Source of the DNA: Vagococcus sp. CY52-2
GTDB taxonomy: Bacteria > Bacillota > Bacilli > Lactobacillales > Vagococcaceae
DNA: 64,000 nucleotides
Direction: 5' to 3'
Assembly: GCF_022655055.1 (NCBI RefSeq)
Contig: NZ_CP093384.1
Coordinates: 1,178,001-1,242,000 of the forward strand
Shown piece after piece: positions 1-64,000 of the stretch. A program made the translations under genes and the position numbers. Below the pieces are notes generated by a model. It was given only the letters and a program-made list of their open reading frames with translations, ran no database searches and had not been told where the DNA came from. Positions within the stretch are counted from its first letter, which is position 1. Each line of letters begins with the position of its first letter.

Positions 1-8
1 TTATTCAT
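1..8 (-). CDS. Start of a CDS running off the window, probably tsaD
   Basis: Only an ATG and about two codons lie inside the window. An AGGA-type ribosome binding site lies upstream, and the start is 10 bases past the stop of rimI. In Firmicutes the order tsaB-rimI-tsaD is common, so this is probably the start of the t6A tRNA-modification ATPase TsaD. The identification rests on context alone. Confidence 0.4.
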
Positions 9-18
9 AACTCACGTC

Positions 19-477
19 CTAAAGTCTTAAAGACATTTCAATTGCATCTTCATTCGAAGAAATATAATAATTTTCTTTCACACCAATTTGTTTAAATCCA
101 AATACTCGATATACTGAAATGGCTTGATGGTTAGATGCTCTTACTTCTAAACTCATGGTTAAACAATTCATTTTAACTGCTTCTTTTCTTAATTGATGAA
201 GAATCTGCGTTCCAATACCTTGTAATTGGTAATTTTTCAATACAGCAATATTCGTAACATGAGCATCATCACACTCTATCCGAATACCACCAAATCCGAC
301 TAATTCATGATTTAATTGTGCTTTGATGTACCGACCATACTTTTTTTTACTTAGTTCCATCCACAAAATAGCCGTACTCCAAGGAGACTCACCATCGTAA
401 ACATTTTTTAATAATTGATGAAACGCCATAATGTCAGTTATTTTGGCTATTTGAAATTCCAAATCCGCTTCAATCAT
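19..477 (-). CDS. rimI: Ribosomal-protein-alanine N-acetyltransferase RimI
   Basis: A 152-residue GNAT-fold acetyltransferase. The acetyl-CoA binding motif is seen as Q-x-x-G-I-G-T in the middle of the protein (the LQGIGT segment), followed by the S-L-E-V-R-A-S-N and Y-x-x-x-G-F signatures typical of RimI. The family acetylates the N-terminal alanine of ribosomal protein S18. I chose the ATG at 477 over one 15 bases further upstream because a GAGGGGTG ribosome binding site lies between the two at proper distance. It sits between tsaB and the probable tsaD, the usual Firmicute arrangement. Confidence 0.88.
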   Translation of the reverse strand: MIEADLEFQIAKITDIMAFHQLLKNVYDGESPWSTAILWMELSKKKYGRYIKAQLNHELVGFGGIRIECDDAHVTNIAVLKNYQLQGIGTQILHQLRKEAVKMNCLTMSLEVRASNHQAISVYRVFGFKQIGVKENYYISSNEDAIEMSLRL

Positions 478-495
478 AACATCACCCCTCATTGA

Positions 496-1221
496 TTAAC
501 TTAAACGTTCAACGTAAGACTGTGTTTCAACTTCCCCATACTGTTTTTTTAACCATTCTTCTTCTGCTTCAACTTTTTTCAAATAAGTTGGAACAAAGAC
601 ATCGATATCTGTTATTTCTTCCATAAGATATTCTAATTCCAACATAACAGCTGGATTAGAAGGTTGAATGATTAACTCGATTTCTGCTTCAAGGGAAAAT
701 GTTTCAAATAAACTTTGTAATTTACCAAAATCTTCTCCGATAAAAACAATCGATTCTCCATAACTTAGTAAGATTTTAGTCCACTCTTCAAATGATATAT
801 ATTGATCTTCAATAACATTCATTAATTTAGAGCCGTCATATTTATAAGCACCTGTATATAAAAAGCCTCGCCTAGCATCCATAAATGGCACAATTAATTT
901 AGTTGTTTGTTGAATATTTTTTGCTAAACAAGCAAGTGAAGATATAGCATATAAAGAGGCATCCAAGCTCCAACTTAATGTTTTAGCTGTTGTCACACCA
1001 ATTCTTAACCCCGTATAGGAACCTGGCCCTTTTGCCACAATTATTTTAGTGATATCTGTCGGTGCTAACCGACTTTCACGAACACAAAAATCAATCGCTG
1101 GCATCAATGTTTCACTATGATTTTTACTTGCTTGACTGTAATAAGACGAGATGAGATTCTGTTCTTCTCCAAGTACGACACCTAGCGCTTTATTTGATGT
1201 ATCAATACCTAGTACTGTCAT
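496..1221 (-). CDS. tsaB: tRNA t6A biosynthesis protein TsaB
   Basis: A 241-residue protein of the ASKHA (actin-like ATPase) fold. It begins MTVLGIDTSN and carries the family motifs S-E-T-L-M-P and G-P-G-S-Y-T-G-L-R-I-G. TsaB is the partner that activates TsaD in making N6-threonylcarbamoyl-adenosine at position 37 of ANN-decoding tRNAs. The frame is open 12 codons further up, but a lysine/arginine-rich lead is not expected in this family, and an AGGATT ribosome binding site precedes the chosen ATG. It is directly upstream of rimI. Confidence 0.93.
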   Translation of the reverse strand: MTVLGIDTSNKALGVVLGEEQNLISSYYSQASKNHSETLMPAIDFCVRESRLAPTDITKIIVAKGPGSYTGLRIGVTTAKTLSWSLDASLYAISSLACLAKNIQQTTKLIVPFMDARRGFLYTGAYKYDGSKLMNVIEDQYISFEEWTKILLSYGESIVFIGEDFGKLQSLFETFSLEAEIELIIQPSNPAVMLELEYLMEEITDIDVFVPTYLKKVEAEEEWLKKQYGEVETQSYVERLS

Positions 1222-1293
1222 AATTATACCAATCCTTTTTCTATTTTTCTGTTTCATTGTAGCATAAAAGACTACCTTCTTGTGTTATTTAGA

Positions 1294-1342
1294 AATAAAA
1301 AAGAAAAAGAGTCTTCTTACTTGTTTTGATAATAAGAAGATT
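1294..1342 (-). terminator. Terminator-like hairpin on the minus strand
   Basis: An 8-bp inverted repeat (TCTTCTTA at 1312-1319, TAAGAAGA at 1333-1340) is followed on the minus strand by a long T-rich run. It lies outside any recognised operon end, just downstream of a 41-codon minus-strand ORF (1353-1478). The transcript it would end is unknown. Confidence 0.5.
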
Positions 1343-1352
1343 AGATAAGGAT

Positions 1353-1478
1353 TCAACTAACCAAAGCAGTCAAAATGATATGTATCGATTCATTCATATA
1401 ACTATTAAACTTCCAGTATGATTGATATCTTTTAGGCAACATGATAATACATGTTTTTACATTATAGTTTGGCTTCAT
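1353..1478 (-). other. Unassigned 41-codon ORF, possibly a gene remnant
   Basis: The ORF starts MKPNYNVKTC and ends with a TGA just ahead of a terminator-like hairpin. There is no ribosome binding site, and the same frame is readable upstream of the ATG without a start. It could be the tail of a lost gene or chance. The rest of the 1222-1533 gap shows nothing else I can name. Confidence 0.2.
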
Positions 1479-1533
1479 AAAAGTTAAATCATTACCTTTA
1501 AAATATACAATAAAAATAGAATAGGAGTACTTT

Positions 1534-1740
1534 ATGTTAAATTACTATAAACAATTGGCCAAGAACCATCCATATTGGCATGTCATTTTTATTTTAAGTA
1601 TCGCTAGTCTAGTTGGAATACTAATTGAGTATTTAATTAATAAAAATTTTATTGGTTCAGGTATATATGCTAGTGTTCTTTTAGGAATAATTGAAATAGC
1701 CAGAGTTAAAAAAAAAAGCATCATCACAATTGGTAATTAA
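1534..1740 (+). CDS. Small two-helix membrane protein of unknown function
   Basis: A 68-residue protein with a good AGGAG ribosome binding site. Two hydrophobic segments (about residues 17-34 and 40-57) flank a short charged loop, and the C-terminus is lysine-rich (ARVKKKS). It is one of few plus-strand genes here and stands alone, converging on the Ohr gene. I do not recognise the family. Confidence 0.6.
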   Translation: MLNYYKQLAKNHPYWHVIFILSIASLVGILIEYLINKNFIGSGIYASVLLGIIEIARVKKKSIITIGN

Positions 1741-1753
1741 ACTCTCTCAACAT

Positions 1754-1790
1754 AAAAAAAACCCCTCGATATTAAAAATAATCGAGGGGT
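1754..1790 (-). terminator. Terminator of the Ohr gene
   Basis: A 10-bp inverted repeat (ACCCCTCGAT at 1761-1770, ATCGAGGGGT at 1781-1790) is followed on the minus strand by a run of T residues. It lies between convergent genes, so it may also slow plus-strand transcription. Confidence 0.85.
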
Positions 1791-1818
1791 TAACACTATA
1801 TGAAATAACGTCATAATA

Positions 1819-2229
1819 TTACTCTGCAAGTAATGTAATATCAACATTTCCTTTAATTGCCTTTGTATAAGGACAAATGGTTTCAGTTTCCTTTAGATAT
1901 TTCATTGTATCATCTTTAGATAAACCGTCTATTTTACCAATTAAAGTGACTTCAAGATGTAAACTGTGTTCATCAGGTAAATCACCAAGTAACGTAACTT
2001 CTGCTCTAATTTCACGATGATGATCAGCTAACCCATCACGCTTCAAAGGAAATTCTAATGCACCATTAAAACAAGCAGAGATACCTGCTGCAAATAATTC
2101 TTCTGGATTAGTATAACCTTCCTTTTTTTGTCCGCTAGTTTTTAAATCTAAAAATCCAGTTATAGATTTACTTTCTCCTTCACGGCCTCCACTATTTACT
2201 ACAGTTGAAATTGACATTTTTTTTGACAT
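1819..2229 (-). CDS. Organic hydroperoxide resistance protein (Ohr/OsmC family)
   Basis: A 136-residue protein with the Ohr layout. The first redox cysteine, C53, is in the motif NPEELFAAGISACF, and the second is in ICPYTKAIKGN near residue 118. An arginine near residue 16 matches the active-site arginine of the family. Ohr proteins reduce organic peroxides with a thiol pair in the cytoplasm. A monocistronic gene with its own terminator. I cannot see an OhrR regulator beside it. Ohr is favoured over OsmC by the CPY motif and the length. Confidence 0.85.
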   Translation of the reverse strand: MSKKMSISTVVNSGGREGESKSITGFLDLKTSGQKKEGYTNPEELFAAGISACFNGALEFPLKRDGLADHHREIRAEVTLLGDLPDEHSLHLEVTLIGKIDGLSKDDTMKYLKETETICPYTKAIKGNVDITLLAE

Positions 2230-2390
2230 ACCTATTCCTCCTATCTATTAATCAATTTTACAAAAAAGTTGTATTATTTTCAAATAATCGAACTGAACTA
2301 TAGGATAATAATCATCACTATAAATATTGAGATTTACAAACTGATACCTTTTAATTTAATACAATACTATATAACTATATAAAATTTAAC

Positions 2391-2501
2391 TCATTTATAC
2401 TGTCTATCTCCGTTTATTATCTCTTTTAATTTTATGATTATTATTTTAAAATAAGAATAAAGAAATATTAAAAAACTAACAATTTGAATAACTAATATCA
2501 C
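2391..2501 (-). CDS. Possible 36-residue hydrophobic peptide, overlapping the previous ORF
   Basis: A GTG start overlaps the TGA of the upstream 39-residue ORF (sequence GTGA). It encodes a hydrophobic N-terminal half (ILVIQIVSFLIFLYSYF) and a charged tail ending NGDRQYK. There is no ribosome binding site of its own, so expression would depend on translational coupling. Membrane-helix-plus-charged-tail composition is typical of small membrane peptides and toxins, but AT-rich DNA also produces such ORFs by chance. Confidence 0.35.
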   Translation of the reverse strand: MILVIQIVSFLIFLYSYFKIIIIKLKEIINGDRQYK

Positions 2502-2617
2502 CCCCAAATAATCAGTTGTTTACTATCTGCTCCTAATAAGTTTTGCCACATTATAGTAATAGAAAATAACAAAATACCTACTAAAAGAATATAAAAAGAA
2601 TGTTTATATTTTTTCAT
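2498..2617 (-). CDS. 39-residue single-helix membrane peptide
   Basis: The ORF starts MKKYKHSFYILLVGILLFS. A strong AAAGGAG ribosome binding site is placed 7 bases before the ATG, the best reason to believe it is expressed. A basic N-terminus and one hydrophobic helix (about residues 8-23) are followed by a short polar tail. It overlaps a second small ORF by 4 bases. No family recognised. It stands about 400 bases downstream of the CPBP protease gene on the same strand. The remainder of 2230-3002 is very AT-rich, with no other gene I can support. Confidence 0.5.
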   Translation of the reverse strand: MKKYKHSFYILLVGILLFSITIMWQNLLGADSKQLIIWG

Positions 2618-2873
2618 ATAATTCTCCTTTTCTAATTGTAATAATATAATGTTTAAATATAACTATATTAATATCGAACATCAATATATTTGGTAACCAA
2701 TAAAAATAGAAAAATTAAATAAAAGATATGTATAAAGTCATTAATAACTATAAATTACTACTAAATAAAAATAGTATATATGAATGTAAAATAAAATATG
2801 CTGAAAAAATAAAAATTATTATAATTTAAATAGAGCTCTTTTTAACATACATATTAATTAATATAAACTAAAA

Positions 2874-2918
2874 TTAGACTATAAATTACCAATAAAGTAT
2901 CGGAAATTTATAGTCTAA
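2874..2918. terminator. Perfect 14-bp inverted repeat, probable terminator of the CPBP operon
   Basis: TTAGACTATAAATT (2874-2887) is repeated inverted at 2905-2918 with a 17-base loop. T-rich DNA follows on both sides: CTTGTTTTTT on the plus strand and TTTTAGTTT on the minus. The only clear gene feeding into it is the CPBP gene on the minus strand. Confidence 0.55.
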
Positions 2919-3002
2919 ACTTGTTTTTTATTATTATCCCATTTTTCAGAACAATATTGTACCTAATTATATTATCAAGCTTTCTCTTTAATTTAACCTA
3001 TT

Positions 3003-3728
3003 TTAAATGGATAAGCCAAATAAGTAAGACAGTAATAGAACAATAGCTCCCATAATATTATTCATAAAGTGTACTAACATAGAATCAATAATTCGACCAC
3101 GTGAACTATATGCCCAATACATCAAAGCACCTAAAGAGGCATACATCCCGAAAGAAATAATATTTGAAGATAAATGAACGCTGGAGAACACTAGAGAGGT
3201 CACAATCATTGGAACCCAGACAGGCATTTTTGGAAACAGTAATGTCGTTGGTAACCCACGAAAAATTAGTTCTTCTAGAATAGGAGCTTTAATAGCTATG
3301 GTAATAGTCATAATCAACACATAATAAATCGATTCATCTTGAGAAAATAATGCCGCAATCGCTTCATCATTAGCACTTGAACCAGTTCCATAAAATTGTT
3401 GCATTAAACCAGTTCCAACAATAGCTATCACACGTCCTAATAAAAAGATTTTAAACGCACGCCATATGTCTTTTCCTGTAACACTTGTATCAATATCATG
3501 TGATTTTTTTTTATAGTATCTCCAAATAAACCATATCACACCAACCAATACAATTAACCAACACATAAACAAAATAAAACTCACACCATTTTGTTTTTTA
3601 TTAAAAATAGGTTGAAACAGGGTTAACAATACTGAAGGAAACTCACTCACTATCAACATACCTAAAATAATAAAAATACCAATAATAAATAATGCGATTT
3701 TTTTACCTATAGAAACTTCTTCTTTCAA
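3003..3728 (-). CDS. CPBP family intramembrane metalloprotease
   Basis: A 241-residue multi-pass membrane protein with all three conserved motifs of the CPBP (CAAX-protease and bacteriocin-processing) family: EELIFRG at residues 152-158, FSSVH at 181-185 and HFMNN at 220-224. The metal/catalytic residues look complete, so an active protease is expected. In Gram-positives such proteins process peptides or give bacteriocin self-immunity. The start is a TTG overlapping the TGA of the upstream gene by 4 bases, with a GGAGG site 7 bases before it, so the two are translationally coupled. Its substrate is unknown. The GalT-like partner is an unusual neighbour. Confidence 0.85.
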   Translation of the reverse strand: MKEEVSIGKKIALFIIGIFIILGMLIVSEFPSVLLTLFQPIFNKKQNGVSFILFMCWLIVLVGVIWFIWRYYKKKSHDIDTSVTGKDIWRAFKIFLLGRVIAIVGTGLMQQFYGTGSSANDEAIAALFSQDESIYYVLIMTITIAIKAPILEELIFRGLPTTLLFPKMPVWVPMIVTSLVFSSVHLSSNIISFGMYASLGALMYWAYSSRGRIIDSMLVHFMNNIMGAIVLLLSYLFGLSI

Positions 3729-4765
3729 TACTTAACCTCCAATTCATTGCTTAATATTTCCATTGTACATAACCAATTATCTCGTGATTTTTCAAAAATT
3801 TCTTCATTTAATGTAATAATAAATTGGTAGCCTGTATCTATTTTTAATAAATCATAAGTAAAATCTGTACTAAATAATCCTTTTTTTAAAGAAACTGTTA
3901 GAGAAAAAATATAACTAAAAATCAGCCATAAATCCTTAGCTTTCTTTACTTGAATAACCAACTCATTATTTTTTAGACTGTTATAAGATAGCAAAGAATC
4001 TTTAAAAAATGGCAGAGTTTGATGACAAGTCATTTTTCTATTTTTTTGAGGTCTTCTTCCAATCAAATAACTATGTCCTTTAAATGAATTTTCACTACAA
4101 TACTGTAATTCATATTGTGGATATAAATCAACGATTCCTGTCATTCTATCCAACAAATAACTATTCATTAATAAATATGTGTGAGCCTCTGTAAAAAATA
4201 TTCCTTCTTCGATTTCTTTTTTTGTTGGGTTTAATTGATATCCCCAACTGTCATTAGCTAAATTTAACCGAATAAATCGTCTAGTCTTTTTTAAATAATC
4301 TGAGTGATGAACAAATACTCCTTCATTACAAAAACAGATGGGACAAATTCCTTCTTCCTCATTATCATAATCTTCATGTGTTTCACCTGTTAGATAACCA
4401 TTCACTTGATTCAACCAATAAAAATAATTTGTTGCCTCAACTGCAGAGGTTTCAAATTTTTTAGCAAACATAGCATTCACGACAGATGGTGGTGGTGTTA
4501 AAATATCCATCAAACTTTGTGATAAAAACTCAATATCTTTATCAGTTTGATAACAATCTGGCTTATTTTTCTTAGCAATTTTTACTAGAGAGTGACACAA
4601 TTCCTCTGTTGAAAGATTAGAAATTTGATTTCTGGTATCGACTATTTCTCCACACCCAATCATTTCAGCTATCTTATTTTGAAGATAAACTCGATCTAGT
4701 CGCATCCAGCCACCGGATTCAATCGCTAAACTAACAAAATCATAAACTACCTGAGAGTCTTTCAT
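3725..4765 (-). CDS. Degenerate GalT-type (Gram-positive galactose-1-P uridylyltransferase-like) protein lacking the catalytic histidines
   Basis: 346 residues. The N-terminal 125 residues follow the Firmicute GalT type: DRVYLQNK at 24-31, LMDILTPPPSVVN at 85-97, then a Y-x-x-x-x-x-NGYL segment. CPICFCNEG at 141-149 and the RFIRLNL...WGYQLNP stretch at 163-180 also match in order. Genuine enzymes then have a G-G-S-I-L-[ST]-H-[DE]-H-Y-Q active site. Here the aligned stretch reads GHSYLIGRRPQ (230-240), so both catalytic histidines are gone. The family is about 490 residues long, so roughly 150 are also missing. It is therefore probably a non-enzymatic, perhaps sugar-nucleotide-sensing protein (inference). 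A strong AAAGGAG site precedes it, and the coding sequence is intact. It is coupled to the CPBP protease. Confidence 0.65.
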   Translation of the reverse strand: MKDSQVVYDFVSLAIESGGWMRLDRVYLQNKIAEMIGCGEIVDTRNQISNLSTEELCHSLVKIAKKNKPDCYQTDKDIEFLSQSLMDILTPPPSVVNAMFAKKFETSAVEATNYFYWLNQVNGYLTGETHEDYDNEEEGICPICFCNEGVFVHHSDYLKKTRRFIRLNLANDSWGYQLNPTKKEIEEGIFFTEAHTYLLMNSYLLDRMTGIVDLYPQYELQYCSENSFKGHSYLIGRRPQKNRKMTCHQTLPFFKDSLLSYNSLKNNELVIQVKKAKDLWLIFSYIFSLTVSLKKGLFSTDFTYDLLKIDTGYQFIITLNEEIFEKSRDNWLCTMEILSNELEVKY

Positions 4766-4815
4766 AATGATTCTCCTTTATTAAATTGACTAACCAATAT
4801 TATAAACTATTTTTA

Positions 4816-4866
4816 CAAAAAAAACCTGTTTTTTCAAAGAATTTCCTCTTTAAAAACAACAGATTT
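4816..4866 (-). terminator. Terminator of nagB
   Basis: A long AT-rich hairpin pairs a CTGTT..AAAG arm with a CTTTG..ACAG arm and is followed by eight T residues on the minus strand, directly past the nagB stop. Confidence 0.7.
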
Positions 4867-4872
4867 TTCTCA

Positions 4873-5574
4873 TTATAATTTACTAGCCGCTTCTTCATCT
4901 ACAATAATAGTCACATCAGGATGAACTTGTAAAGCACTTGCAGGGACTAATTCAGATACAGGTCCTTTAACCGTTTCATAAATAGCTTGAGCTTTTTTTG
5001 GTCCATAAGCTAATAAAATAATTTTATCTGCCATCATAATAGACCCAATTCCCATTGAATACGCTTTTGTTGGAACTTCTGAAATATCAGAAAAATTTCG
5101 ACTATTTGCTTCAATCGTTGATTCCGTTAGATTAACTTCACTTGTTTTACCATCAAAAGAAGATCCTGGCTCATTAAATCCAATATGTCCATTTTCGCCA
5201 ATTCCTAAAATTTGAATATCAATTGGATGTGCTTCTAAAATTTCATCATAGCGTTTGCATTCTTCCTTCGCATTTTTTGCCATGCCGTTTGGTAAAAATG
5301 TTTCTTTAAATGGTTTTTCATTAAATAAATGTTCTTTCATAAAATAATGATAGCTTTGTGGATTGTCTGCTTTAAGTCCGACATATTCATCCAAGTTAAC
5401 AGACGTCATATTGCTAAAATCAACATCACTTTCTATCATTTCTTTATATAATGCCTCAGGAGTACTTCCAGTTGCTAAACCTAGCGTTTTAATTCCATTA
5501 GCCATTCCATCTTTAATCATATCAAAAGCAACTATTGCACCTTCAAATTGGTCTTTTACTTTAATGATTTTCAT
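4873..5574 (-). CDS. nagB: Glucosamine-6-phosphate deaminase
   Basis: A 233-residue cytoplasmic enzyme converting glucosamine-6-phosphate to fructose-6-phosphate and ammonia. Visible motifs are LGLATGSTP (substrate phosphate loop), NLDEYVGL (catalytic aspartate) and GIGENGHIGFNEPG (catalytic histidine region). The ATG at 5574 is preferred over one six codons upstream, because a GGAGGG ribosome binding site lies between them and the resulting MKIIKVKDQ start matches the family. It is transcribed alone from a promoter overlapped by a NagR-type operator. Confidence 0.95.
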   Translation of the reverse strand: MKIIKVKDQFEGAIVAFDMIKDGMANGIKTLGLATGSTPEALYKEMIESDVDFSNMTSVNLDEYVGLKADNPQSYHYFMKEHLFNEKPFKETFLPNGMAKNAKEECKRYDEILEAHPIDIQILGIGENGHIGFNEPGSSFDGKTSEVNLTESTIEANSRNFSDISEVPTKAYSMGIGSIMMADKIILLAYGPKKAQAIYETVKGPVSELVPASALQVHPDVTIIVDEEAASKL

Positions 5575-5590
5575 AATAAATCCCTCCATC

Positions 5591-5633
5591 ATTGGTATAG
5601 TCCAATTATACTCTTATCTGTTTCTTTTTTCAA
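5591..5633 (-). promoter_or_regulatory. nagB promoter with NagR/DasR-type operator
   Basis: The -35 TTGAAA (5628-5633) and -10 TATAAT (5605-5610) are separated by exactly 17 bases. The palindrome ATTGGTATAGTCCAAT at 5591-5606 overlaps the -10 and the expected start of transcription. It resembles the operator of GntR-family amino-sugar regulators (NagR/DasR), which are released by glucosamine-6-phosphate or its N-acetyl form. The rest of 5641-5918 is AT-rich and shows nothing else. Confidence 0.7.
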
Positions 5634-5918
5634 GAAAGAGTTTTTTTTCCATGATTTAACTAGCTATTGCCCACTAAAGATATACCACCAGCAATCATTT
5701 TTTAAGACGCTATTTTTCTTTAAATACTAAATATTAAATGAATATTGTTCATTTATACATACAATAAGTCACAAAGTAAAATAATCAAACAGTCACATTA
5801 GACTTTAATCCTTGAAAAATTATCCGAGTTCATCAATTTTTTTTATCTTCTAATCAAATAGTAGTACATATTATTTGATACACCCAATACAACTCGATAC
5901 TATAATATAAATTAAATG

Positions 5919-5958
5919 TAAAAAAACATCACCTTACTTTTTAAAAAGTAAGATAATG
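5919..5958 (-). terminator. Terminator of the 66-residue ORF
   Basis: The palindrome CTTACTTTTTAAAAAGTAAG (5933-5952) has flanking CAT/ATG pairing and is followed by seven T residues on the minus strand. Confidence 0.75.
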
Positions 5959-5964
5959 CCTCTT

Positions 5965-6165
5965 TTAATAACTATAATGATTCTCACCATCAGCATATTT
6001 CATAGCTTGTTTTTGAACTAGCTCAATATATATATCTTCTGCTTCTTCAATACTTGTACAATTAATCGTAATTTTCTTCCCATTTTTTTCCAATCGATCC
6101 TGAACTAATTTTAGTGCCACATTTTGATTTAATTTTTTGGATGTTTCTTGATAATCTTTTTTCAT
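5965..6165 (-). CDS. Small cytoplasmic protein of unknown function
   Basis: 66 residues, highly charged, no membrane segment, predicted mostly helical. A short strand-like segment KKITINCTS at about 30-38 is followed by an acidic helix (IEEAEDIYIELVQKQ). It has an AAAGG ribosome binding site and its own terminator, which support a real gene. No family recognised. Confidence 0.6.
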   Translation of the reverse strand: MKKDYQETSKKLNQNVALKLVQDRLEKNGKKITINCTSIEEAEDIYIELVQKQAMKYADGENHYSY

Positions 6166-6298
6166 TATTTATCAGCCTTTCTTTTATTAATCACGGACAA
6201 TTAATTATGTATCAAATATATTTTAACTCTTAACTACTGAACAGTTATAATAAAACTATAAAATATTAACGATTAATAAATGAAGAATTAAAAACAAT

Positions 6299-6338
6299 AA
6301 AAAAAACAAAATGCTTAATATTAACATTCTGTTTTTTA
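6299..6338 (-). terminator. Terminator of the Na+/H+ antiporter gene
   Basis: The hairpin arms ACAAAATG and CATTCTGT pair fully only as minus-strand RNA, where the one irregular pair becomes G-U. A run of T follows on that strand. Confidence 0.7.
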
Positions 6339-6349
6339 TTTCTATAATT

Positions 6350-8287
6350 CTAAGCAATAAATTGAATACTACTTTCAATCGCCGATAAATTTTCACGATA
6401 AATGGTTAGCTCTTGACGATTCATTTTCCCTTTTTCAAATTCTTTCTGAATGTAATCTCGTTCTAATTGTATCGCGTAATCTAACCACTCATCCAGTGTA
6501 TCTTCACTCATATCAATGACTGTTTGATCTCTATCCTCGTATCGCGTCAAATAAAAATCGATTAGTTCAGGTGGAAATTCAGTTGTATCTAATTGATTAA
6601 GCATTCTTATCACATAATTTCGATTACTTTCTTTTAATTTAATTTTTAACTCTTTTTTTCTATCAAAACTAGTTAAGCGAGTTCCTAAGAATTTCAAATG
6701 TGTTCCTATAATATTTTTGTAAAACGAATTTTTACTATACTCAGGTTTATGAGTTAATCGAAATAGGCGTCTATCTAATACTTCTAACCGTCTAAAAACC
6801 ATTTGTAAACTGACTTCACCAGACTCAACTAATTCTAATGTATCTTTTAATTGCCAAACTAAAACCAATTCCATCAACTCTTTATTTTTTTCACTAAACT
6901 CATCATGATTCACTAATGATACAATTCTCTCGTTGTACAGTTGAATCACTTTACGAATCGCTGAAGTATTTTGTTCGGTTTGTTTACGTTTGAGCTGTTC
7001 AGTAACGCGACGTAATATTTGAACTTCTATTTCTGTATTGGTTTCAATAGATTCTTCTTTTTTATCTGCTAATAATGGCATAGCAAAATTGGCTAGAAGC
7101 AGTGTCACAATAATGACTCCTGCTGCTATACTAATCAATAGTTCACGCTCAATAAATATGTCACCCGTGCTTAATACTGTTGGTAAACTAAGGGCACTGA
7201 CTAACGTAATTGTCCCACGAACACCTGAGACTGTATAAAGTAATGATTTTTTTATATCGTGTTTTCCTTTAAATCCATCAAAGTTATTACAAACAAGAAC
7301 ACATAAAAAACGAATCCCTAATAATACAGTTGTAACGATTAAAACATAACCTAAAATGGTCCAGTTGTTAATTTGATTGGTTTTCCAAACATAATGAGCT
7401 AAATCGGGAAGTTGTGTCCCTAATAACACGAAAACCAAGCCATTTAAGCTAAAACTATAAATAGACCACGTACTTTTTGACAAAATATTAAGTTGAGCCA
7501 CTTCAGGATTTATTTTTTTGTAATTCCATGAGTAAATTAGCCCCGCACTTACGACCGCTAAAATACCATTCACACCAAGTGTCTCTGCCATTAAAAAAAC
7601 TATAAATGGTAAAAGCAGTTCAAATAAAATGTATGATACATTATTTTCAATACCAAGTGATTTCATCCAGCGTATAAACCATAAACCTAATAACCCTGAT
7701 ACCACACCAATCAAAACACCACCTAGAGAAATCAAAACGAAACTCACTTCAGCATCAACTAATGAAAATACACCTGTTAAAAGTGCAGCTGAGGCAAATT
7801 GAAATGACACAAGACCAGACGCATCATTAATCAAAGACTCCCCTTCTAGTGTATGCAACATTCTATGTGGAATTTTTACTTTTTCTGCTAAAGCACCAAC
7901 TGCTACCGCGTCTGTAGGGGCTAATGCTGCTGATAAAGCAAAACATGCTGCCCATGGAGCTAGTGGAACAAGTAAGTGGATCACATATCCTAAAATACCT
8001 ACCGTAATAAATACCAACAAAATAGATAAAGTCAATACTGCTTTTTTTTCTTTCCATAAAGCTTTTTTGTCAACCATCTGACCTTCATTAAATAATAAAG
8101 GGGCTAAAAAAACTAACATAAATAATTCCGATTCAAGTTCAAACGAATGAACAAATGATAGTAGAGCTATTCCAAATCCTAACACAACTTGTATTAGGGG
8201 GGTCGCAATATTAGGGAAAAATCGACTCATGATATTCGAAATCAATACCATTGATAACATCACTAAAATACCCTCGAATAATTGCAT
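6350..8287 (-). CDS. CPA1 family Na+/H+ antiporter
   Basis: 645 residues. The N-terminal 400 form about 12 transmembrane segments of the NhaP/NHE-like CPA1 family, including the conserved stretch SAALAPTDAVAVGAL (about residues 118-132) with the ion-binding aspartate, and GVRGTITLVSALSLP near 355. A soluble C-terminal region of about 230 residues follows, mostly helical and charged, as in Gram-positive NhaK/YjcE-like antiporters. It exchanges cytoplasmic Na+ (or K+) for protons. Monocistronic with its own promoter and terminator. Substrate preference cannot be read from sequence. Confidence 0.88.
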   Translation of the reverse strand: MQLFEGILVMLSMVLISNIMSRFFPNIATPLIQVVLGFGIALLSFVHSFELESELFMLVFLAPLLFNEGQMVDKKALWKEKKAVLTLSILLVFITVGILGYVIHLLVPLAPWAACFALSAALAPTDAVAVGALAEKVKIPHRMLHTLEGESLINDASGLVSFQFASAALLTGVFSLVDAEVSFVLISLGGVLIGVVSGLLGLWFIRWMKSLGIENNVSYILFELLLPFIVFLMAETLGVNGILAVVSAGLIYSWNYKKINPEVAQLNILSKSTWSIYSFSLNGLVFVLLGTQLPDLAHYVWKTNQINNWTILGYVLIVTTVLLGIRFLCVLVCNNFDGFKGKHDIKKSLLYTVSGVRGTITLVSALSLPTVLSTGDIFIERELLISIAAGVIIVTLLLANFAMPLLADKKEESIETNTEIEVQILRRVTEQLKRKQTEQNTSAIRKVIQLYNERIVSLVNHDEFSEKNKELMELVLVWQLKDTLELVESGEVSLQMVFRRLEVLDRRLFRLTHKPEYSKNSFYKNIIGTHLKFLGTRLTSFDRKKELKIKLKESNRNYVIRMLNQLDTTEFPPELIDFYLTRYEDRDQTVIDMSEDTLDEWLDYAIQLERDYIQKEFEKGKMNRQELTIYRENLSAIESSIQFIA

Positions 8288-8328
8288 ATAACACCTCGCT
8301 AATTTTATTCAATTTTAAACATAGTTTT

Positions 8329-8357
8329 ATAGTATGTTTATTATTTGAATATGTCAA
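8329..8357 (-). promoter_or_regulatory. Promoter of the antiporter gene
   Basis: A -35 TTGACA (8352-8357) and -10 TACTAT (8329-8334) with a 17-base spacer, about 40 bases upstream of the start codon. Confidence 0.6.
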
Positions 8358-8612
8358 TTATCTGAAAAAAATTTTAAATATTTAAGGTAATTTTTAATAG
8401 AATCATCCATTTTTATATCGTGCCTTATTAAAATATTTTTTTAAATAAACAGTCCTTTTTATAGATATAGAATGCCTATATCAGGTTAATTAAGTTGATA
8501 TCCTTTAATTTGTTACTAACTACCAATAGTTTTTATAAACACTAAAAAAACAGCAACAACAATCTGCCGATTCCATTTTTCATAGATACTAAAACAATAC
8601 AATGTCTGAAAC

Positions 8613-8660
8613 ATACAAAAAGACCTCCTCACCTTTTAAGTTTAAAAGGCAAGAAAGTCT
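8613..8660 (-). terminator. Strong terminator-like hairpin on the minus strand
   Basis: A 19-bp stem (arms 8621-8639 and 8642-8660) pairs completely only as minus-strand RNA, where four positions are G-U. Read from the plus strand these become mismatches. Five T residues follow. It lies 150 bases past the DUF59 gene and probably ends that transcript, and perhaps the fatty-acid operon. An AGGAGGT motif in its lower stem could act as a ribosome binding site for a 32-codon ORF (see findings). Confidence 0.65.
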
Positions 8661-8743
8661 AGTTGCTCAACAAGTGAGGTATCCATTCCAAATATAAAGA
8701 TCGGTGGAACGTTTTACTTATTGTCTGTATTTATATAAATTTA

Positions 8744-8795
8744 CTGTTTAAACCCTGTTAAACCCTGTTAAACCCTGTTAAACCCTGTCAAATCC
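8744..8795. repeat. 10-bp tandem repeat, about 4.5 copies
   Basis: The unit AACCCTGTTA is repeated perfectly at 8751-8780 and with one change at 8781-8790, with partial copies on both sides. It sits between the DUF59 gene stop and the minus-strand terminator, within the 522-base gap. That gap otherwise holds the antiporter promoter and AT-rich DNA. Confidence 0.9.
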
Positions 8796-8809
8796 TTGCT
8801 ATATCAGTC

Positions 8810-9145
8810 TTATCTTATTCCCAAAGAAATTCTAGCATATCTGCTCATACGATCAGTCGTCCACGCCGGATACCAAACTAGTTTCACTTCTAATTTTTTA
8901 ATTTCATCTATATCACTTAACGCTTCGTGAATTTGTTCCGTAATAACATCCGCCAGTGGACACCCCATAGTAGTTAAAGTCATTTTAATCTCACAATAAC
9001 CGTCTTCTTCCAAATTTACTTCATAAAGTAATCCTAAATTAACAATATCTATCCCAAGCTCTGGGTCAATAACTGTCTCAAGAGCAGCAATAATATCTTC
9101 TTGTATCGCACTTAATTCTTCATCTGTCCATTTTGACTCACTCAT
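8810..9145 (-). CDS. DUF59/MIP18 family Fe-S cluster assembly protein (SufT/PaaD-like)
   Basis: 111 residues of the DUF59 family. It has the signature E-T-V-I-D-P-E-L-G-I-D-I-V-N-L-G-L near the N-terminus and TTMGCPL with the conserved cysteine in the middle. The C-terminal WYPAWTTDRMS matches the usual W-x-P-x-W. Members such as SufT and YitW help mature Fe-S proteins. The start at 9145 is preferred over an ATG ten codons upstream because a GGGGG ribosome binding site precedes it. It lies 84 bases after accA with its own promoter. Confidence 0.88.
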   Translation of the reverse strand: MSESKWTDEELSAIQEDIIAALETVIDPELGIDIVNLGLLYEVNLEEDGYCEIKMTLTTMGCPLADVITEQIHEALSDIDEIKKLEVKLVWYPAWTTDRMSRYARISLGIR

Positions 9146-9179
9146 CTTCGTCTTACCCCCTAAATATAAACTCACTTTT

Positions 9180-9208
9180 ATATTAACCGAGAAACGAATG
9201 TTTGTAAA
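9180..9208 (-). promoter_or_regulatory. Promoter of the DUF59 gene
   Basis: A -35 TTTACA (9203-9208) and -10 TAATAT (9180-9185) with a 17-base spacer, in the gap between accA and the DUF59 gene. Confidence 0.55.
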
Positions 9209-9229
9209 TGACTTAGATTAATGCCTTTA

Positions 9230-10018
9230 TTAAAATTTTCTAAATCGTTCATAACGTTGATCTTGTAGCTCTGAAGTGGAACATGTTTTATAATAATCAA
9301 GTTGCTTTAAGATTTTTTGCTTCAATTGTCCTATTAGTTGAGACTTCGACAACTCACCGATGTCATCTGTTTCTCTTATTATTTTATCAATCACTCCTAA
9401 TTTCTTTAAATCAGGAGCAGTTAATTTCATTATTTCAGCAGCTTCTGAAGCGCGACTGCTATCTTTCCAAAGGATTGACGCAAATCCTTCAGGTGATAAA
9501 ATCGAATAAATGCTATTTTCCAACATCCATACATCATTTGCTACAGCTAATGCTAATGCACCACCACTACCTCCTTCGCCTGTTAAAATTGACAGGATAG
9601 GCACTTTGAGTTGACTCATTTCATATAAATTTTTGGCAATAGCTTCTCCTTCACCTCTTTCTTCTGCTTCAATTCCACAAAAAGCTCCAGGTGTATTGAC
9701 TAATGTAATAATAGGACGCTTAAATTTTTCTGCTTGTTTCATTAATCTAAGTGCTTTTCGATACCCTTCAGGTGTTGGTGAGCCAAATTTTGTTTGGACA
9801 TTTTCCTCTAATGTTTGACCTTTTTGGATTCCGATAACTGTCACAGGTATTTTTTCAATGAGTCCTATACCACCTATAATCGCTTTATCATCGCCATAGT
9901 ATCGATCTCCGTGACATTCGATAAATCCATCAACTAATCCACCAATTAACTCTCTTGTCGTTATTCTCTGGTTGTCTCGTGCTAATTGAACAATGTCATT
10001 AGCTGTTTTTTTAGTCAC
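9230..10018 (-). CDS. accA: Acetyl-CoA carboxylase carboxyltransferase alpha subunit
   Basis: About 262 residues. With AccD it forms the carboxyltransferase that moves CO2 from carboxybiotin to acetyl-CoA, giving malonyl-CoA. The [17 protein letters not shown]-like segment, [22 protein letters not shown] and [12 protein letters not shown] oxyanion-hole motifs are present. A GTG at 10018, with an AGGTGGTGA site at correct distance, is the likely start. Another GTG lies four codons upstream. It overlaps the end of accD, implying coupled translation and matched subunit amounts. Last acetyl-CoA carboxylase gene of the operon. Confidence 0.93.
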
Positions 10019-10877
10019 ACACTTCACCACCTTGATGCAAATGTAATAGCTGCGATAAAACAGATTTTATATGTTGTCGTTTCACAATTTTATCGACAAA
10101 ACCATGTTCTAATAAAAATTCAGCTCGTTGAAAATCATCTGGTAACGTCTGACGAATGGTTTGCTCAATGACACGTCGTCCGGCAAAGCCAATCAATGCT
10201 TGCGGCTCTGCTAAAATAATATCTCCTTGCATAGCAAAACTTGCTGTCACACCACCTGTTGTGGGATCTGTGAGAACTGTCATATAAAGTAATCCTTCTT
10301 CACTATGCCGTTTGACAGCACCAGATATTTTAGCCATCTGCATGAGAGAAATGATTCCTTCTTGCATGCGTGCACCACCAGACGCTGTAAAGATGATAAC
10401 GGGTTGTTTATCTTTTGTTGCTTTTTCAAATAAGCGAGTGATTTTTTCTCCAACAATATGGCTCATGCTCCCCATTATAAATCGACTATCCATGACACCA
10501 ATCATCACTTTTTGTTGATTAATTTGTCCTATTCCTGTCACAACAGCTTCATCTAATCCGGTTTTTTCTTTCGCTTGCTTTAGCTTTTCTTCATAACCAG
10601 GAAAGTCAATCTGATTTTTAAAAGGTAAATTTGTATCCATCTCTTCAAATGTTCCCTCATCTAAAATCATATTTAATCGACTATAAACATCTAATCTAAA
10701 GCAATAGCCACAATGATGACATGTTCGTTCTTGACCTAATTCTTTTTGATGAAGTGCTTTGGCGCAACTTGGGCATTTTTCCCATATACCATCAGGGACA
10801 TGAGGTTTGTCACTCGATTTAGTTTCTTTTTTTACAGGAGTGATTCGTATATAATCTCTTTTTTTAAATAATCCCAT
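10011..10877 (-). CDS. accD: Acetyl-CoA carboxylase carboxyltransferase beta subunit
   Basis: 288 residues. The N-terminal zinc ribbon is visible as C35-x-x-C38 and C53-x-x-C56. The crotonase-like carboxyltransferase domain follows, with [12 protein letters not shown] and [12 protein letters not shown] motifs. It partners AccA. The gene lies 20 bases after accC and overlaps accA. Standard length for the family. Confidence 0.95.
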
Positions 10878-10897
10878 ACTTATCCTCCTTTTGCATG

Positions 10898-12259
10898 TTA
10901 CTCACTAGACCAATTTGGCAAAAAAGTCGTTTGTAAAAATGAGGTATCATACTCGCCTTTTACAACAGACGGATGGGTCAATAAATCAATTTGAAACAGC
11001 TGATTTGTTGTCACACCTTCTACCACCAATTCTAATAAAGCTCGATTCATTTTGAGTATGGCTTCCTCACGAGTCTTTCCATGTACAATAATTTTCGCAA
11101 TCATAGAGTCGTAAAATGGTGGAATTGTATAACCTTGATACATCGCACTGTCCACTCTTAAACCTAAACATCCAGAAGGTAAAAATAACGTTGAAACAGT
11201 ACCAGGCGATGGCGCAAAATTAAATGCTGGATTTTCCGCATTTAGGCGACACTCAATGGCATGACCTGTCAACTGAATATCTTTCTGTTTTAGTAGTAAA
11301 GGTTGATTCGCTGCAATTTTTAATTGCCATTTAACAATATCTACTCCTGTAATCATTTCTGTCACAGGGTGTTCTACTTGAATTCGTGTGTTCATTTCCA
11401 TAAAATAAAACTCATTGTATTCGTCTACTAAAAATTCAATCGTTCCAGCATTTTGATAGTTCACAGCTTTCGCCGCTTTTATCGCTGTTTCACCAATTGC
11501 TTGTCTCAATTGATCTGTTAAGGAATGGGCAGGGGCTTCTTCTAAGACTTTTTGATTATTTCTTTGAAGCGAACAATCTCGCTCTCCTAAATGAATCACA
11601 TGTCCGAAATGATCACCCAATATTTGAACCTCAATGTGTTTTGCTGGATAAATAATTTTTTCAATATACATGTCGCCATTACCAAAAGCTGCTAGGGCTT
11701 CTTTTTGGGCAGATGAAAAATGAGTCGCTAACTCCTCTTCACTCATCACTTTACGAATCCCTTTTCCACCACCGCCTGCTGCGGCTTTTAGCATCAGAGG
11801 GTAACCAATTTTTTTGGCGATTTTTTTTGCTTCCTCTATTGAGTCTATCACACCATTACTACCGGGTATGACAGGGACTTGTGCTTCAATCATCAGTCTT
11901 CTTGCGTTCACTTTATTTCCCATCTCATCAATTGTCTTCGCCTTTGGACCGATAAAAGTAATTTGACATTCTTCGCACATCTCTGCAAATAGGCTATTCT
12001 CTGCCAAAAAACCAAATCCAGGATGAATGGCTTGAGCACCTGTTATAACGGCAGCACTTAAAATATTATGCATATTAAGATAAGAATCTGTTGCTTTAGC
12101 TGGACCAATGCAAATGGCTTCATCAGCCAACGCCACATGAAGAGCCTCTTTATCCACTTCAGAATAAATAGCAACTGTTTTTATTTCAAGTTCTTGACAA
12201 GCACGAATAATACGAACGGCAATTTCTCCACGGTTTGCTATTAGTACTTTTTCAAACAT
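10898..12259 (-). CDS. accC: Biotin carboxylase subunit of acetyl-CoA carboxylase
   Basis: 453 residues of the ATP-grasp fold. The N-terminal [20 protein letters not shown], the glycine-rich ATP loop [12 protein letters not shown] (about 160-171), the [18 protein letters not shown] segment and [14 protein letters not shown] are all present. It carboxylates the biotin on AccB using ATP and bicarbonate. It starts 3 bases after fabZ with a TAGGAG site. Confidence 0.96.
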
Positions 12260-12262
12260 GGT

Positions 12263-12691
12263 TTAAGCTCCTATAATAAAGGTCATCAATGCTTGACACA
12301 CCACTTTATCTTCCACTTTTGCCGTTGCTTTTCCTATGCCAATGTTCCCTTTTTGCTTAATGATTTCCATTTCCATGATTAATACATCACCTGGTACAAC
12401 TTTTTGACGGAATTTTACTTTGTCTATTCCTCCTAAATACCCAGTTTTCCCTTGAAATTCTTCACTTTTTAATAAAGGAATGGATCCAGTTTGTGCTAGT
12501 GCTTCTAAAATCAATACGCCAGGCATTACTGGCTCACCAGGAAAATGTCCAGGGAAAAAATGTTCATTGTAGGTCACATTTTTTACTGCTTTGACGTATT
12601 TTCCAGGTTCTAGTTCTAATACTCTATCAACCATCATGATTGGGTAACGATTTGGAATAATTTCCATAATTTCTTGTACATTTAATTGCAT
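12263..12691 (-). CDS. fabZ: 3-hydroxyacyl-ACP dehydratase FabZ
   Basis: 142 residues of the hot-dog fold, with catalytic H49 in HFFPGHFPGEPVMPG and catalytic E63 in LILEALAQ. It dehydrates 3-hydroxyacyl-ACP to trans-2-enoyl-ACP in elongation. An AGGAGG site precedes the ATG. In enterococci a second homologue elsewhere (FabN) adds the isomerase step for unsaturated acids. This operon copy is the ordinary dehydratase by position, though specificity cannot be proved from sequence. Confidence 0.93.
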   Translation of the reverse strand: MQLNVQEIMEIIPNRYPIMMVDRVLELEPGKYVKAVKNVTYNEHFFPGHFPGEPVMPGVLILEALAQTGSIPLLKSEEFQGKTGYLGGIDKVKFRQKVVPGDVLIMEMEIIKQKGNIGIGKATAKVEDKVVCQALMTFIIGA

Positions 12692-12703
12692 GTGTTCTTC
12701 CTC

Positions 12704-13174
12704 CTAAGAAATTCTAAATAATGGTTGACCAAATTCAACAATTTGCTCATTCTCCACAAATATTTCTGATATAGTTCCTGATGTATCACTCACGACATCA
12801 TTCATAATCTTCATGGCTTCAATAATACATAGCGTGTCGCCAACAGATACACTGTCTCCGACTGATACAAAAGATGGTTTTCCAGGTTCACTTGACGTGT
12901 AAATGACTCCAACAATTGGCGAGGTGATAATTTTTCCATCTAATGGTTCACTTACTTTATCAATTTGGGGTTCGTTAGCTGAGACTGATTTTGTTTCTTC
13001 CATGATATGGCTGACGTCTGCTTTTGATACTTTGGGTAATGTTTGAGGTTCGTTAGGATGATTGATTTCATTTTTACTCAAATAGAGAGATAATCCTTCT
13101 ATAGTGACATTCATTTCACGAATGCCACTCTGTTCAAATTGACTCACTAATTCTTTAACCGATTCAATACTCAC
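12704..13174 (-). CDS. accB: Biotin carboxyl carrier protein of acetyl-CoA carboxylase
   Basis: 156 residues. An N-terminal helical segment and a variable linker are followed by a C-terminal biotinyl domain with the biotin lysine in EAMKIMND. The start is placed at the GTG at 13174 (protein MSIESVKELV), because a GAGGTGAG ribosome binding site sits just before it and family members begin in this way. A GTG three codons upstream would overlap fabF but lacks a site. One base separates it from the fabF stop. Confidence 0.93.
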   Translation of the reverse strand: MSIESVKELVSQFEQSGIREMNVTIEGLSLYLSKNEINHPNEPQTLPKVSKADVSHIMEETKSVSANEPQIDKVSEPLDGKIITSPIVGVIYTSSEPGKPSFVSVGDSVSVGDTLCIIEAMKIMNDVVSDTSGTISEIFVENEQIVEFGQPLFRIS

Positions 13175-13175
13175 G

Positions 13176-14414
13176 TTACTCACCTCGCCATTTTTTCATC
13201 GCGATAACAGCATTATGCCCACCAAAACCTAGTGAGTTACTTAATGTGTAATTAACAGGTATGTTTCGTTTTTCGTTTGGTACATAGTCTAAATCACACG
13301 CTTCATCTGCTTCTTGTAATCCAATAGTTGGTGGGATAGTGTCACTCATTAACGCACCTAAGCAAGCTAACGCTTCAACCGCTCCAGCTGCACCTAATAA
13401 ATGTCCCACCATACTTTTTGTACTTGATACAGGTGTGGTATAAGCAGATTCTTTCATAGCATATTTTATCGCCATGGTTTCTGCTCCGTCATTTGTTGGT
13501 GTACTTGTTCCATGAGCGTTGATGTAACTCACGTCTTCTGGTGTAATACCTGCCTCTTCCATAGCTAACATCATGCATTTCCCAGCTCCAGACCCATCAC
13601 TACTTGGACTGGTGATATGATTGGCATCACAATTTGATCCATACCCAACTATTTCACCGTATATTTTAGCGCCTCGTTTTTTCGCATGGTCTAATTCTTC
13701 CAATACTAAAACAGCACTGCCTTCTCCCATGACAAATCCATTTCTTTCTTTATCAAATGGAATTGATGCTCTTTCTGGGTTATCTGAGTTTGATAAAGCA
13801 GTCAATGCCGCAAAACCAGAGATACCTATCTCACAAATGGTTGCCTCTGCTCCTCCAGCTAAAATAACATCAGAATAACCATGTTTGATATTTCTAAATG
13901 CCTCACCAATCGCATTTGTTGAAGAAGCACACGCTGTGACGATTGACGTACAAATACCCTTTGCTCCCACTTTTATGGCAATATTTCCTGCTGCCATATT
14001 GCTAATTGCCATCGGAACAAATAATGGTGCCACTCGCTTTGGTCCTTTTGTATGCATTCGAATGACTTGATCTTCGATCGTTTTCATCCCACCAATTCCT
14101 GAGCTGACGATGACACCAAATCGATCTGCATTAATCTTATCAACATCAATCTTACTATCAGCAACTGCTTGCTTAGCTGCTGAAATACCATAAACAGAAA
14201 ACATATCCATTCTCTTTGTTTCTTTTTTTTCCATATAAAGAGTTGGATCAAACTCTTTTACTTCGGCTGCAACATGAATACCTGTTTCTGAAGCATCAAA
14301 TTTCGTAATAGGCGCTATCCCATTTTTTCCGGCTTGACAATTTGTCAAAAATTCTTGTGCGGTGTTTCCAATCGGTGTCACAGCACCAATTCCTGTCACG
14401 ACTACTCGTTTCAT
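13176..14414 (-). CDS. fabF: 3-oxoacyl-ACP synthase II
   Basis: 412-residue thiolase-fold condensing enzyme with the Cys-His-His triad: C162 in TACASSTNA, H in NAHGTSTPTND and H in STKSMVGHLLGAAG. It elongates acyl-ACP with malonyl-ACP. The ATG at 14414 follows a TAGGAGG site. An in-frame start six codons upstream would overlap fabG and is disfavoured. Confidence 0.96.
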   Translation of the reverse strand: MKRVVVTGIGAVTPIGNTAQEFLTNCQAGKNGIAPITKFDASETGIHVAAEVKEFDPTLYMEKKETKRMDMFSVYGISAAKQAVADSKIDVDKINADRFGVIVSSGIGGMKTIEDQVIRMHTKGPKRVAPLFVPMAISNMAAGNIAIKVGAKGICTSIVTACASSTNAIGEAFRNIKHGYSDVILAGGAEATICEIGISGFAALTALSNSDNPERASIPFDKERNGFVMGEGSAVLVLEELDHAKKRGAKIYGEIVGYGSNCDANHITSPSSDGSGAGKCMMLAMEEAGITPEDVSYINAHGTSTPTNDGAETMAIKYAMKESAYTTPVSSTKSMVGHLLGAAGAVEALACLGALMSDTIPPTIGLQEADEACDLDYVPNEKRNIPVNYTLSNSLGFGGHNAVIAMKKWRGE

Positions 14415-14424
14415 GAGATTCCTC

Positions 14425-15159
14425 CTAACCATTCATTACCATACCGCCATCAACATTAATCACTTGACCAGTGATGTATGATTGGCTTGCTAAAAATAGA
14501 GCGGTGTCTGCAATATCATCTGTTTTACCTAATCTTTTTAATGGAATATGAGATAACGTTGTTTCTTTTATTTTGTCAGACAAGCTATCTGTCATATCTG
14601 TTTCGATAAAACCTGGAGCAATGGCATTACACGTGATACCACGAGCTGACAATTCTTTGGCTGTTGATTTTGTTAACCCAATAATGCCTGCTTTACTCGC
14701 TGCATAATTTGCTTGTCCAGCGTTACCTATTTCCCCAATGACACTCGACATATTAATAATGGTTCCGAAACGTTGCTTTAACATTAATTTTGACACATGA
14801 TGAATCGTATTGAATGTTCCTTTTAAGTTAACAGAAATCACTTCATCAAACATCTCTTCTGTCATTCTCATTAATAAAGTGTCTCTTGTTATTCCGGCAT
14901 TATTAATTAAAACATCCACACGTCCAAACCGACTATGTGCCTCATCAATTAATTTTTTAGCCTCGTCAAATTCTTGTACATCTCCAATCACAACATGTGT
15001 TTCCACTTGATAAGATTCGATTTTTCCAATCAGCTCTTGAGGTATTTCTTTTCTTGCATTTAATACAATATTGGCACCTTCTTTTGCAAAACGAATCGCT
15101 AGTTGCCTTCCGATCCCTCGTGAACTTCCTGTAATCACAACTGTTTTTCCTTTAAACAT
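14425..15159 (-). CDS. fabG: 3-oxoacyl-ACP reductase
   Basis: 244-residue short-chain dehydrogenase. The NADPH loop GSSRGIG is at 11-17, NNAG at 86-89, and the catalytic Ser (138/139), Y152 and K156 are in order, with C-terminal NVDGGM. It reduces 3-oxoacyl-ACP to the hydroxyacyl form. The start codon abuts the fabD stop, so the two are probably translationally linked. Confidence 0.96.
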   Translation of the reverse strand: MFKGKTVVITGSSRGIGRQLAIRFAKEGANIVLNARKEIPQELIGKIESYQVETHVVIGDVQEFDEAKKLIDEAHSRFGRVDVLINNAGITRDTLLMRMTEEMFDEVISVNLKGTFNTIHHVSKLMLKQRFGTIINMSSVIGEIGNAGQANYAASKAGIIGLTKSTAKELSARGITCNAIAPGFIETDMTDSLSDKIKETTLSHIPLKRLGKTDDIADTALFLASQSYITGQVINVDGGMVMNG

Positions 15160-16104
15160 CTAGTACCCCCATTTCATCAACTTTTTACCTAGTTGATTCA
15201 GTGTTTTTATATTTTCAACATTTTGTACGTTTATCGTACTCTCACTTGCTCGAATAAAATGACTAAGTGTTTTACCTGGTCCTAACTCGATTAAGTTTTC
15301 AACTGATTCTTGTTTAAATGTATGAGCGGTTTCTTCCCAATAAACAGGTGTCATCATTTGTTGTTTCAAGTTTTCTTTGATATCAATTGTATTAGATAAT
15401 ACCTTTCCTGTGACATTTGTGATTAAAGGAATACTAGAAGCGGAAAAATTGATCCGTTGCAACGTTTCAAAAAATATCTCTGCTGCCTGTGCCATTAATG
15501 GAGTGTGAAACGGACCACTCACATTAAGACGAACAACCTTTTTAGCGCCAGATTCACTTAATTGCTTTTCTGCCTCTGTTACAGCTAACGTATCTCCTGC
15601 AATCACAATCTGTTGTGGCATATTATAATTCACAGGTAACACTATGTGGTTTAATTGCGTAATCGACTGACAAATCGTTTCAACTGTTTCTCTATCTAAT
15701 CCAATCACTGCACTCATGGCTCCTTGACCTTCTTTTACAGCTGATGCCATCAAATCACCTCGTTTGAAAACTAACGCCACCGCATCAGAAAAAGAAAGTG
15801 AATGATTTTCTACCAAAGCACTATACTCACCTAAACTAAGACCTGCTACCATAGAAGCTACTATGCCAAATTCTTGTTTAACAACAGCTGACGTGGCACA
15901 ACTCATCGTTACAATGGCTGGTTGTGTATATTTTGTCATATGTAGCTGATTGTTTTCTTCAAACAATAACTGAGCCATATCAAAGGATAAGACATCACTA
16001 GCACACTCAACATGCTCCTTAAATATCGGAAATTCATCATATAATTCTTTTCCCATACCAATATATTGACTACCTTGACCGCTAAACATAAATCCGATTG
16101 TCAT
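15160..16104 (-). CDS. fabD: Malonyl-CoA:ACP transacylase
   Basis: 314 residues with the FSGQGSQYIGMG start motif, nucleophile S90 in GLSLGEYSAL, and GPFHTPLM carrying the catalytic histidine. It loads malonyl groups on ACP for every elongation round. It starts 3 bases after fabK. Confidence 0.95.
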   Translation of the reverse strand: MTIGFMFSGQGSQYIGMGKELYDEFPIFKEHVECASDVLSFDMAQLLFEENNQLHMTKYTQPAIVTMSCATSAVVKQEFGIVASMVAGLSLGEYSALVENHSLSFSDAVALVFKRGDLMASAVKEGQGAMSAVIGLDRETVETICQSITQLNHIVLPVNYNMPQQIVIAGDTLAVTEAEKQLSESGAKKVVRLNVSGPFHTPLMAQAAEIFFETLQRINFSASSIPLITNVTGKVLSNTIDIKENLKQQMMTPVYWEETAHTFKQESVENLIELGPGKTLSHFIRASESTINVQNVENIKTLNQLGKKLMKWGY

Positions 16105-16107
16105 AAA

Positions 16108-17082
16108 TTACTCCTTATCTAGTATCCATTCAGTGTAACGATTTTTCAAAACATCCTGTGTTTCAGCTATAAGTTCTTGAATAATTTCCTCACACGTTTG
16201 ATCATCCGTTTTGATCATACCAGCAATTTGTCCTGCCATCATAGAACTATTTTTTATATCCCCATCAATGACTGCTCGTTTTAAAGCTCCCTTACCTAGA
16301 TCTTCCAATCGATCAAAATCAGGTTGTTCTTTACCACCTTCAACACGTTCTGCTTTTTCAAATGTTTGAGTCAATTTATTTCGAAGGCCTCTAACTGGAT
16401 GACCAGTTAGCATTCCTGTCACAACGGTATCTATATCTTTTGCTTTAACTACTTTTGTTTTAAAATTATTATGAGCAATAGATTCTTTTGATACTAAAAA
16501 TCTAGTTCCAAGTTGAACAGCTTGTGCGCCAAGCATTAATGCTGCTGCAACACCTCGTCCATCCCCAATTCCCCCTGCAGCGATAACAGGGATACTAACT
16601 GCATCAGCTACTTGCGGAACGAGCGTCATGGTAGTAGATTTTCCAATATGTCCGCCACCTTCCATTCCTTCAACCACAACCGCATCTGCGCCTTCTTTTT
16701 CCATGCGTTTGGCTTGTGCCACTGACGCAACAACTGGTATCACGATAATGCCTGCTTCTTTAAAACGTTTCATGTATTTACCTGGTGAACCTGCACCTGT
16801 TGTAATCACTTTTACTCGCTCTTCAATCACTAAGTCAACGATGTCTTCAACAAATGGGGACATTAACATGATATTGACCCCAAATGTTTTATCAGTTAGC
16901 GTTCTTGCCGCTTGAATTTTTTCTTGAATCACCTCTTTTGGTGCATGACCTGATGCAATCAGTCCTAAACCTCCTGCATTTGACACTGCACTGGCTAACG
17001 TTTCTTCCGCCACCCAAGCCATTGCACCTTGAATGACGGGATATTCTATATTTAAAAGTTGACAAATTGTCGATTGTTTCAT
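16108..17082 (-). CDS. fabK: FMN-dependent enoyl-ACP reductase II
   Basis: 324-residue TIM-barrel flavoprotein of the nitronate monooxygenase/FabK family. It has the N-terminal PVIQGAMAWVA, EGMEGGGHIGKSTT and PVIAAGGIGDGRG flavin-binding motifs. Within a fab operon it is the FabK reductase that completes each cycle using NAD(P)H. No fabI is present here. FabK enzymes are known for insensitivity to triclosan. A GAGGTG site precedes the ATG, and an attenuator-like hairpin lies between acpP and this gene. Confidence 0.95.
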   Translation of the reverse strand: MKQSTICQLLNIEYPVIQGAMAWVAEETLASAVSNAGGLGLIASGHAPKEVIQEKIQAARTLTDKTFGVNIMLMSPFVEDIVDLVIEERVKVITTGAGSPGKYMKRFKEAGIIVIPVVASVAQAKRMEKEGADAVVVEGMEGGGHIGKSTTMTLVPQVADAVSIPVIAAGGIGDGRGVAAALMLGAQAVQLGTRFLVSKESIAHNNFKTKVVKAKDIDTVVTGMLTGHPVRGLRNKLTQTFEKAERVEGGKEQPDFDRLEDLGKGALKRAVIDGDIKNSSMMAGQIAGMIKTDDQTCEEIIQELIAETQDVLKNRYTEWILDKE

Positions 17083-17103
17083 CGATTCACCTCATTTTTG
17101 GTT

Positions 17104-17144
17104 TTAAAAAAATAGCTATCGGTCAATAACAACCAATGCTATTT
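17104..17144 (-). terminator. Intra-operon terminator/attenuator after acpP
   Basis: Stem AAATAGC.. / ..GCTATTT (arms 17132-17144 and 17110-17123, one bulge, one G-U pair on the minus strand) is followed by a T run. It lies inside the 67-base acpP-fabK gap, so part of transcription probably stops after acpP, raising acpP mRNA over the downstream genes. Confidence 0.7.
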
Positions 17145-17149
17145 ATATC

Positions 17150-17395
17150 TTATTTATTTGCAGCAATTTGTTTGTCAACGAAATTAACTAAATCTTGAAC
17201 TGTTGTTAATCCTTCATCTGTTTCAATCTTGACATCATATTCTTCAAATGCGTCTTCAATATCATTTAGAATTTGGAATAAATCTAAACTATCTGCATCT
17301 AATTCTTCTCTAAAGTTTGTTGTTAATTGTACTTCTTCTTCCTCTTTCCCTAATTGATCCACAATGATTTCCTGAATTTTCTCAAATGTTGTCAT
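17150..17395 (-). CDS. acpP: Acyl carrier protein
   Basis: 81-residue acidic helical protein with the phosphopantetheine serine S36 in DADSLD. It carries growing acyl chains as thioesters. The start at MTTFEKIQ follows a GGAGG site. The frame is open five codons further upstream, but the site lies between. It sits between fabH and fabK, as in other FabT-regulated operons. An attenuator follows. Confidence 0.95.
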
Positions 17396-17415
17396 AGTTG
17401 TTTCCTCCAATAAAT

Positions 17416-18384
17416 TTATAATTTAATTAATAGACTACCCCAAGTAAGACCTGCACCATATCCTGTTAATAGGCACAATGAGTTACCAGATAGTGTCACT
17501 ATTTTTTTATTCACCACATCATCCAATAAAATAGGGATAGATGCAGCTGACGTGTTACCAAATTGTGCCACGTTAGTTAAAAATTTTTCCTTCTTGATTC
17601 CCGTTTTTTTCGAAAGAGCTAAAAGAATACGATAATTGGCTTGATGAGCTAATACAAAATCAATTTCGTTAGATGTCGTATTGTTAGTTTCTAAAATCTG
17701 CACCATATTTTTCGAGACATCCCTTAATGCAAAATCAAAAATTTGTTTCCCATTCATTGTCAAATAAGGCTGTCCAGTTACATCACTAAAACGATTTTGT
17801 CTTATATGACTATGGCCATATAAAGCACTTGATCTCCTACCGTCTGCTTGGATCAATTCTCCTATAAAACTAGGTGTATCAGAAGTTTTTTCTATTAAAA
17901 CACCACCTGATCCATCGCCAAACAATACAGCTGTTTGCCTATCTGACCAATCAACTAGCCGACTCATCACATCTGTCCCTATCACAAGAGCACGTTGTAT
18001 ATGTTCTCCTGACAAATAGTTCTTTACCACTGATAAGGCATAAATAAATCCAGAGCAAGCAGCATTAATATCAAAACAAATCGATCGGTGAGCCCCAATA
18101 CTCTCTTGTACTAAACACGCAACAGACGGTGTTGACATATCAGCTGACATTGTCGCAACGATAATTAAATCAATTGAGTTAGCATCAATATCTTTTACTA
18201 ATTGTTTTGCTACCTCAATACTTAATGAAGTTGTCGTTTCTTCTACAGCAATACGTCTCTCTTTAATTCCTGTTCGTTGCTCAATCCACTCATCGCTAGT
18301 ATCTAAAAATATTTCTAGCTCTTTATTCGTGACGTTCTTTTTCGGTAATGCTTTCGCTGTTTTAGTTATCTTAGGATATAGCAT
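17416..18384 (-). CDS. fabH: 3-oxoacyl-ACP synthase III
   Basis: 322 residues with catalytic C110 in [13 protein letters not shown], a histidine in [11 protein letters not shown] and asparagine in [10 protein letters not shown]. It condenses acetyl-CoA with malonyl-ACP to start each chain. The ATG at 18384 is preferred over an adjoining GTG because of spacing from a GGGAG site. It lies 18 bases after fabT. Confidence 0.95.
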
Positions 18385-18402
18385 CACTTACTCCCTACTT
18401 AC

Positions 18403-18843
18403 TTAATAATATTTTTTTAAAAAATGATGCAAGCTACTAAGGCCTTTAACCAATGCTTTTTTTTCTTCCTCAGACATATCCTCTAGCACTGCTTCAACCA
18501 TTTTTTTATGGAAATGCTGATGGACGCGATAAAATAATCGACCTCTATTTGTTAATTTTAATCGAACAATACGGCGATCACTTTCACTTCTCACACGATC
18601 AACATAACCTTTTTTCACCAAATTATTGATTGCAACAGTCAATGTTCCGACGGTTATTGACAATTCTTTTGCTACTTCACCTGTTGTTTTGTTTCCACCC
18701 ATACCAATGGCTTCTATGGTATGCATTTCTTTAATTGATAAATCAGAAAAATCACTCTTTTTTAGTTCAGTTTCTTCAATGGTTAAAATGTCATTAAATA
18801 CTTTAACTAATTGTGAATTGACAATCGTAATTTTCTCATCCAT
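18403..18843 (-). CDS. fabT: MarR-family repressor of fatty acid synthesis FabT
   Basis: 146-residue winged-helix MarR regulator. The HTH is seen in TTGEVAKELSITVGTLTVAINNLVKKGYVDR and the wing in RSESDRRIVRLKLT. In lactobacilli and streptococci FabT, with acyl-ACP as corepressor, represses the fab operon. The start is the ATG at 18843 after an AGGAAGAGG site. The longer open frame upstream actually translates the operator DNA. Three TTTGATWATCAAA boxes upstream indicate autoregulation. Confidence 0.93.
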   Translation of the reverse strand: MDEKITIVNSQLVKVFNDILTIEETELKKSDFSDLSIKEMHTIEAIGMGGNKTTGEVAKELSITVGTLTVAINNLVKKGYVDRVRSESDRRIVRLKLTNRGRLFYRVHQHFHKKMVEAVLEDMSEEEKKALVKGLSSLHHFLKKYY

Positions 18844-18866
18844 ATACTTGCCTCTTCCTTTAATTG

Positions 18867-18974
18867 TTTGATAATCAAAGTATATGGGTAAAAAAAAGAA
18901 AAAGCAATGTGAAATAGTTTGATAATCAAATGATTTGATAATCAAAGTATATGGAATGGTTTTATAAAATGCAA
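18867..18974 (-). promoter_or_regulatory. fab operon promoter with three FabT boxes
   Basis: The -35 TTGCAT (18969-18974) and -10 TATACT (18946-18951) are 17 bases apart. Three copies of the palindrome TTTGAT-A/T-ATCAAA lie at 18934-18946 (touching the -10 and start point), 18918-18930 and 18867-18879 (in the leader, next to the fabT ribosome binding site). They fit the published FabT operator shape. Confidence 0.85.
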
Positions 18975-19047
18975 GCTTTTTTTTATAAAATTTTTATTTT
19001 GGCATTTAATCATTACGTTAAACATTGATATAATAAGGTTTTTAAAT

Positions 19048-19076
19048 ATAAAAAAAAGAGAGGTTTATAACCCCTC
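19048..19076 (-). terminator. Terminator overlapping the YitT gene end
   Basis: Arms AACCCCTC (19069-19076) and GAGAGGTT (19058-19065) form a stem with one G-U pair on the minus strand, followed by seven or more T. The last codons and stop of the gene lie inside the hairpin. Confidence 0.75.
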
Positions 19077-19973
19077 CACTCTTGATGCTCTAATTTTCTT
19101 TTGATCATCTTCGCTCCAAAATTGGCCAACAACTGTTTGAGTTGGAATAATATTAATAAAGGCTTTATCATCTGCATTATAGACGGCCTGTTCTAAATCA
19201 TATAATTCATAGCGAGTCACAACCATCATAATAACTGAAACATCTTTACGTGAAAATACTCCAGTTCCTGGTAACAAAGTCATCCCACGTACAATTGATT
19301 GTTGAACAGAAAAAATAACTTCTTCCGTTCTATTTGTCATAATAAAAGCGGTCACTTTTTGATGACTTGTGTGTATTTTATCTACCACTTGAGTTGTACA
19401 AAAAATTGAAATAATAGTATATAACGCTGATTCCCAACTGAATAAGAAACCAGCAGCTGCAATGATAAATAGATTGATAATAAACATCAGTGATCCCACT
19501 GTTCTACCGGTTGTCTTTGATAAAACTAAAGAGACAATATCCATCCCACCAGTACTAAATCCATATTTCATCGTAAGTCCAACAGCTAACCCAGACAATA
19601 CCCCACCAATGATTGCATTCATTAAGGGATTATCTGTCACTTGTACAACAGGAATAACGATGGTCATCACAGATACTGACAAGACAGTTAATAAACTTAG
19701 AATGGTAGCCGAACGACCTAATTTTATCCAACCTAAAATAGCAATCGGGATATTTAATATAAAAATCCAAATCCCTGTCCCAATATTTATATTAAATGCC
19801 TTAGCTAAAACACCAGAAATTAATTGCGATATCCCGTTTACCCCGACTGAAAAAACATCAGCGGGAATCAAAAACATATTTAAGCCAACAGCTATGGCTA
19901 AACCAGCAATAATAATAATTAGCCCTTGCTTAATTGCTTCATTTTTACGATATGCCTCGGTGATATTTCCCAA
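19065..19973 (-). CDS. YitT family membrane protein (DUF161/DUF2179)
   Basis: 302 residues. About five transmembrane helices fill the first 200 residues (for example IIIIAGLAIAVGLNMFLIP near 19-37), followed by a soluble C-terminal DUF2179 domain with the G-x-T-L-L-P-G-x-G-V-F-S motif (about 245-256). The family is widespread in Firmicutes and of uncertain function. The start is a TTG preceded by GGGAGG at 8 bases. It lies 29 bases after the nitroreductase, probably one operon. Confidence 0.88.
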   Translation of the reverse strand: MGNITEAYRKNEAIKQGLIIIIAGLAIAVGLNMFLIPADVFSVGVNGISQLISGVLAKAFNINIGTGIWIFILNIPIAILGWIKLGRSATILSLLTVLSVSVMTIVIPVVQVTDNPLMNAIIGGVLSGLAVGLTMKYGFSTGGMDIVSLVLSKTTGRTVGSLMFIINLFIIAAAGFLFSWESALYTIISIFCTTQVVDKIHTSHQKVTAFIMTNRTEEVIFSVQQSIVRGMTLLPGTGVFSRKDVSVIMMVVTRYELYDLEQAVYNADDKAFINIIPTQTVVGQFWSEDDQKKIRASRVEGL

Positions 19974-20002
19974 ATCAACTGCCTCCCTTTATTCATCATA
20001 AA

Positions 20003-20752
20003 TTAGTCAATCATAAATCCTTGTTTTTCAATATCTGATTTTATTCTCAATCGTTTTTCAGGTTTTCGATTCATCCCTTGTGTAATTTGATGAGTAAATG
20101 AGTCAATTCTCTTATTAGCATCTCGCAAATCATAATAATCAGTTACGATATTATCGTATTTTTTTAATTTACCAATATAGTTATCAAACGTTTGATAATT
20201 TTCTTCAAAAAACATCATTTCTTTTGGTAAACGTGGTTTCAATTGTGGCTCTTGATCTTTATAACCTATAGCTAACCCCAGAACGGCAAAGGTTAATTCT
20301 GGTAATTCCAATAATTCTTTTACTGCCTCATTATCATTTAAAATACTTCCTAAAAAAACAGTACCAAGATCTAAACTTTCAGCAGCTAAATTTACATTTT
20401 GCGCAGCTAAAACAGCATCGGTCATTGCAACCATATAACGATCCATATTATGTAGAACAGAGGTCTCTTGATTATTTTCTGTCGCAATTTGTTTATTTCG
20501 ATATTGATCAGCCACAAAAATAAACACATGACTTGCTTCAGCCACATAAGGTTGATTGCAAATGTTAGCCAACTTTTGTTTCTTTTCTTTTGATGTTAAA
20601 CACACTATACTATACGACTGCATAAAATTACTTGTTGCGGTATGTCTGGCAACATCAACCAATGTATCAACAATATCTTGTGATAATGTTTTATCCTTAA
20701 ATTTTCTAATACTCTTATGACGTAATTGTAAATGAATTACTTCATTCATCAT
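20003..20752 (-). CDS. NADPH-dependent nitroreductase/flavin reductase (NfsA/FRP type)
   Basis: 249-residue FMN-binding nitroreductase-fold protein. It has the N-terminal RHKSIRKFKDK motif, ATSNFMQSYSIV (flavin phosphate contacts), an internal LAAESLDLGTVFLGSI segment and AIGYKDQEPQLKPRLPKEMMF near 200-220, as in NfsA/FRP proteins. It transfers electrons from NADPH to nitro compounds or quinones. The physiological substrate is unknown. A GGGAG site precedes tandem ATG codons. Confidence 0.85.
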   Translation of the reverse strand: MMNEVIHLQLRHKSIRKFKDKTLSQDIVDTLVDVARHTATSNFMQSYSIVCLTSKEKKQKLANICNQPYVAEASHVFIFVADQYRNKQIATENNQETSVLHNMDRYMVAMTDAVLAAQNVNLAAESLDLGTVFLGSILNDNEAVKELLELPELTFAVLGLAIGYKDQEPQLKPRLPKEMMFFEENYQTFDNYIGKLKKYDNIVTDYYDLRDANKRIDSFTHQITQGMNRKPEKRLRIKSDIEKQGFMID

Positions 20753-20844
20753 TAAAACTCCCTTTCTAGAAAAATTTCATATAACTAATCGTAGTATAAC
20801 ATTGGTTGGTTTAAAAATCATGATGAACAAGTTAGAATTCATAA

Positions 20845-20881
20845 AATAAAAGCAAGAGATAGTTGGTCCCTTGCTTTTATT
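20845..20881 (-). terminator. Terminator of the LPXTG nucleotidase gene
   Basis: A 12-bp perfect stem (AATAAAAGCAAG at 20845-20856, its complement at 20870-20881) is followed by a TTAT tract on the minus strand. Confidence 0.75.
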
Positions 20882-20895
20882 AATCATTCATTTAT

Positions 20896-23346
20896 TTAAG
20901 ATGCTTTATTTTTAAAAACATAAGTAGCTGAAGCCACTGCCGTTAGAATCAGACCAATACTAACAAAATTAAATACTTTTTCACCTGTTTTTGGTAAACT
21001 ATTTGTTGTTGTTGGTTTATTTTTAGTCGTATTATTAGCAGTTGCTTTAGCTAAATTCTTTATAGCTTTTGTAAGAGCTTCTTCAACTTCTTTTACAGTA
21101 TCTACCGTTACATCTATCTCTTTTGATTGGGCATCTGTTAATACCTTATTTGCCTCTGTTAGAGCGTTAGTTAATACGTGCCAAGTATTAACTGTATAAT
21201 CCACTTCTTTTAAACGATCTGTTTCTTTTACTAAAGCTTTTAATGTTTTTATTGATACCAATGCTTCTTTTTGTTTTACTAAGGCACTATTGATTTCTTT
21301 TGCTTTTGATTCGTCTTTATCTGTTAATACTTTTTCTGCTTTGACTAACTCTTCACTAAAAGCTATCCAACTCTTTACTGTATAATCAGATTCCGATAAT
21401 TTTTTACTCTCAGTTATCGTTTTCTCAAGTTCTTCTAAAGGCGTCGCTATAATATCTTCACTAGTTTCACTTGGTATAATACGTGAATAAGGGATTGCTT
21501 TTTCATAATCCATAATAGCATATTTTGCAGAACGAATTGGGAGTATTTTTTCACTCTTATCTACACTAATGTCACTTAAAAAATCAGTAAATACTTGATC
21601 TAATGATGGTCCTTCTTCACGAGAGCCACCTAACATAGTATAACCATCGCCACCTGCTGCTAAGAAATCATTAGTGGCTAATTTATACATTTTAGATTCA
21701 TCTAAACGTTCAAATTCTCCTGTTGCTTTATTTTTAATTTTAATTGACCAAACACGTTGTCCAGCTTGATTATCTTCAGGTTTATTACCTGCTCCTTGTT
21801 TCGTTGAATCATAATGAATTTTTACAGAGTCTGATACTTGTAAGAATCCACCATTGCGTCCTAAGATAGGCTGTTTTGTTGTTTCATCTATCATAACCTG
21901 ACCTGTTGATTTATCTTTTTGAACCTCAGAACGTAGGGAATACTCAAACATCTCTTTGATTTCTTTACCTGTCACATCAATTTGAGAAATAGTATTGCCA
22001 AAAGGTAGAACTGCTAAAATATCCCCTTTTGTCACTTTTCCTTTATTAATGTTGGTACGAATTCCTCCACCATTAATTACAGCCAAGTCTGTTTGTCCAT
22101 TTTTAAATCCAGTTTGTCCATAATCATATAGTGAGTCAGCGATAATATTTCCTAAGTTTGTTTCTCTTGTCCGAACATTATCCCCTTGACCTTCAAATTG
22201 AACAGGATTATTTTCTAGAACAACTTGATTCATTTCGTCATCAAATTTCTGTTTTGTTTCATCAATTATTTTCTTTATCGTTTCATCTTCTTTAATGTCT
22301 TTAAACTCTGATGCTGGTATTAATTCTGCTTTAAAAGTTGGATTTTCACCATTATAACTGATATTAATTAACCCAACGTTATTTAAATAATTTCCAGTTT
22401 GTGCTAGTAATACATTCCCATAGGTTTGGCCAGTAGGAAGAGCTGTATGAGAATGACCGTCTAATACCACTATTTTTTCTTTATGATATGTCTCAGATAA
22501 ATTTTTTGCTAATGTATCACCACGCCACTCTACCGGAGTTGTTTGATCTACTCCAAGATGACTCAAAAAGACAAACACATCTGCCTTACCTTTCAATTGC
22601 TCCATCATTTTTTTAGCTACAGGGATTGGATCAGCAAATGTCACATTTTTAACATTATCTGGATGTGTTTTAAACGCTGTCTCTGGTGTTGATAACCCTA
22701 TCACTGCAAATTTTTTCCCGTCTTTTTCAATCATCTGATAGGGCTTAAATGACTCTTTACCATTTTTTTCAACATTAGCAGATACCATAGGTAAAATCTG
22801 TTGATATGCCATGGCTTGATCATAACCAAAATCAAATTCATGATTTCCAACTGCAACAGCATCATAAGGAATATGGCTCATAGCACGTGCCATGTCCATC
22901 CCTTTACCAAAATTTGAAATGGCTAATCCTTGCATAGCATCTCCACTATCAAGCATTAATGTTGGATTTTTGCTATCTTTAAATGTTTTTAGCTTAGCTA
23001 AACCAATCACTTTTCCATCTTCATACTGCATACGTCCATGCATATCATTTGTATGCATAATACTAAAATTAAAATCTGTTGGTTTATTTTTCTTTTCTTG
23101 GCTACTTTCTGAATTGGTTACTGATTCATCAGTAGACAATTCGCTATCATCTGTTTGTTTTTCTTCTTTTGTAGATGTACTTGTTTCTTTTTGATTATTT
23201 TCTTGTATTTCTACATTTTCTGTTGTAGTTGTCGTCGTTTCTTGTGTTTCTTCAGCAAACACTGGTATTGCTGGAAAAAGAATACCAAAAACTAACATAA
23301 AGCATAACAAACTAATAAATTTTACCGAAACCTTTCCTTTTTCCAA
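20896..23346 (-). CDS. Cell-wall-anchored 5'-nucleotidase / 2',3'-cyclic phosphodiesterase
   Basis: 816 residues from a TTG start placed 6 bases after GGAGGAG. In order: a signal peptide ending PVFA, a Ser/Thr/Glu-rich spacer, and a calcineurin-like phosphoesterase domain with IMHTNDMHGRM, DSGDAMQG and AVGNHEFDFG metal motifs. Then comes the 5'-nucleotidase C-terminal domain (INGGGIRTNI, AAGGDGYTM), two FIVAR-like helical repeats (each with a YTV-x-(S/T)-W motif, about 640-770), LPKTG at 784-788, a hydrophobic span and a basic tail. Sortase would anchor it to peptidoglycan. Homologues such as staphylococcal AdsA make adenosine from extracellular nucleotides. It is transcribed alone. Confidence 0.9.
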   Translation of the reverse strand: MEKGKVSVKFISLLCFMLVFGILFPAIPVFAEETQETTTTTTENVEIQENNQKETSTSTKEEKQTDDSELSTDESVTNSESSQEKKNKPTDFNFSIMHTNDMHGRMQYEDGKVIGLAKLKTFKDSKNPTLMLDSGDAMQGLAISNFGKGMDMARAMSHIPYDAVAVGNHEFDFGYDQAMAYQQILPMVSANVEKNGKESFKPYQMIEKDGKKFAVIGLSTPETAFKTHPDNVKNVTFADPIPVAKKMMEQLKGKADVFVFLSHLGVDQTTPVEWRGDTLAKNLSETYHKEKIVVLDGHSHTALPTGQTYGNVLLAQTGNYLNNVGLINISYNGENPTFKAELIPASEFKDIKEDETIKKIIDETKQKFDDEMNQVVLENNPVQFEGQGDNVRTRETNLGNIIADSLYDYGQTGFKNGQTDLAVINGGGIRTNINKGKVTKGDILAVLPFGNTISQIDVTGKEIKEMFEYSLRSEVQKDKSTGQVMIDETTKQPILGRNGGFLQVSDSVKIHYDSTKQGAGNKPEDNQAGQRVWSIKIKNKATGEFERLDESKMYKLATNDFLAAGGDGYTMLGGSREEGPSLDQVFTDFLSDISVDKSEKILPIRSAKYAIMDYEKAIPYSRIIPSETSEDIIATPLEELEKTITESKKLSESDYTVKSWIAFSEELVKAEKVLTDKDESKAKEINSALVKQKEALVSIKTLKALVKETDRLKEVDYTVNTWHVLTNALTEANKVLTDAQSKEIDVTVDTVKEVEEALTKAIKNLAKATANNTTKNKPTTTNSLPKTGEKVFNFVSIGLILTAVASATYVFKNKAS

Positions 23347-23569
23347 TGCCATCTCCTCCATTATAATTAATTCATTTTTACACACTTTATTATAACAAAA
23401 TTCACAAAATAAGCTATGTTTAATCCAACTATTGAGTTAGTAGTTCATTAATTAATAAATGGACAAATTAAATAATGTTCCATCAAACAAGACAAACAAC
23501 AAATACATATTCGTTTATAAAACCTAGATAACGCTAGTTATAATAATAATTAAATTGATACCTATCAAA

Positions 23570-23604
23570 TAAAAAAACAGATAGCCAATTCTATCTGTTT
23601 TTTA
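23570..23604 (-). terminator. Terminator of the asparaginase gene
   Basis: Stem ACAGATAG/CTATCTGT (23577-23584, 23591-23598) flanked by A and T runs. Seven T follow on the minus strand. Confidence 0.85.
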
Positions 23605-23618
23605 TCTTGTCTATTTAA

Positions 23619-24587
23619 TTAAATTTCAGTCATATAATGTCTAAGTTCTTCTTTATTGAGTTTAGCATTTAATGCAACTAATAGACGCAATCGTGCTTTA
23701 GGACCAGTAATACCTCTAACAAACATCACGCCCATATTTTTTAATTCTACTCCTCCACCAACATAACTATATATATCTTCTGCTATGCCATTGGCACATC
23801 TTGAAACTAGAGCTATAGGAATATTCTTTTGTAAAACTTTTTCCAAACTCGGCAGTACAGCTGGAGGTAAATTTCCAGCACCAAGAGCTTCTATCACAAT
23901 CCCATCGATGCTTCGTTCTGTTAATAGATCAAATAATGTTCCATCCATACCAGCATAAGCCTTAATAATAGGAATAGTTCCTTCCACTGTTGTAATTGGA
24001 TAAACTTCTTCTTCGATAACATCCTTTAAAAAAATAGGTTTGTTTTTGGATAAAATACCGATTGGACCAAAAGTTGGAGCACGAAAGGTATCGACACTTG
24101 TTGTATGGGTTTTTGTGACAAATCGTGCCTCATGTATTTCATCATTCATCACAACCAACACACCTTTATCACGAGCTGATTCATGGGCAGCTGTAATAAT
24201 TGCCTGCCTAAAGTTATACAACCCATCTGATCCTATTTCATTACTACTTCTCATTGCTCCTGTTAATACCATTGCTAAATTATTTTTCAATGTCAATTCC
24301 AAAAAATAGGCTGTTTCTTCTAACGTATCGGTTCCATGAGTTATCACAACACCCACAAAATTTTCTGATTGGGCTTTTACGATACGCTCTTTTAATAATA
24401 ACATCTCTTTAGGGGTGATATGTGGTGAGGGTAAATTGAATACCTCTTCAACAACTAAGTCTATGTCTTTTGGTAATGGTAAAAATTTATCACCTAGTGG
24501 ATGTTTATTGGATAAGCTAACCCCTACACCATCTTCTTGCGTCATGGAAATCGTTCCGCCTGTGTGTAAAACGAGTACTCTTTTCAT
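23619..24587 (-). CDS. L-asparaginase
   Basis: 322 residues. The first catalytic threonine is in HTGGTIS near the N-terminus and the second in THGTDTLEETA near residue 90. The substrate loop GAMRSSNEIGSDG and conserved ...YNFRQAI follow. It hydrolyses asparagine to aspartate and ammonia. There is no signal peptide, so a cytoplasmic enzyme is expected. The ATG at 24587 with GAGGTGA upstream is preferred over a GTG three codons earlier. Confidence 0.92.
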   Translation of the reverse strand: MKRVLVLHTGGTISMTQEDGVGVSLSNKHPLGDKFLPLPKDIDLVVEEVFNLPSPHITPKEMLLLKERIVKAQSENFVGVVITHGTDTLEETAYFLELTLKNNLAMVLTGAMRSSNEIGSDGLYNFRQAIITAAHESARDKGVLVVMNDEIHEARFVTKTHTTSVDTFRAPTFGPIGILSKNKPIFLKDVIEEEVYPITTVEGTIPIIKAYAGMDGTLFDLLTERSIDGIVIEALGAGNLPPAVLPSLEKVLQKNIPIALVSRCANGIAEDIYSYVGGGVELKNMGVMFVRGITGPKARLRLLVALNAKLNKEELRHYMTEI

Positions 24588-24667
24588 TTCTTTCACCTCA
24601 TCATTTTATAAAACCATTATAGACTTATCTTTATCATAAAACGCTAAAGGGGAATAAATTCTCATTT

Positions 24668-25834
24668 TTAATTCATGAATTTCTCAATTTTATCATGGTT
24701 TAGTCGAATCACTAATAGTACTATTAGATAAAATACCACAAAACATAGGAAAGGAAATTTTAAATCTGTTGTATGAAATAGTCCATTTAATAGACTCATC
24801 ATAACTGGAGATAACAAAACACCTAAATTACAACCAATAAAAATAACCGATGTCGACTGATTAATATCTACGCCTTTAGCAATTTGTTCGATATGGTTAA
24901 AAATATAAGGTAAAATCCATGCCACCGGAACGCTTGAAATAAATAATCCGATAAGTAGTAAGATAAACGAATAATCAGATAAATAGACAAATAAATTAAA
25001 TAAAATATTAATACCTAACGCAACATAAATGACTTTAAAATGAAATAATCGAATAACTCTTTCAAAAAGAAATCCCGCAATAATCCCTAATGCCGGCATA
25101 ATAGATAGAAATAAACTAGTATTAATCGTCTCACCTTTTAACTCAATTGCTAATGATGGAAATCTGACAGCTACAGCAATTGAATTCATCACCAAACTTG
25201 AAGCAAAAATAGCTGTAAAAACAAGTGGCTTGCTTAATGAAAAAGGATTTTTTTTTCTATCTGTTTGTATCTCAACTTCTGGAACATAGTGGTAAAAAAA
25301 TAACGCGATTGGCAAACTTAAAAAATAGATAAGATAAGCATTGGTCCAATTTATGGTAATAAGTAATCCCGCAACAAACGTTAAAACCATTTGACCAAGC
25401 CCTTCGATCGCGTTTCTAATCCCCAACAATTCAGAACGTTTTCTTCCACTATATAATCCATTTATAAAACTGACGGACAACGCATTATACATACCAAATC
25501 CAGCTCCTAATAATAGCCGTCCAAGAAATATCATCAGATAATTATTTGAGATAAACTTTGGTAATACTCCGCCTAGACAAACCAGTAGTAATCCAATCAC
25601 CACTGTTTTTTTCATTCCTATTTTTTTTGAGATACTAGAAGATAATAGAATAAATATTATCACTGTAATACTCGGAATGGTACTAAGTAACTCTGCTTTA
25701 ACTTGCGTTAATTCAAGCGATTTTTTTATAAATGGTAACGTACCATTTATCGACACCCCACTTGTCAAAATAAATGAAATCGATAAAATTGCCATGGCAG
25801 TAAAAGAATTCATTTCAACCTTTTTTTTCATCAT
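24668..25834 (-). CDS. MFS transporter of unknown substrate
   Basis: 388 residues with twelve predicted hydrophobic segments. The loop 2-3 motif is weak (SSISKKIGMKKTVVIG), and helix 4 has GRLLLGAGFGMYNA. Length and lack of a large central loop suggest a drug- or cyanate/nitroimidazole-type (CynX-like) permease, but the substrate cannot be told. GGAGAGT lies before tandem ATG codons, and either may start. Monocistronic. Confidence 0.8.
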   Translation of the reverse strand: MMKKKVEMNSFTAMAILSISFILTSGVSINGTLPFIKKSLELTQVKAELLSTIPSITVIIFILLSSSISKKIGMKKTVVIGLLLVCLGGVLPKFISNNYLMIFLGRLLLGAGFGMYNALSVSFINGLYSGRKRSELLGIRNAIEGLGQMVLTFVAGLLITINWTNAYLIYFLSLPIALFFYHYVPEVEIQTDRKKNPFSLSKPLVFTAIFASSLVMNSIAVAVRFPSLAIELKGETINTSLFLSIMPALGIIAGFLFERVIRLFHFKVIYVALGINILFNLFVYLSDYSFILLLIGLFISSVPVAWILPYIFNHIEQIAKGVDINQSTSVIFIGCNLGVLLSPVMMSLLNGLFHTTDLKFPFLCFVVFYLIVLLVIRLNHDKIEKFMN

Positions 25835-26021
25835 ACACTCTCCTTAGCTATCAACTCCACTATAATACCATTATTCTAATACTTCAGATAGGGATACTTT
25901 AAATTCTTCCTATTCCTTATAAAATTATTATTTTTTGTTAAATCATCTTTTTTTAGCCTTATTTTTTGTTATACTAGTCTAGTATATATAAAAATGTATT
26001 CGTAATAAAGGGGATTTCTCC

Positions 26022-27236
26022 ATGAGAAAAAAATTACAATTTATAGATTTTAAAATTTTGATTCCATATATTGTACTAAATATTATTGGTATCATCATGA
26101 TTTTTAGTGCTAGCTCTTATAAACTCAACCAGCAAGGAAAAAGTATTTTTTCTATTGCAACCAAGCAAGGGATTTTCTTTGTGATTTCGCTAATTTTAAT
26201 TGCTGTTATTTATAAAACAAAATTAAAGGTTTATCAAACAGATCTTTTTCAAAAAATTATGCTTGGTCTTACATATATTTTACTCGTTGCCACCAGTGTC
26301 TTGGGTCTTGGAAAGACAATAAGTGGGGCACAAAGGTGGATTTCTATTGGTAGTTTTAGTTTTCAACCATCAGAATTTGTTATGATTTCAACTATTCTCT
26401 ATTGTGCGTTTATTTTTTCAAAACGACAGGAAACCATCAATCAAGATTTTTTCAAATCTGTTATGGTCCCGACTGCCATCGTTGGTGGGATGATTTTATT
26501 AGTGTTAATTCAACCAAATGTTGGCGGTGCAGCCATTATTTTCTTCTTATTTTCTGTATTAATTCTCTCAAGTGGGATTCCTGCGGGGTATACCTTTCTA
26601 AGTTTTGGCGGGCTTGTCGTGTTTATTGGACTAGTTTGGCAAATTGTTATGTTCAATGGGGGGATGCTAATACCTGAGCGTTTTTCCCATGTATATAAAC
26701 GCTTTTCTGTAATGAGTAATCCGTTCGAGGATAAGTTAAACAATGGTTTCCAATTAGTAAACTCATATTTTGCGATTTACAATGGTGGGTGGTTTGGTAA
26801 AGGGTTAGGAAAAAGTATTCAGAAAAAAGGGTTCTTACCAGTTGCTGAAACGGACTTTATTTTTTCTATCACCATGGAAGAACTCGGATTAATCGCCAGT
26901 ATTATTATTTTAATGATTCTTTTCTATCTAATTCTAAGAATTTTATCCATTGGGATTCGTTCAACTAATGCCTTTAACTCTTTGGCTTGTATTGGAATTA
27001 GCACAGCAATTTTACTTCAATCATTTGTTAATCTAGGTGGGATTTTAAGTATTATGCCAATGACTGGTGTGCCATTTCCTTTCATGAGTTACGGAGGATC
27101 TAACTTAATGACATTATCCATATTAGTTGGTATTGCTCTTAATATTAGCGCCGATGAAAAACGTCATCAACTATATGAAGGACACGCTTTAGAAATACAA
27201 CCTTACAAACAAATAAACATGACTAATGAGGTTTAA
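26022..27236 (+). CDS. FtsW/RodA/SpoVE family peptidoglycan polymerase
   Basis: 404-residue SEDS-family protein with ten transmembrane helices. Signatures are GAQRWISIG and SFQPSEFV in the loops, FLPVAETDFIFSITMEELG (carrying the conserved acidic residue) and PMTGVPFPFMSYGGSNLM near the C-terminus. SEDS proteins polymerise lipid II with a partner class B PBP. The sequence looks more FtsW-like than RodA-like, but no partner is nearby, so the assignment stays open. AAGGGG site. An isolated plus-strand gene. Confidence 0.88.
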   Translation: MRKKLQFIDFKILIPYIVLNIIGIIMIFSASSYKLNQQGKSIFSIATKQGIFFVISLILIAVIYKTKLKVYQTDLFQKIMLGLTYILLVATSVLGLGKTISGAQRWISIGSFSFQPSEFVMISTILYCAFIFSKRQETINQDFFKSVMVPTAIVGGMILLVLIQPNVGGAAIIFFLFSVLILSSGIPAGYTFLSFGGLVVFIGLVWQIVMFNGGMLIPERFSHVYKRFSVMSNPFEDKLNNGFQLVNSYFAIYNGGWFGKGLGKSIQKKGFLPVAETDFIFSITMEELGLIASIIILMILFYLILRILSIGIRSTNAFNSLACIGISTAILLQSFVNLGGILSIMPMTGVPFPFMSYGGSNLMTLSILVGIALNISADEKRHQLYEGHALEIQPYKQINMTNEV

Positions 27237-27259
27237 TTCCCTCTTAGTCATGTTTATTT
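27211..27259. terminator. Bidirectional terminator between convergent genes
   Basis: A long near-perfect stem (arms 27211-27231 and 27239-27259) contains the stop codons of both the SEDS gene (plus) and the amidase gene (minus). AT-rich ends supply a T-rich tail in both directions. Confidence 0.65.
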
Positions 27260-28703
27260 AATGATTATAATACATTGGCAAAACGAATTGCTGATGGTAT
27301 TCGAATAATTCTGCCACATCAAGGAGTAGTTTATCGTTTCCTTTAGCAGCCATAAATTGAACGCCAATTGGTAACCCATTTTCTGCTACATAGATTGGTA
27401 AATTAATCGCAGGTTGACCTGTTAAATTAGCTAACTGCGTGTAGGGTGTCATGTGCAAGCTTTTTTCAAACATCGCATACACTAATTCTGCTAATTCATT
27501 TTTAGTCAATTCATGTGCCATCCTCATTGATTGTCGAATTTGATTACTTTGTAAATCTTCTATTATTTTAGGAGCTGTTGTTGTAGCAGATGGTGATAAA
27601 AACAAATCATATTCCTCAAATAATTCTTCCATAACTTGTGTAGCTTTATCCCATGCGTAAAAACTTTGAACATAATCTGAGGCAGATAATGTTTCGCCAT
27701 ACTGATATAACGTCCATGTCATTTGTTCCATATCTTCAATAGATAATTCTCGTTGCAAATGTGTTTTGAATGAAGTCATCATGGCAGATGTTTCTCCGCC
27801 ATTCATTGTATAATAACTTCGAATTAACTCATCTCCATTAACCGGATAGGGAATTTCAACCACATCATGTCCTTCACTCACTAAAAATTTAATAGCTTTC
27901 TCAACTGATTGTTTGGCTGCATGTGAGACCTTATTGCCAACTGGTGAGTCATTGCAAACAGCTATTTTTAGTGTTTTTTTCTGTTTATAAAAATTTTGTG
28001 GGACTAAAAATGGTGAAATTTGTTGTGTCGGTTTTAATATCTCTAGCATCGCTCTTGCATCTCTGACTGAAACGCCCAACACAAAATTAACAGAAGCACC
28101 TTGCCAAGCACGCCACTCATCAGGTCCTGTCACTATATTCCCCCGACTTGGTTTTAGTCCTAATAATCCAGAAAAACTCGCTGGAATTCTAATAGAACCA
28201 CCACCATCACTTGCGCCTGCTAATGGGATAACACCTGAAGCTATGGCTGAAGCAGCACCACCACTACTACCCCCTGCATGATAATCTTTATTCCAAGCAT
28301 TTTTTGTTACGCCATAGATTAAAGGATCTGTCACATTTTTAAATCCAAATTCTGGTGCATTGGTTTTACCAAATGGAATGAATCCAGCTTCTTCTATCTG
28401 TTTCACGTAATTATCCGTTGATGACGATTGATTACCAGTCATTAACTTAGCTCCAGCAGTATTAAGCCATCCTTTTTTTTGTTGACCAATATTTTTTAAT
28501 GGAAAAGGTACCCCATAAAATGGGCTTTCTTGATTAGACGTTTTTAAAGACTGTAATAGTTGATGATAGCTTTCTTCATCGAATCCAACGAAACAATTTA
28601 ATTCACTATGTTTGATAACTTTACTATATGTTTCATTTAATAATTCTTCTACTGATATGTGTTTTTGTTTAATTTCATTTGCCCAAAAGGTCGCATCTTT
28701 CAT
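27258..28703 (-). CDS. Amidase signature family hydrolase
   Basis: 481 residues with the complete Ser-cisSer-Lys triad: K70 in PFPLKNIG, S146 in GGSSGG and S170 in DGGGSIRIPAS. The family hydrolyses varied carboxamides. It differs from GatA because no gatC/gatB genes adjoin and the C-terminal half is unlike it. It resembles stand-alone amidases such as 6-aminohexanoate cyclic dimer hydrolases. Substrate unknown. Monocistronic. Confidence 0.85.
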   Translation of the reverse strand: MKDATFWANEIKQKHISVEELLNETYSKVIKHSELNCFVGFDEESYHQLLQSLKTSNQESPFYGVPFPLKNIGQQKKGWLNTAGAKLMTGNQSSSTDNYVKQIEEAGFIPFGKTNAPEFGFKNVTDPLIYGVTKNAWNKDYHAGGSSGGAASAIASGVIPLAGASDGGGSIRIPASFSGLLGLKPSRGNIVTGPDEWRAWQGASVNFVLGVSVRDARAMLEILKPTQQISPFLVPQNFYKQKKTLKIAVCNDSPVGNKVSHAAKQSVEKAIKFLVSEGHDVVEIPYPVNGDELIRSYYTMNGGETSAMMTSFKTHLQRELSIEDMEQMTWTLYQYGETLSASDYVQSFYAWDKATQVMEELFEEYDLFLSPSATTTAPKIIEDLQSNQIRQSMRMAHELTKNELAELVYAMFEKSLHMTPYTQLANLTGQPAINLPIYVAENGLPIGVQFMAAKGNDKLLLDVAELFEYHQQFVLPMYYNH

Positions 28704-28842
28704 CCGATAAAACTCCTTTTATTTAATAAGATACATAAAGTCTAACTATCTTGTGGCGTTTTTACTATAAAATAAGGTTAAATTATGTTAATTAAACGAT
28801 TTAATCAATAATAAGAATAAAAAAAAGACAACATTGTTTTAT

Positions 28843-28872
28843 AAAAAAAGGAGGCTCATAGCCTCCTCTTAT
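28843..28872 (-). terminator. Terminator of ffh
   Basis: Stem AGGAGGCT/AGCCTCCT (28849-28856, 28860-28867) followed by seven T on the minus strand, overlapping the end of ffh. Confidence 0.85.
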
Positions 28873-30302
28873 TTTTTCTTTTTCTTTTTGTTTTTATTTT
28901 TCATTTTCTTTTTATTTTTCTTAATCATTCTATTCATAGCCATCTTACCTAATTTACCTTGTACACCACTACCCATCATATTTTCAAGTCCAGCTGGCAT
29001 GTTTCCTTTAGACATTTGTTGCATCATTTTACGAGATTCATTGAATTGTTTAATCATACGGTTGACTTCAACAACTGAATTACCTGAACCTGCTGCAATA
29101 CGCCTTCTACGACTTGGATTTAACAATTCTGGATTTTCTCGTTCCTCAGGTGTCATTGAGAAGACAATCGCTTTTTTACGAGCCACATCTTTTGGATCAA
29201 CTTGTAATTGGTCAAGACCAGGCATGTTATTCATTCCTGGAATCATCTTGATCAAATCTTCTAATGGCCCCATGCCCATTACTTGATCAAGTTGTTCGAT
29301 AAAATCATTAAAATCAAAATTATTTTCACGCATTTTTTGCGCTAATTCTTCTGCTTTTTCTTCGTCATATTCTTTTTGTGCTTTTTCAATTAAGGTTAAC
29401 ATGTCTCCCATACCAAGAATCCGACTAGACATTCTATCAGGATGGAATACTTCAATATCAGTTAATTTTTCACCAGTACCAATGAATTTGATTGGTTTTC
29501 CAGTAATCGCACGAATAGAAAGGGCTGCCCCACCACGAGTATCACCATCAAGTTTTGTTAACACAACCCCTGTCACATCTAGTTGTTCATCAAAACTTTG
29601 AGCTACTGTTACCGCATCTTGACCTGTCATCGCATCAACTGTTAGTAGAATATCATTAGGTTGAGCAAAATCTTTAATACGTTTTAACTCATCCATTAAA
29701 GTTTCGTCAATATGCAAACGACCTGCCGTATCAATAAACACATAATCATTTTTATTTGCTTTAGCTTGTTCTAACCCCTGGCGAACAATTTCAACTGGAT
29801 CAACATCTGTTCCCATATCAAAAACTGGAATATCTAGTTGTTGACCAATGACTTTTAATTGATCCACCGCAGCAGGACGATACACGTCGGCTGCAATCAA
29901 TAATGGTCTAGCTTTCTCATTTTGTTTTAAAAAGTTAGATATCTTACCTGTAAAGGTTGTTTTACCAGCCCCTTGTAAACCGACCATCATGACAATTGTC
30001 GGTATCTTAGGTGATTTATTTAACCCAACTGCCTCAGAACCTAATACTTTAGTTAGTTCCTCATCCACTACTTTAACAATTTGTTGGGTTGGATTTAACG
30101 ATTCCAGAATTTCAACACCGACTGCGCGTTCTCCAACACTTTTGACAAAGCCACGAACGACTTGTAAGTTAACGTCGGCTTCAAGTAAGGCTAGACGAAT
30201 CTCACGCATCATGTCCTTTACGTCTTCTTCTTTTACCGTCCCTTTTTTCTTTAATTTACTCATCGCTACTTGTAAGCGATCTGTTAAACTTTCAAAAGCC
30301 AT
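28869..30302 (-). CDS. ffh: Signal recognition particle GTPase Ffh
   Basis: 477 residues. An N-domain four-helix bundle is followed by the G domain with GLQGAGKTTFTGK (Walker A), DTAGRLHID, TKLDGDTRGG and GTGEKLTDIE. The methionine-rich M domain follows, with RRRIAAGSGNSV binding the SRP RNA. The C-terminus ends in an unusually long run of lysines and asparagines. It targets nascent membrane proteins through 4.5S RNA and FtsY. It lies 12 bases after ylxM, the usual pair. Confidence 0.97.
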   Translation of the reverse strand: MAFESLTDRLQVAMSKLKKKGTVKEEDVKDMMREIRLALLEADVNLQVVRGFVKSVGERAVGVEILESLNPTQQIVKVVDEELTKVLGSEAVGLNKSPKIPTIVMMVGLQGAGKTTFTGKISNFLKQNEKARPLLIAADVYRPAAVDQLKVIGQQLDIPVFDMGTDVDPVEIVRQGLEQAKANKNDYVFIDTAGRLHIDETLMDELKRIKDFAQPNDILLTVDAMTGQDAVTVAQSFDEQLDVTGVVLTKLDGDTRGGAALSIRAITGKPIKFIGTGEKLTDIEVFHPDRMSSRILGMGDMLTLIEKAQKEYDEEKAEELAQKMRENNFDFNDFIEQLDQVMGMGPLEDLIKMIPGMNNMPGLDQLQVDPKDVARKKAIVFSMTPEERENPELLNPSRRRRIAAGSGNSVVEVNRMIKQFNESRKMMQQMSKGNMPAGLENMMGSGVQGKLGKMAMNRMIKKNKKKMKNKNKKKKKK

Positions 30303-30314
30303 ATTTTTAAACCC

Positions 30315-30656
30315 CTACTCTTCTTCTATTTCTTGAATTTTATCTAATAAATCATAAATCATTTCTGTTTTTGGATAAGATTCTTTTAGCAATGATTTGA
30401 TTTCATCAATCATCTCTTGTCGTACCACATAATTTGAATACAAATGTAGTTTTTTTTCATAAGTTTCTAGTAATTTTTCAGTACGTTTTATATTATCATA
30501 CACAGCTTGACGACTCACATCATATTCCTCAGCTATTTCACCTAAAGAAAAGTCATCTGCATAATAAAGTTCAATATAATTCATTTGTTTTTCTGTTAAA
30601 AGAGTTGAATAAAATTCAAATAAAGCATTCATTCGATTTGTTTTTTCAATTTCCAT
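30315..30656 (-). CDS. ylxM: YlxM family DNA-binding protein, SRP-associated
   Basis: 113 residues. It has a sigma-70 region 4-like helix-turn-helix ([19 protein letters not shown] region, about 28-46) and a helical C-terminus. In streptococci YlxM binds the SRP complex and stimulates its GTPase cycle. It is directly upstream of ffh in the same transcript, as in most Firmicutes. Confidence 0.93.
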
Positions 30657-30743
30657 TTTTTCCCTCCTTTAACTTAACTATCTTGGTTATAATTACTTTC
30701 ACATTATATCATACTTGTATCAAGATATTTAGAGGAAAAATAC

Positions 30744-30791
30744 ATAAAAACCTTACCAGCTAAACAAACAACTCTTTTTAACAGATAAGGT
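30744..30791 (-). terminator. Terminator of the rapZ-yvcK-whiA operon
   Basis: The ACCTTATC arm pairs with GGTAAGGT (one G-U pair on the minus strand) and is followed by TTTTT. Confidence 0.65.
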
Positions 30792-30807
30792 AAATAGTTA
30801 ACATTTT

Positions 30808-31740
30808 TTACTTTATTTGAGCTAAATTATTAGCAAATTCATTAATTTTTCGGATGCGATGATTAATACCTGATTTTGTTATTGGACCAGAAGGGATCAT
30901 TTCCCCTAGCTCTTTTAAACTAATTTCTGGATTTTCCAGACGTATTTCTGCGACTTCCCTCAATTTTTCAGGTAATTGCTCCAATCCAACGGTTGCTTTG
31001 ATTAAACGGATATTCTCAATTTGACGTTTTGCAGCATCTGCCGTTTTATTCATATTGGCATTTTCACAATTCATTAGTCGGTTAACTGAATTACGTAAAT
31101 CTCGTACAATTCGAACATCTTCAAATTTTAACATAGCATTTGTCGCCCCAACTAACACTAAAAAATCGGCAATTTCTTCTGCACCTTTGAGATAAGTGAT
31201 AAATCCTGTACGCCTTTCAACCACTCGTCCGTTTAATCCATAAAATTTTAACATGTCACATAGATCAACGCACTGATCTTCATACATTGAATAAATTTCT
31301 AAGTGATAACGACTTGTCTCAGGATTATTAACTGAACCACCTGCTAGAAATGCCCCTCGTAAATAAGAACGCATTTTTTGTTCGTTCCCCATGATACTAT
31401 CTGAAACATGGGGATTAAACATCGCACCATCCATGATTTCTAAATCATTTAATATTTCTTTTGTTCCTTGTTTCAAACGAACGATATAAACATTATTTTT
31501 TTTTAATTTCATTTTTCGTCGCACTAACAACTCACTATTTACTTCATAATGATCTTTTAATAGTGTATAGATACGTCTAGCTATTGCAGCATTCTCAGTT
31601 TGAACATTTAATACAAATTGTCTATTAGCTAATGTTACAGACCCGTTCATTCGAATTAAAGCTGCCAATTCAGCCTTTGCATGTTCTTTATGAACTTCCA
31701 AAGTAGTCAGTTCTTTTTTAACATCCGATGCAAAAGACAC
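30808..31740 (-). CDS. whiA: DNA-binding protein WhiA
   Basis: 310 residues. The N-terminal half is a LAGLIDADG-type fold (with [15 protein letters not shown]), and a C-terminal helix-turn-helix ([24 protein letters not shown]) binds DNA. WhiA affects cell division and chromosome segregation in Firmicutes. The GTG at 31740 is chosen over one three codons upstream: GGGGTG stands 6 bases before it, and the protein then begins [11 protein letters not shown], as in Bacillus. Confidence 0.93.
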
Positions 31741-31758
31741 TCTAAGCACCCCATTCTT

Positions 31759-32751
31759 TTAATATTTTACTCCAAAAACCAAACGAAACAGCTCTTCAAC
31801 TACTTTGGTTCGATCATGGAAAACTCCACCATTTTTTAACTCTAAAAAGTCGGTCGATATCACACGACATCCTTCATCACGTAAGCCTTGAAAATCGTGT
31901 TTAACTTGTAATAAATACTCATCATAAACAGCTGGATCAATGTAATTTTCAGGTACTGACTCTGTATTGACCAATACGGTATCAATAAATTGTTTACCTA
32001 AATGATGATGCAATACCCGTACATGATCGGCATCAGAAAAATACTCAGTCTCGCCTTTTTGTGTCATAATGTTACAAATATATACTACTTCAGCCTCTGA
32101 TTTACAAACCGCTTCACCTAGCTCTTTAATCATCAAATTAGGTAAAATACTAGTAAATAAACTACCAGGTCCTAACACAATCATATCTGCATCGCGAATA
32201 CTTGAAATAACCTTTCTAGCAGGCTTGACTGGTGTGCCATCTATTGAGTTAGTGACATAAACGTAATCAATTTTCTTTCGTTCTTTGGCAATAGTACTTT
32301 CACCTGTTGCCTCTGTTCCATCAACAAATTTAGCATGTAATGTCATGGATTGCTCGCTTGCTGGATAAATATGTCCATCCACATGCATAAACTTACTTAA
32401 TAACTGGATTGCTTCATAAGTACTATTTTTCATTTCAGACATTGCTGCAATAATCAAATTACCAATCGTATGATTAGCTAAGAAGTTATCTTCTTTTTTA
32501 AAACGATATTGAAAAATATCTTCATACATTTGTGGCATATCAGATAACGCCACTAAAACATTTCTTAAATCTCCTGGAGGACTCATATTAATACTCTGAC
32601 GAAGAAGCCCACTACTCCCACCATCATCTGCTACTGTTACAATCGCTGTAATATCAGCACTTTGATCTCTCAAACCATGTAATATGACTGGTAAGCCTGT
32701 TCCGCCACCAATCACAACAATTTTAGGCTTCCTTATACGATATGTTTTCAT
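31759..32751 (-). CDS. yvcK: Gluconeogenesis factor YvcK (CofD-like)
   Basis: 330 residues with the glycine-rich N-terminal loop [25 protein letters not shown] (nucleotide/UDP-sugar binding) and [21 protein letters not shown]. YvcK binds UDP-GlcNAc in Bacillus and is needed for normal cell wall synthesis on gluconeogenic carbon. The ATG overlaps the rapZ stop (ATGA), so the two are coupled. Confidence 0.93.
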
Positions 32752-33644
32752 GAACGATTAACTGATTCCTTACGTTTCATCATATCTCTGTGGGTAATAT
32801 TTGTTTTATAGTCTTCAGAGATTTTTTTTCCTAATCTCTCAGTCAATGCTACTGAACGATGTTGTCCTCCAGTACAACCAATCGCGATAGTCAAACTCAT
32901 TTTTCCTTCTTTTATATAGCCTGGTAAAATATCTAAAATCAACTCTTCATATTTCTGATAGAACGATTCCGTCATTTCAGAGTTCATAACATAATCATAT
33001 ACTGGCTTGTCTTTTCCATTTAATGGACGCAATTCATCAATATAATGTGGATTAGGTAAAAACCTTACATCCATCACAATATCTGCATCAATTGGTAATC
33101 CATATTTAAAACCAAAAGAAACCATTTCGACACGGAAAGTATCTGTATCATGATTTTTAAAATTTTCCATGATTTGTTCTCTTAATTCCCTAGGAGCTAG
33201 TTCAGTTGTATCAATCACTAACTGTGCCTCTCCTTTTAATTCTTCAAGCAAAGCTCTTTCTTTCTTAATTCCCTCTGTAACTAGTCCATCCATGGCAAGT
33301 GGATGAGCTCGCCTTGTCTCTTTATAACGTGAAACCAATTCTTGATCCGAGGCATCTAAAAACATGACAGTGGTATCCACTAATTTAGTATTTTCTATTT
33401 CAATTAGCATACTTTGAATTTCTTCAAAAAATGCACGTGATCTTAAGTCAATAACTAATGCAATTTTAGTGATTTTACCTGACTCTTTAATTAGTTCCCA
33501 AAACTTTGGGATTAATGTTGGTGGTAAATTATCAATACAAAAATATCCCATATCTTCAAAACTTTGTACTGCAACTGTCTTACCAGCACCACTCATTCCA
33601 GTAATGACGACTAATTGTAAACTATCAATCTGATTTTCAGTCAT
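32748..33644 (-). CDS. rapZ: RNase adapter protein RapZ (YvcJ)
   Basis: 298 residues with the Walker A GMSGAGKT at about 15-22, a Walker B-like segment and the conserved C-terminal [14 protein letters not shown]. The E. coli homologue regulates glucosamine-6-phosphate synthase RNA. In Firmicutes YvcJ binds nucleotides and its role is less defined. First gene of the rapZ-yvcK-whiA operon. Confidence 0.94.
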
Positions 33645-33717
33645 TTACATCACTCCTTCTCCATACTCTCTGCTCTCAATTATAACATACCTGGTGTATC
33701 ATCTGTGAAAAAATAGA

Positions 33718-33745
33718 TAAAAAAAAATAAGACAACTGTCTTATT
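33718..33745 (-). terminator. Terminator of ftsEX
   Basis: Stem AATAAGACA/TGTCTTATT with a two-base gap, followed by nine or more T on the minus strand, just past the ftsX stop. Confidence 0.85.
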
Positions 33746-33758
33746 TCTTTTTTATACA

Positions 33759-34655
33759 TTATATTTTTAAGAATCGCCTCATAGACATCACAGAACCTAT
33801 TGAACCAATCACAACACCTACGACGATGAGTAATGTATTTAATTGCCACATTAAATTACCTGGAGCAATCAAATCATAAGATGCATTAGCAATCATACTC
33901 TTTGTAAAAATAACATATACTCTCGGATAAGCAAACGTTACAAGCAAAACAGGTATCACAGATCCCAGTAGACCAATAAATGCTCCTTCTAAGAAGAATG
34001 GTCCTTTAATAAAACCATTTTTAGCTCCTACAAGACGCATAATTTGAATCTCACGTTTTCTTGAAATAATCGTGATACGAATTGTGTTAGAAATTAAAAA
34101 TACTGCTACTCCTAGTAAGAAGACGGCTGCAATGGTCCCCCATAATCTTACATCTTTAGAAATCTTGAATAACTTATCGGAATTTCGTCCACCGTAATCA
34201 GCCTTTTGCACACTTGGTAAGTTAGATGCTGCCTTTTGTATATCTGGTATATCCTCTGCGTTAGAAGCTGTTAAAACATAAACATCATACAATGGATTCT
34301 CATCTTCACCGAAAAGTTTCCATGTATCCCCCAACTTATCTACTAACTTTTTGTATTCGTTTTGTTTACTAGAAAAAGTAACGTCTTTGACCCCATCAAT
34401 ATCTTTTAACTTTTCACCTAATTCTTTTACTTCCTTTTCAGGTGTTCCAATATCAATGAAAACGGAAACATCCACATTATCTTTTATATCATCTGCAATT
34501 TTTGCAACATTTAAAATAACACCTAGAAAAATTCCAACAAGCGTTAATGTCACGGTTACAGCACTAATAGATGCTAAAGTCATCCATCCATTTCTTTTTA
34601 AATTCTTCAATGCACTACCTATATGTCTAAAAAAATTACTAATCATCGTAGCCAT
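33759..34655 (-). CDS. ftsX: Cell division permease FtsX
   Basis: 298 residues. A cytoplasmic N-terminus is followed by TM1 (about 24-48), an extracellular domain of roughly 120 residues, then three more TM helices of the MacB/FtsX type. With FtsE it transmits signals to extracellular peptidoglycan hydrolases during division. The start MATMISNFF at 34655 overlaps ftsE by 17 bases after an AGGGGG site. The longer open frame upstream runs within ftsE and is disfavoured. Confidence 0.94.
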   Translation of the reverse strand: MATMISNFFRHIGSALKNLKRNGWMTLASISAVTVTLTLVGIFLGVILNVAKIADDIKDNVDVSVFIDIGTPEKEVKELGEKLKDIDGVKDVTFSSKQNEYKKLVDKLGDTWKLFGEDENPLYDVYVLTASNAEDIPDIQKAASNLPSVQKADYGGRNSDKLFKISKDVRLWGTIAAVFLLGVAVFLISNTIRITIISRKREIQIMRLVGAKNGFIKGPFFLEGAFIGLLGSVIPVLLVTFAYPRVYVIFTKSMIANASYDLIAPGNLMWQLNTLLIVVGVVIGSIGSVMSMRRFLKI

Positions 34656-35325
34656 AATCCCCCTCGTCTTGGTCTCTTGTGATACGGCCATTTTCAATAG
34701 CTAATACGCGATGACGAATTTTATTTACAATTGTGCTATTATGTGTGGCCATAACAACCGTTGTTCCTTGATTATTAATTCGCTCTAATAGCTCCATAAT
34801 TTCCCATGAATTTTCTGGGTCTAAATTTCCTGTTGGTTCATCTGCGATAAGTACTTTTGGTGTGTTCACGATGGCTCTTGCAATTGCCACACGTTGTTGT
34901 TCCCCACCTGATAATTCATCAGGAAAAACACGAACTTTATGTTTTAACCCAACTAAATCAAGTACTTCTAGTACACGACGTTTGATTTCACGTGGTTTTT
35001 TTCCGATTACTTGCATGGCATAGGCAACATTTTCATACACTGTTTTATGTGCCAAAAGCTTGTAGTCTTGAAATACAATACCTATTTCACGACGTAAATA
35101 AGGAACATTACGATTTTTTATCGTTAATAAATCATATCCACAAACATTTAATGTTCCTTTAGTTGCGGCTTCTTCACGGTACATTAATTTGATGAAAGTT
35201 GATTTACCTGCCCCACTTGGGCCAACGACATAAACAAACTCACCTTGATTAATTGTAATGGATAAATTACGAATCGCTGTTGTCCCATTGGAGTATTTCT
35301 TTGTTACTTTCTTCATCTCTATCAT
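34639..35325 (-). CDS. ftsE: Cell division ATP-binding protein FtsE
   Basis: 228-residue ABC ATPase with Walker A GPSGAGKS, Q-loop FQDYKLL, signature LSGGEQQRVAIARA and Walker B VLIADEPTGNLD. It powers FtsX. The start is the ATG of MIEMKKV at 35325 after GGAGAG, since the 24 codons further upstream do not belong to the family. Confidence 0.95.
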   Translation of the reverse strand: MIEMKKVTKKYSNGTTAIRNLSITINQGEFVYVVGPSGAGKSTFIKLMYREEAATKGTLNVCGYDLLTIKNRNVPYLRREIGIVFQDYKLLAHKTVYENVAYAMQVIGKKPREIKRRVLEVLDLVGLKHKVRVFPDELSGGEQQRVAIARAIVNTPKVLIADEPTGNLDPENSWEIMELLERINNQGTTVVMATHNSTIVNKIRHRVLAIENGRITRDQDEGDYGYDD

Positions 35326-35458
35326 AAGTTTATCTCTCCAACTTGTTATTGTTATTTTGACTAATATATAATAATCAATCCGAATACAGTATAACATGTC
35401 TTCTTTAGGATTTGATTACAAATATATATCAATTACTTATTAACTGTCAAATAAAGTA

Positions 35459-36554
35459 TTACAACTTCCATCTTAAATAAGCGTCAATAAAACCATCTAA
35501 GTCTCCATCCATTACTGGTTGAGTATTTCCCACTTCGTAATTTGTTCGATGGTCTTTAACCATCGAGTACGGATGAAACACATAAGATCGTATTTGTGAA
35601 CCCCAGCCTATTTCTAACTGCTCACCTTTAATCGCAGCTGCTTCTTGTTCTTGTTTTTCAATTTCTAATTGATATAACTTTGCTTTTAACATGCTCATCG
35701 CTTGCTCTCTATTTTTTAATTGAGAACGCTGAGCCTGACTAGATACCACAAATCCTGTTGGGATATGGGTGATTCTGACAGCTGAGTCTGTTTTATTAAT
35801 ATGCTGACCACCAGCTCCACTAGCACGGAATGTGTCAACTTTAATATCATCTGGTTTGACTTCAATATTAATATCATTTGTTAACTCTGGCATCACATCA
35901 ACTGAACAAAAGGATGTATGACGTCTCGAGTTGGAATCAAATGGCGAAATACGAACCAATCGATGAACGCCTTTTTCAGACTTCAAATAACCATAGGCAT
36001 TGTATCCTTTGATTAAAAGTGTGACACTTTTAATCCCTGCTTCATCTCCAGCTTGATAATCAACTGTTTCAACTTGAAATCCCTTTGATTCGGCCCATCT
36101 AGTATACATTCTAAGAAGCATACTTCCCCAATCTTGTGACTCTGTTCCACCTGCTCCAGGATGAAGTTCTAAAACTGCATTATTTTGATCATACTCACCA
36201 TTAAGTAGTTGAGCTAATTCATACTCTTCTACAATTTGAATCGTTTTTACTAACTTTTCTTCTAATTCTTTTTGTGACTCTTCATCACCTTCTTCAGCCA
36301 TTTCCAGTAAGATTTCTAATTCCTCATAAGCTTCCTCAGTTTTTTTAAAAGTATCATATTGCGATTTTAATTGATTCACTTTATCAATCACTATCTGAGC
36401 AGCTTCATTATCATCCCAAAAGCCAGGCGTAGCCATTTCGTATTCACCTTCAGCAATTTGTTCTTCTAGCGACTCTAAGTCAAAGAGACCCCCTAAAATT
36501 TGTTATTTTTGTTTCGATTTTACCTAATTCATTTTTTATATCGCTAATTTCCAT
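35459..36554 (-). CDS. prfB: Peptide chain release factor 2 (programmed +1 frameshift)
   Basis: The first 24 codons start at the ATG at 36554 (AAAGGGAG site) and end in TGA at 36480-36482, inside the classical signal AGGGGG-TCT-CTT-TGA-C. Slippage of +1 at CTT continues into [23 protein letters not shown], giving about 364 residues. The main part has [13 protein letters not shown] and the GGQ loop [18 protein letters not shown]2 reads UGA and UAA. The in-frame TGA makes expression self-regulating, a conserved device. Confidence 0.97.
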
Positions 36555-36575
36555 TAATTATCTCCCTTTCTTTAA

Positions 36576-36612
36576 ATAAGGGAAGCGACTCAGTTAAACT
36601 AAGTCGCTTCTT
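36576..36612 (-). terminator. Terminator of secA
   Basis: GAAGCGACT (36582-36590) pairs with AGTCGCTTC (36602-36610) and is followed by CCTTATTT on the minus strand. prfB may be expressed from its own promoter or by readthrough. Confidence 0.7.
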
Positions 36613-36618
36613 GATTTA

Positions 36619-39147
36619 TTATGATGGTTTACCATGACAATTTTTATATTTCTTGCCACTGCCACATGGACATAAATCATTGCGTCCGATTTTTTCGTCA
36701 ACACGAATCGGTTGTTTTTTCTCATCATTAGATACTTGTCCTTGCTCTAAAGTTGGCTTAACAGCATCACCTTGAGCCACTTGCTCACGTTGAACGTTTT
36801 GTCTGATTTCAGATTTCATGAATAAGCGAGTGACTTCATATTCGATCGCACCAACCATATTATTAAACATATCATATCCTTCAGTTTGATAATCAACCAA
36901 TGGATTATTTTGTCCATAAGCACGTAATCCAATAGATTCTCTTAATTGATCCATCGCATCAATATGGTCTGTCCATTTTGTATCGACTACTCTTAAGATA
37001 ACCACTTTTTGGAATTCTAATAACTGTTCTTCACTACTTAAAATTTCTGCTTTTTCATTATAGATAGCTTTTGCTTTGTCATAAATGAATGTTTTCATTT
37101 CCTCAGGTGTTTTACCTTCAAAATCAGATAAACTAATGGCATCTTCATGCGTAATAGCTGAACCAACAAAGTCTACTAATCCTTCAAGGTTCCAATCTTT
37201 TTTCTCACCTTGAGTATGTCCATCAACATAGCGATCCACAGTTCTCTCAACCATTCCTAATAAAACAGGCTCTAAATCAATATCTGACATGATTACTTCA
37301 CGACGTTGTTTATAGATAACTTCACGTTGTTCACGCATCACATCATCATATTGTAAGACATTTTTACGTGTATCATAGTTATTTCCTTCGACACGTTTTT
37401 GGGCCGATTCAACTTGTCTAGATAACATTTTACTTTGAATGACAGCATCTTCTTCTTCTAACTTCATTCGATCTAAGAACATTTTGATTCTTTCAGAACC
37501 AAAACGTTTCATTAAATCATCCTCAAGAGATAGATAGAATTGTGACATACCTGGATCTCCTTGACGACCCGCACGTCCACGTAACTGATTATCAATACGG
37601 CGAGACTCATGACGTTCAGTCCCGATAACAGCTAATCCACCGACTTCACGTACACCAGCGCCTAAACGAATATCTGTACCACGACCAGCCATATTTGTTG
37701 CAATCGTCACAGCACCTTTTTGTCCAGCATTCATGATAATTTCTGCTTCTTTAAAGTGATTTTTCGCATTTAAAATTTGATGCGGTACTTTTGCCTTATT
37801 CAGTAAATCAGATAATAACTCTGAGGTTTCAACGGCAACTGTCCCCACTAATACTGGTTGGCCCTTTTCATGACGCTCTTTAATATCTTTCACTACTGCA
37901 TGGAACTTACTTGATAGTGTTGGGTATAATAAATCCGCACGATCATCACGAATGATTGGTTTGTTTGTCGGAATTTGAATAACTTGCATGTTATAAATTT
38001 CTCTAAACTCTTCTTCTTCTGTTTTCGCTGTACCAGTCATACCAGATAATTTTTTATACATACGGAAATAGTTCTGGAATGTAATATTTGCCATTGTTTT
38101 TGTTTCATCTTCAATGTCTACGCCTTCTTTGGCTTCAATCGCTTGATGAAGACCATCTGAATAACGTCGACCATCCATGATACGACCAGTAAATTGATCA
38201 ACGATTAATACTTTACCTTCTTGAACGACATAGTCAATATCACGTAACATAATATAGTTAGCACGTAATGATTGATCCACATAATGTGTTAAAGACGTAT
38301 TTTCAATATCATAAAGGTTGTCAACATCAAAATATTTTTCAGCTTTCGTAATACCTTGTTCAGTCAAGCTAATTGTCTTTGACTGAACATCAATTTTATA
38401 ATCTTCTTCTTCCGTTAATGTTTTGATAAAATTATCAACTCTTGTATAGTAAGCAGTTGATTTTTCAGCTTGACCAGAAATAATCAATGGTGTTCTAGCT
38501 TCATCGATTAAAATTGAATCGACCTCATCCACTACAGCAAAATTTAATGGACGTTGAACCATTTGTTCTTTATAGACAACCATGTTATCTCTTAAATAAT
38601 CAAATCCTAATTCATTATTTGTTGAATAAGTAATATCACATGAGTAAGCTAAACGTTTTTCATCCGAAGATTTTGAATTAATATTTAATCCAACTGTTAG
38701 ACCCAAAAAGTTATATAACTCACCCATCTCACTTGCATCACGCGTTGATAAGTACTCATTGACGGTTACAACGTGTACCCCTTCACCTGATAACGCATTT
38801 AGATAAACCGGCATAGTAGCAGTCAAGGTTTTACCTTCACCAGTTTTCATCTCTGGAATGCCACCTTCATGTAGTACGATTCCACCCATCATTTGCACTT
38901 TATATGGAAATAATCCCAGAACGCGTTTAGCTGCTTCTCTCACAACTGCAAATGCTTCAAAAAGTAAATCATCTAATGTTTCACCTTTAGCATAACGTGC
39001 TTTAAATTCCTCAGTTTTTTGTTTTAATTCTTCATCTGATAACTCTGACATTTGTGGTGCTAGTTTATCAATTTTATCAGCCATATGCCCTAAGCGTTTT
39101 AAATCTTTTTTATCATTTTCGATTAATTGTTTTAAAAAATTAGCCAT
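36619..39147 (-). CDS. secA: Preprotein translocase ATPase SecA
   Basis: 842 residues with Walker [15 protein letters not shown] (about 103-116), [19 protein letters not shown], helicase motifs [13 protein letters not shown] and [20 protein letters not shown], and the C-terminal zinc motif [14 protein letters not shown]. It drives protein export through SecYEG. It is followed by prfB and ftsEX, the usual Firmicute order. Confidence 0.98.
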
Positions 39148-39387
39148 GAAATTTTTCCTACCCTCTCATCCTTATTATCCTAGAAGTATTGATATCTTAC
39201 ATCATAAGGTCATCTTATACATTCTATCATTTGTTTATGAAAAATAAAACTCTTTAAGAAAAAAAAGGGACGATTAAGGGATATTTCCTATTAGAGATTC
39301 TAACTCTAGTACAAAAAGGATGTGAAAAGTTAAGTTTTACCTAACTGTCACGCCTCTTATGTTAATCCCCCATATAATTGGTAGTTA

Positions 39388-39849
39388 CTACGCTGATTGC
39401 TTAGCATAATCTTCAGCTGTACGACCTGAATAATCCCTTAGAGATTTAGTCACTCCAACTTTTAGTAATTCAGCCGCAATATCTTGATAAACTTTTGAAC
39501 CATCTCTTAAAGCAACAGCTTCTATTAAGGCAGTATAGCCAGAATTATTTTGATGATTAATCTCTACCTTTCCATCTTCAATTAATAATTTAACAGTTTC
39601 TAAATGCCCTTTTTCAGCAGCTGGATAACAGCATTTCCGCCAAATCGGATTATAACTCTCTTGATTTAGAGTACTATTTTCTAAAATATACGCTAAAATC
39701 TCTGTTTTACCTTGAATGTTATCTTGTTTATTAACATCCGCTTCTACATCAACTAACAGTTTTGCTATTTCAACTTGATGATGATGTGTTGCTGTAATTA
39801 AGTGTCTTAACCACGTTAAGCCTTATCATCATAATTAATGTCATCTGAA
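39388..39849 (-). pseudogene. Ankyrin-repeat protein pseudogene
   Basis: The minus strand reads ankyrin text over about 140 codons, for example THHHQVEIAKLLVD, AAEKGHLETVKLLIEDGKVEINHQN, SGYTALIEAVALRDGSKVYQDI and YSGRTAEDYAKQ, ending at the TAG at 39388-39390. There is no start codon in that frame. The N-terminal part is missing or shifted near 39815 (DDIN-YDD then a lost base). A stretch after NKQDNIQ seems deleted, and a +1/-1 pair near 39630 scrambles the residues WRKCCY. The upstream end is cut by the citXG terminator. A dead gene. The 240 bases between it and secA show only the presumed secA promoter region. Confidence 0.8.
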
Positions 39850-39854
39850 AATAA

Positions 39855-39885
39855 AAAAGACTACCTATTTTATAGGTAGTCTTTT
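39855..39885 (-). terminator. Terminator of the citrate lyase operon
   Basis: AAAAGACTACCTA (39855-39867) pairs with TAGGTAGTCTTTT (39873-39885), followed by T residues on the minus strand. It overlaps the stop codon of citXG. Confidence 0.85.
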
Positions 39886-41284
39886 AAGGTAATTGTTCGA
39901 TAAAATAAAGACATAACGTCATAATTAATAAATCAGCCGTTCCACCAATGCTTAAATTTCTTTCTTTATACTCACAAATCATATCAAGATATAATTGTCT
40001 CCCTAGATTTGACTTTACTCCACCAGCAGCTAGAATATCCGTTGCGCTTTGTCTTGCTTCATCCAATATTTCTACAGTACCTGCCCGTTTTATAAGATTA
40101 GTATCTTTAGAATGTTTTAATAAAAACAATAACGTATCAATCATTCGATCATTAATATCGCCCGTTGTTTGATTAACCAAATATGGTAGTGAGTGATTAA
40201 ATACGATTGAATAACCGCTGCTTGCTTCTCCACGAATGCCTGAAATACCGTAATCTAAAAATAATTTTTCTCCAATTGTCAAATCTTTCGGGTCTTTATT
40301 TTCCAATCCATCAAAATCAGCCATCAAATACCTTAACATCTCTTTTATGATTTCTTGAATATCAATTAAATCTAAATTACCAGATTGAGCAAAGGAATAT
40401 CCTAAAGCAGTTATTAATACACCTAAAGAAAAAATGGCACCTTTATGCGTATTTACTTGTTGAGTCGCTTCATTCATAGACTTTTCTGCTTCTATCCCGA
40501 TTGGACGTATTTTATTAAATAAACCACTTAATGGTTGATCTTTAGAATAATAAAATCCTTCTTCAAAAAAAGAATCAAAAAATGGAGTTAATACACAACT
40601 ACTATTTATAAAAGTATAAATAGTCATGTCTTCATGAGCCCCAGAATCAATCGCATCTACCAAGCCAGGCTTCGGGGTACACGTCACTTCATATAATAAT
40701 GCTTTTTGGGCACATTGAGATACTGCTTTTTTAGTATTAGAAAGATAATAATCAGTGTATAGCGTCACTAACTCACGTTGAATTTCTTTTAGAGTATGTT
40801 GTTTACTTCTAGCACAAACCTTAGCTTCATTTTGACAAACAAAACACTTTCTGGGGGAGAGGCTTAATGATTGTCTAGAAATATCCTGAATGTTGCTACC
40901 AACTGTAACATAAACATCCAAATCAATCATAGAGCTTAACGAAAAATTATTTTCTAACTTAATACATAATTTTTTTGCATCAATGCCACTCATTTCGATA
41001 ACAAAGTACCCTTCTGGCCCGGTTGGTAAATCACGATAGGTTTCCGCAAGTAACGTTACACTACTTGCTAATAAATAGTGTTGAAGCATATTACTCGCGG
41101 AGTGAAATACCTTATTAATAGCATCATTGGATTTAATTGGTCCGGGTATGTTCATCTTTAAAGAAATTAATGTACTTTTAGGGTGACGCGCTAATAATTT
41201 TTGTTGTAAAGCTACACGTTTTTCTCGATTATCTAACGCATCTATTAAAAATATTTCTTGTCCTTTTTCAAATACATTTTTCAT
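39884..41284 (-). CDS. citXG: Fused CitX-CitG: citrate lyase holo-ACP synthase and triphosphoribosyl-dephospho-CoA synthase
   Basis: 466 residues. Residues 1 to about 180 are CitX-like, with LPTGPEGYFVI and SPRKCFVCQNEAKVCARSKQH. From about 185 the CitG part begins, with TPKPGLVDAIDSGAHEDM and NTHKGAIFSLGVL. CitG makes triphosphoribosyl-dephospho-CoA and CitX transfers it to serine of CitD. Fusions of this order are known from Leuconostoc-type clusters. Last gene of the operon. Confidence 0.92.
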   Translation of the reverse strand: MKNVFEKGQEIFLIDALDNREKRVALQQKLLARHPKSTLISLKMNIPGPIKSNDAINKVFHSASNMLQHYLLASSVTLLAETYRDLPTGPEGYFVIEMSGIDAKKLCIKLENNFSLSSMIDLDVYVTVGSNIQDISRQSLSLSPRKCFVCQNEAKVCARSKQHTLKEIQRELVTLYTDYYLSNTKKAVSQCAQKALLYEVTCTPKPGLVDAIDSGAHEDMTIYTFINSSCVLTPFFDSFFEEGFYYSKDQPLSGLFNKIRPIGIEAEKSMNEATQQVNTHKGAIFSLGVLITALGYSFAQSGNLDLIDIQEIIKEMLRYLMADFDGLENKDPKDLTIGEKLFLDYGISGIRGEASSGYSIVFNHSLPYLVNQTTGDINDRMIDTLLFLLKHSKDTNLIKRAGTVEILDEARQSATDILAAGGVKSNLGRQLYLDMICEYKERNLSIGGTADLLIMTLCLYFIEQLP

Positions 41285-41296
41285 TAAGAGTCACAC

Positions 41297-42832
41297 CTAT
41301 TCTTTTATTTGTTTTACAACATCAATTAGTGTTCCATCACGATATTCAACTAGTGCTACAACACGATCAGTAAATTCTAAATTTTCAGGAATGCCGACAA
41401 TTTTTTCAGCACGTTGTTGTAATTCTTCAATTGTAAAGACTGGAACTTTAGAATTGGCAAAAATTTCTTTTAAATCTTCACGTTTAGGATTAATAGCAAT
41501 CCCTACCTCAGTAACTAAAATATCAATGCTATCTCCTGGGGTAATCACCGTTGTTACATCGTTTACAACGGTTGGTATTCTGCCACGAACAAGTGGTGCT
41601 GTAATAATTGTTAATTTAGCGTTAGCCGCATCTTGATGACCACCAATTGCTCCTCTTAACACACCATCAGAGCCTGTCATAACATTTACGTTAAACTTTG
41701 TATCAATTTCTAGTGCAGATAAAATCACAATATCTAATTGATTGACTACCGCACCTTTATTAAAGGGATCAGCATAAAATGATGCATCAATTTCTTGTTG
41801 ATTTTCATACTCTGCCATCCCTAAAGCAGCACCTTTATCAAAATCTTGTACATCCAACACTTTTTCAATAAATCCTTCACTTAATAAGTCAACTGTTGGT
41901 TTAGTGATACCACCTAAAGCAAAAGAAGCTTTTATATTTTCTTTTTCCATACTTTCTTTTAAGTAACGACTAACAGCTAAAGCCGCACCACCAGTACCTG
42001 TTTGGAAAGAAAAGCCATTTTTAAAATAAGGTGATTGTGTAATCACATCATTAGTGAGTTGAGCAATTTTTAATTCCTTAGGATCTTTAGTGAAACGTGT
42101 CGCACCGGCCCCAATTTTTTCAGGATTACCAATTTCATCAACCTCCACCACATAGTCAACTTGTGTTTGTGGAATACTGATTGGTGTACATGGATATGGC
42201 ACTAATGTATCCGTAATCAAGACCACGTTATCCGCATATTTTGCATCGACCATCGCATAACCTAGAGAACCAAAGACTGCTTTTCCATGAATCGCGTTTG
42301 CATTTCCGTATTCATCTGCATTTGGTACACCTAAAAAGGCGACATCTATTTTTATTTCACCTTGTTCGACTGCTCTTGCACGACCACCATGTGAACGTAA
42401 GATAACTGGATTATCCAATCCACCATGAGAAATAAACTCTCCTAACGATCCACGCATACCACTAGAAGTGATATGTGTAATAACACCTGATTTTATACAC
42501 TCAACAACCATGTCATTCATTACATTAGTTAAAGAACTAGGCGCTAGAGTTAAGTCTTTAAATCCCATTTCTTTAATAACGGACATCACTTGATTGAAGA
42601 CGTAATCACCTTCTCTAAAATGATGATGAAATGAAATAGTCATGCCATTTTCTAATCCAACTTTTTCAATGACGTCTTTAATACTATGAACTAATTTTGT
42701 ATCTTTTTGAGAAACCACTTTGACAGTTGGGGCTTTATAATCAATGTTTTGATGATCAATTACGGTTGTTTCAAAAACAGAATAATCTGTTAAAAATTCA
42801 TCTGGTATGTCACGGTTCACTTTGTTTTTCAT
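41297..42832 (-). CDS. citF: Citrate lyase alpha subunit (citrate:acetyl-ACP transferase)
   Basis: 511 residues of the CitF family. [42 protein letters not shown] and the [12 protein letters not shown] segment are recognised. It exchanges acetyl on CitD for citrate, giving citryl-ACP. The ATG directly follows the citE stop (TAAATG) with an AAGGAGAG site. Confidence 0.95.
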
Positions 42833-43723
42833 TTAAAACTCTCCTTCATCCAAAAGTCCTGATGCTTTTGCTAGCATAATGACACGTTCAGCACGTTCAA
42901 CAATTGGTTTATCAATCATTTTACCGTTTAACGAGATAACACCAGACCCTTTTTTCTTCGCTTCTTCAATCGCATAAACCACGTCTTTAGCATGTTTAAT
43001 TTCTTTTTCAGTCGGTTGATACACACTGTTTACAATAGGAATTTGTCTTGGGTTAATAACTGATTTGCCATCAAAGCCTAATTGATGAATCAATCTCACT
43101 TCATTTAATAACCCTTCTTCATTATTAACATCAGAGTACACAGTATCAAACGCGGCAATGCCAGCCGCTCTTGCTGCATGTAAAATCATACTACGAGCAA
43201 AAAATAACTCTTTTCCATCTGGATAACGTCTGGTTTTCATATTTGTCACATAATCTTCTGCCCCAATTGCGATACCAATTAGACGATTGCTTGCAACAGC
43301 AATAGCCGGTGCATTCAATACCCCTTTAGCTCCTTCAATTGCTGCCATCATTTTAGTTGTTCCCACTGGAATGCCAAAAAAGTTTTCTGCTTCTTCAATG
43401 ACGTTTTCTACTTCAACAATATCTTCTACGGTTTCTGTTTTAGGAAGTCTAATAACATCTACTCCAGCTTTCACTACAGCAAAAATATCTGCTCGACCAA
43501 ATTCTGAATGTAAATCATTGATACGAACTACTAATTCAGTATCACCATAATCGACTGTTTGTAACGCTTCAAACACAAGTAATCTTGCAACATCCTTTTC
43601 TGTCATAGATACAGCATCTTCTAAGTCAAACATAATCGAATCGGCTCCATAAATCCCGGCATCTTTAATCATGCTAGGATTATTTCCTGGCACAAACATC
43701 ATTGTTCTTCTTAATCTTTCCAT
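42833..43723 (-). CDS. citE: Citrate lyase beta subunit (citryl-ACP lyase)
   Basis: 296 residues, TIM barrel of the HpcH/HpaI family: RRTMMFVPGNNPSMI, DSIMFDLEDAVS (metal site), VRLPKTE and AIAIGAEDYVTNM. It cleaves citryl-ACP to oxaloacetate and acetyl-ACP. The ATG at 43723 overlaps the citD stop by one base (TAATG) after GGGAGG. An in-frame start six codons earlier lies in citD. Confidence 0.95.
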   Translation of the reverse strand: MERLRRTMMFVPGNNPSMIKDAGIYGADSIMFDLEDAVSMTEKDVARLLVFEALQTVDYGDTELVVRINDLHSEFGRADIFAVVKAGVDVIRLPKTETVEDIVEVENVIEEAENFFGIPVGTTKMMAAIEGAKGVLNAPAIAVASNRLIGIAIGAEDYVTNMKTRRYPDGKELFFARSMILHAARAAGIAAFDTVYSDVNNEEGLLNEVRLIHQLGFDGKSVINPRQIPIVNSVYQPTEKEIKHAKDVVYAIEEAKKKGSGVISLNGKMIDKPIVERAERVIMLAKASGLLDEGEF

Positions 43724-44019
43724 TAGATTAGCGCCTCCCAATTTAGCTCATGATCTTTTTCAATAGCACGTTGAATGGCTGCTTCTGTGCGTGCTTTAAT
43801 AGTACAATCCAACGCTCCTTTATCAACTGCTTTAACTGTCGCATTTTTTATACCATATTTGTCAAATGTTTCTAAAATAACAGTTTTAATTTGTTTACCA
43901 AATTGTTCAATAACTTGACTTTCTAAATCAAGTTCAATGCCATTTTCACCAGTTGATACCATAATTTGAATATCACTAGATTCAAGTGTTCCAGCAATTG
44001 CTGTTTTTTTAATATCCAT
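43723..44019 (-). CDS. citD: Citrate lyase acyl carrier protein (gamma subunit)
   Basis: 98 residues. S14 in GTLESSD is the position known to carry the 2'-(5''-phosphoribosyl)-3'-dephospho-CoA group in homologues. It shuttles acetyl and citryl groups between CitF and CitE. It lies between citC and citE with one-base overlap to citE. Confidence 0.95.
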   Translation of the reverse strand: MDIKKTAIAGTLESSDIQIMVSTGENGIELDLESQVIEQFGKQIKTVILETFDKYGIKNATVKAVDKGALDCTIKARTEAAIQRAIEKDHELNWEALI

Positions 44020-44036
44020 AATTCTCTTCCTTTTCT

Positions 44037-45077
44037 TTAATTATTATCCAACCGTTTCTGTAATTCGGTTAAATGTTCGCTAATAAAACGATATGTTGTT
44101 ATGGGGACCAGTTGTCTAATTAACTCTAAGTCTCCAAATCGAATACACTCTCTAACTTTTGTTGCCGAGATAACTTGATGATGATCAATCGCTTTTCTTG
44201 GAATAATCTCTACTTCTATTTCTGGTGGCAAATAAGTTAGTAACGCGTTATTATAGCGCTTAGTTATATCAGATAATGGCTCTTCTCCTAAAAATCGTTT
44301 GGTAATATGTAAAGTTTTCGCGATATATTCCTTAAACAATAAGGCATCTAACTGTGTTTGATAAGAAATTACCTCTTCTTGATTTTTTAAAAAATAAGAA
44401 GGAAAAGTAGCTAAACTAACCATATATTCTCCGCCTTGACATACAATAACGCGTTTCAAGTGTTCAACCCCCTGACACACCAACTGATATCTTTCTTCTG
44501 ATGTAAACAGCGACTGATTTGCACTTACGACAAAAACATAAACATAGTCACTCTTCTTCAGTGCTTCTTCTACCAGATAAAGATGTCCCTTAGTAAATGG
44601 ATTGGCATTCATCACTATTGCTGAAATCGTATAATCGCCCTTTACCAAAGGTAGTTGTGATAAAAAGATATTAATCGATTGATCTCCTTTTTCTAAGAAA
44701 ACTCCATATTCAGTCGTCATGATGTTAGAAAAACCTAAATATTGAAAAGATTTAGCATAATCTAATTTTGTAAAAACCAATACATGAAACACCCCTTGAC
44801 TAGCTAATACGTTAATAGCATGAGAAACCAACATATTAAACAACTTTCCATTTTCACGATACCTTTCATCAATGACTAAATATTTCAATACATTTGATGC
44901 AATAGAAATTGTCGCAATTAATCCTTGATTATCATAAATTCCAAAAGTCTGATCAAGAAGTAAAACATCTTTATCTGTAATAGAAAAGATATCATGGTGA
45001 TATAACAGACTTTCCCACTGTTGACGTGTCTTTTTATCTTTTAAAAATAGAGTCGTAATTTTTAATGCATCACTCAT
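44037..45077 (-). CDS. citC: [Citrate (pro-3S)-lyase] ligase
   Basis: 346 residues. An N-terminal GNAT-like domain (about 1-130) is followed by a nucleotidyltransferase domain with VMNANPFTKGHLYLVE and, near the C-terminus, ISATKVRE. It acetylates the prosthetic group of CitD using acetate and ATP, switching the lyase on. AAGGAG site. 26 bases after the transporter gene. Confidence 0.94.
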   Translation of the reverse strand: MSDALKITTLFLKDKKTRQQWESLLYHHDIFSITDKDVLLLDQTFGIYDNQGLIATISIASNVLKYLVIDERYRENGKLFNMLVSHAINVLASQGVFHVLVFTKLDYAKSFQYLGFSNIMTTEYGVFLEKGDQSINIFLSQLPLVKGDYTISAIVMNANPFTKGHLYLVEEALKKSDYVYVFVVSANQSLFTSEERYQLVCQGVEHLKRVIVCQGGEYMVSLATFPSYFLKNQEEVISYQTQLDALLFKEYIAKTLHITKRFLGEEPLSDITKRYNNALLTYLPPEIEVEIIPRKAIDHHQVISATKVRECIRFGDLELIRQLVPITTYRFISEHLTELQKRLDNN

Positions 45078-45102
45078 GATAATCTCTCCTTATACTAACT
45101 AT

Positions 45103-46407
45103 CTAAACGAATAAACTCATTAAAAATATGGCGACTGTTACCATCATAGCCCCACCTAAACGTACTGAAACTTGAGCAAATGGCATCAATTCCATACGAT
45201 CACCCGCTGCTAAAATAGCTAAAGCTCCTGTACCACCTTGTCCACTACAACAAGAAACAGCAATGGCTGTATCAACAGGATACATACCTAACGCTTTTCC
45301 AACAAAGTAAGCAGTTAATACGATTGAAAGAACTGTGGCAAAAATGGTAATTAACATAGGAACATGTGTAAAGACTTTAACTAAAGAACCCCAAGGAGTC
45401 ATTGCAACCCCAACACCAAATAGTAGTGGAGGAGTAATGCCTTTAACAGTAAGAGAGTAAAGTGAATGCCCACCATTTTCAATATCCTTTGGAATCCATC
45501 CTAACATTTTAGCAACCATAACAGCGACTAATAATACAATTGGAGCAGGTAAATGAATCACATGATTAACCCAAACACCTAATAGATATAATGTAATAGC
45601 AAGAACACCTGTGACTAACATTTTTTCAATATCAACGTCGACTTTTCCACCTTTTAAGTTATCTAAGTGTTCATCATCACCATCAATCAATTGTCCATTA
45701 CCAGTTAATTCTGGACGTTTTTCACCAAGTTTTTTTAATAATCCAGCAAAAATAACCGCCACTAAACTACCTAACATGACACATGGTAAAATTGAAGCAA
45801 AAATATCTGCTTGTTGTGTTGCAATAAGTCCTGCGTATCCAATTGATAAAGGTAATGCTCCCTCACCAACTCCACCAGCCATGATTGGTGCTACTACAAA
45901 GAAAAATGCTTCAAACGCTGATAAACCTAGTAACATACCAACTCCTGTTCCAACCAATGCACCAACAATATCACAAATAATCAAGATTAAAATAATTCTA
46001 GAACTAGCCTTTAATAATGTCTTACGATTCATTGAACAAATACTACCGACGATTAATAAAGCGATAAAGAAAGATAAAAAGTTATTATTTTTCATAAATG
46101 CTGTTACTGTTTCGACAGAAGATTCAGGAAGCCAAGATTTATATACTAAAAAGGATGGCAAGAACGTTACAACTAATACTTTCCCCCCTAATGAGTTTAA
46201 AATAGGGATATGCTTTCCAACTTCTTCTAAGATAAAAGAAAATAATGTCATCACACCAATGGCACCCATCATGTCATTTGGCATAATTTTATTCACTGTT
46301 AGTAATAAATAAACGACAACTAAAATAAGGTAGATTGGTAATGGGATAAATCCAATTTTTAATTTTGTCACTTTTTCAAAAAAAGGTTGTTGTTGTTTTT
46401 CTTCCAT
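45103..46407 (-). CDS. 2-hydroxycarboxylate transporter (CitP/CitS family)
   Basis: 434 residues, about 11 transmembrane segments, with both re-entrant-loop glycine motifs: APIMAGGVGEGALPLS and CSGQGGTGALAILAAG. The conserved arginine is in AQVSVRLGG near the C-terminus, a substrate contact in CitP/CitS. Position between malic enzyme and citC indicates citrate (or malate) uptake. Whether it is a Na+ symporter or a citrate/lactate exchanger cannot be decided. Confidence 0.9.
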   Translation of the reverse strand: MEEKQQQPFFEKVTKLKIGFIPLPIYLILVVVYLLLTVNKIMPNDMMGAIGVMTLFSFILEEVGKHIPILNSLGGKVLVVTFLPSFLVYKSWLPESSVETVTAFMKNNNFLSFFIALLIVGSICSMNRKTLLKASSRIILILIICDIVGALVGTGVGMLLGLSAFEAFFFVVAPIMAGGVGEGALPLSIGYAGLIATQQADIFASILPCVMLGSLVAVIFAGLLKKLGEKRPELTGNGQLIDGDDEHLDNLKGGKVDVDIEKMLVTGVLAITLYLLGVWVNHVIHLPAPIVLLVAVMVAKMLGWIPKDIENGGHSLYSLTVKGITPPLLFGVGVAMTPWGSLVKVFTHVPMLITIFATVLSIVLTAYFVGKALGMYPVDTAIAVSCCSGQGGTGALAILAAGDRMELMPFAQVSVRLGGAMMVTVAIFLMSLFV

Positions 46408-46427
46408 TTTTTATTCCTCTTCTCTTT

Positions 46428-47564
46428 TTAATTAAAAAAATTAACGACAGCTCGTTTAATGGCTGGAACAACTCTTGTTTCAAATACATTTGGAATAAAA
46501 TAATCCTCAGTTGGATTTTCTACTAAATCAGCTAATGTCTTAGCAACGTGTAATTGTAACTGTTCGTCAACAGATTTAGCTTTCGCTTCTAAAAGTCCTG
46601 CAAATAACCCAGGAAAGGCTAATACATTATTCACTTGATTAGGGTAGTCTGAACTTCCAGTCGCAACTAGTTTCGCTCCTCCTTCCTTGGCTTCTTCAGG
46701 AGTCACCTCTGGAACAGGGTTAGCTAATGCAAAAATAATCGGATTATCATTCATCGTACGAATCATCTCTTTTGTTAAGAGGTTCCCCGTTGATAACCCA
46801 ATAAACACATCTTGATCTACAATTGCCTCTGATAAATCACCAGATTCTCTTTTGTTAAATAATGATAATAAGTGCTTCTGATAAGGGTTCAATTGAGCTG
46901 ATGATTTTGTTAAGATGCCTTCTTTATCCACTAATGTCACATGAGTCACGCCAGCTGCTGCAAGTAACTTAGCTGTTGCAACACCTGATGCCCCAACACC
47001 ATTTAACACAATCTTTAAATCAGATAATTTTCGGTGACTGGCTTTTGCCGCGTTAATCAGTCCAGCTAATACAACAATGGCTGTTCCTTCTTGATCATCA
47101 TGATAGACAGGTATATCTAATAGCTCCTTTAACTTGTCTTCTATTTCAAAACATCTTGGAGCTTGAATATCTTCTAAATGTATTCCCGCAAAACTATGAG
47201 ACATATTTTTAATTGTTTCAACAAATACATCAATTTCTACCTGATCAATTGCCATTGGAATAGCATCAACATTAGCAAACGTTTTATATAAAAGAGATTT
47301 ACCTTCAACAATGGGCAATCCAGCTTGTGGCCCAACATTTCCAAGACCTAATACAGCAGAACCATCAGAAATGACTGCAACTAACTTTCCACTGATTGTG
47401 TATTCTCTAGCCAATTCATTGTGTTTTTCAATGAGTTTACTCAGTTCAGCCACACCTGGCGTATAAGCCTTAGCTAAATCTATGCCGTTTTTTACAGGTA
47501 ATTCTGATTGTACACTTAAAACACCAATATGTTCATGATGCAATTCTAGAATTTCATTATTCAA
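46428..47564 (-). CDS. citM: NAD(P)-dependent malic enzyme, probable oxaloacetate decarboxylase of citrate metabolism (CitM)
   Basis: 378 residues. The malic N-domain has AYTPGVAELSK, SDGSAVLGLGNVG and EDIQAPRCFEIE with metal ligands. The NAD domain has NGVGASGVATAKLLAAAG, FALANPVPE and ATGSSDYPNQVNN. In lactic acid bacteria CitM at this position decarboxylates oxaloacetate to pyruvate. The start is a TTG 9 bases after AGGAG. First gene of the operon, opposite citI. Confidence 0.88.
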   Translation of the reverse strand: MNNEILELHHEHIGVLSVQSELPVKNGIDLAKAYTPGVAELSKLIEKHNELAREYTISGKLVAVISDGSAVLGLGNVGPQAGLPIVEGKSLLYKTFANVDAIPMAIDQVEIDVFVETIKNMSHSFAGIHLEDIQAPRCFEIEDKLKELLDIPVYHDDQEGTAIVVLAGLINAAKASHRKLSDLKIVLNGVGASGVATAKLLAAAGVTHVTLVDKEGILTKSSAQLNPYQKHLLSLFNKRESGDLSEAIVDQDVFIGLSTGNLLTKEMIRTMNDNPIIFALANPVPEVTPEEAKEGGAKLVATGSSDYPNQVNNVLAFPGLFAGLLEAKAKSVDEQLQLHVAKTLADLVENPTEDYFIPNVFETRVVPAIKRAVVNFFN

Positions 47565-47598
47565 AATTCTCAGCTCCTTTTTATATTTTTATAAACAC

Positions 47599-47658
47599 AT
47601 TATACATTTTATTTTAAAAATTGTAAATAATTATTATAGTTTTTAAAAAATGTAAATA
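47599..47658 (-). promoter_or_regulatory. cit operon promoter with direct-repeat operator candidates
   Basis: The -35 TTTACA (47622-47627) and -10 TATAAT (47599-47604) have a 17-base spacer. An 18-base AT-rich element occurs twice with a single difference, at 47612-47629 (over the -35) and 47641-47658, 29 bases apart. Direct repeats in the citI-citM intergenic region are where the activator CitI would bind. Confidence 0.65.
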
Positions 47659-47737
47659 GTTTTGTTTGTTTTTTTAATATTTTCAAAAAAAATAGTCATA
47701 TACTTTCATTTTTCAGAAAGAATACACTTGAAAAATT

Positions 47738-47746
47738 TGGTATAAT
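47738..47746 (+). promoter_or_regulatory. Extended -10 promoter of citI
   Basis: TGGTATAAT at 47738-47746 forms an extended -10 without a recognisable -35. The citI start is 30 bases downstream. Confidence 0.5.
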
Positions 47747-47776
47747 AAAAGAAATAATAAGTCAAGGAGCTTTACT

Positions 47777-48718
47777 ATGGAAAAAAATGATATCAATCAA
47801 CTCATGATTAATTTAGCAAAAGACTACTATATTGAAGATATTCCCATCACAACTCTGACCAATAAATATGAATTAAGTCGATACAAAATATTAAAATATC
47901 TAAATGATGCCAAAGAGCAAGGAATCATTACCATCAACATACAAGCTCCTTATGAGCGAAATTATGAACTAGAGAGATTATTAGGTTCTATGTTTGATAC
48001 TTCTTTTTTTATCCTCAAAGAAAGTGAAGATCTGACAAACTCCAATTACTATTTTTGGAAATTTTCAGCTGAAATTATCGAAGATTACATCGTCCAAGCA
48101 AATGTTGTCTCTCTATCCTGGGGTGATTCCATCTATCAAATTATTGAACAATTTAAACCCGCTATTACCGAAAATTTAGTTTTCACACAATTTGTTGGTG
48201 AGATAGGAAAATACCATTCTTTAGCAGGCTCTATGAGATTAGTTCAAAAAGCTGCTTCAAAATTTGAAGCAAATTACTTAACACTCACAGCCCCGCTTTA
48301 TATCATTAATAACCAAGCAAGAGAACTTCTTGCACTGGAACCTTTACTGCAAAAAACGTTAGTTACGGCAGAAAAATCCGATGTCATTTTAACTGCTGTC
48401 GCAACACCTGCTTCTATCACGAGTGTTGATTCATGGAACCAAAATAAACATTTACTTTTTGGTGACTCTTTTAATCAAACATGTGGATTCGCTTATGGTA
48501 GACCTTTTGACGGGTACGGAAATATTCTAAATTTAGAAAATGATAAAACATTTGGTCTGTCACTTGAACAAATATTCAAAATACCAAAAAGAGTCTGTGT
48601 TAACAATAATAGGTTTAAAACTGGTGCTCTAATTGGCGCATTAAGAGGAAACTTCTTTACCCATATGTTTCTAAATGAGAAAAGTGCGCTTAGTATCCTT
48701 GACCAATTAGAACAATAA
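47777..48718 (+). CDS. citI: SorC/DeoR-type transcriptional activator of citrate genes (CitI)
   Basis: 313 residues. The N-terminal helix-turn-helix (about 17-40, IPITTLTNKYELSRYKILKYL) is followed by a SorC-type sugar-binding-like effector domain from about 65, with SLSWGDSIYQI and the C-terminal alanine/glycine-rich ALIGALRGNFF. It is divergent from citM, as CitI is in Weissella and related bacteria, where citrate converts it to an activator. AAGGAG site. No effector residues checked. Confidence 0.85.
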   Translation: MEKNDINQLMINLAKDYYIEDIPITTLTNKYELSRYKILKYLNDAKEQGIITINIQAPYERNYELERLLGSMFDTSFFILKESEDLTNSNYYFWKFSAEIIEDYIVQANVVSLSWGDSIYQIIEQFKPAITENLVFTQFVGEIGKYHSLAGSMRLVQKAASKFEANYLTLTAPLYIINNQARELLALEPLLQKTLVTAEKSDVILTAVATPASITSVDSWNQNKHLLFGDSFNQTCGFAYGRPFDGYGNILNLENDKTFGLSLEQIFKIPKRVCVNNNRFKTGALIGALRGNFFTHMFLNEKSALSILDQLEQ

Positions 48719-48907
48719 CTACTATGTATTGTGCTATTAATTTTCTTTTGTTGTAAAAAACTTAATTAAAATTCATAAAATATTAAATAATTATTTAATA
48801 TTTATATTATAACACTTAAATAGATATTTTGTATTTAAAAGTGTTTTTAATTTATAAAAATCTTTCTTTTTAATCTAAATATTATAATAAAGAAATTTAT
48901 TACGGAC

Positions 48908-48954
48908 AAAAAGCAACAGTTTTTTATAATGACTATAAAAAACTGTTGCTTTTA
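48908..48954. terminator. Bidirectional terminator between citI and the 315-residue membrane protein gene
   Basis: A 20-bp stem (AAAAGCAACAG... and its complement) with a 5-base loop and A/T runs at both ends. The surrounding 48719-49049 gap is AT-rich with nothing else visible. Confidence 0.75.
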
Positions 48955-49049
48955 ATATTTATTGATCTATCCATTTTATATACTAAAAAGTTTTAAATTA
49001 ATTATTGCCATACCTAAAAACTAAAACTTAGCCTTTGTCTGCTAAACAT

Positions 49050-49997
49050 TTATCTTATAAATTCATCACTCACCACACGCCACTCATCTTCCGAGTACGG
49101 TGAGCCTTGTTGCAATTTACCATCTTTCGTCACACGGAAAACAGAAGATAATGTTTTATAGGTATGTGCTGGATTCCAAGTATAAAGAGATACTCGAATC
49201 ATCCCTTCATTATCCGTTTCTGACTGAAGTCCAATATCTTCAAAATTTATTGGCTCAGTAGCTGATGAAGAAAGATAATCTTTCACCCAAGTCTCTGCTT
49301 CACTAGTTGTTATTTGTTGAGTTTGCTTAGATATTTTGGGCTTTACTTCAACATTAGTTGTGTCCATATATTTATCTGATATCACTTCCCAACCAGTGAC
49401 ATCACCTTTTCCTAAATAATAACCAGATATTTCTAGTTGTCCATTTTCGTTAACCCTAAACACGCAGTACTTATCCACTTGCTTATTTTCTGGTGGCAAC
49501 ACATCAATGTACACTAGCCGATCCTTTTCATCACTACGTATGGTTAAACGATAATCTTGTAAGTCAGGAAAATTTTCGAAACGTTTTTCCCATACAGCAC
49601 TTACCCACCGTTTCATCTGATCCATTGTTAAATTCGTTTCATCAAGCATACTCGATTCCGTTGTTGTTTCTATTTTTGTTGAGTCTACTTCTGATGTACT
49701 TTGAGACGTTTGTATAGCTGCTACATTAGATGATGGCATTGTTTTTTTAGATTCATTTTTTTTAATACCAATTATCATACCTACAATCATAATTACTAGC
49801 AATCCACCAATGAATAATAATCTTTTTTTCCTTTTCTCTGCTTTTTCTAAATCAATAAGCATCTCTTGTAATACTGATTTTATCGTTTCATCCGTTGTAT
49901 TTGCTATTTCAAATTGAATCATATATTTTTTATTTTTATTATTCTGTTGACTTAACTCTTCCAACAAATGATTTAAGTGCTCTTTACTGTTTACCAT
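49050..49997 (-). CDS. Membrane-anchored protein with two similar extracellular domains
   Basis: 315 residues from the ATG at 49997 (GGAGG site). A charged cytoplasmic N-terminus of about 58 residues is followed by one TM helix (59-78), a Ser/Thr-rich linker to about 120, then two related domains (about 123-212 and 229-315). Each ends with an F-R-V-x-x-x-G-x-L segment followed by W-x-V-[IV]-S-[DE]-[KE]-[YF], which suggests internal duplication. No family name recognised. Similar tail-anchored extracytoplasmic proteins occur in enterococci. Monocistronic. Confidence 0.65.
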   Translation of the reverse strand: MVNSKEHLNHLLEELSQQNNKNKKYMIQFEIANTTDETIKSVLQEMLIDLEKAEKRKKRLLFIGGLLVIMIVGMIIGIKKNESKKTMPSSNVAAIQTSQSTSEVDSTKIETTTESSMLDETNLTMDQMKRWVSAVWEKRFENFPDLQDYRLTIRSDEKDRLVYIDVLPPENKQVDKYCVFRVNENGQLEISGYYLGKGDVTGWEVISDKYMDTTNVEVKPKISKQTQQITTSEAETWVKDYLSSSATEPINFEDIGLQSETDNEGMIRVSLYTWNPAHTYKTLSSVFRVTKDGKLQQGSPYSEDEWRVVSDEFIR

Positions 49998-50135
49998 GTC
50001 ATCCTCCAAAACTAAATAATCCTATAAAAAGTATAACATAAAGACAAATTATGTTATTCAAATAATTGTAAAAGTGTTTATTATTTAGTTATTTATTATT
50101 AATAAAAGTAAGAGGAAATAATATTCTTATAAAAC

Positions 50136-50181
50136 ATAAAAAAGATGATGCAATTAAAAGATTACTCCTAATCGCATGATC
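50136..50181 (-). terminator. Terminator of the EcsC-family gene
   Basis: Arms 50144-50156 and 50169-50181 pair best as minus-strand RNA (one mismatch, one G-U), followed by six T. Confidence 0.65.
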
Positions 50182-50227
50182 TAACAATAAACATCACTAT
50201 AACCTATTTAAAATAGATTCCTAAAGG

Positions 50228-50887
50228 TTACTTTTCAAATCCAGATAAATCAATGATATTATCTCCTATAAATACTTTCTTTGCTCGATTAGCAATAGCC
50301 TTGGTTGTGACATAATCGATGGTACCACCAACTCCTGCTCCTACTACTGGAACTGCCTTAGTTAAGTTAATAGTTCCTTTTGTTCCGGCTTTTGTAATAA
50401 ACCGATAGCCTATTTTCTGGTTAATCGCTGTTAATGTTTTCCCTGGTATTTTGTTAATCACATTAAGACTAACTTTATTTGCTACTTGAACGCTACCTTG
50501 TTTTAATACATCTGTCATAGCTTTTTTTACCATACAACCATAAACGAATGTCTGAACCTCATCATCATTTAAGTCATATCCTCTTATAATCGCAATTGCT
50601 GCAACCATTCGCATTTGAACATACAATACTGACGTAATATTCGCTGGAAGTGTCACTGGCATAGTAATGAACCCACCAAAGCTTGTAACAAATCCATTAA
50701 AGGTATTTTTGCTCAATTGATTTTGTATTAATTTATCGATTGCTTTGTCTGTATAGCCATACTTTTTTGTGTAATCTCTAGCTAACTCTTCCACTGGTTT
50801 TGAAACTTTTGGGACACCATTCAAGCATTTAGTGTATAAACTATCTAAAATTTGTACTCCTTTATTGGCTTCTTCATTCTTTTCCAT
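50228..50887 (-). CDS. EcsC family protein
   Basis: 219 residues resembling EcsC-domain proteins: a helical N-terminus, FGGFITMPVTLPANITSVLYVQMRMVAAIA (amphipathic/hydrophobic), a GYDLNDDEVQTFVYGCM motif and a C-terminal glycine-rich VPVVGAGVGGTIDYVTTKAIA segment. The function of this family is unclear. Related proteins sit by ABC transporters, but none is adjacent here. It lies just downstream of an HsdR remnant. Confidence 0.7.
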   Translation of the reverse strand: MEKNEEANKGVQILDSLYTKCLNGVPKVSKPVEELARDYTKKYGYTDKAIDKLIQNQLSKNTFNGFVTSFGGFITMPVTLPANITSVLYVQMRMVAAIAIIRGYDLNDDEVQTFVYGCMVKKAMTDVLKQGSVQVANKVSLNVINKIPGKTLTAINQKIGYRFITKAGTKGTINLTKAVPVVGAGVGGTIDYVTTKAIANRAKKVFIGDNIIDLSGFEK

Positions 50888-50906
50888 GACACACTTCCTT
50901 TTCCTA

Positions 50907-51145
50907 TCAGCTCAACCCACTTGCCATTAATTCTGCTTGTTCAACAATTCGTTCAACAGCCATTTTTTGTAAATCGGGTGAATAGCCATATTTTTTTATA
51001 ACCGTCTGACAGCTAATCGCATCTTTTCACGTGTACTATCTTTGACATTCCAATCAACACTCATATTTTCTTTAATCGTCTTAGTCAATTCATGTGCAAT
51101 CGCTTTTAACTCATCATCACCAAGTACTTCTTTCAATATCCCCAA
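50907..51145 (-). pseudogene. Remnant of a type I restriction enzyme HsdR C-terminus
   Basis: Minus-strand translation gives ILKEVLGDDELKAIAHELTK, TIKENMSVDWNVKDSTREKM and RLAVRRL, then a TAA. A one-base shift restores KYGYSPDLQKMAVERIVEQA and ELMASGLS to a natural stop at 50907-50909. This is the C-terminal end of HsdR (DUF3387-type) with a frameshift. The roughly 900 N-terminal residues are absent. No hsdM or hsdS is present in the window. Confidence 0.75.
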
Positions 51146-51189
51146 TATATTTTATTATAAAAAAGATAGATTTTACCACCTCATCCTTC

Positions 51190-52413
51190 CTAACTATTTT
51201 TTAATTCAATATATCTAGATACATCTTTATATATATCATCTAATACCTTACTAATACTTACCTTTAAATCTTTAATTAGGTTATCTCTATTTTCTTCCTC
51301 GATAGTTAAATCCTCAATAAATTTTTTACTAACCAATTTTATTTTCCAATTACCAATACTCTTCCATCGCCAATTTGGTTTTAAATTTTCGATTCCTTGT
51401 TTTTTAAAAAAATCTTCTAATTCTTTTCTTCTCTCTAAATCTACATCTCCTGTAAAAGCTAATTTAATCTTACCTGATGATTGTTCACTTTTATTATTAA
51501 TCTCAAATGCGTAAGGTTTATGACAACCCCATCCTCCCGGTTGATCTTCTGGTAATTTAGGAAAAACGTTAGTTAGTTCTTCTAATTCAAAACGAATCAG
51601 AGTTTTTCCAGAGAAAGGTGGGTCAAATAATACTTTTCCTTCTTTAGCAAGCTCAGTCAAAGCCTCAACATATAGTTCATTCATTATCGTTAAATTATCA
51701 GGTCTATTTTCAAAAATTAAATCTAACGCCTCTTTATGTTCCGAATAAATCCTCTGACAAATTTTTTGTAATTCTTCGTCCATTAATATATCTCTCCTCA
51801 ACATATCGATATAATCATTGATTATGATATCAACTTTTGATTCGCTTCGTTTTAAAAATTGTCTTCTTTCTAAAATTCTCAATACATCTAAATAAGAAAC
51901 AATCTTCCATTAATCATTAGATGGTTCAATGCCCTTTGGAGTCAAAAATACAAATATATTCTTATAATCAGGATAGTTTTTCTCTACATAATTTTGATAC
52001 TTTTTTAATTGGTTTGTTGATTCTGAAGCATCTATTTTATTTTCAATACACACTACTAATTTATTGCTATCTGATACTAACAAAAGGTCAATATTTCCCT
52101 TCTCTCTATATATTAACGTATCATTATAATTAGATAATGCCACATCAAAATAAGAAACATCCGTATTCTTTGTCATCCCACTAGTTAAAGATGTTTTCAA
52201 AAAATCTTTTATAAAATCGTCAGCATATCCGTGATTTTCTTTTGGATTAAATAAAAAGGATAAAAAATTACTATGTCGTATTTCATTTCTAGATAATTTC
52301 AATATACTAAAAATATTAGTGAGATTAATCCACTTATATAATTCATCTTCAATAAAGTCGAGGTCTTCAACTAATGATTGTAACTTTATTTTCATATGAC
52401 TATGATTTTCCAA
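51190..52413 (-). pseudogene. PD-(D/E)XK nuclease family gene interrupted by an in-frame TAA
   Basis: One reading frame runs from a TTG (AAAGGAG site, 52413) to 51190 with a single stop at 51910-51912. The first part (167 residues) holds NIDLLLVSD with D109 and CIENK with E124 and K126, then QLKKYQNYV: a PD-(D/E)XK nuclease core. After the TAA the frame continues WKIVSYLDVLRILERR into 230 further residues with DEELQKICQRIYSEHKEALDLIFENRP and a C-terminal GNWKIKL domain. The pieces together are about 407 residues, the size of PDDEXK_4-type proteins. One base change would restore it. Both halves have intact coding sequence, so the break looks recent. Confidence 0.8.
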
Positions 52414-52479
52414 TTTTTTATCTCCTTTATGATAAGCATATTTAAAACTGTTCCTTTTATTATATATAACTAGTTACAC

Positions 52480-52512
52480 AAAAAAACACCCTCCAGTTTC
52501 CTAGAGGGTGCT
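52480..52512 (-). terminator. Terminator of the glycolytic operon
   Basis: CACCCTCcag/ctaGAGGGTG stem (52487-52496, 52501-52510) followed by seven T on the minus strand, after eno. Confidence 0.9.
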
Positions 52513-52564
52513 CTACGTCCGAACAGTTTTAATTCCATTAGAATAAGCTATATTTAATCGTTAA

Positions 52565-53881
<1,317 letters not shown>

Positions 53882-53969
53882 TTAGGAATATCGTTTTTAT
53901 AGCTACGGAAGGAATCTTCCATAAACATTGTACCATTTTCACGACTACTTTCAAATAAAAGCACGTGAA

Positions 53970-55496
53970 TTATTTAATTAATGACTCACCTGTCATCTCT
54001 TCAGGTTTTTCAATACCTAATAAGTCTAACATTGTAGGAGCCACATCTGCCAAGCGGCCACCATCTCTAAGAGTTACGCCAGCTTTTGTCACAATGACAG
54101 GAACTGGAACAGTTGTATGAGCTGTATGTGGGTTTCCTTCTGGTGTTGTCATTGTTTCTGAGTTACCATGGTCAGCAAAAATGATTGCTGCGCCACCTTT
54201 AGCGATAATCGCATCTACTACTTTACCTAAACATTCATCCACAGCTTCAATTGCTTTGATTGCTGCTTCTAAAATACCTGAATGACCTACCATATCAGGG
54301 TTAGCAAAGTTTAAGATAATCGCATCATGTTTGTCTGCTTTAATATCTGCAAGTAATGCATCTGTGACTTCATAAGCACTCATTTCAGGTTTCAAGTCAT
54401 ATGTTTCAACTTTAGGTGAGTTGATTAAAATACGACTTTCACCTGGAAATTCTTCGTTACGTCCACCATTCATGAAGAATGTTACATGAGGGTATTTTTC
54501 AGTTTCAGCAATTCTTAATTGTTTTAAGCCTGCATCTGATAATACTTCCCCTATCACATTTTTCATTTCAATTGGTGGAAATGCTACTTCTGCTACAATG
54601 CTTGGATTATATAAAGTCATTGTCACAAATTTAACATTTTCAGGATGATTTTTACGTTCAAAGTGTTTCCACTCTTTATCAGTGAAAGCATTTGATAATT
54701 GAATCGCACGATCTGGTCTAAAGTTAAAGAAAATAACAGAGTCATTGTCTTTTACTTGTCCGACTGGTTTGCCGTTTTCTTCAATCACAACTGGCACTAA
54801 GAACTCATCATTTACTTTATTGTCATAAGATTCTTGGATAGCTTGTAATGGATCAGTCGCTTTCACGCCGATACCATCAACAATTGCTTCATAAGCTTTT
54901 GCTACACGTTCCCAACGTTTATCTCTATCCATTGCATAGAAACGTCCAGAAACTGTCGCAACTTTTCCGTAATCTAATTCTTTCATCACTTTAAGCAATT
55001 CTTCCATATAGCCATAAGCTGAAGTTGGTGCTACGTCACGACCATCTAAGAAAGCATGTACGTAAGTTTCTTTTACGCCGCTATCTTTTGCCATTTTTAA
55101 AAGGGCATATAAATGGTTTTGATGACTATGAACCCCACCATCAGATAATAGACCAAATAAATGAAGCGCAGAATCATTGTCTAACGCATGTTGAATCCCG
55201 TTATTTAGGGCAACATTTGTTTGAAACTCTTTGTCTTCGATTGCTTTGTCGATACGAGTTAAACTTTGATAAACTATACGGCCCGCACCAATATTAGTGT
55301 GTCCAACTTCAGAGTTTCCCATTTGACCATCAGGTAATCCTACATCTAAACCAGATGCTTTTAATGTGTTGTGAGGATAGTTATTCCAATAACGATCAAA
55401 GTTAGGTGTGTTCGCTTGTGCAACAGCATTACCTGTAACTTCATCACGTTTACCATAACCATCTAATATAATAATTGCTACTGGTGCTTTTTCCAT
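53970..55496 (-). CDS. gpmI: 2,3-bisphosphoglycerate-independent phosphoglycerate mutase
   Basis: 508 residues of the alkaline-phosphatase fold. ILDGYGKR, the phosphoserine motif [33 protein letters not shown] and [10 protein letters not shown] metal motifs are present. It uses Mn2+ to interconvert 3- and 2-phosphoglycerate. One base after tpiA. Confidence 0.97.
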
Positions 55497-55497
55497 A

Positions 55498-56265
<768 letters not shown>

Positions 56266-56274
56266 TTATTAGTC

Positions 56275-57462
56275 TTATTTATCTGAAATAGATTCTACAC
56301 CTGGTAATTTTTTACCTTCAAGGTATTCAAGTGATGCTCCACCACCTGTTGAGATATGTGTAAATTTATCAGCAAAACCTAATTGGATTGCAGCAGCTGC
56401 TGAATCTCCACCACCAATAATAGTAGTAGCATCTTTTAAGTTTGCGATAGCTTCACAGACACCAATTGTCCCTTTAGCAAATGTAGGTAATTCAAAGACT
56501 CCCATTGGACCATTCCATACAACTGTTTTAGCACCTTGTAATTCTTTAGTGAATAATTTAATTGTTTTTGGACCAATATCTAATCCTTCTAAGTTATCTG
56601 GAATATTATTTTCATGAATTTCAGTTGGCGCATCATTATCGAAGTCTGCTGCACAAACAGTATCCACTGGTAAAATAATTTTTCCAGCTGCTTTTTCAAG
56701 TAATTCTTTAGCTAAATCAACTTTATCTGGTTCACAAATTGATTTACCGATATTTTTGCCTTGAGCTTTGTAGAATGTATAAGTCATCCCACCACCAATT
56801 AAAATTTTATCAGCTTTCTCAATTAAATTTTCGATAACACCAATTTTATCAGACACTTTTGCTCCACCTAAAATAGCCACAAATGGACGTTTAGGTTCAT
56901 CAACAGCGCCACCGATAAATTTGATTTCTTTTTCCATTAAGTAACCTGCAGCTGAAGGTAAGTTAGATGCAATACCAACATTTGAAGCATGAGCTCTATG
57001 AGCTGTACCAAATGCATCATTTACATAAACATCACCTAAAGAAGCCCAATATTTACCTAATTCTGGATCATTTTTGCTTTCTTTTTTACCATCAATATCT
57101 TCAAAGCGAGTGTTTTCAACAACCAACACATCTCCATCTTTCATTTCACTGATAGCTTTTTCAAGTTCAGCTCCACGTGTTTGGGGAACGAAAGAAACTG
57201 GTTTGTCTAGTAATTCTGATAGGCGAGCAGCAACTGGTTGTAATGATTTACCTTCTTTATCCTCTTCAGTTTTTACACGACCTAAATGAGAGAAAAGAAT
57301 TGCTTTTCCACCATGTTCAATAACATAATTAATTGTTGGTAAAGCAGCAATTATACGGTTATCATTTGTAATTTCTCCATCTTTAATAGGGACATTAAAA
57401 TCAACACGTATTAAGACTTTTTTACCATTTAATTCTAAATCTTCAACTGTTCTTTTTGCCAT
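56275..57462 (-). CDS. pgk: Phosphoglycerate kinase
   Basis: 395 residues: [41 protein letters not shown] and GGGDSAAA nucleotide-site motifs. It makes ATP from 1,3-bisphosphoglycerate. The start is the ATG at 57462, with AAGGAGG 11 bases upstream. A start ten codons earlier lies before that site and is disfavoured. A terminator-like hairpin separates it from gapA. Confidence 0.97.
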
Positions 57463-57489
57463 GCTTGTTGACGCCTCCTTATGAATTAA

Positions 57490-57526
57490 CAAAAAAAGCG
57501 AGAAAGCGCGATAGCTTCCCCGCTTC
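57490..57526 (-). terminator. Intra-operon terminator between gapA and pgk
   Basis: A 12-bp stem (arms 57514-57525 and 57496-57507) is fully paired as minus-strand RNA with two G-U pairs, followed by seven T. It is expected to give more gapA than pgk transcript. Confidence 0.75.
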
Positions 57527-57551
57527 GATAATCTTGATAGGGTGTATTAAA

Positions 57552-58556
57552 TTAAGCTAATGATGCAAAGTATTGTAAAGTACGAACTAATTGAGCAGTG
57601 TATGACATTTCGTTATCATACCAAGAAACAGTTTTAACTAATTGTTTGTCGCCAACTGTCATTACTTTAGTTTGAGTTGCATCAAATAATGATCCGTAAG
57701 TCATACCAACGATATCAGAAGATACGATTGGGTCGATTGTATAACCGTAAGATTCGTTAGCAGCTTTTTCCATTGCTTCGTTAACTTCTTCAACAGTAAC
57801 TTGTTTGTCTAAAACTGTTACTAATTCAGTTAAAGAACCAGTTGCAACAGGAACACGTTGAGCAGCTCCGTCTAATTTTCCATTTAATTCTGGAATAACT
57901 AAACCAATTGCTTTAGCAGCACCAGTTGTATTAGGTACGATGTTTTCAGCAGCTGCACGGGCACGACGGAAATCACCTTTTGGATGTGGTCCATCTAATG
58001 TCATTTGGTCACCAGTGTATGCGTGAATTGTTGTCATTAATCCTTCAACAATACCAAAGTTTTTATTTAAAGCGTCTGCCATTGGAGCAAGACAGTTTGT
58101 TGTACATGAAGCTCCAGAAATAACTGTTTCTTTACCAGTTAAGATTTCATGGTTAGTGTTATAAACGATTGTTGGAACGTCATTTCCACCAGGAGCAGAG
58201 ATAACAACACGTTTAGCACCAGCTTGTAAATGTAATTCTGCTTTTTCTTTAGATGTAAAGAATCCAGTACATTCTAAAACGATGTCTACGCCTAATTCTC
58301 CCCATGGTAATTCAGCTGGGTTAGCGTTAGCAGTTACTTTAACTTCTTTTCCGTTTACTTTGAAAAATCCATCATGAACTTCAACGTCACCATTGAAACG
58401 TCCTTGAGTTGTATCATATTTTAATAAATGAGCTAACATTTGTGCATCTGTTAAGTCGTTGATTGCTACAACTTCTAATCCTTCAACTTCTTGAATACGG
58501 CGGAATGCTAAGCGTCCGATACGTCCAAAACCATTAATACCTACTTTAACTGTCAT
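57552..58556 (-). CDS. gapA: Glyceraldehyde-3-phosphate dehydrogenase
   Basis: 334 residues with NAD loop [14 protein letters not shown], catalytic cysteine in [12 protein letters not shown] and histidine in [10 protein letters not shown]. In glycolysis it makes 1,3-bisphosphoglycerate. AAAGGAGG site. It follows cggR, which represses the operon. Confidence 0.98.
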
Positions 58557-58598
58557 GTGAGATTTCCTCCTTTAGAAAATCGAAAAAATTTATTTATT

Positions 58599-59636
58599 TT
58601 AAAGAGTCTCCTCTTTTAAAATCTGTTTTGCTGCTCCCTCATCTGTGAGTAACCACGTCTGCTTAGGGGCATTTTTGATGTATGCCTCTATTGCCTTAGC
58701 TTTTGTTTTACCACCTGCTACAGCAATAACATACGGTATTTTTTGAAGATCTTTCATTTGAAGACCGATTCGAGGTATTTTATAGACGACCTCTCCGTCT
58801 TTATCAAAGAAATACCCGAATGACTCAGCAACAGCTCCATTGTTAGAAAGCATTGCTAAATCACTTGCACTCATATTACGACGTTTTGCCATATGCAGTG
58901 CTCGTCCAATACTGTGAATCACAACATTTGATCTAGATATCAACTCTAATACTCGTTGGACGGTAGGCTCGTGAAGTAATAACTCATATGTTTCCGAACT
59001 AACTTGCTCTGGAACATACAATACTTTAAACTCACCACCAGTTTGTTCTGCCATTGTGGCACTTATTGAATTAGCTTGAGTTTGAATGGTTTCACCAATT
59101 CCTCCTCTTGCTGGAACAAAAATATTATGTCTTTCTGGTGTCTCTAATTTGTACATGCATCGACTAACTGTTGCCATTGTTGTCCCACCCATAACGGCAA
59201 TAATATTTTCACCATCAGGTAAACGTGTTGAAAGAATATCAGAGATAACCTCGCCAAACTTTTCTAACACTTTGCTTTCAGCATCACTATCGCCAGGCGT
59301 AATCAAACACCTCTCAATACCAAGCTTACTTGCTAATTTTTTTTCAAGGACGCGATTGCCCGTTTGCTCTGCCATGACTATTTCTAAATCACTATAAAGA
59401 CTTAATCCTTTTTCACTAAGCGACATTCCAATTTTAGACACATCAATCAAATTCAATTGTTTTAATACTTCTGTTTCACTTCGAAGTATTCGTTCAGTTA
59501 AATTTACCTTTTCAGATAATTTTCTACGTCCAACTGGTTGATTCCAATAAATGTTTCGCATAATACGAAATCGTTGTTCAATCACTTGAATCATGTCAGG
59601 AGCAATCTGTTCAATAATATCAAAATCATTGCTCAT
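58599..59636 (-). CDS. cggR: Central glycolytic genes regulator CggR
   Basis: 345 residues. The N-terminal helix-turn-helix (about 28-60, GRRKLSEKVNLTERILRSE) is followed by a SorC-type effector domain with VMGGTTMATVSR and IGRALHMAKRR. In Bacillus it binds fructose-1,6-bisphosphate, which relieves repression of gapA-pgk-tpiA-gpm-eno. It is the first gene of this same series here. Confidence 0.94.
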   Translation of the reverse strand: MSNDFDIIEQIAPDMIQVIEQRFRIMRNIYWNQPVGRRKLSEKVNLTERILRSETEVLKQLNLIDVSKIGMSLSEKGLSLYSDLEIVMAEQTGNRVLEKKLASKLGIERCLITPGDSDAESKVLEKFGEVISDILSTRLPDGENIIAVMGGTTMATVSRCMYKLETPERHNIFVPARGGIGETIQTQANSISATMAEQTGGEFKVLYVPEQVSSETYELLLHEPTVQRVLELISRSNVVIHSIGRALHMAKRRNMSASDLAMLSNNGAVAESFGYFFDKDGEVVYKIPRIGLQMKDLQKIPYVIAVAGGKTKAKAIEAYIKNAPKQTWLLTDEGAAKQILKEETL

Positions 59637-59712
59637 AGATAATACTCCTCAACTCAAGGGACAATTTCAGTCCAACATAGACTTTTTTTGACCCACGTAT
59701 TGTATTTTGATA

Positions 59713-59787
59713 GGGTTGAGTCAAAATAACTTTTATTTTGTCCAACCCTTACACGCTTATAATAACAAGTCTTGGTGAATAATACAA
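59713..59787 (-). promoter_or_regulatory. cggR operon promoter and CggR operator candidate
   Basis: The -35 TTGTAT (59782-59787) and -10 TATTAT (59759-59764) are 17 bases apart. Downstream, an imperfect 16-bp inverted repeat spans 59713-59748, with GGGTTG and CAACCC at its ends. An operator downstream of the promoter is where CggR binds in Bacillus. The half-site differs from the Bacillus one. Confidence 0.6.
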
Positions 59788-59808
59788 GTCTGATACTCAA
59801 ACTTTCTC

Positions 59809-61152
59809 TTAATTATCAAATCTTTTTCGCATAGAAGATGACTGAATTCCTAATTCCTCACGGTATTTAGCGACTGTTCTTCGAGAAATTTGAATATTTT
59901 TTTCTTTTAATAAATCAACAATTTTTTGATCAGATAATGGTTTGGCTTTATTTTCTTCTTTAATAATTATTTCAATTAACTGTTTAACATTATTTGTACC
60001 AATCACTTCGTTTGAATTTTTTTGTTCTAATCCTGTTGAAAAAAAACTTCTTAGTTCAAATACACCAAAATCTGTTGTTAAATATTTTCCATTAACAGCT
60101 CGACTAATAGTTGATTCATGAAGCGATAGTTCCTCTGCCACACTTTTCAACTTCATGGGAGTAAGTGGGTGGTCAGATTCTATAAAGAACGCTGATTGTT
60201 TTTTAACAATTTCTTCTCCTACTCGTAAAATTGTATTTCCACGTTGCTCCAATGATTTTTTTAACCATTCAAATTCACTTTTTTTATCATTTAAATATTT
60301 TTTGACTTCGTCTCCACCTTGATGAGACATTTTTTCAAAATACGTTGTTTGAAAGCTAATATTTGGCTTTCCTACTTTAGTAGATACAATAGAAATGGAA
60401 TTATCTGTTCTATCTACTTTGACTTCTAAATCTGGGTAAATAATATTATCTTCGTCTGAATGAAACAGTGATCCTGGATTTGGATGTAATTTTTGAATAT
60501 AGTCAAAAATTTCTTGAATCGCCACTAATGAAATCCCTAACTTTTTTTCAATCTTTTGCCATTTTCTATTGGCTAATTCATCAAAATATTCTTCCAATAC
60601 TAAGTAAGCTTGGTTAGGAGCATTGTCATCTCTTTCTATTTGTAACATAAGACATTCTTGTAGATTTCTAGCACCAACACCAGCGGGTTCAAGCATCTGA
60701 ATAAGTGTCAATGCATCTAGCACTTCTATATAAGTCACTTGCTTTAACTTCATCGCTTCCTCTATTGAAATTGTTAAATACCCATTTGTATCAATAAACT
60801 CAACAAGAAATAAACTAAGACTTCTCAACGCTGTATCTCGATAATTCAAATGGATTTGTTCAATCAAATAATGGAACAATGATTGGGTCGTTTCTGGAAT
60901 CTGATTTATCCAATCCGTTTTTCTATCACTTTTTGACACATCATAATCTTTAGGCACTAAGTATTGATCATCCATCTCGAAAACGGATACATCAATCAGC
61001 GGATTCTCTAACATTTTGTCATTTAAAAAAGAAAGTAAGTCTTCTGTACCATACTGCAGTATCTTAATGGATTGTTGTAATTGTTGGGTCATGGCTAATT
61101 TTTGAGTCTGAACTTGGCTTTGACCCTGTCTAACATGTTGCGACATTTTCAT
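59809..61152 (-). CDS. rpoN: RNA polymerase sigma-54 factor
   Basis: 447 residues. The glutamine-rich region I (QTQKLAMTQQLQQSIKIL) contacts the activator. A core-binding region follows, then the helix-turn-helix LKSVAEELSLHESTISRAVNGKYL and the RpoN box ISRRTVAKYREELGI. In enterococci it serves sugar PTS operons through LevR-type activators. AGGAGG site 8 bases before the ATG. Confidence 0.95.
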   Translation of the reverse strand: MKMSQHVRQGQSQVQTQKLAMTQQLQQSIKILQYGTEDLLSFLNDKMLENPLIDVSVFEMDDQYLVPKDYDVSKSDRKTDWINQIPETTQSLFHYLIEQIHLNYRDTALRSLSLFLVEFIDTNGYLTISIEEAMKLKQVTYIEVLDALTLIQMLEPAGVGARNLQECLMLQIERDDNAPNQAYLVLEEYFDELANRKWQKIEKKLGISLVAIQEIFDYIQKLHPNPGSLFHSDEDNIIYPDLEVKVDRTDNSISIVSTKVGKPNISFQTTYFEKMSHQGGDEVKKYLNDKKSEFEWLKKSLEQRGNTILRVGEEIVKKQSAFFIESDHPLTPMKLKSVAEELSLHESTISRAVNGKYLTTDFGVFELRSFFSTGLEQKNSNEVIGTNNVKQLIEIIIKEENKAKPLSDQKIVDLLKEKNIQISRRTVAKYREELGIQSSSMRKRFDN

Positions 61153-61214
61153 CAGCTTTTCCTCCTTTTCATCTTGCTATTTATGTTTTTTTTGGTAAAC
61201 TAATAAAAGTAGAT

Positions 61215-61286
61215 GCGCCCTTAGTGTAGTGGATATCACGCAAGATTCCGGTTCTTGAGACGGGGGTTCGATTCCCTTAGGGCGTG
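61215..61286 (+). tRNA. tRNA-Arg (anticodon CCG)
   Basis: A cloverleaf of 72 bases. The acceptor stem GCGCCCT/AGGGCGT closes with a G-U pair. The anticodon stem CAAGA/TCTTG has loop TTCCGGT giving anticodon CCG, and the T-arm is GGGTTCGATTCCC. The CCA end is not encoded. It stands between rpoN and clpP. Confidence 0.92.
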
Positions 61287-61334
61287 TTACTTTCTTTTTA
61301 AAAGAAGTATATCATATTTTATCATACTATTTTG

Positions 61335-61357
61335 AAGGACGTAGGTCCTTTTTATTT
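61335..61357 (+). terminator. Terminator after tRNA-Arg
   Basis: AAGGAC/GTCCTT stem with a 4-base loop followed by T-rich sequence. A weaker AT hairpin lies at about 61289-61308. Confidence 0.75.
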
Positions 61358-61369
61358 ACTTTTTATTCT

Positions 61370-61386
61370 TTTGACCTTTTTTGACT
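61370..61386 (+). promoter_or_regulatory. CtsR heat-shock operator of clpP
   Basis: The heptad direct repeat TTTGACC-TTT-TTTGACT is the complement of the CtsR consensus (A/G)GTCAAA-NAN-(A/G)GTCAAA. It lies 80 bases upstream of clpP, near a TTGACT -35. Confidence 0.8.
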
Positions 61387-61466
61387 AAAATGACGCTAAA
61401 TTCTAGGTAGAATAAAAAGAATATGTTAAAATATGGCTAGTAGCGTTACTATTAGGAGGAATTTAT

Positions 61467-62060
61467 ATGAATTTAATACCAACAGTTATCGAACAATCTG
61501 CTAGAGGAGAACGTGCCTATGATATTTATTCACGTTTACTTAAAGATCGTATCATTATGTTAAGTGGCCCTATTGACGATAACGTTGCAAATAGTGTCAT
61601 TGCACAATTATTATTTTTAGATGCCCAAGATCCTGAAAAAGATATTTATCTTTACATCAACTCGCCAGGTGGAAGTGTTTCAGCAGGTCTTGCCATTTAT
61701 GACACAATGAATTTCGTTAAGTCTGATATTCAAACTATCGTATTAGGTATGGCTGCATCAATGGGAAGTTTCTTATTATCATCTGGAACAAAAGGAAAAC
61801 GATTTGCTTTACCAAATGCTGAAATTATGATTCATCAGCCGCTTGGAGGAGCACAAGGTCAAGCAACAGAAATTGAAATTGCAGCTCGCCATATTCTGAA
61901 TACAAGAGAAAGATTAAATAAAATTTTAGCTGAAAATACTGGTCAACCAATTGAAATTATCGAACAAGATACTGATCGAGATAATTTCATGTCAGCTGAA
62001 GATGCTAAAAAATATGGCCTCATTGATGAAGTAATGGTAAACAGTGCCGCTTTAAAATAA
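61467..62060 (+). CDS. clpP: ATP-dependent Clp protease proteolytic subunit
   Basis: 197 residues with the triad S98 (GMAASMGSF), H123 (IMIHQPLGG) and D172 in order. It forms the proteolytic barrel with ClpC/ClpX/ClpE. TAGGAGGA site. Controlled by CtsR, judging by the operator. Confidence 0.98.
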
Positions 62061-62077
62061 GGAGATGAATCCTACCT

Positions 62078-62584
62078 ATGACACAAATCGACACATCAAA
62101 AGTCACCACTACAAACGGAATAAAGATTGGGCAAAAGGAAGCACCATATACATTAATTGAATTTGTTAATCTTCGTTGTCCATACTGCCGTCAATGGTGG
62201 AATGAAAAGTTAGACTTAATAACAGATGAGGTATCTAAACATAATCTTCATTATGTCATCAAACTTTTTAATAAAACATCGCCTAGTCTAATACTGGGTA
62301 ATGTTATGCATCAGTACGTCCCAATGGATGAACGAGCTCTTGAGATTATTACAAAGATATATGATACTCAAAATGAGTGGGGTCGTTTATATTCTGCTGA
62401 AGAGGTAACTCATTTTGCTGAAGAAACTTTAGGACTTGTAAAGCAATCAAATGATGTAGTGTTAGATAGTATTGTAAAAGAAGCAGAACAAGCCTCTATT
62501 CGTTTTGTTCCTACTTTAATTATGGGCGATATTGATTTTGACCAAAAGATTTCAAATGATGATTTTTTAGCGTTATTCAATTAA
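62078..62584 (+). CDS. DsbA-like thioredoxin-fold protein
   Basis: 168 residues, thioredoxin-fold with C34-P-Y-C37 in FVNLRCPYCRQWWN and a cis-proline loop near the C-terminus (SIRFVPTLIMG). No signal peptide or lipobox, so probably a cytoplasmic oxidoreductase (SpxH/DsbG-like possibilities). It lies 17 bases after clpP and is likely co-transcribed under CtsR. Confidence 0.82.
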   Translation: MTQIDTSKVTTTNGIKIGQKEAPYTLIEFVNLRCPYCRQWWNEKLDLITDEVSKHNLHYVIKLFNKTSPSLILGNVMHQYVPMDERALEIITKIYDTQNEWGRLYSAEEVTHFAEETLGLVKQSNDVVLDSIVKEAEQASIRFVPTLIMGDIDFDQKISNDDFLALFN

Positions 62585-62636
62585 AAAAACGTATCAAGTA
62601 CGAGTCATCTAACTCTACGCTTGATACGTTTTTTTA
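62584..62636. terminator. Bidirectional terminator between the convergent DsbA-like and kinase genes
   Basis: A long stem (AAAAAACGTATCAAG and its complement CTTGATACGTTTTTT) with a partly paired inner loop. Confidence 0.85.
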
Positions 62637-62658
62637 TTCTATTATATTTTTGATTCAA

Positions 62659-64000
62659 TTAATTAGTCGTTTCTTCTGTCACATAAGGAATAGACACATA
62701 AAAAGCTGTTCCTAAATCTACATGGCTTTTTACATTTATCGTACCATGATAATTTTCGATTAATTGTTGTGCAATAGACAGCCCTAATCCATTACCACCA
62801 GTATGACGAGCTCTTGCTTTATCTACCCGGTAAAATCGATTAAATACTTTTTCAATCTCCTCTTCTGAAATACCTTCACCAAAATCCTGAATCATCACAT
62901 CAACCGATTGATAAGACTTCGATGCTGAAATAATCACTTCTTTTCTATCTCTAGAATACTTTACGGCATTGTCCATTAAAATAATTAAAATTTGTTCAAA
63001 GTGATTACGATACATTTTAATTTCAACCGAGTGATCTAAATCATCGTCATCTAAATTAAATACAAAATCTGGATATAACATTTGAAAGTTACTAACTGTT
63101 GTTTGAATGGTTTCTTTTGCCATACATGTTTCATTTTTATAATGAAAGTCCGATTGTTCTGCACGAGATAAATCAAGCATCTCTTGAACCAAGCTTTTCA
63201 TACGTGTGATTTCTTGCAACGAGGCACTTAAAGATTCTTCTAACACTTCTGGATCATCTTTTCCCCAACGATTCAATAAATTCATATGCCCTTCAATGAC
63301 CGCAACAGGCGTTCTCAGCTCATGCGATACATCTTCAACAAACTGTTGCTGTTGGGTAATAAAACGCTCCATACGCTCAATCATGTCGTTAAATGCCATA
63401 GCTAAATCATAAATCTCATCATTTGATTTAGGAACAGGCATTCTAAGACCTGTTTTATGAGCTGTTTCAATATTATTTAATGTTTTTACCATTTTTCTTA
63501 AAGGACTTGTAAAGTAAGTTGATAAGAGAAAACTCACAATGACACTAACAAGTAATCCACATATACCTATCATAATTAAATTCTGTAATAGTTCTTTTCT
63601 AAACTTATAATAAAATCCTAAGTCATAAAAACCTTGTGCGTAACCAATCAGCTTACCAGTTTGATCAGAATGAACTGGTTTTAATAGAACTAATCCAGTC
63701 ACATACTCATAAGTTTTTATAACCGTTTCTGATTGTGATTCTTTATCAAATGGAACAAAGCGATTTTTTGTTTCAAAAACCAAATCACCCTCAACGTTGT
63801 ATACTTTTAAATCCATTTCAGGTCTAGATAGTTCTGACATAAAACTATTTAAATTCATCATACTGGATTCTAGTGTATTAACACCATAGTAACTATCTCC
63901 CACATATTCGCCAGTTGATTCTTTTAAATAAAAAACAGAGCTATTAAAACTTAGCGATTCTACTCCTCTTGATAAACGAGTGGTAACTTCAGATAACGTT
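62659..64000 (-). CDS. Sensor histidine kinase (ArlS-like), 5' end outside the window
   Basis: The frame is open to the window edge with no stop, so the start lies outside. The visible part (446 residues) has an extracellular sensor region, a TM helix (LIMIGICGLLVSVIVSFLL), a HAMP domain, then HisKA with the phosphohistidine in EDVSHELRTP, and HATPase motifs LMDNAVKYS, DFGEGI and GNGLGLSIA. NRWGKDDPEVLEESL after the H-box resembles ArlS/YkoH kinases. Its response regulator should lie upstream, outside. Confidence 0.88.
   Translation of the reverse strand, partial: TLSEVTTRLSRGVESLSFNSSVFYLKESTGEYVGDSYYGVNTLESSMMNLNSFMSELSRPEMDLKVYNVEGDLVFETKNRFVPFDKESQSETVIKTYEYVTGLVLLKPVHSDQTGKLIGYAQGFYDLGFYYKFRKELLQNLIMIGICGLLVSVIVSFLLSTYFTSPLRKMVKTLNNIETAHKTGLRMPVPKSNDEIYDLAMAFNDMIERMERFITQQQQFVEDVSHELRTPVAVIEGHMNLLNRWGKDDPEVLEESLSASLQEITRMKSLVQEMLDLSRAEQSDFHYKNETCMAKETIQTTVSNFQMLYPDFVFNLDDDDLDHSVEIKMYRNHFEQILIILMDNAVKYSRDRKEVIISASKSYQSVDVMIQDFGEGISEEEIEKVFNRFYRVDKARARHTGGNGLGLSIAQQLIENYHGTINVKSHVDLGTAFYVSIPYVTEETTN

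Follow-up and report, generated by a model that had tools for sequence, protein, structure and literature searches.

By a narrow preference on our part, the GalT of Enterococcus, Vagococcus and their relatives would have a non-galactose function in its N-terminal domain that was never lost in the near-complete genomes searched, and dead remnants of the enzyme would have arisen repeatedly, each time catalysis could be dispensed with. One candidate remnant, here called X, is encoded in the window, a 64,000-nucleotide stretch of a Vagococcus genome of 2.10 Mb. We think it probable that native GalT is bifunctional, with a non-catalytic role in its N-terminal domain, and that X is what was left in place, at the ancestral galKETR locus, after catalysis was lost. 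We infer the second function from patterns of retention, conservation and selection.

X as a GalT relative, and its neighbours

X matches Pfam PF01087 (27.8 bits, cut-off 22.1) and the NCBIfam GalT models, with E values down to 1e-32 but scores far under the family cut-offs. X reaches 91 of the 650 bits that galT_2 (TIGR01239) demands, and also falls short with the 11 further models listed. Aligned by hhalign with nine canonical GalT, a 16-member profile of X gives an E value of 1.7e-99 over its full length, and a profile of four short X proteins only gives 5.8e-48 over residues 1-289. The relation to GalT that the original prediction had seen is borne out, and as judged from these alignments the kinship of X with type-2 (Firmicute) GalT is beyond doubt. 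The prediction had placed the likeness between residue 20 and about residue 230; the relation stands, but not the starting point, as residues 1-20 are also GalT-like. A search of solved structures by sequence gave no match to type-2 GalT.

The family alignments place H231-S-Y-L-I of X against the HxHYQ stretch, with Tyr233 at the nucleophile position. X therefore retains the first His of HxHxQ; at the second, which by GalT chemistry we take to be the nucleophile, it has Tyr. This assignment rests on the wider alignments, because the profile of the four short X proteins aligned the stretch differently. The loss of the catalytic His had been predicted correctly, but the proposed replacement, IGRRPQ, lies just downstream of the aligned stretch. 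Nor is the loss confined to the C-terminal third, as had been thought. A segment of about 45 residues that would stand after PPPSVVN and before CxxC (the IKTR...INLSKPEKD segment, IKTRAIAKN...LEITINLSKPEKD) is lacking, as is the FHPH/HHIKKE segment (FHPH...HHIKKENIGLIEVMG), and the sequence between both gaps aligns with GalT. The FHPH...HH stretch presumably has a metal-site role, as in E. coli GalT. Both segments are missing or replaced across the X-type proteins, which range from 337 to 443 aa. X therefore resembles type-2 GalT (the galT_2 TIGR01239 and PRK05270 models) in homology along most of its length, in its place at the native galT locus of relatives and in its zinc-ligand set, but differs in the missing nucleophile and segments and in its scores.

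The zinc ligands of X are presumably C, C, H and H, by analogy with E. coli GalT. All four are retained in 26 of the 27 X proteins, the exception (X_G093) having none of them. The nucleophile His is gone in 24/27. The original prediction had been staked on homologues that lack the histidines as well, and this holds in part: three of the 27 have both His, and the same three are without the other catalytic segments. An X with a changed catalytic or ligand-binding activity, for instance sensing of nucleotide sugars or some other chemistry that the fold allows, would suit the near-universal zinc-ligand set (C176 and H230 are each retained in only 12 of the 15 enzymes co-resident with X) and the three proteins with both His. 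We regard such an activity as improbable, as the nucleophile is otherwise gone, the IKTR...INLSKPEKD and FHPH segments are missing or replaced, and conservation within X is lowest in the core and C part.

Table 1. Features of the X locus; positions are those of the window.
Feature	Position	Strand	Basis
X (type-2 GalT-like, without catalytic residues)	3725..4765	-	346 aa ORF, Pfam/NCBIfam matches, alignments, dN/dS
X N-terminal region, residues 1-126, best conserved part	4388..4765	-	X-X identity comparison
GGWM-type motif of X, residues 17-30 (SGGWMRLDRVYLQN)	4676..4717	-	motif comparison
LTPPPSVVNA motif of X, residues 89-98	4472..4501	-	motif comparison
C141-x-x-C144 of X, two of four putative zinc ligands	4334..4345	-	alignment
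H195 of X, putative third zinc ligand	4181..4183	-	alignment
H231-S-Y-L-I of X, HDHYQ equivalent; H231 putative fourth zinc ligand, Tyr233 at nucleophile position	4061..4075	-	family alignments
Ribosome-binding site AAAGGAG of X, 7 bases 5' of ATG	4773..4779	-	sequence
GGAGG ribosome-binding site of CPBP gene, within final codons of X	3736..3740	-	sequence
CPBP (Rce1-like) intramembrane protease, 241 aa, TTG start, 4-base overlap with X	3003..3728	-	ORF, PF02517, motifs
nagB, upstream neighbour, marker of ancestral gal locus	4873..5592	-	profile matches, synteny
tsaB, downstream marker of ancestral gal locus	496..1257	-	profile matches, synteny

The strong ribosome-binding site of X and its four-base overlap with the TTG start of the protease gene, both described before, are confirmed (Table 1). 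The protease was also rightly called intact: it matches PF02517 with 63 bits and has the motifs of CPBP/Rce1-like proteases (EELIFR, FSSVH, HFMNN). Between the CPBP gene and tsaB, at window positions 1819-2229, lies a gene for an Ohr/OsmC-type peroxiredoxin, which is also found in G008 and was not seen at the other loci compared.

The pair of genes extends beyond this strain: of the 13 Vagococcus that bear X, ten have the CPBP gene next to it (4-base overlap in six, 17-22 bases apart in four). The EExxxR/FxxxH/HxxNN motifs are present in all ten of these proteases, with EELVIR as the variant in G003. Both the arrangement and the intact motifs would be expected if X worked in the cytosol as an adaptor or sensor, gating the protease or supplying it with substrates. 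Three Vagococcus have X but no CPBP gene at the locus (G002, G011, G007), and no CPBP gene adjoins X in the seven remaining X-bearers of the family or at seven loci beyond it (one at a contig end). Conversely, G001 has nagB-CPBP without X, and a motif-bearing GalT elsewhere in its genome. X-type genes are thus more widespread than the pairing, which speaks against the protease as the key to the role of X, and we give the adaptor model little chance. The pairing is a local feature of Vagococcus laid over a wider X story, because the X loci examined outside Vagococcus have no adjacent CPBP gene. A functional link within Vagococcus is possible from the gene arrangement, and a sensing or substrate-presenting role, as first proposed, is possible for X. 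In literature searched at the abstract level we found neither a CPBP protease paired with a GalT relative nor dead GalT paralogues.

The gal locus and the descent of X

The window genome is without a detectable Leloir pathway. Neither a second GalT nor galK was detected in it, and its galE sits away from the X locus. X-type genes occur in 20 of the 29 Vagococcus-family genomes, in 6 of 105 genomes from a second family (f3) and in at least one genome elsewhere (G033), the last sought by open-frame length among the matches listed. The second family is Enterococcus-like on our reading of its place, and other family names beyond Vagococcus are likewise our own reading. The 29 genomes of the Vagococcus family comprise 11 with X only, nine with X and canonical GalT and nine with GalT only; the 18 with canonical GalT include a fragment (G018) and a frameshifted gene (G021). 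The gene galK is present in 17/29, each also with GalT. In G020 (89% complete), GalT is on a 3-kb contig without galK. The native galT of G021 (L111, about 5000-6700) has PPPSVINA intact, and a single frameshift, which may be a sequencing error or a recent loss, separates its N-terminal region from the CxxC core.

The order nagB-galK-galE-galT-galR-tsaB is found in G014, G023 and G028, with extra genes interspersed in G028 and G014. X-bearers of the Vagococcus family have nagB-[galE]-X-[CPBP]-tsaB, several of the loci with additional genes; exceptions are G015, where X is elsewhere, and G007 and G013, where tsaB is elsewhere. The second family repeats this pattern. Between identical outer flanks, G147, G140 and G251 have galKETR along with two further genes, and G271, G335 and G341 have X alone. 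G342 resembles the latter three, minus one flank gene, at a contig end. G286 retains galE-X, and G093 has X-tsaB, whereas its siblings G045 and G255 have galKETR-tsaB. In X-bearers with a canonical GalT, the canonical gene is at a different place from X. By reading of the sequences, the gal or X locus of the second family (L127, L192, L193) is preceded by rhomboid-like, ROK glucokinase-like and rhodanese-like proteins. G051 (L236) has galE-galT without galK or galR, with a full-length GalT in which FHPH has become FPLY, and is an intermediate state.

Because X occupies the galT position, it probably arose by erosion in place, and more than once, though a single origin is still conceivable. In a tree that combines 24 X with 23 GalT of other kinds, a single branch (73/99) sets the X apart; the branches are long and the bootstrap had not settled. 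An AU test does not reject placing T_G028 with the X of its genus (p 0.23), but rejects placing X_G093 with its sibling O_G045 (p 0.022), which goes against repeated origins in place. The branch in the tree and this rejection, together with the loss of the same segments in common, fit a single ancient paralogue that arose once beside galT, with one or the other later kept at the locus. We give this history some weight but consider it unlikely. X stands at the place of galT in two families, erosion is under way in galK-less genomes without X, a motif-bearing second GalT is found in none of the 15 X-bearers with two genes, and the tree has long branches. Repeated erosion in place remains our preferred history.

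The enzymes beside X also bear on the line of descent. In a careful tree of 46 enzymes, 19 native enzymes fall on one side of a branch (58/89). A 97/94 branch holds the native enzymes, the group of G271, G286, G335, G341 and G342 and one other-family enzyme. Outside it are T_G007/T_G013, T_G024/T_G026, T_G093 and the group of G002, G004, G005, G010 and G011. This tree needs four changes, three of them forced by starred branches. The 15 enzymes beside X thus have at least three origins by starred branches, none within the native enzymes, so that it is X, and not the working enzyme, that continues the native line; the enzymes beside X were perhaps acquired. A quick tree of 68 enzymes needs six changes and puts T_G007/T_G013 within the native clade. 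If this pair were native, as the quick tree has it, an enzyme of the native line living beside X would have lost the motifs; the careful tree, which we follow, contradicts this, and in the tree of X and GalT the pair groups with T_G024/T_G026. The canonical GalT of G024 and G026 (L109, L110) has HDHYQ, but its putative zinc site is short of one Cys and one His.

Selection, conserved motifs and retention without galK

Open-frame X-type genes are present in 26 genomes besides that of the window. Six close pairs, compared by the NG86 method, give X a dN/dS of 0.10-0.16: G000-G008 (0.10), G008-G004 (0.16), G010-G005 (0.16), G024-G026 (0.13), G006-G009 (0.14) and G000-G004 (0.14, blurred by a low-dS tract common to nagB). 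In the distant pair G000-G010 it is 0.33. X is therefore maintained by selection, as had been supposed. In most pairs purifying selection on X is weaker than on nagB, and on the order of that on tsaB or CPBP. Slow decay, with X a functionless pseudogene in progress whose frames are open by chance, would account for the lost catalytic segments, the range of lengths, the fast-evolving core and the values of dN/dS mostly above those of nagB and NhaP. It is very improbable in view of the low dN/dS in close pairs, the 27 open frames, the near-invariant N-terminal motifs and the retention of the lineage in all 15 near-complete genomes without galK (see below).

The low-dS tract shows when window positions 3725-5592 are compared with V. 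bubulae (G004, L078), the named relative of the window genome (85% identical), which also has the X-CPBP pair. For this pair dS is about 0.28 in nagB and in the first 126 codons of X, 1.35-1.53 in the remainder of X and 1.0 in CPBP, likely by recombination. Constraint at the level of nucleic acid on the 5' region of X was considered and set aside: nagB has an equally low dS (0.28), other pairs are inconsistent and fourfold sites are only slightly raised. Across X and the native enzymes, identity at fourfold sites is 0.33-0.38 at the motifs against 0.28-0.33 elsewhere, a difference so slight that the constraint must be mainly on the protein.

Mean identity among 19 X proteins is 39% in residues 1-126, 33% in the core and 20% in the C part, against 45%, 74% and 58% for the same regions of 22 enzymes. 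In its N-terminal region X thus comes close to the enzymes in conservation, and in the rest it does not. Two motifs lie in this region (Table 1). PP[PT][SA][VF]xNAxF is present in 27/27 X proteins and in 81 of 82 enzymes from those genomes of the two families that are without X (the remaining enzyme carries I in place of V), but in none of the 15 enzymes co-resident with X and none of 22 enzymes of other families. GGWMxxDRxYLxN, as a loose expression, is found in 26/27 X proteins and 82/82 enzymes of X-less genomes, against 0/15 beside X and 0/22 in other families; T_G335, an enzyme beside X, reads SGGWK. These counts cover 146 sequences, with the expressions fitted to the first 107; the 40 sequences read later (33 X-less enzymes, three X and four beside X) match the expressions apart from the one I for V. 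The 82 exclude G018 and G021, both of which have PPPSVxNA. In the second family, GalT was read in 75 of the 97 X-less genomes with a match, and the other 22 have profile scores in the range of native enzymes. The 22 enzymes of other families were picked from the better-scoring of 155. Descent may explain why the co-resident enzymes lack the motifs of X, and the contrast alone does not argue for a division of labour.

Each of the 125 near-complete genomes from the two families has a gene of the GalT lineage (27/27 and 98/98), a count that, like all those given here, is weakened by shared descent. Among them, galK is missing from 11/27 genomes of the Vagococcus family and 4/98 of the second, and all 15 keep the GalT-lineage gene. 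We identified no GalT-lineage match in G298 and G330, which are 74% and 77% complete and not among the near-complete genomes. Counted as having galK were genomes with stop-containing or split matches (G290, G322, G348) or weak matches (G114, G186, G199, G281, G292). In a sample of the order, 65 of 220 genomes outside the two families are without galK, and only four of these 65 have a GalT-family gene, one of which is the X of G033. Within the two families the same sample has 14 galK-less genomes, the incomplete G020 included, and 14/14 keep the GalT-lineage gene. The difference has a Fisher p of 2.5e-12, with shared descent ignored and lists matched by eye. The cut-off for galK was 1e-30 within the two families and 1e-20 in the order sample.

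Five galK-less genomes of the second family (four near-complete, and G307) encode a full-length GalT. These proteins retain 32-34 of 35 invariant N-terminal columns, and 7-10/17, 52-56/68 and 49-64/74 in the other regions. The N-terminal region is within the range of 77 normal enzymes and the other regions are under the lowest of them, a comparison in which the invariant columns were picked from the same 77 enzymes and the five proteins amount to about three lineages. We take these GalT to be at the beginning of erosion.

A possible second function of GalT

We propose that the N-terminal domain (GGWM-x-x-DRxYLxN and LTPPPSVVNA), on a GalT fold stabilized by zinc, would most likely bind a protein partner. 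It might be a scaffold or a regulator that performs no UDP-sugar chemistry, although this is a guess at the nature of the function. Where the galactose pathway is lost, or where a second GalT of other descent supplies catalysis, the native copy would be freed from catalysis and retained for its second role. In the lineage of the window, X has also come to overlap the CPBP gene, a lineage-specific arrangement; the protease would be unneeded for the second role. The N-terminal domain may not suffice alone, because X keeps parts of the core and C domains.

Yeast Gal3p and the bifunctional Gal1p of Kluyveromyces lactis are a case in which an enzyme of galactose metabolism has a further role apart from catalysis, and this role persists in a catalysis-free form, with Gal80 as the partner. 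As would be expected of a Gal3-like remnant, the non-catalytic copy in our genomes is under purifying selection (dN/dS 0.10-0.16). X would be alike in keeping the second function of a galactose enzyme without catalysis, which for X we infer only; the yeast proteins differ in being kinases and not GalT, and in having a known partner. Gal1/Gal3 of yeast, a system treated in PMC7556753, is the closest known parallel to a catalysis-free remnant.

For these two families, the annotation "galT" does not imply use of galactose. If the proposal is true, a textbook galactose enzyme would have an unrecognized second role across enterococci and vagococci, and the remnant proteins would point to the part of GalT that is worth study.
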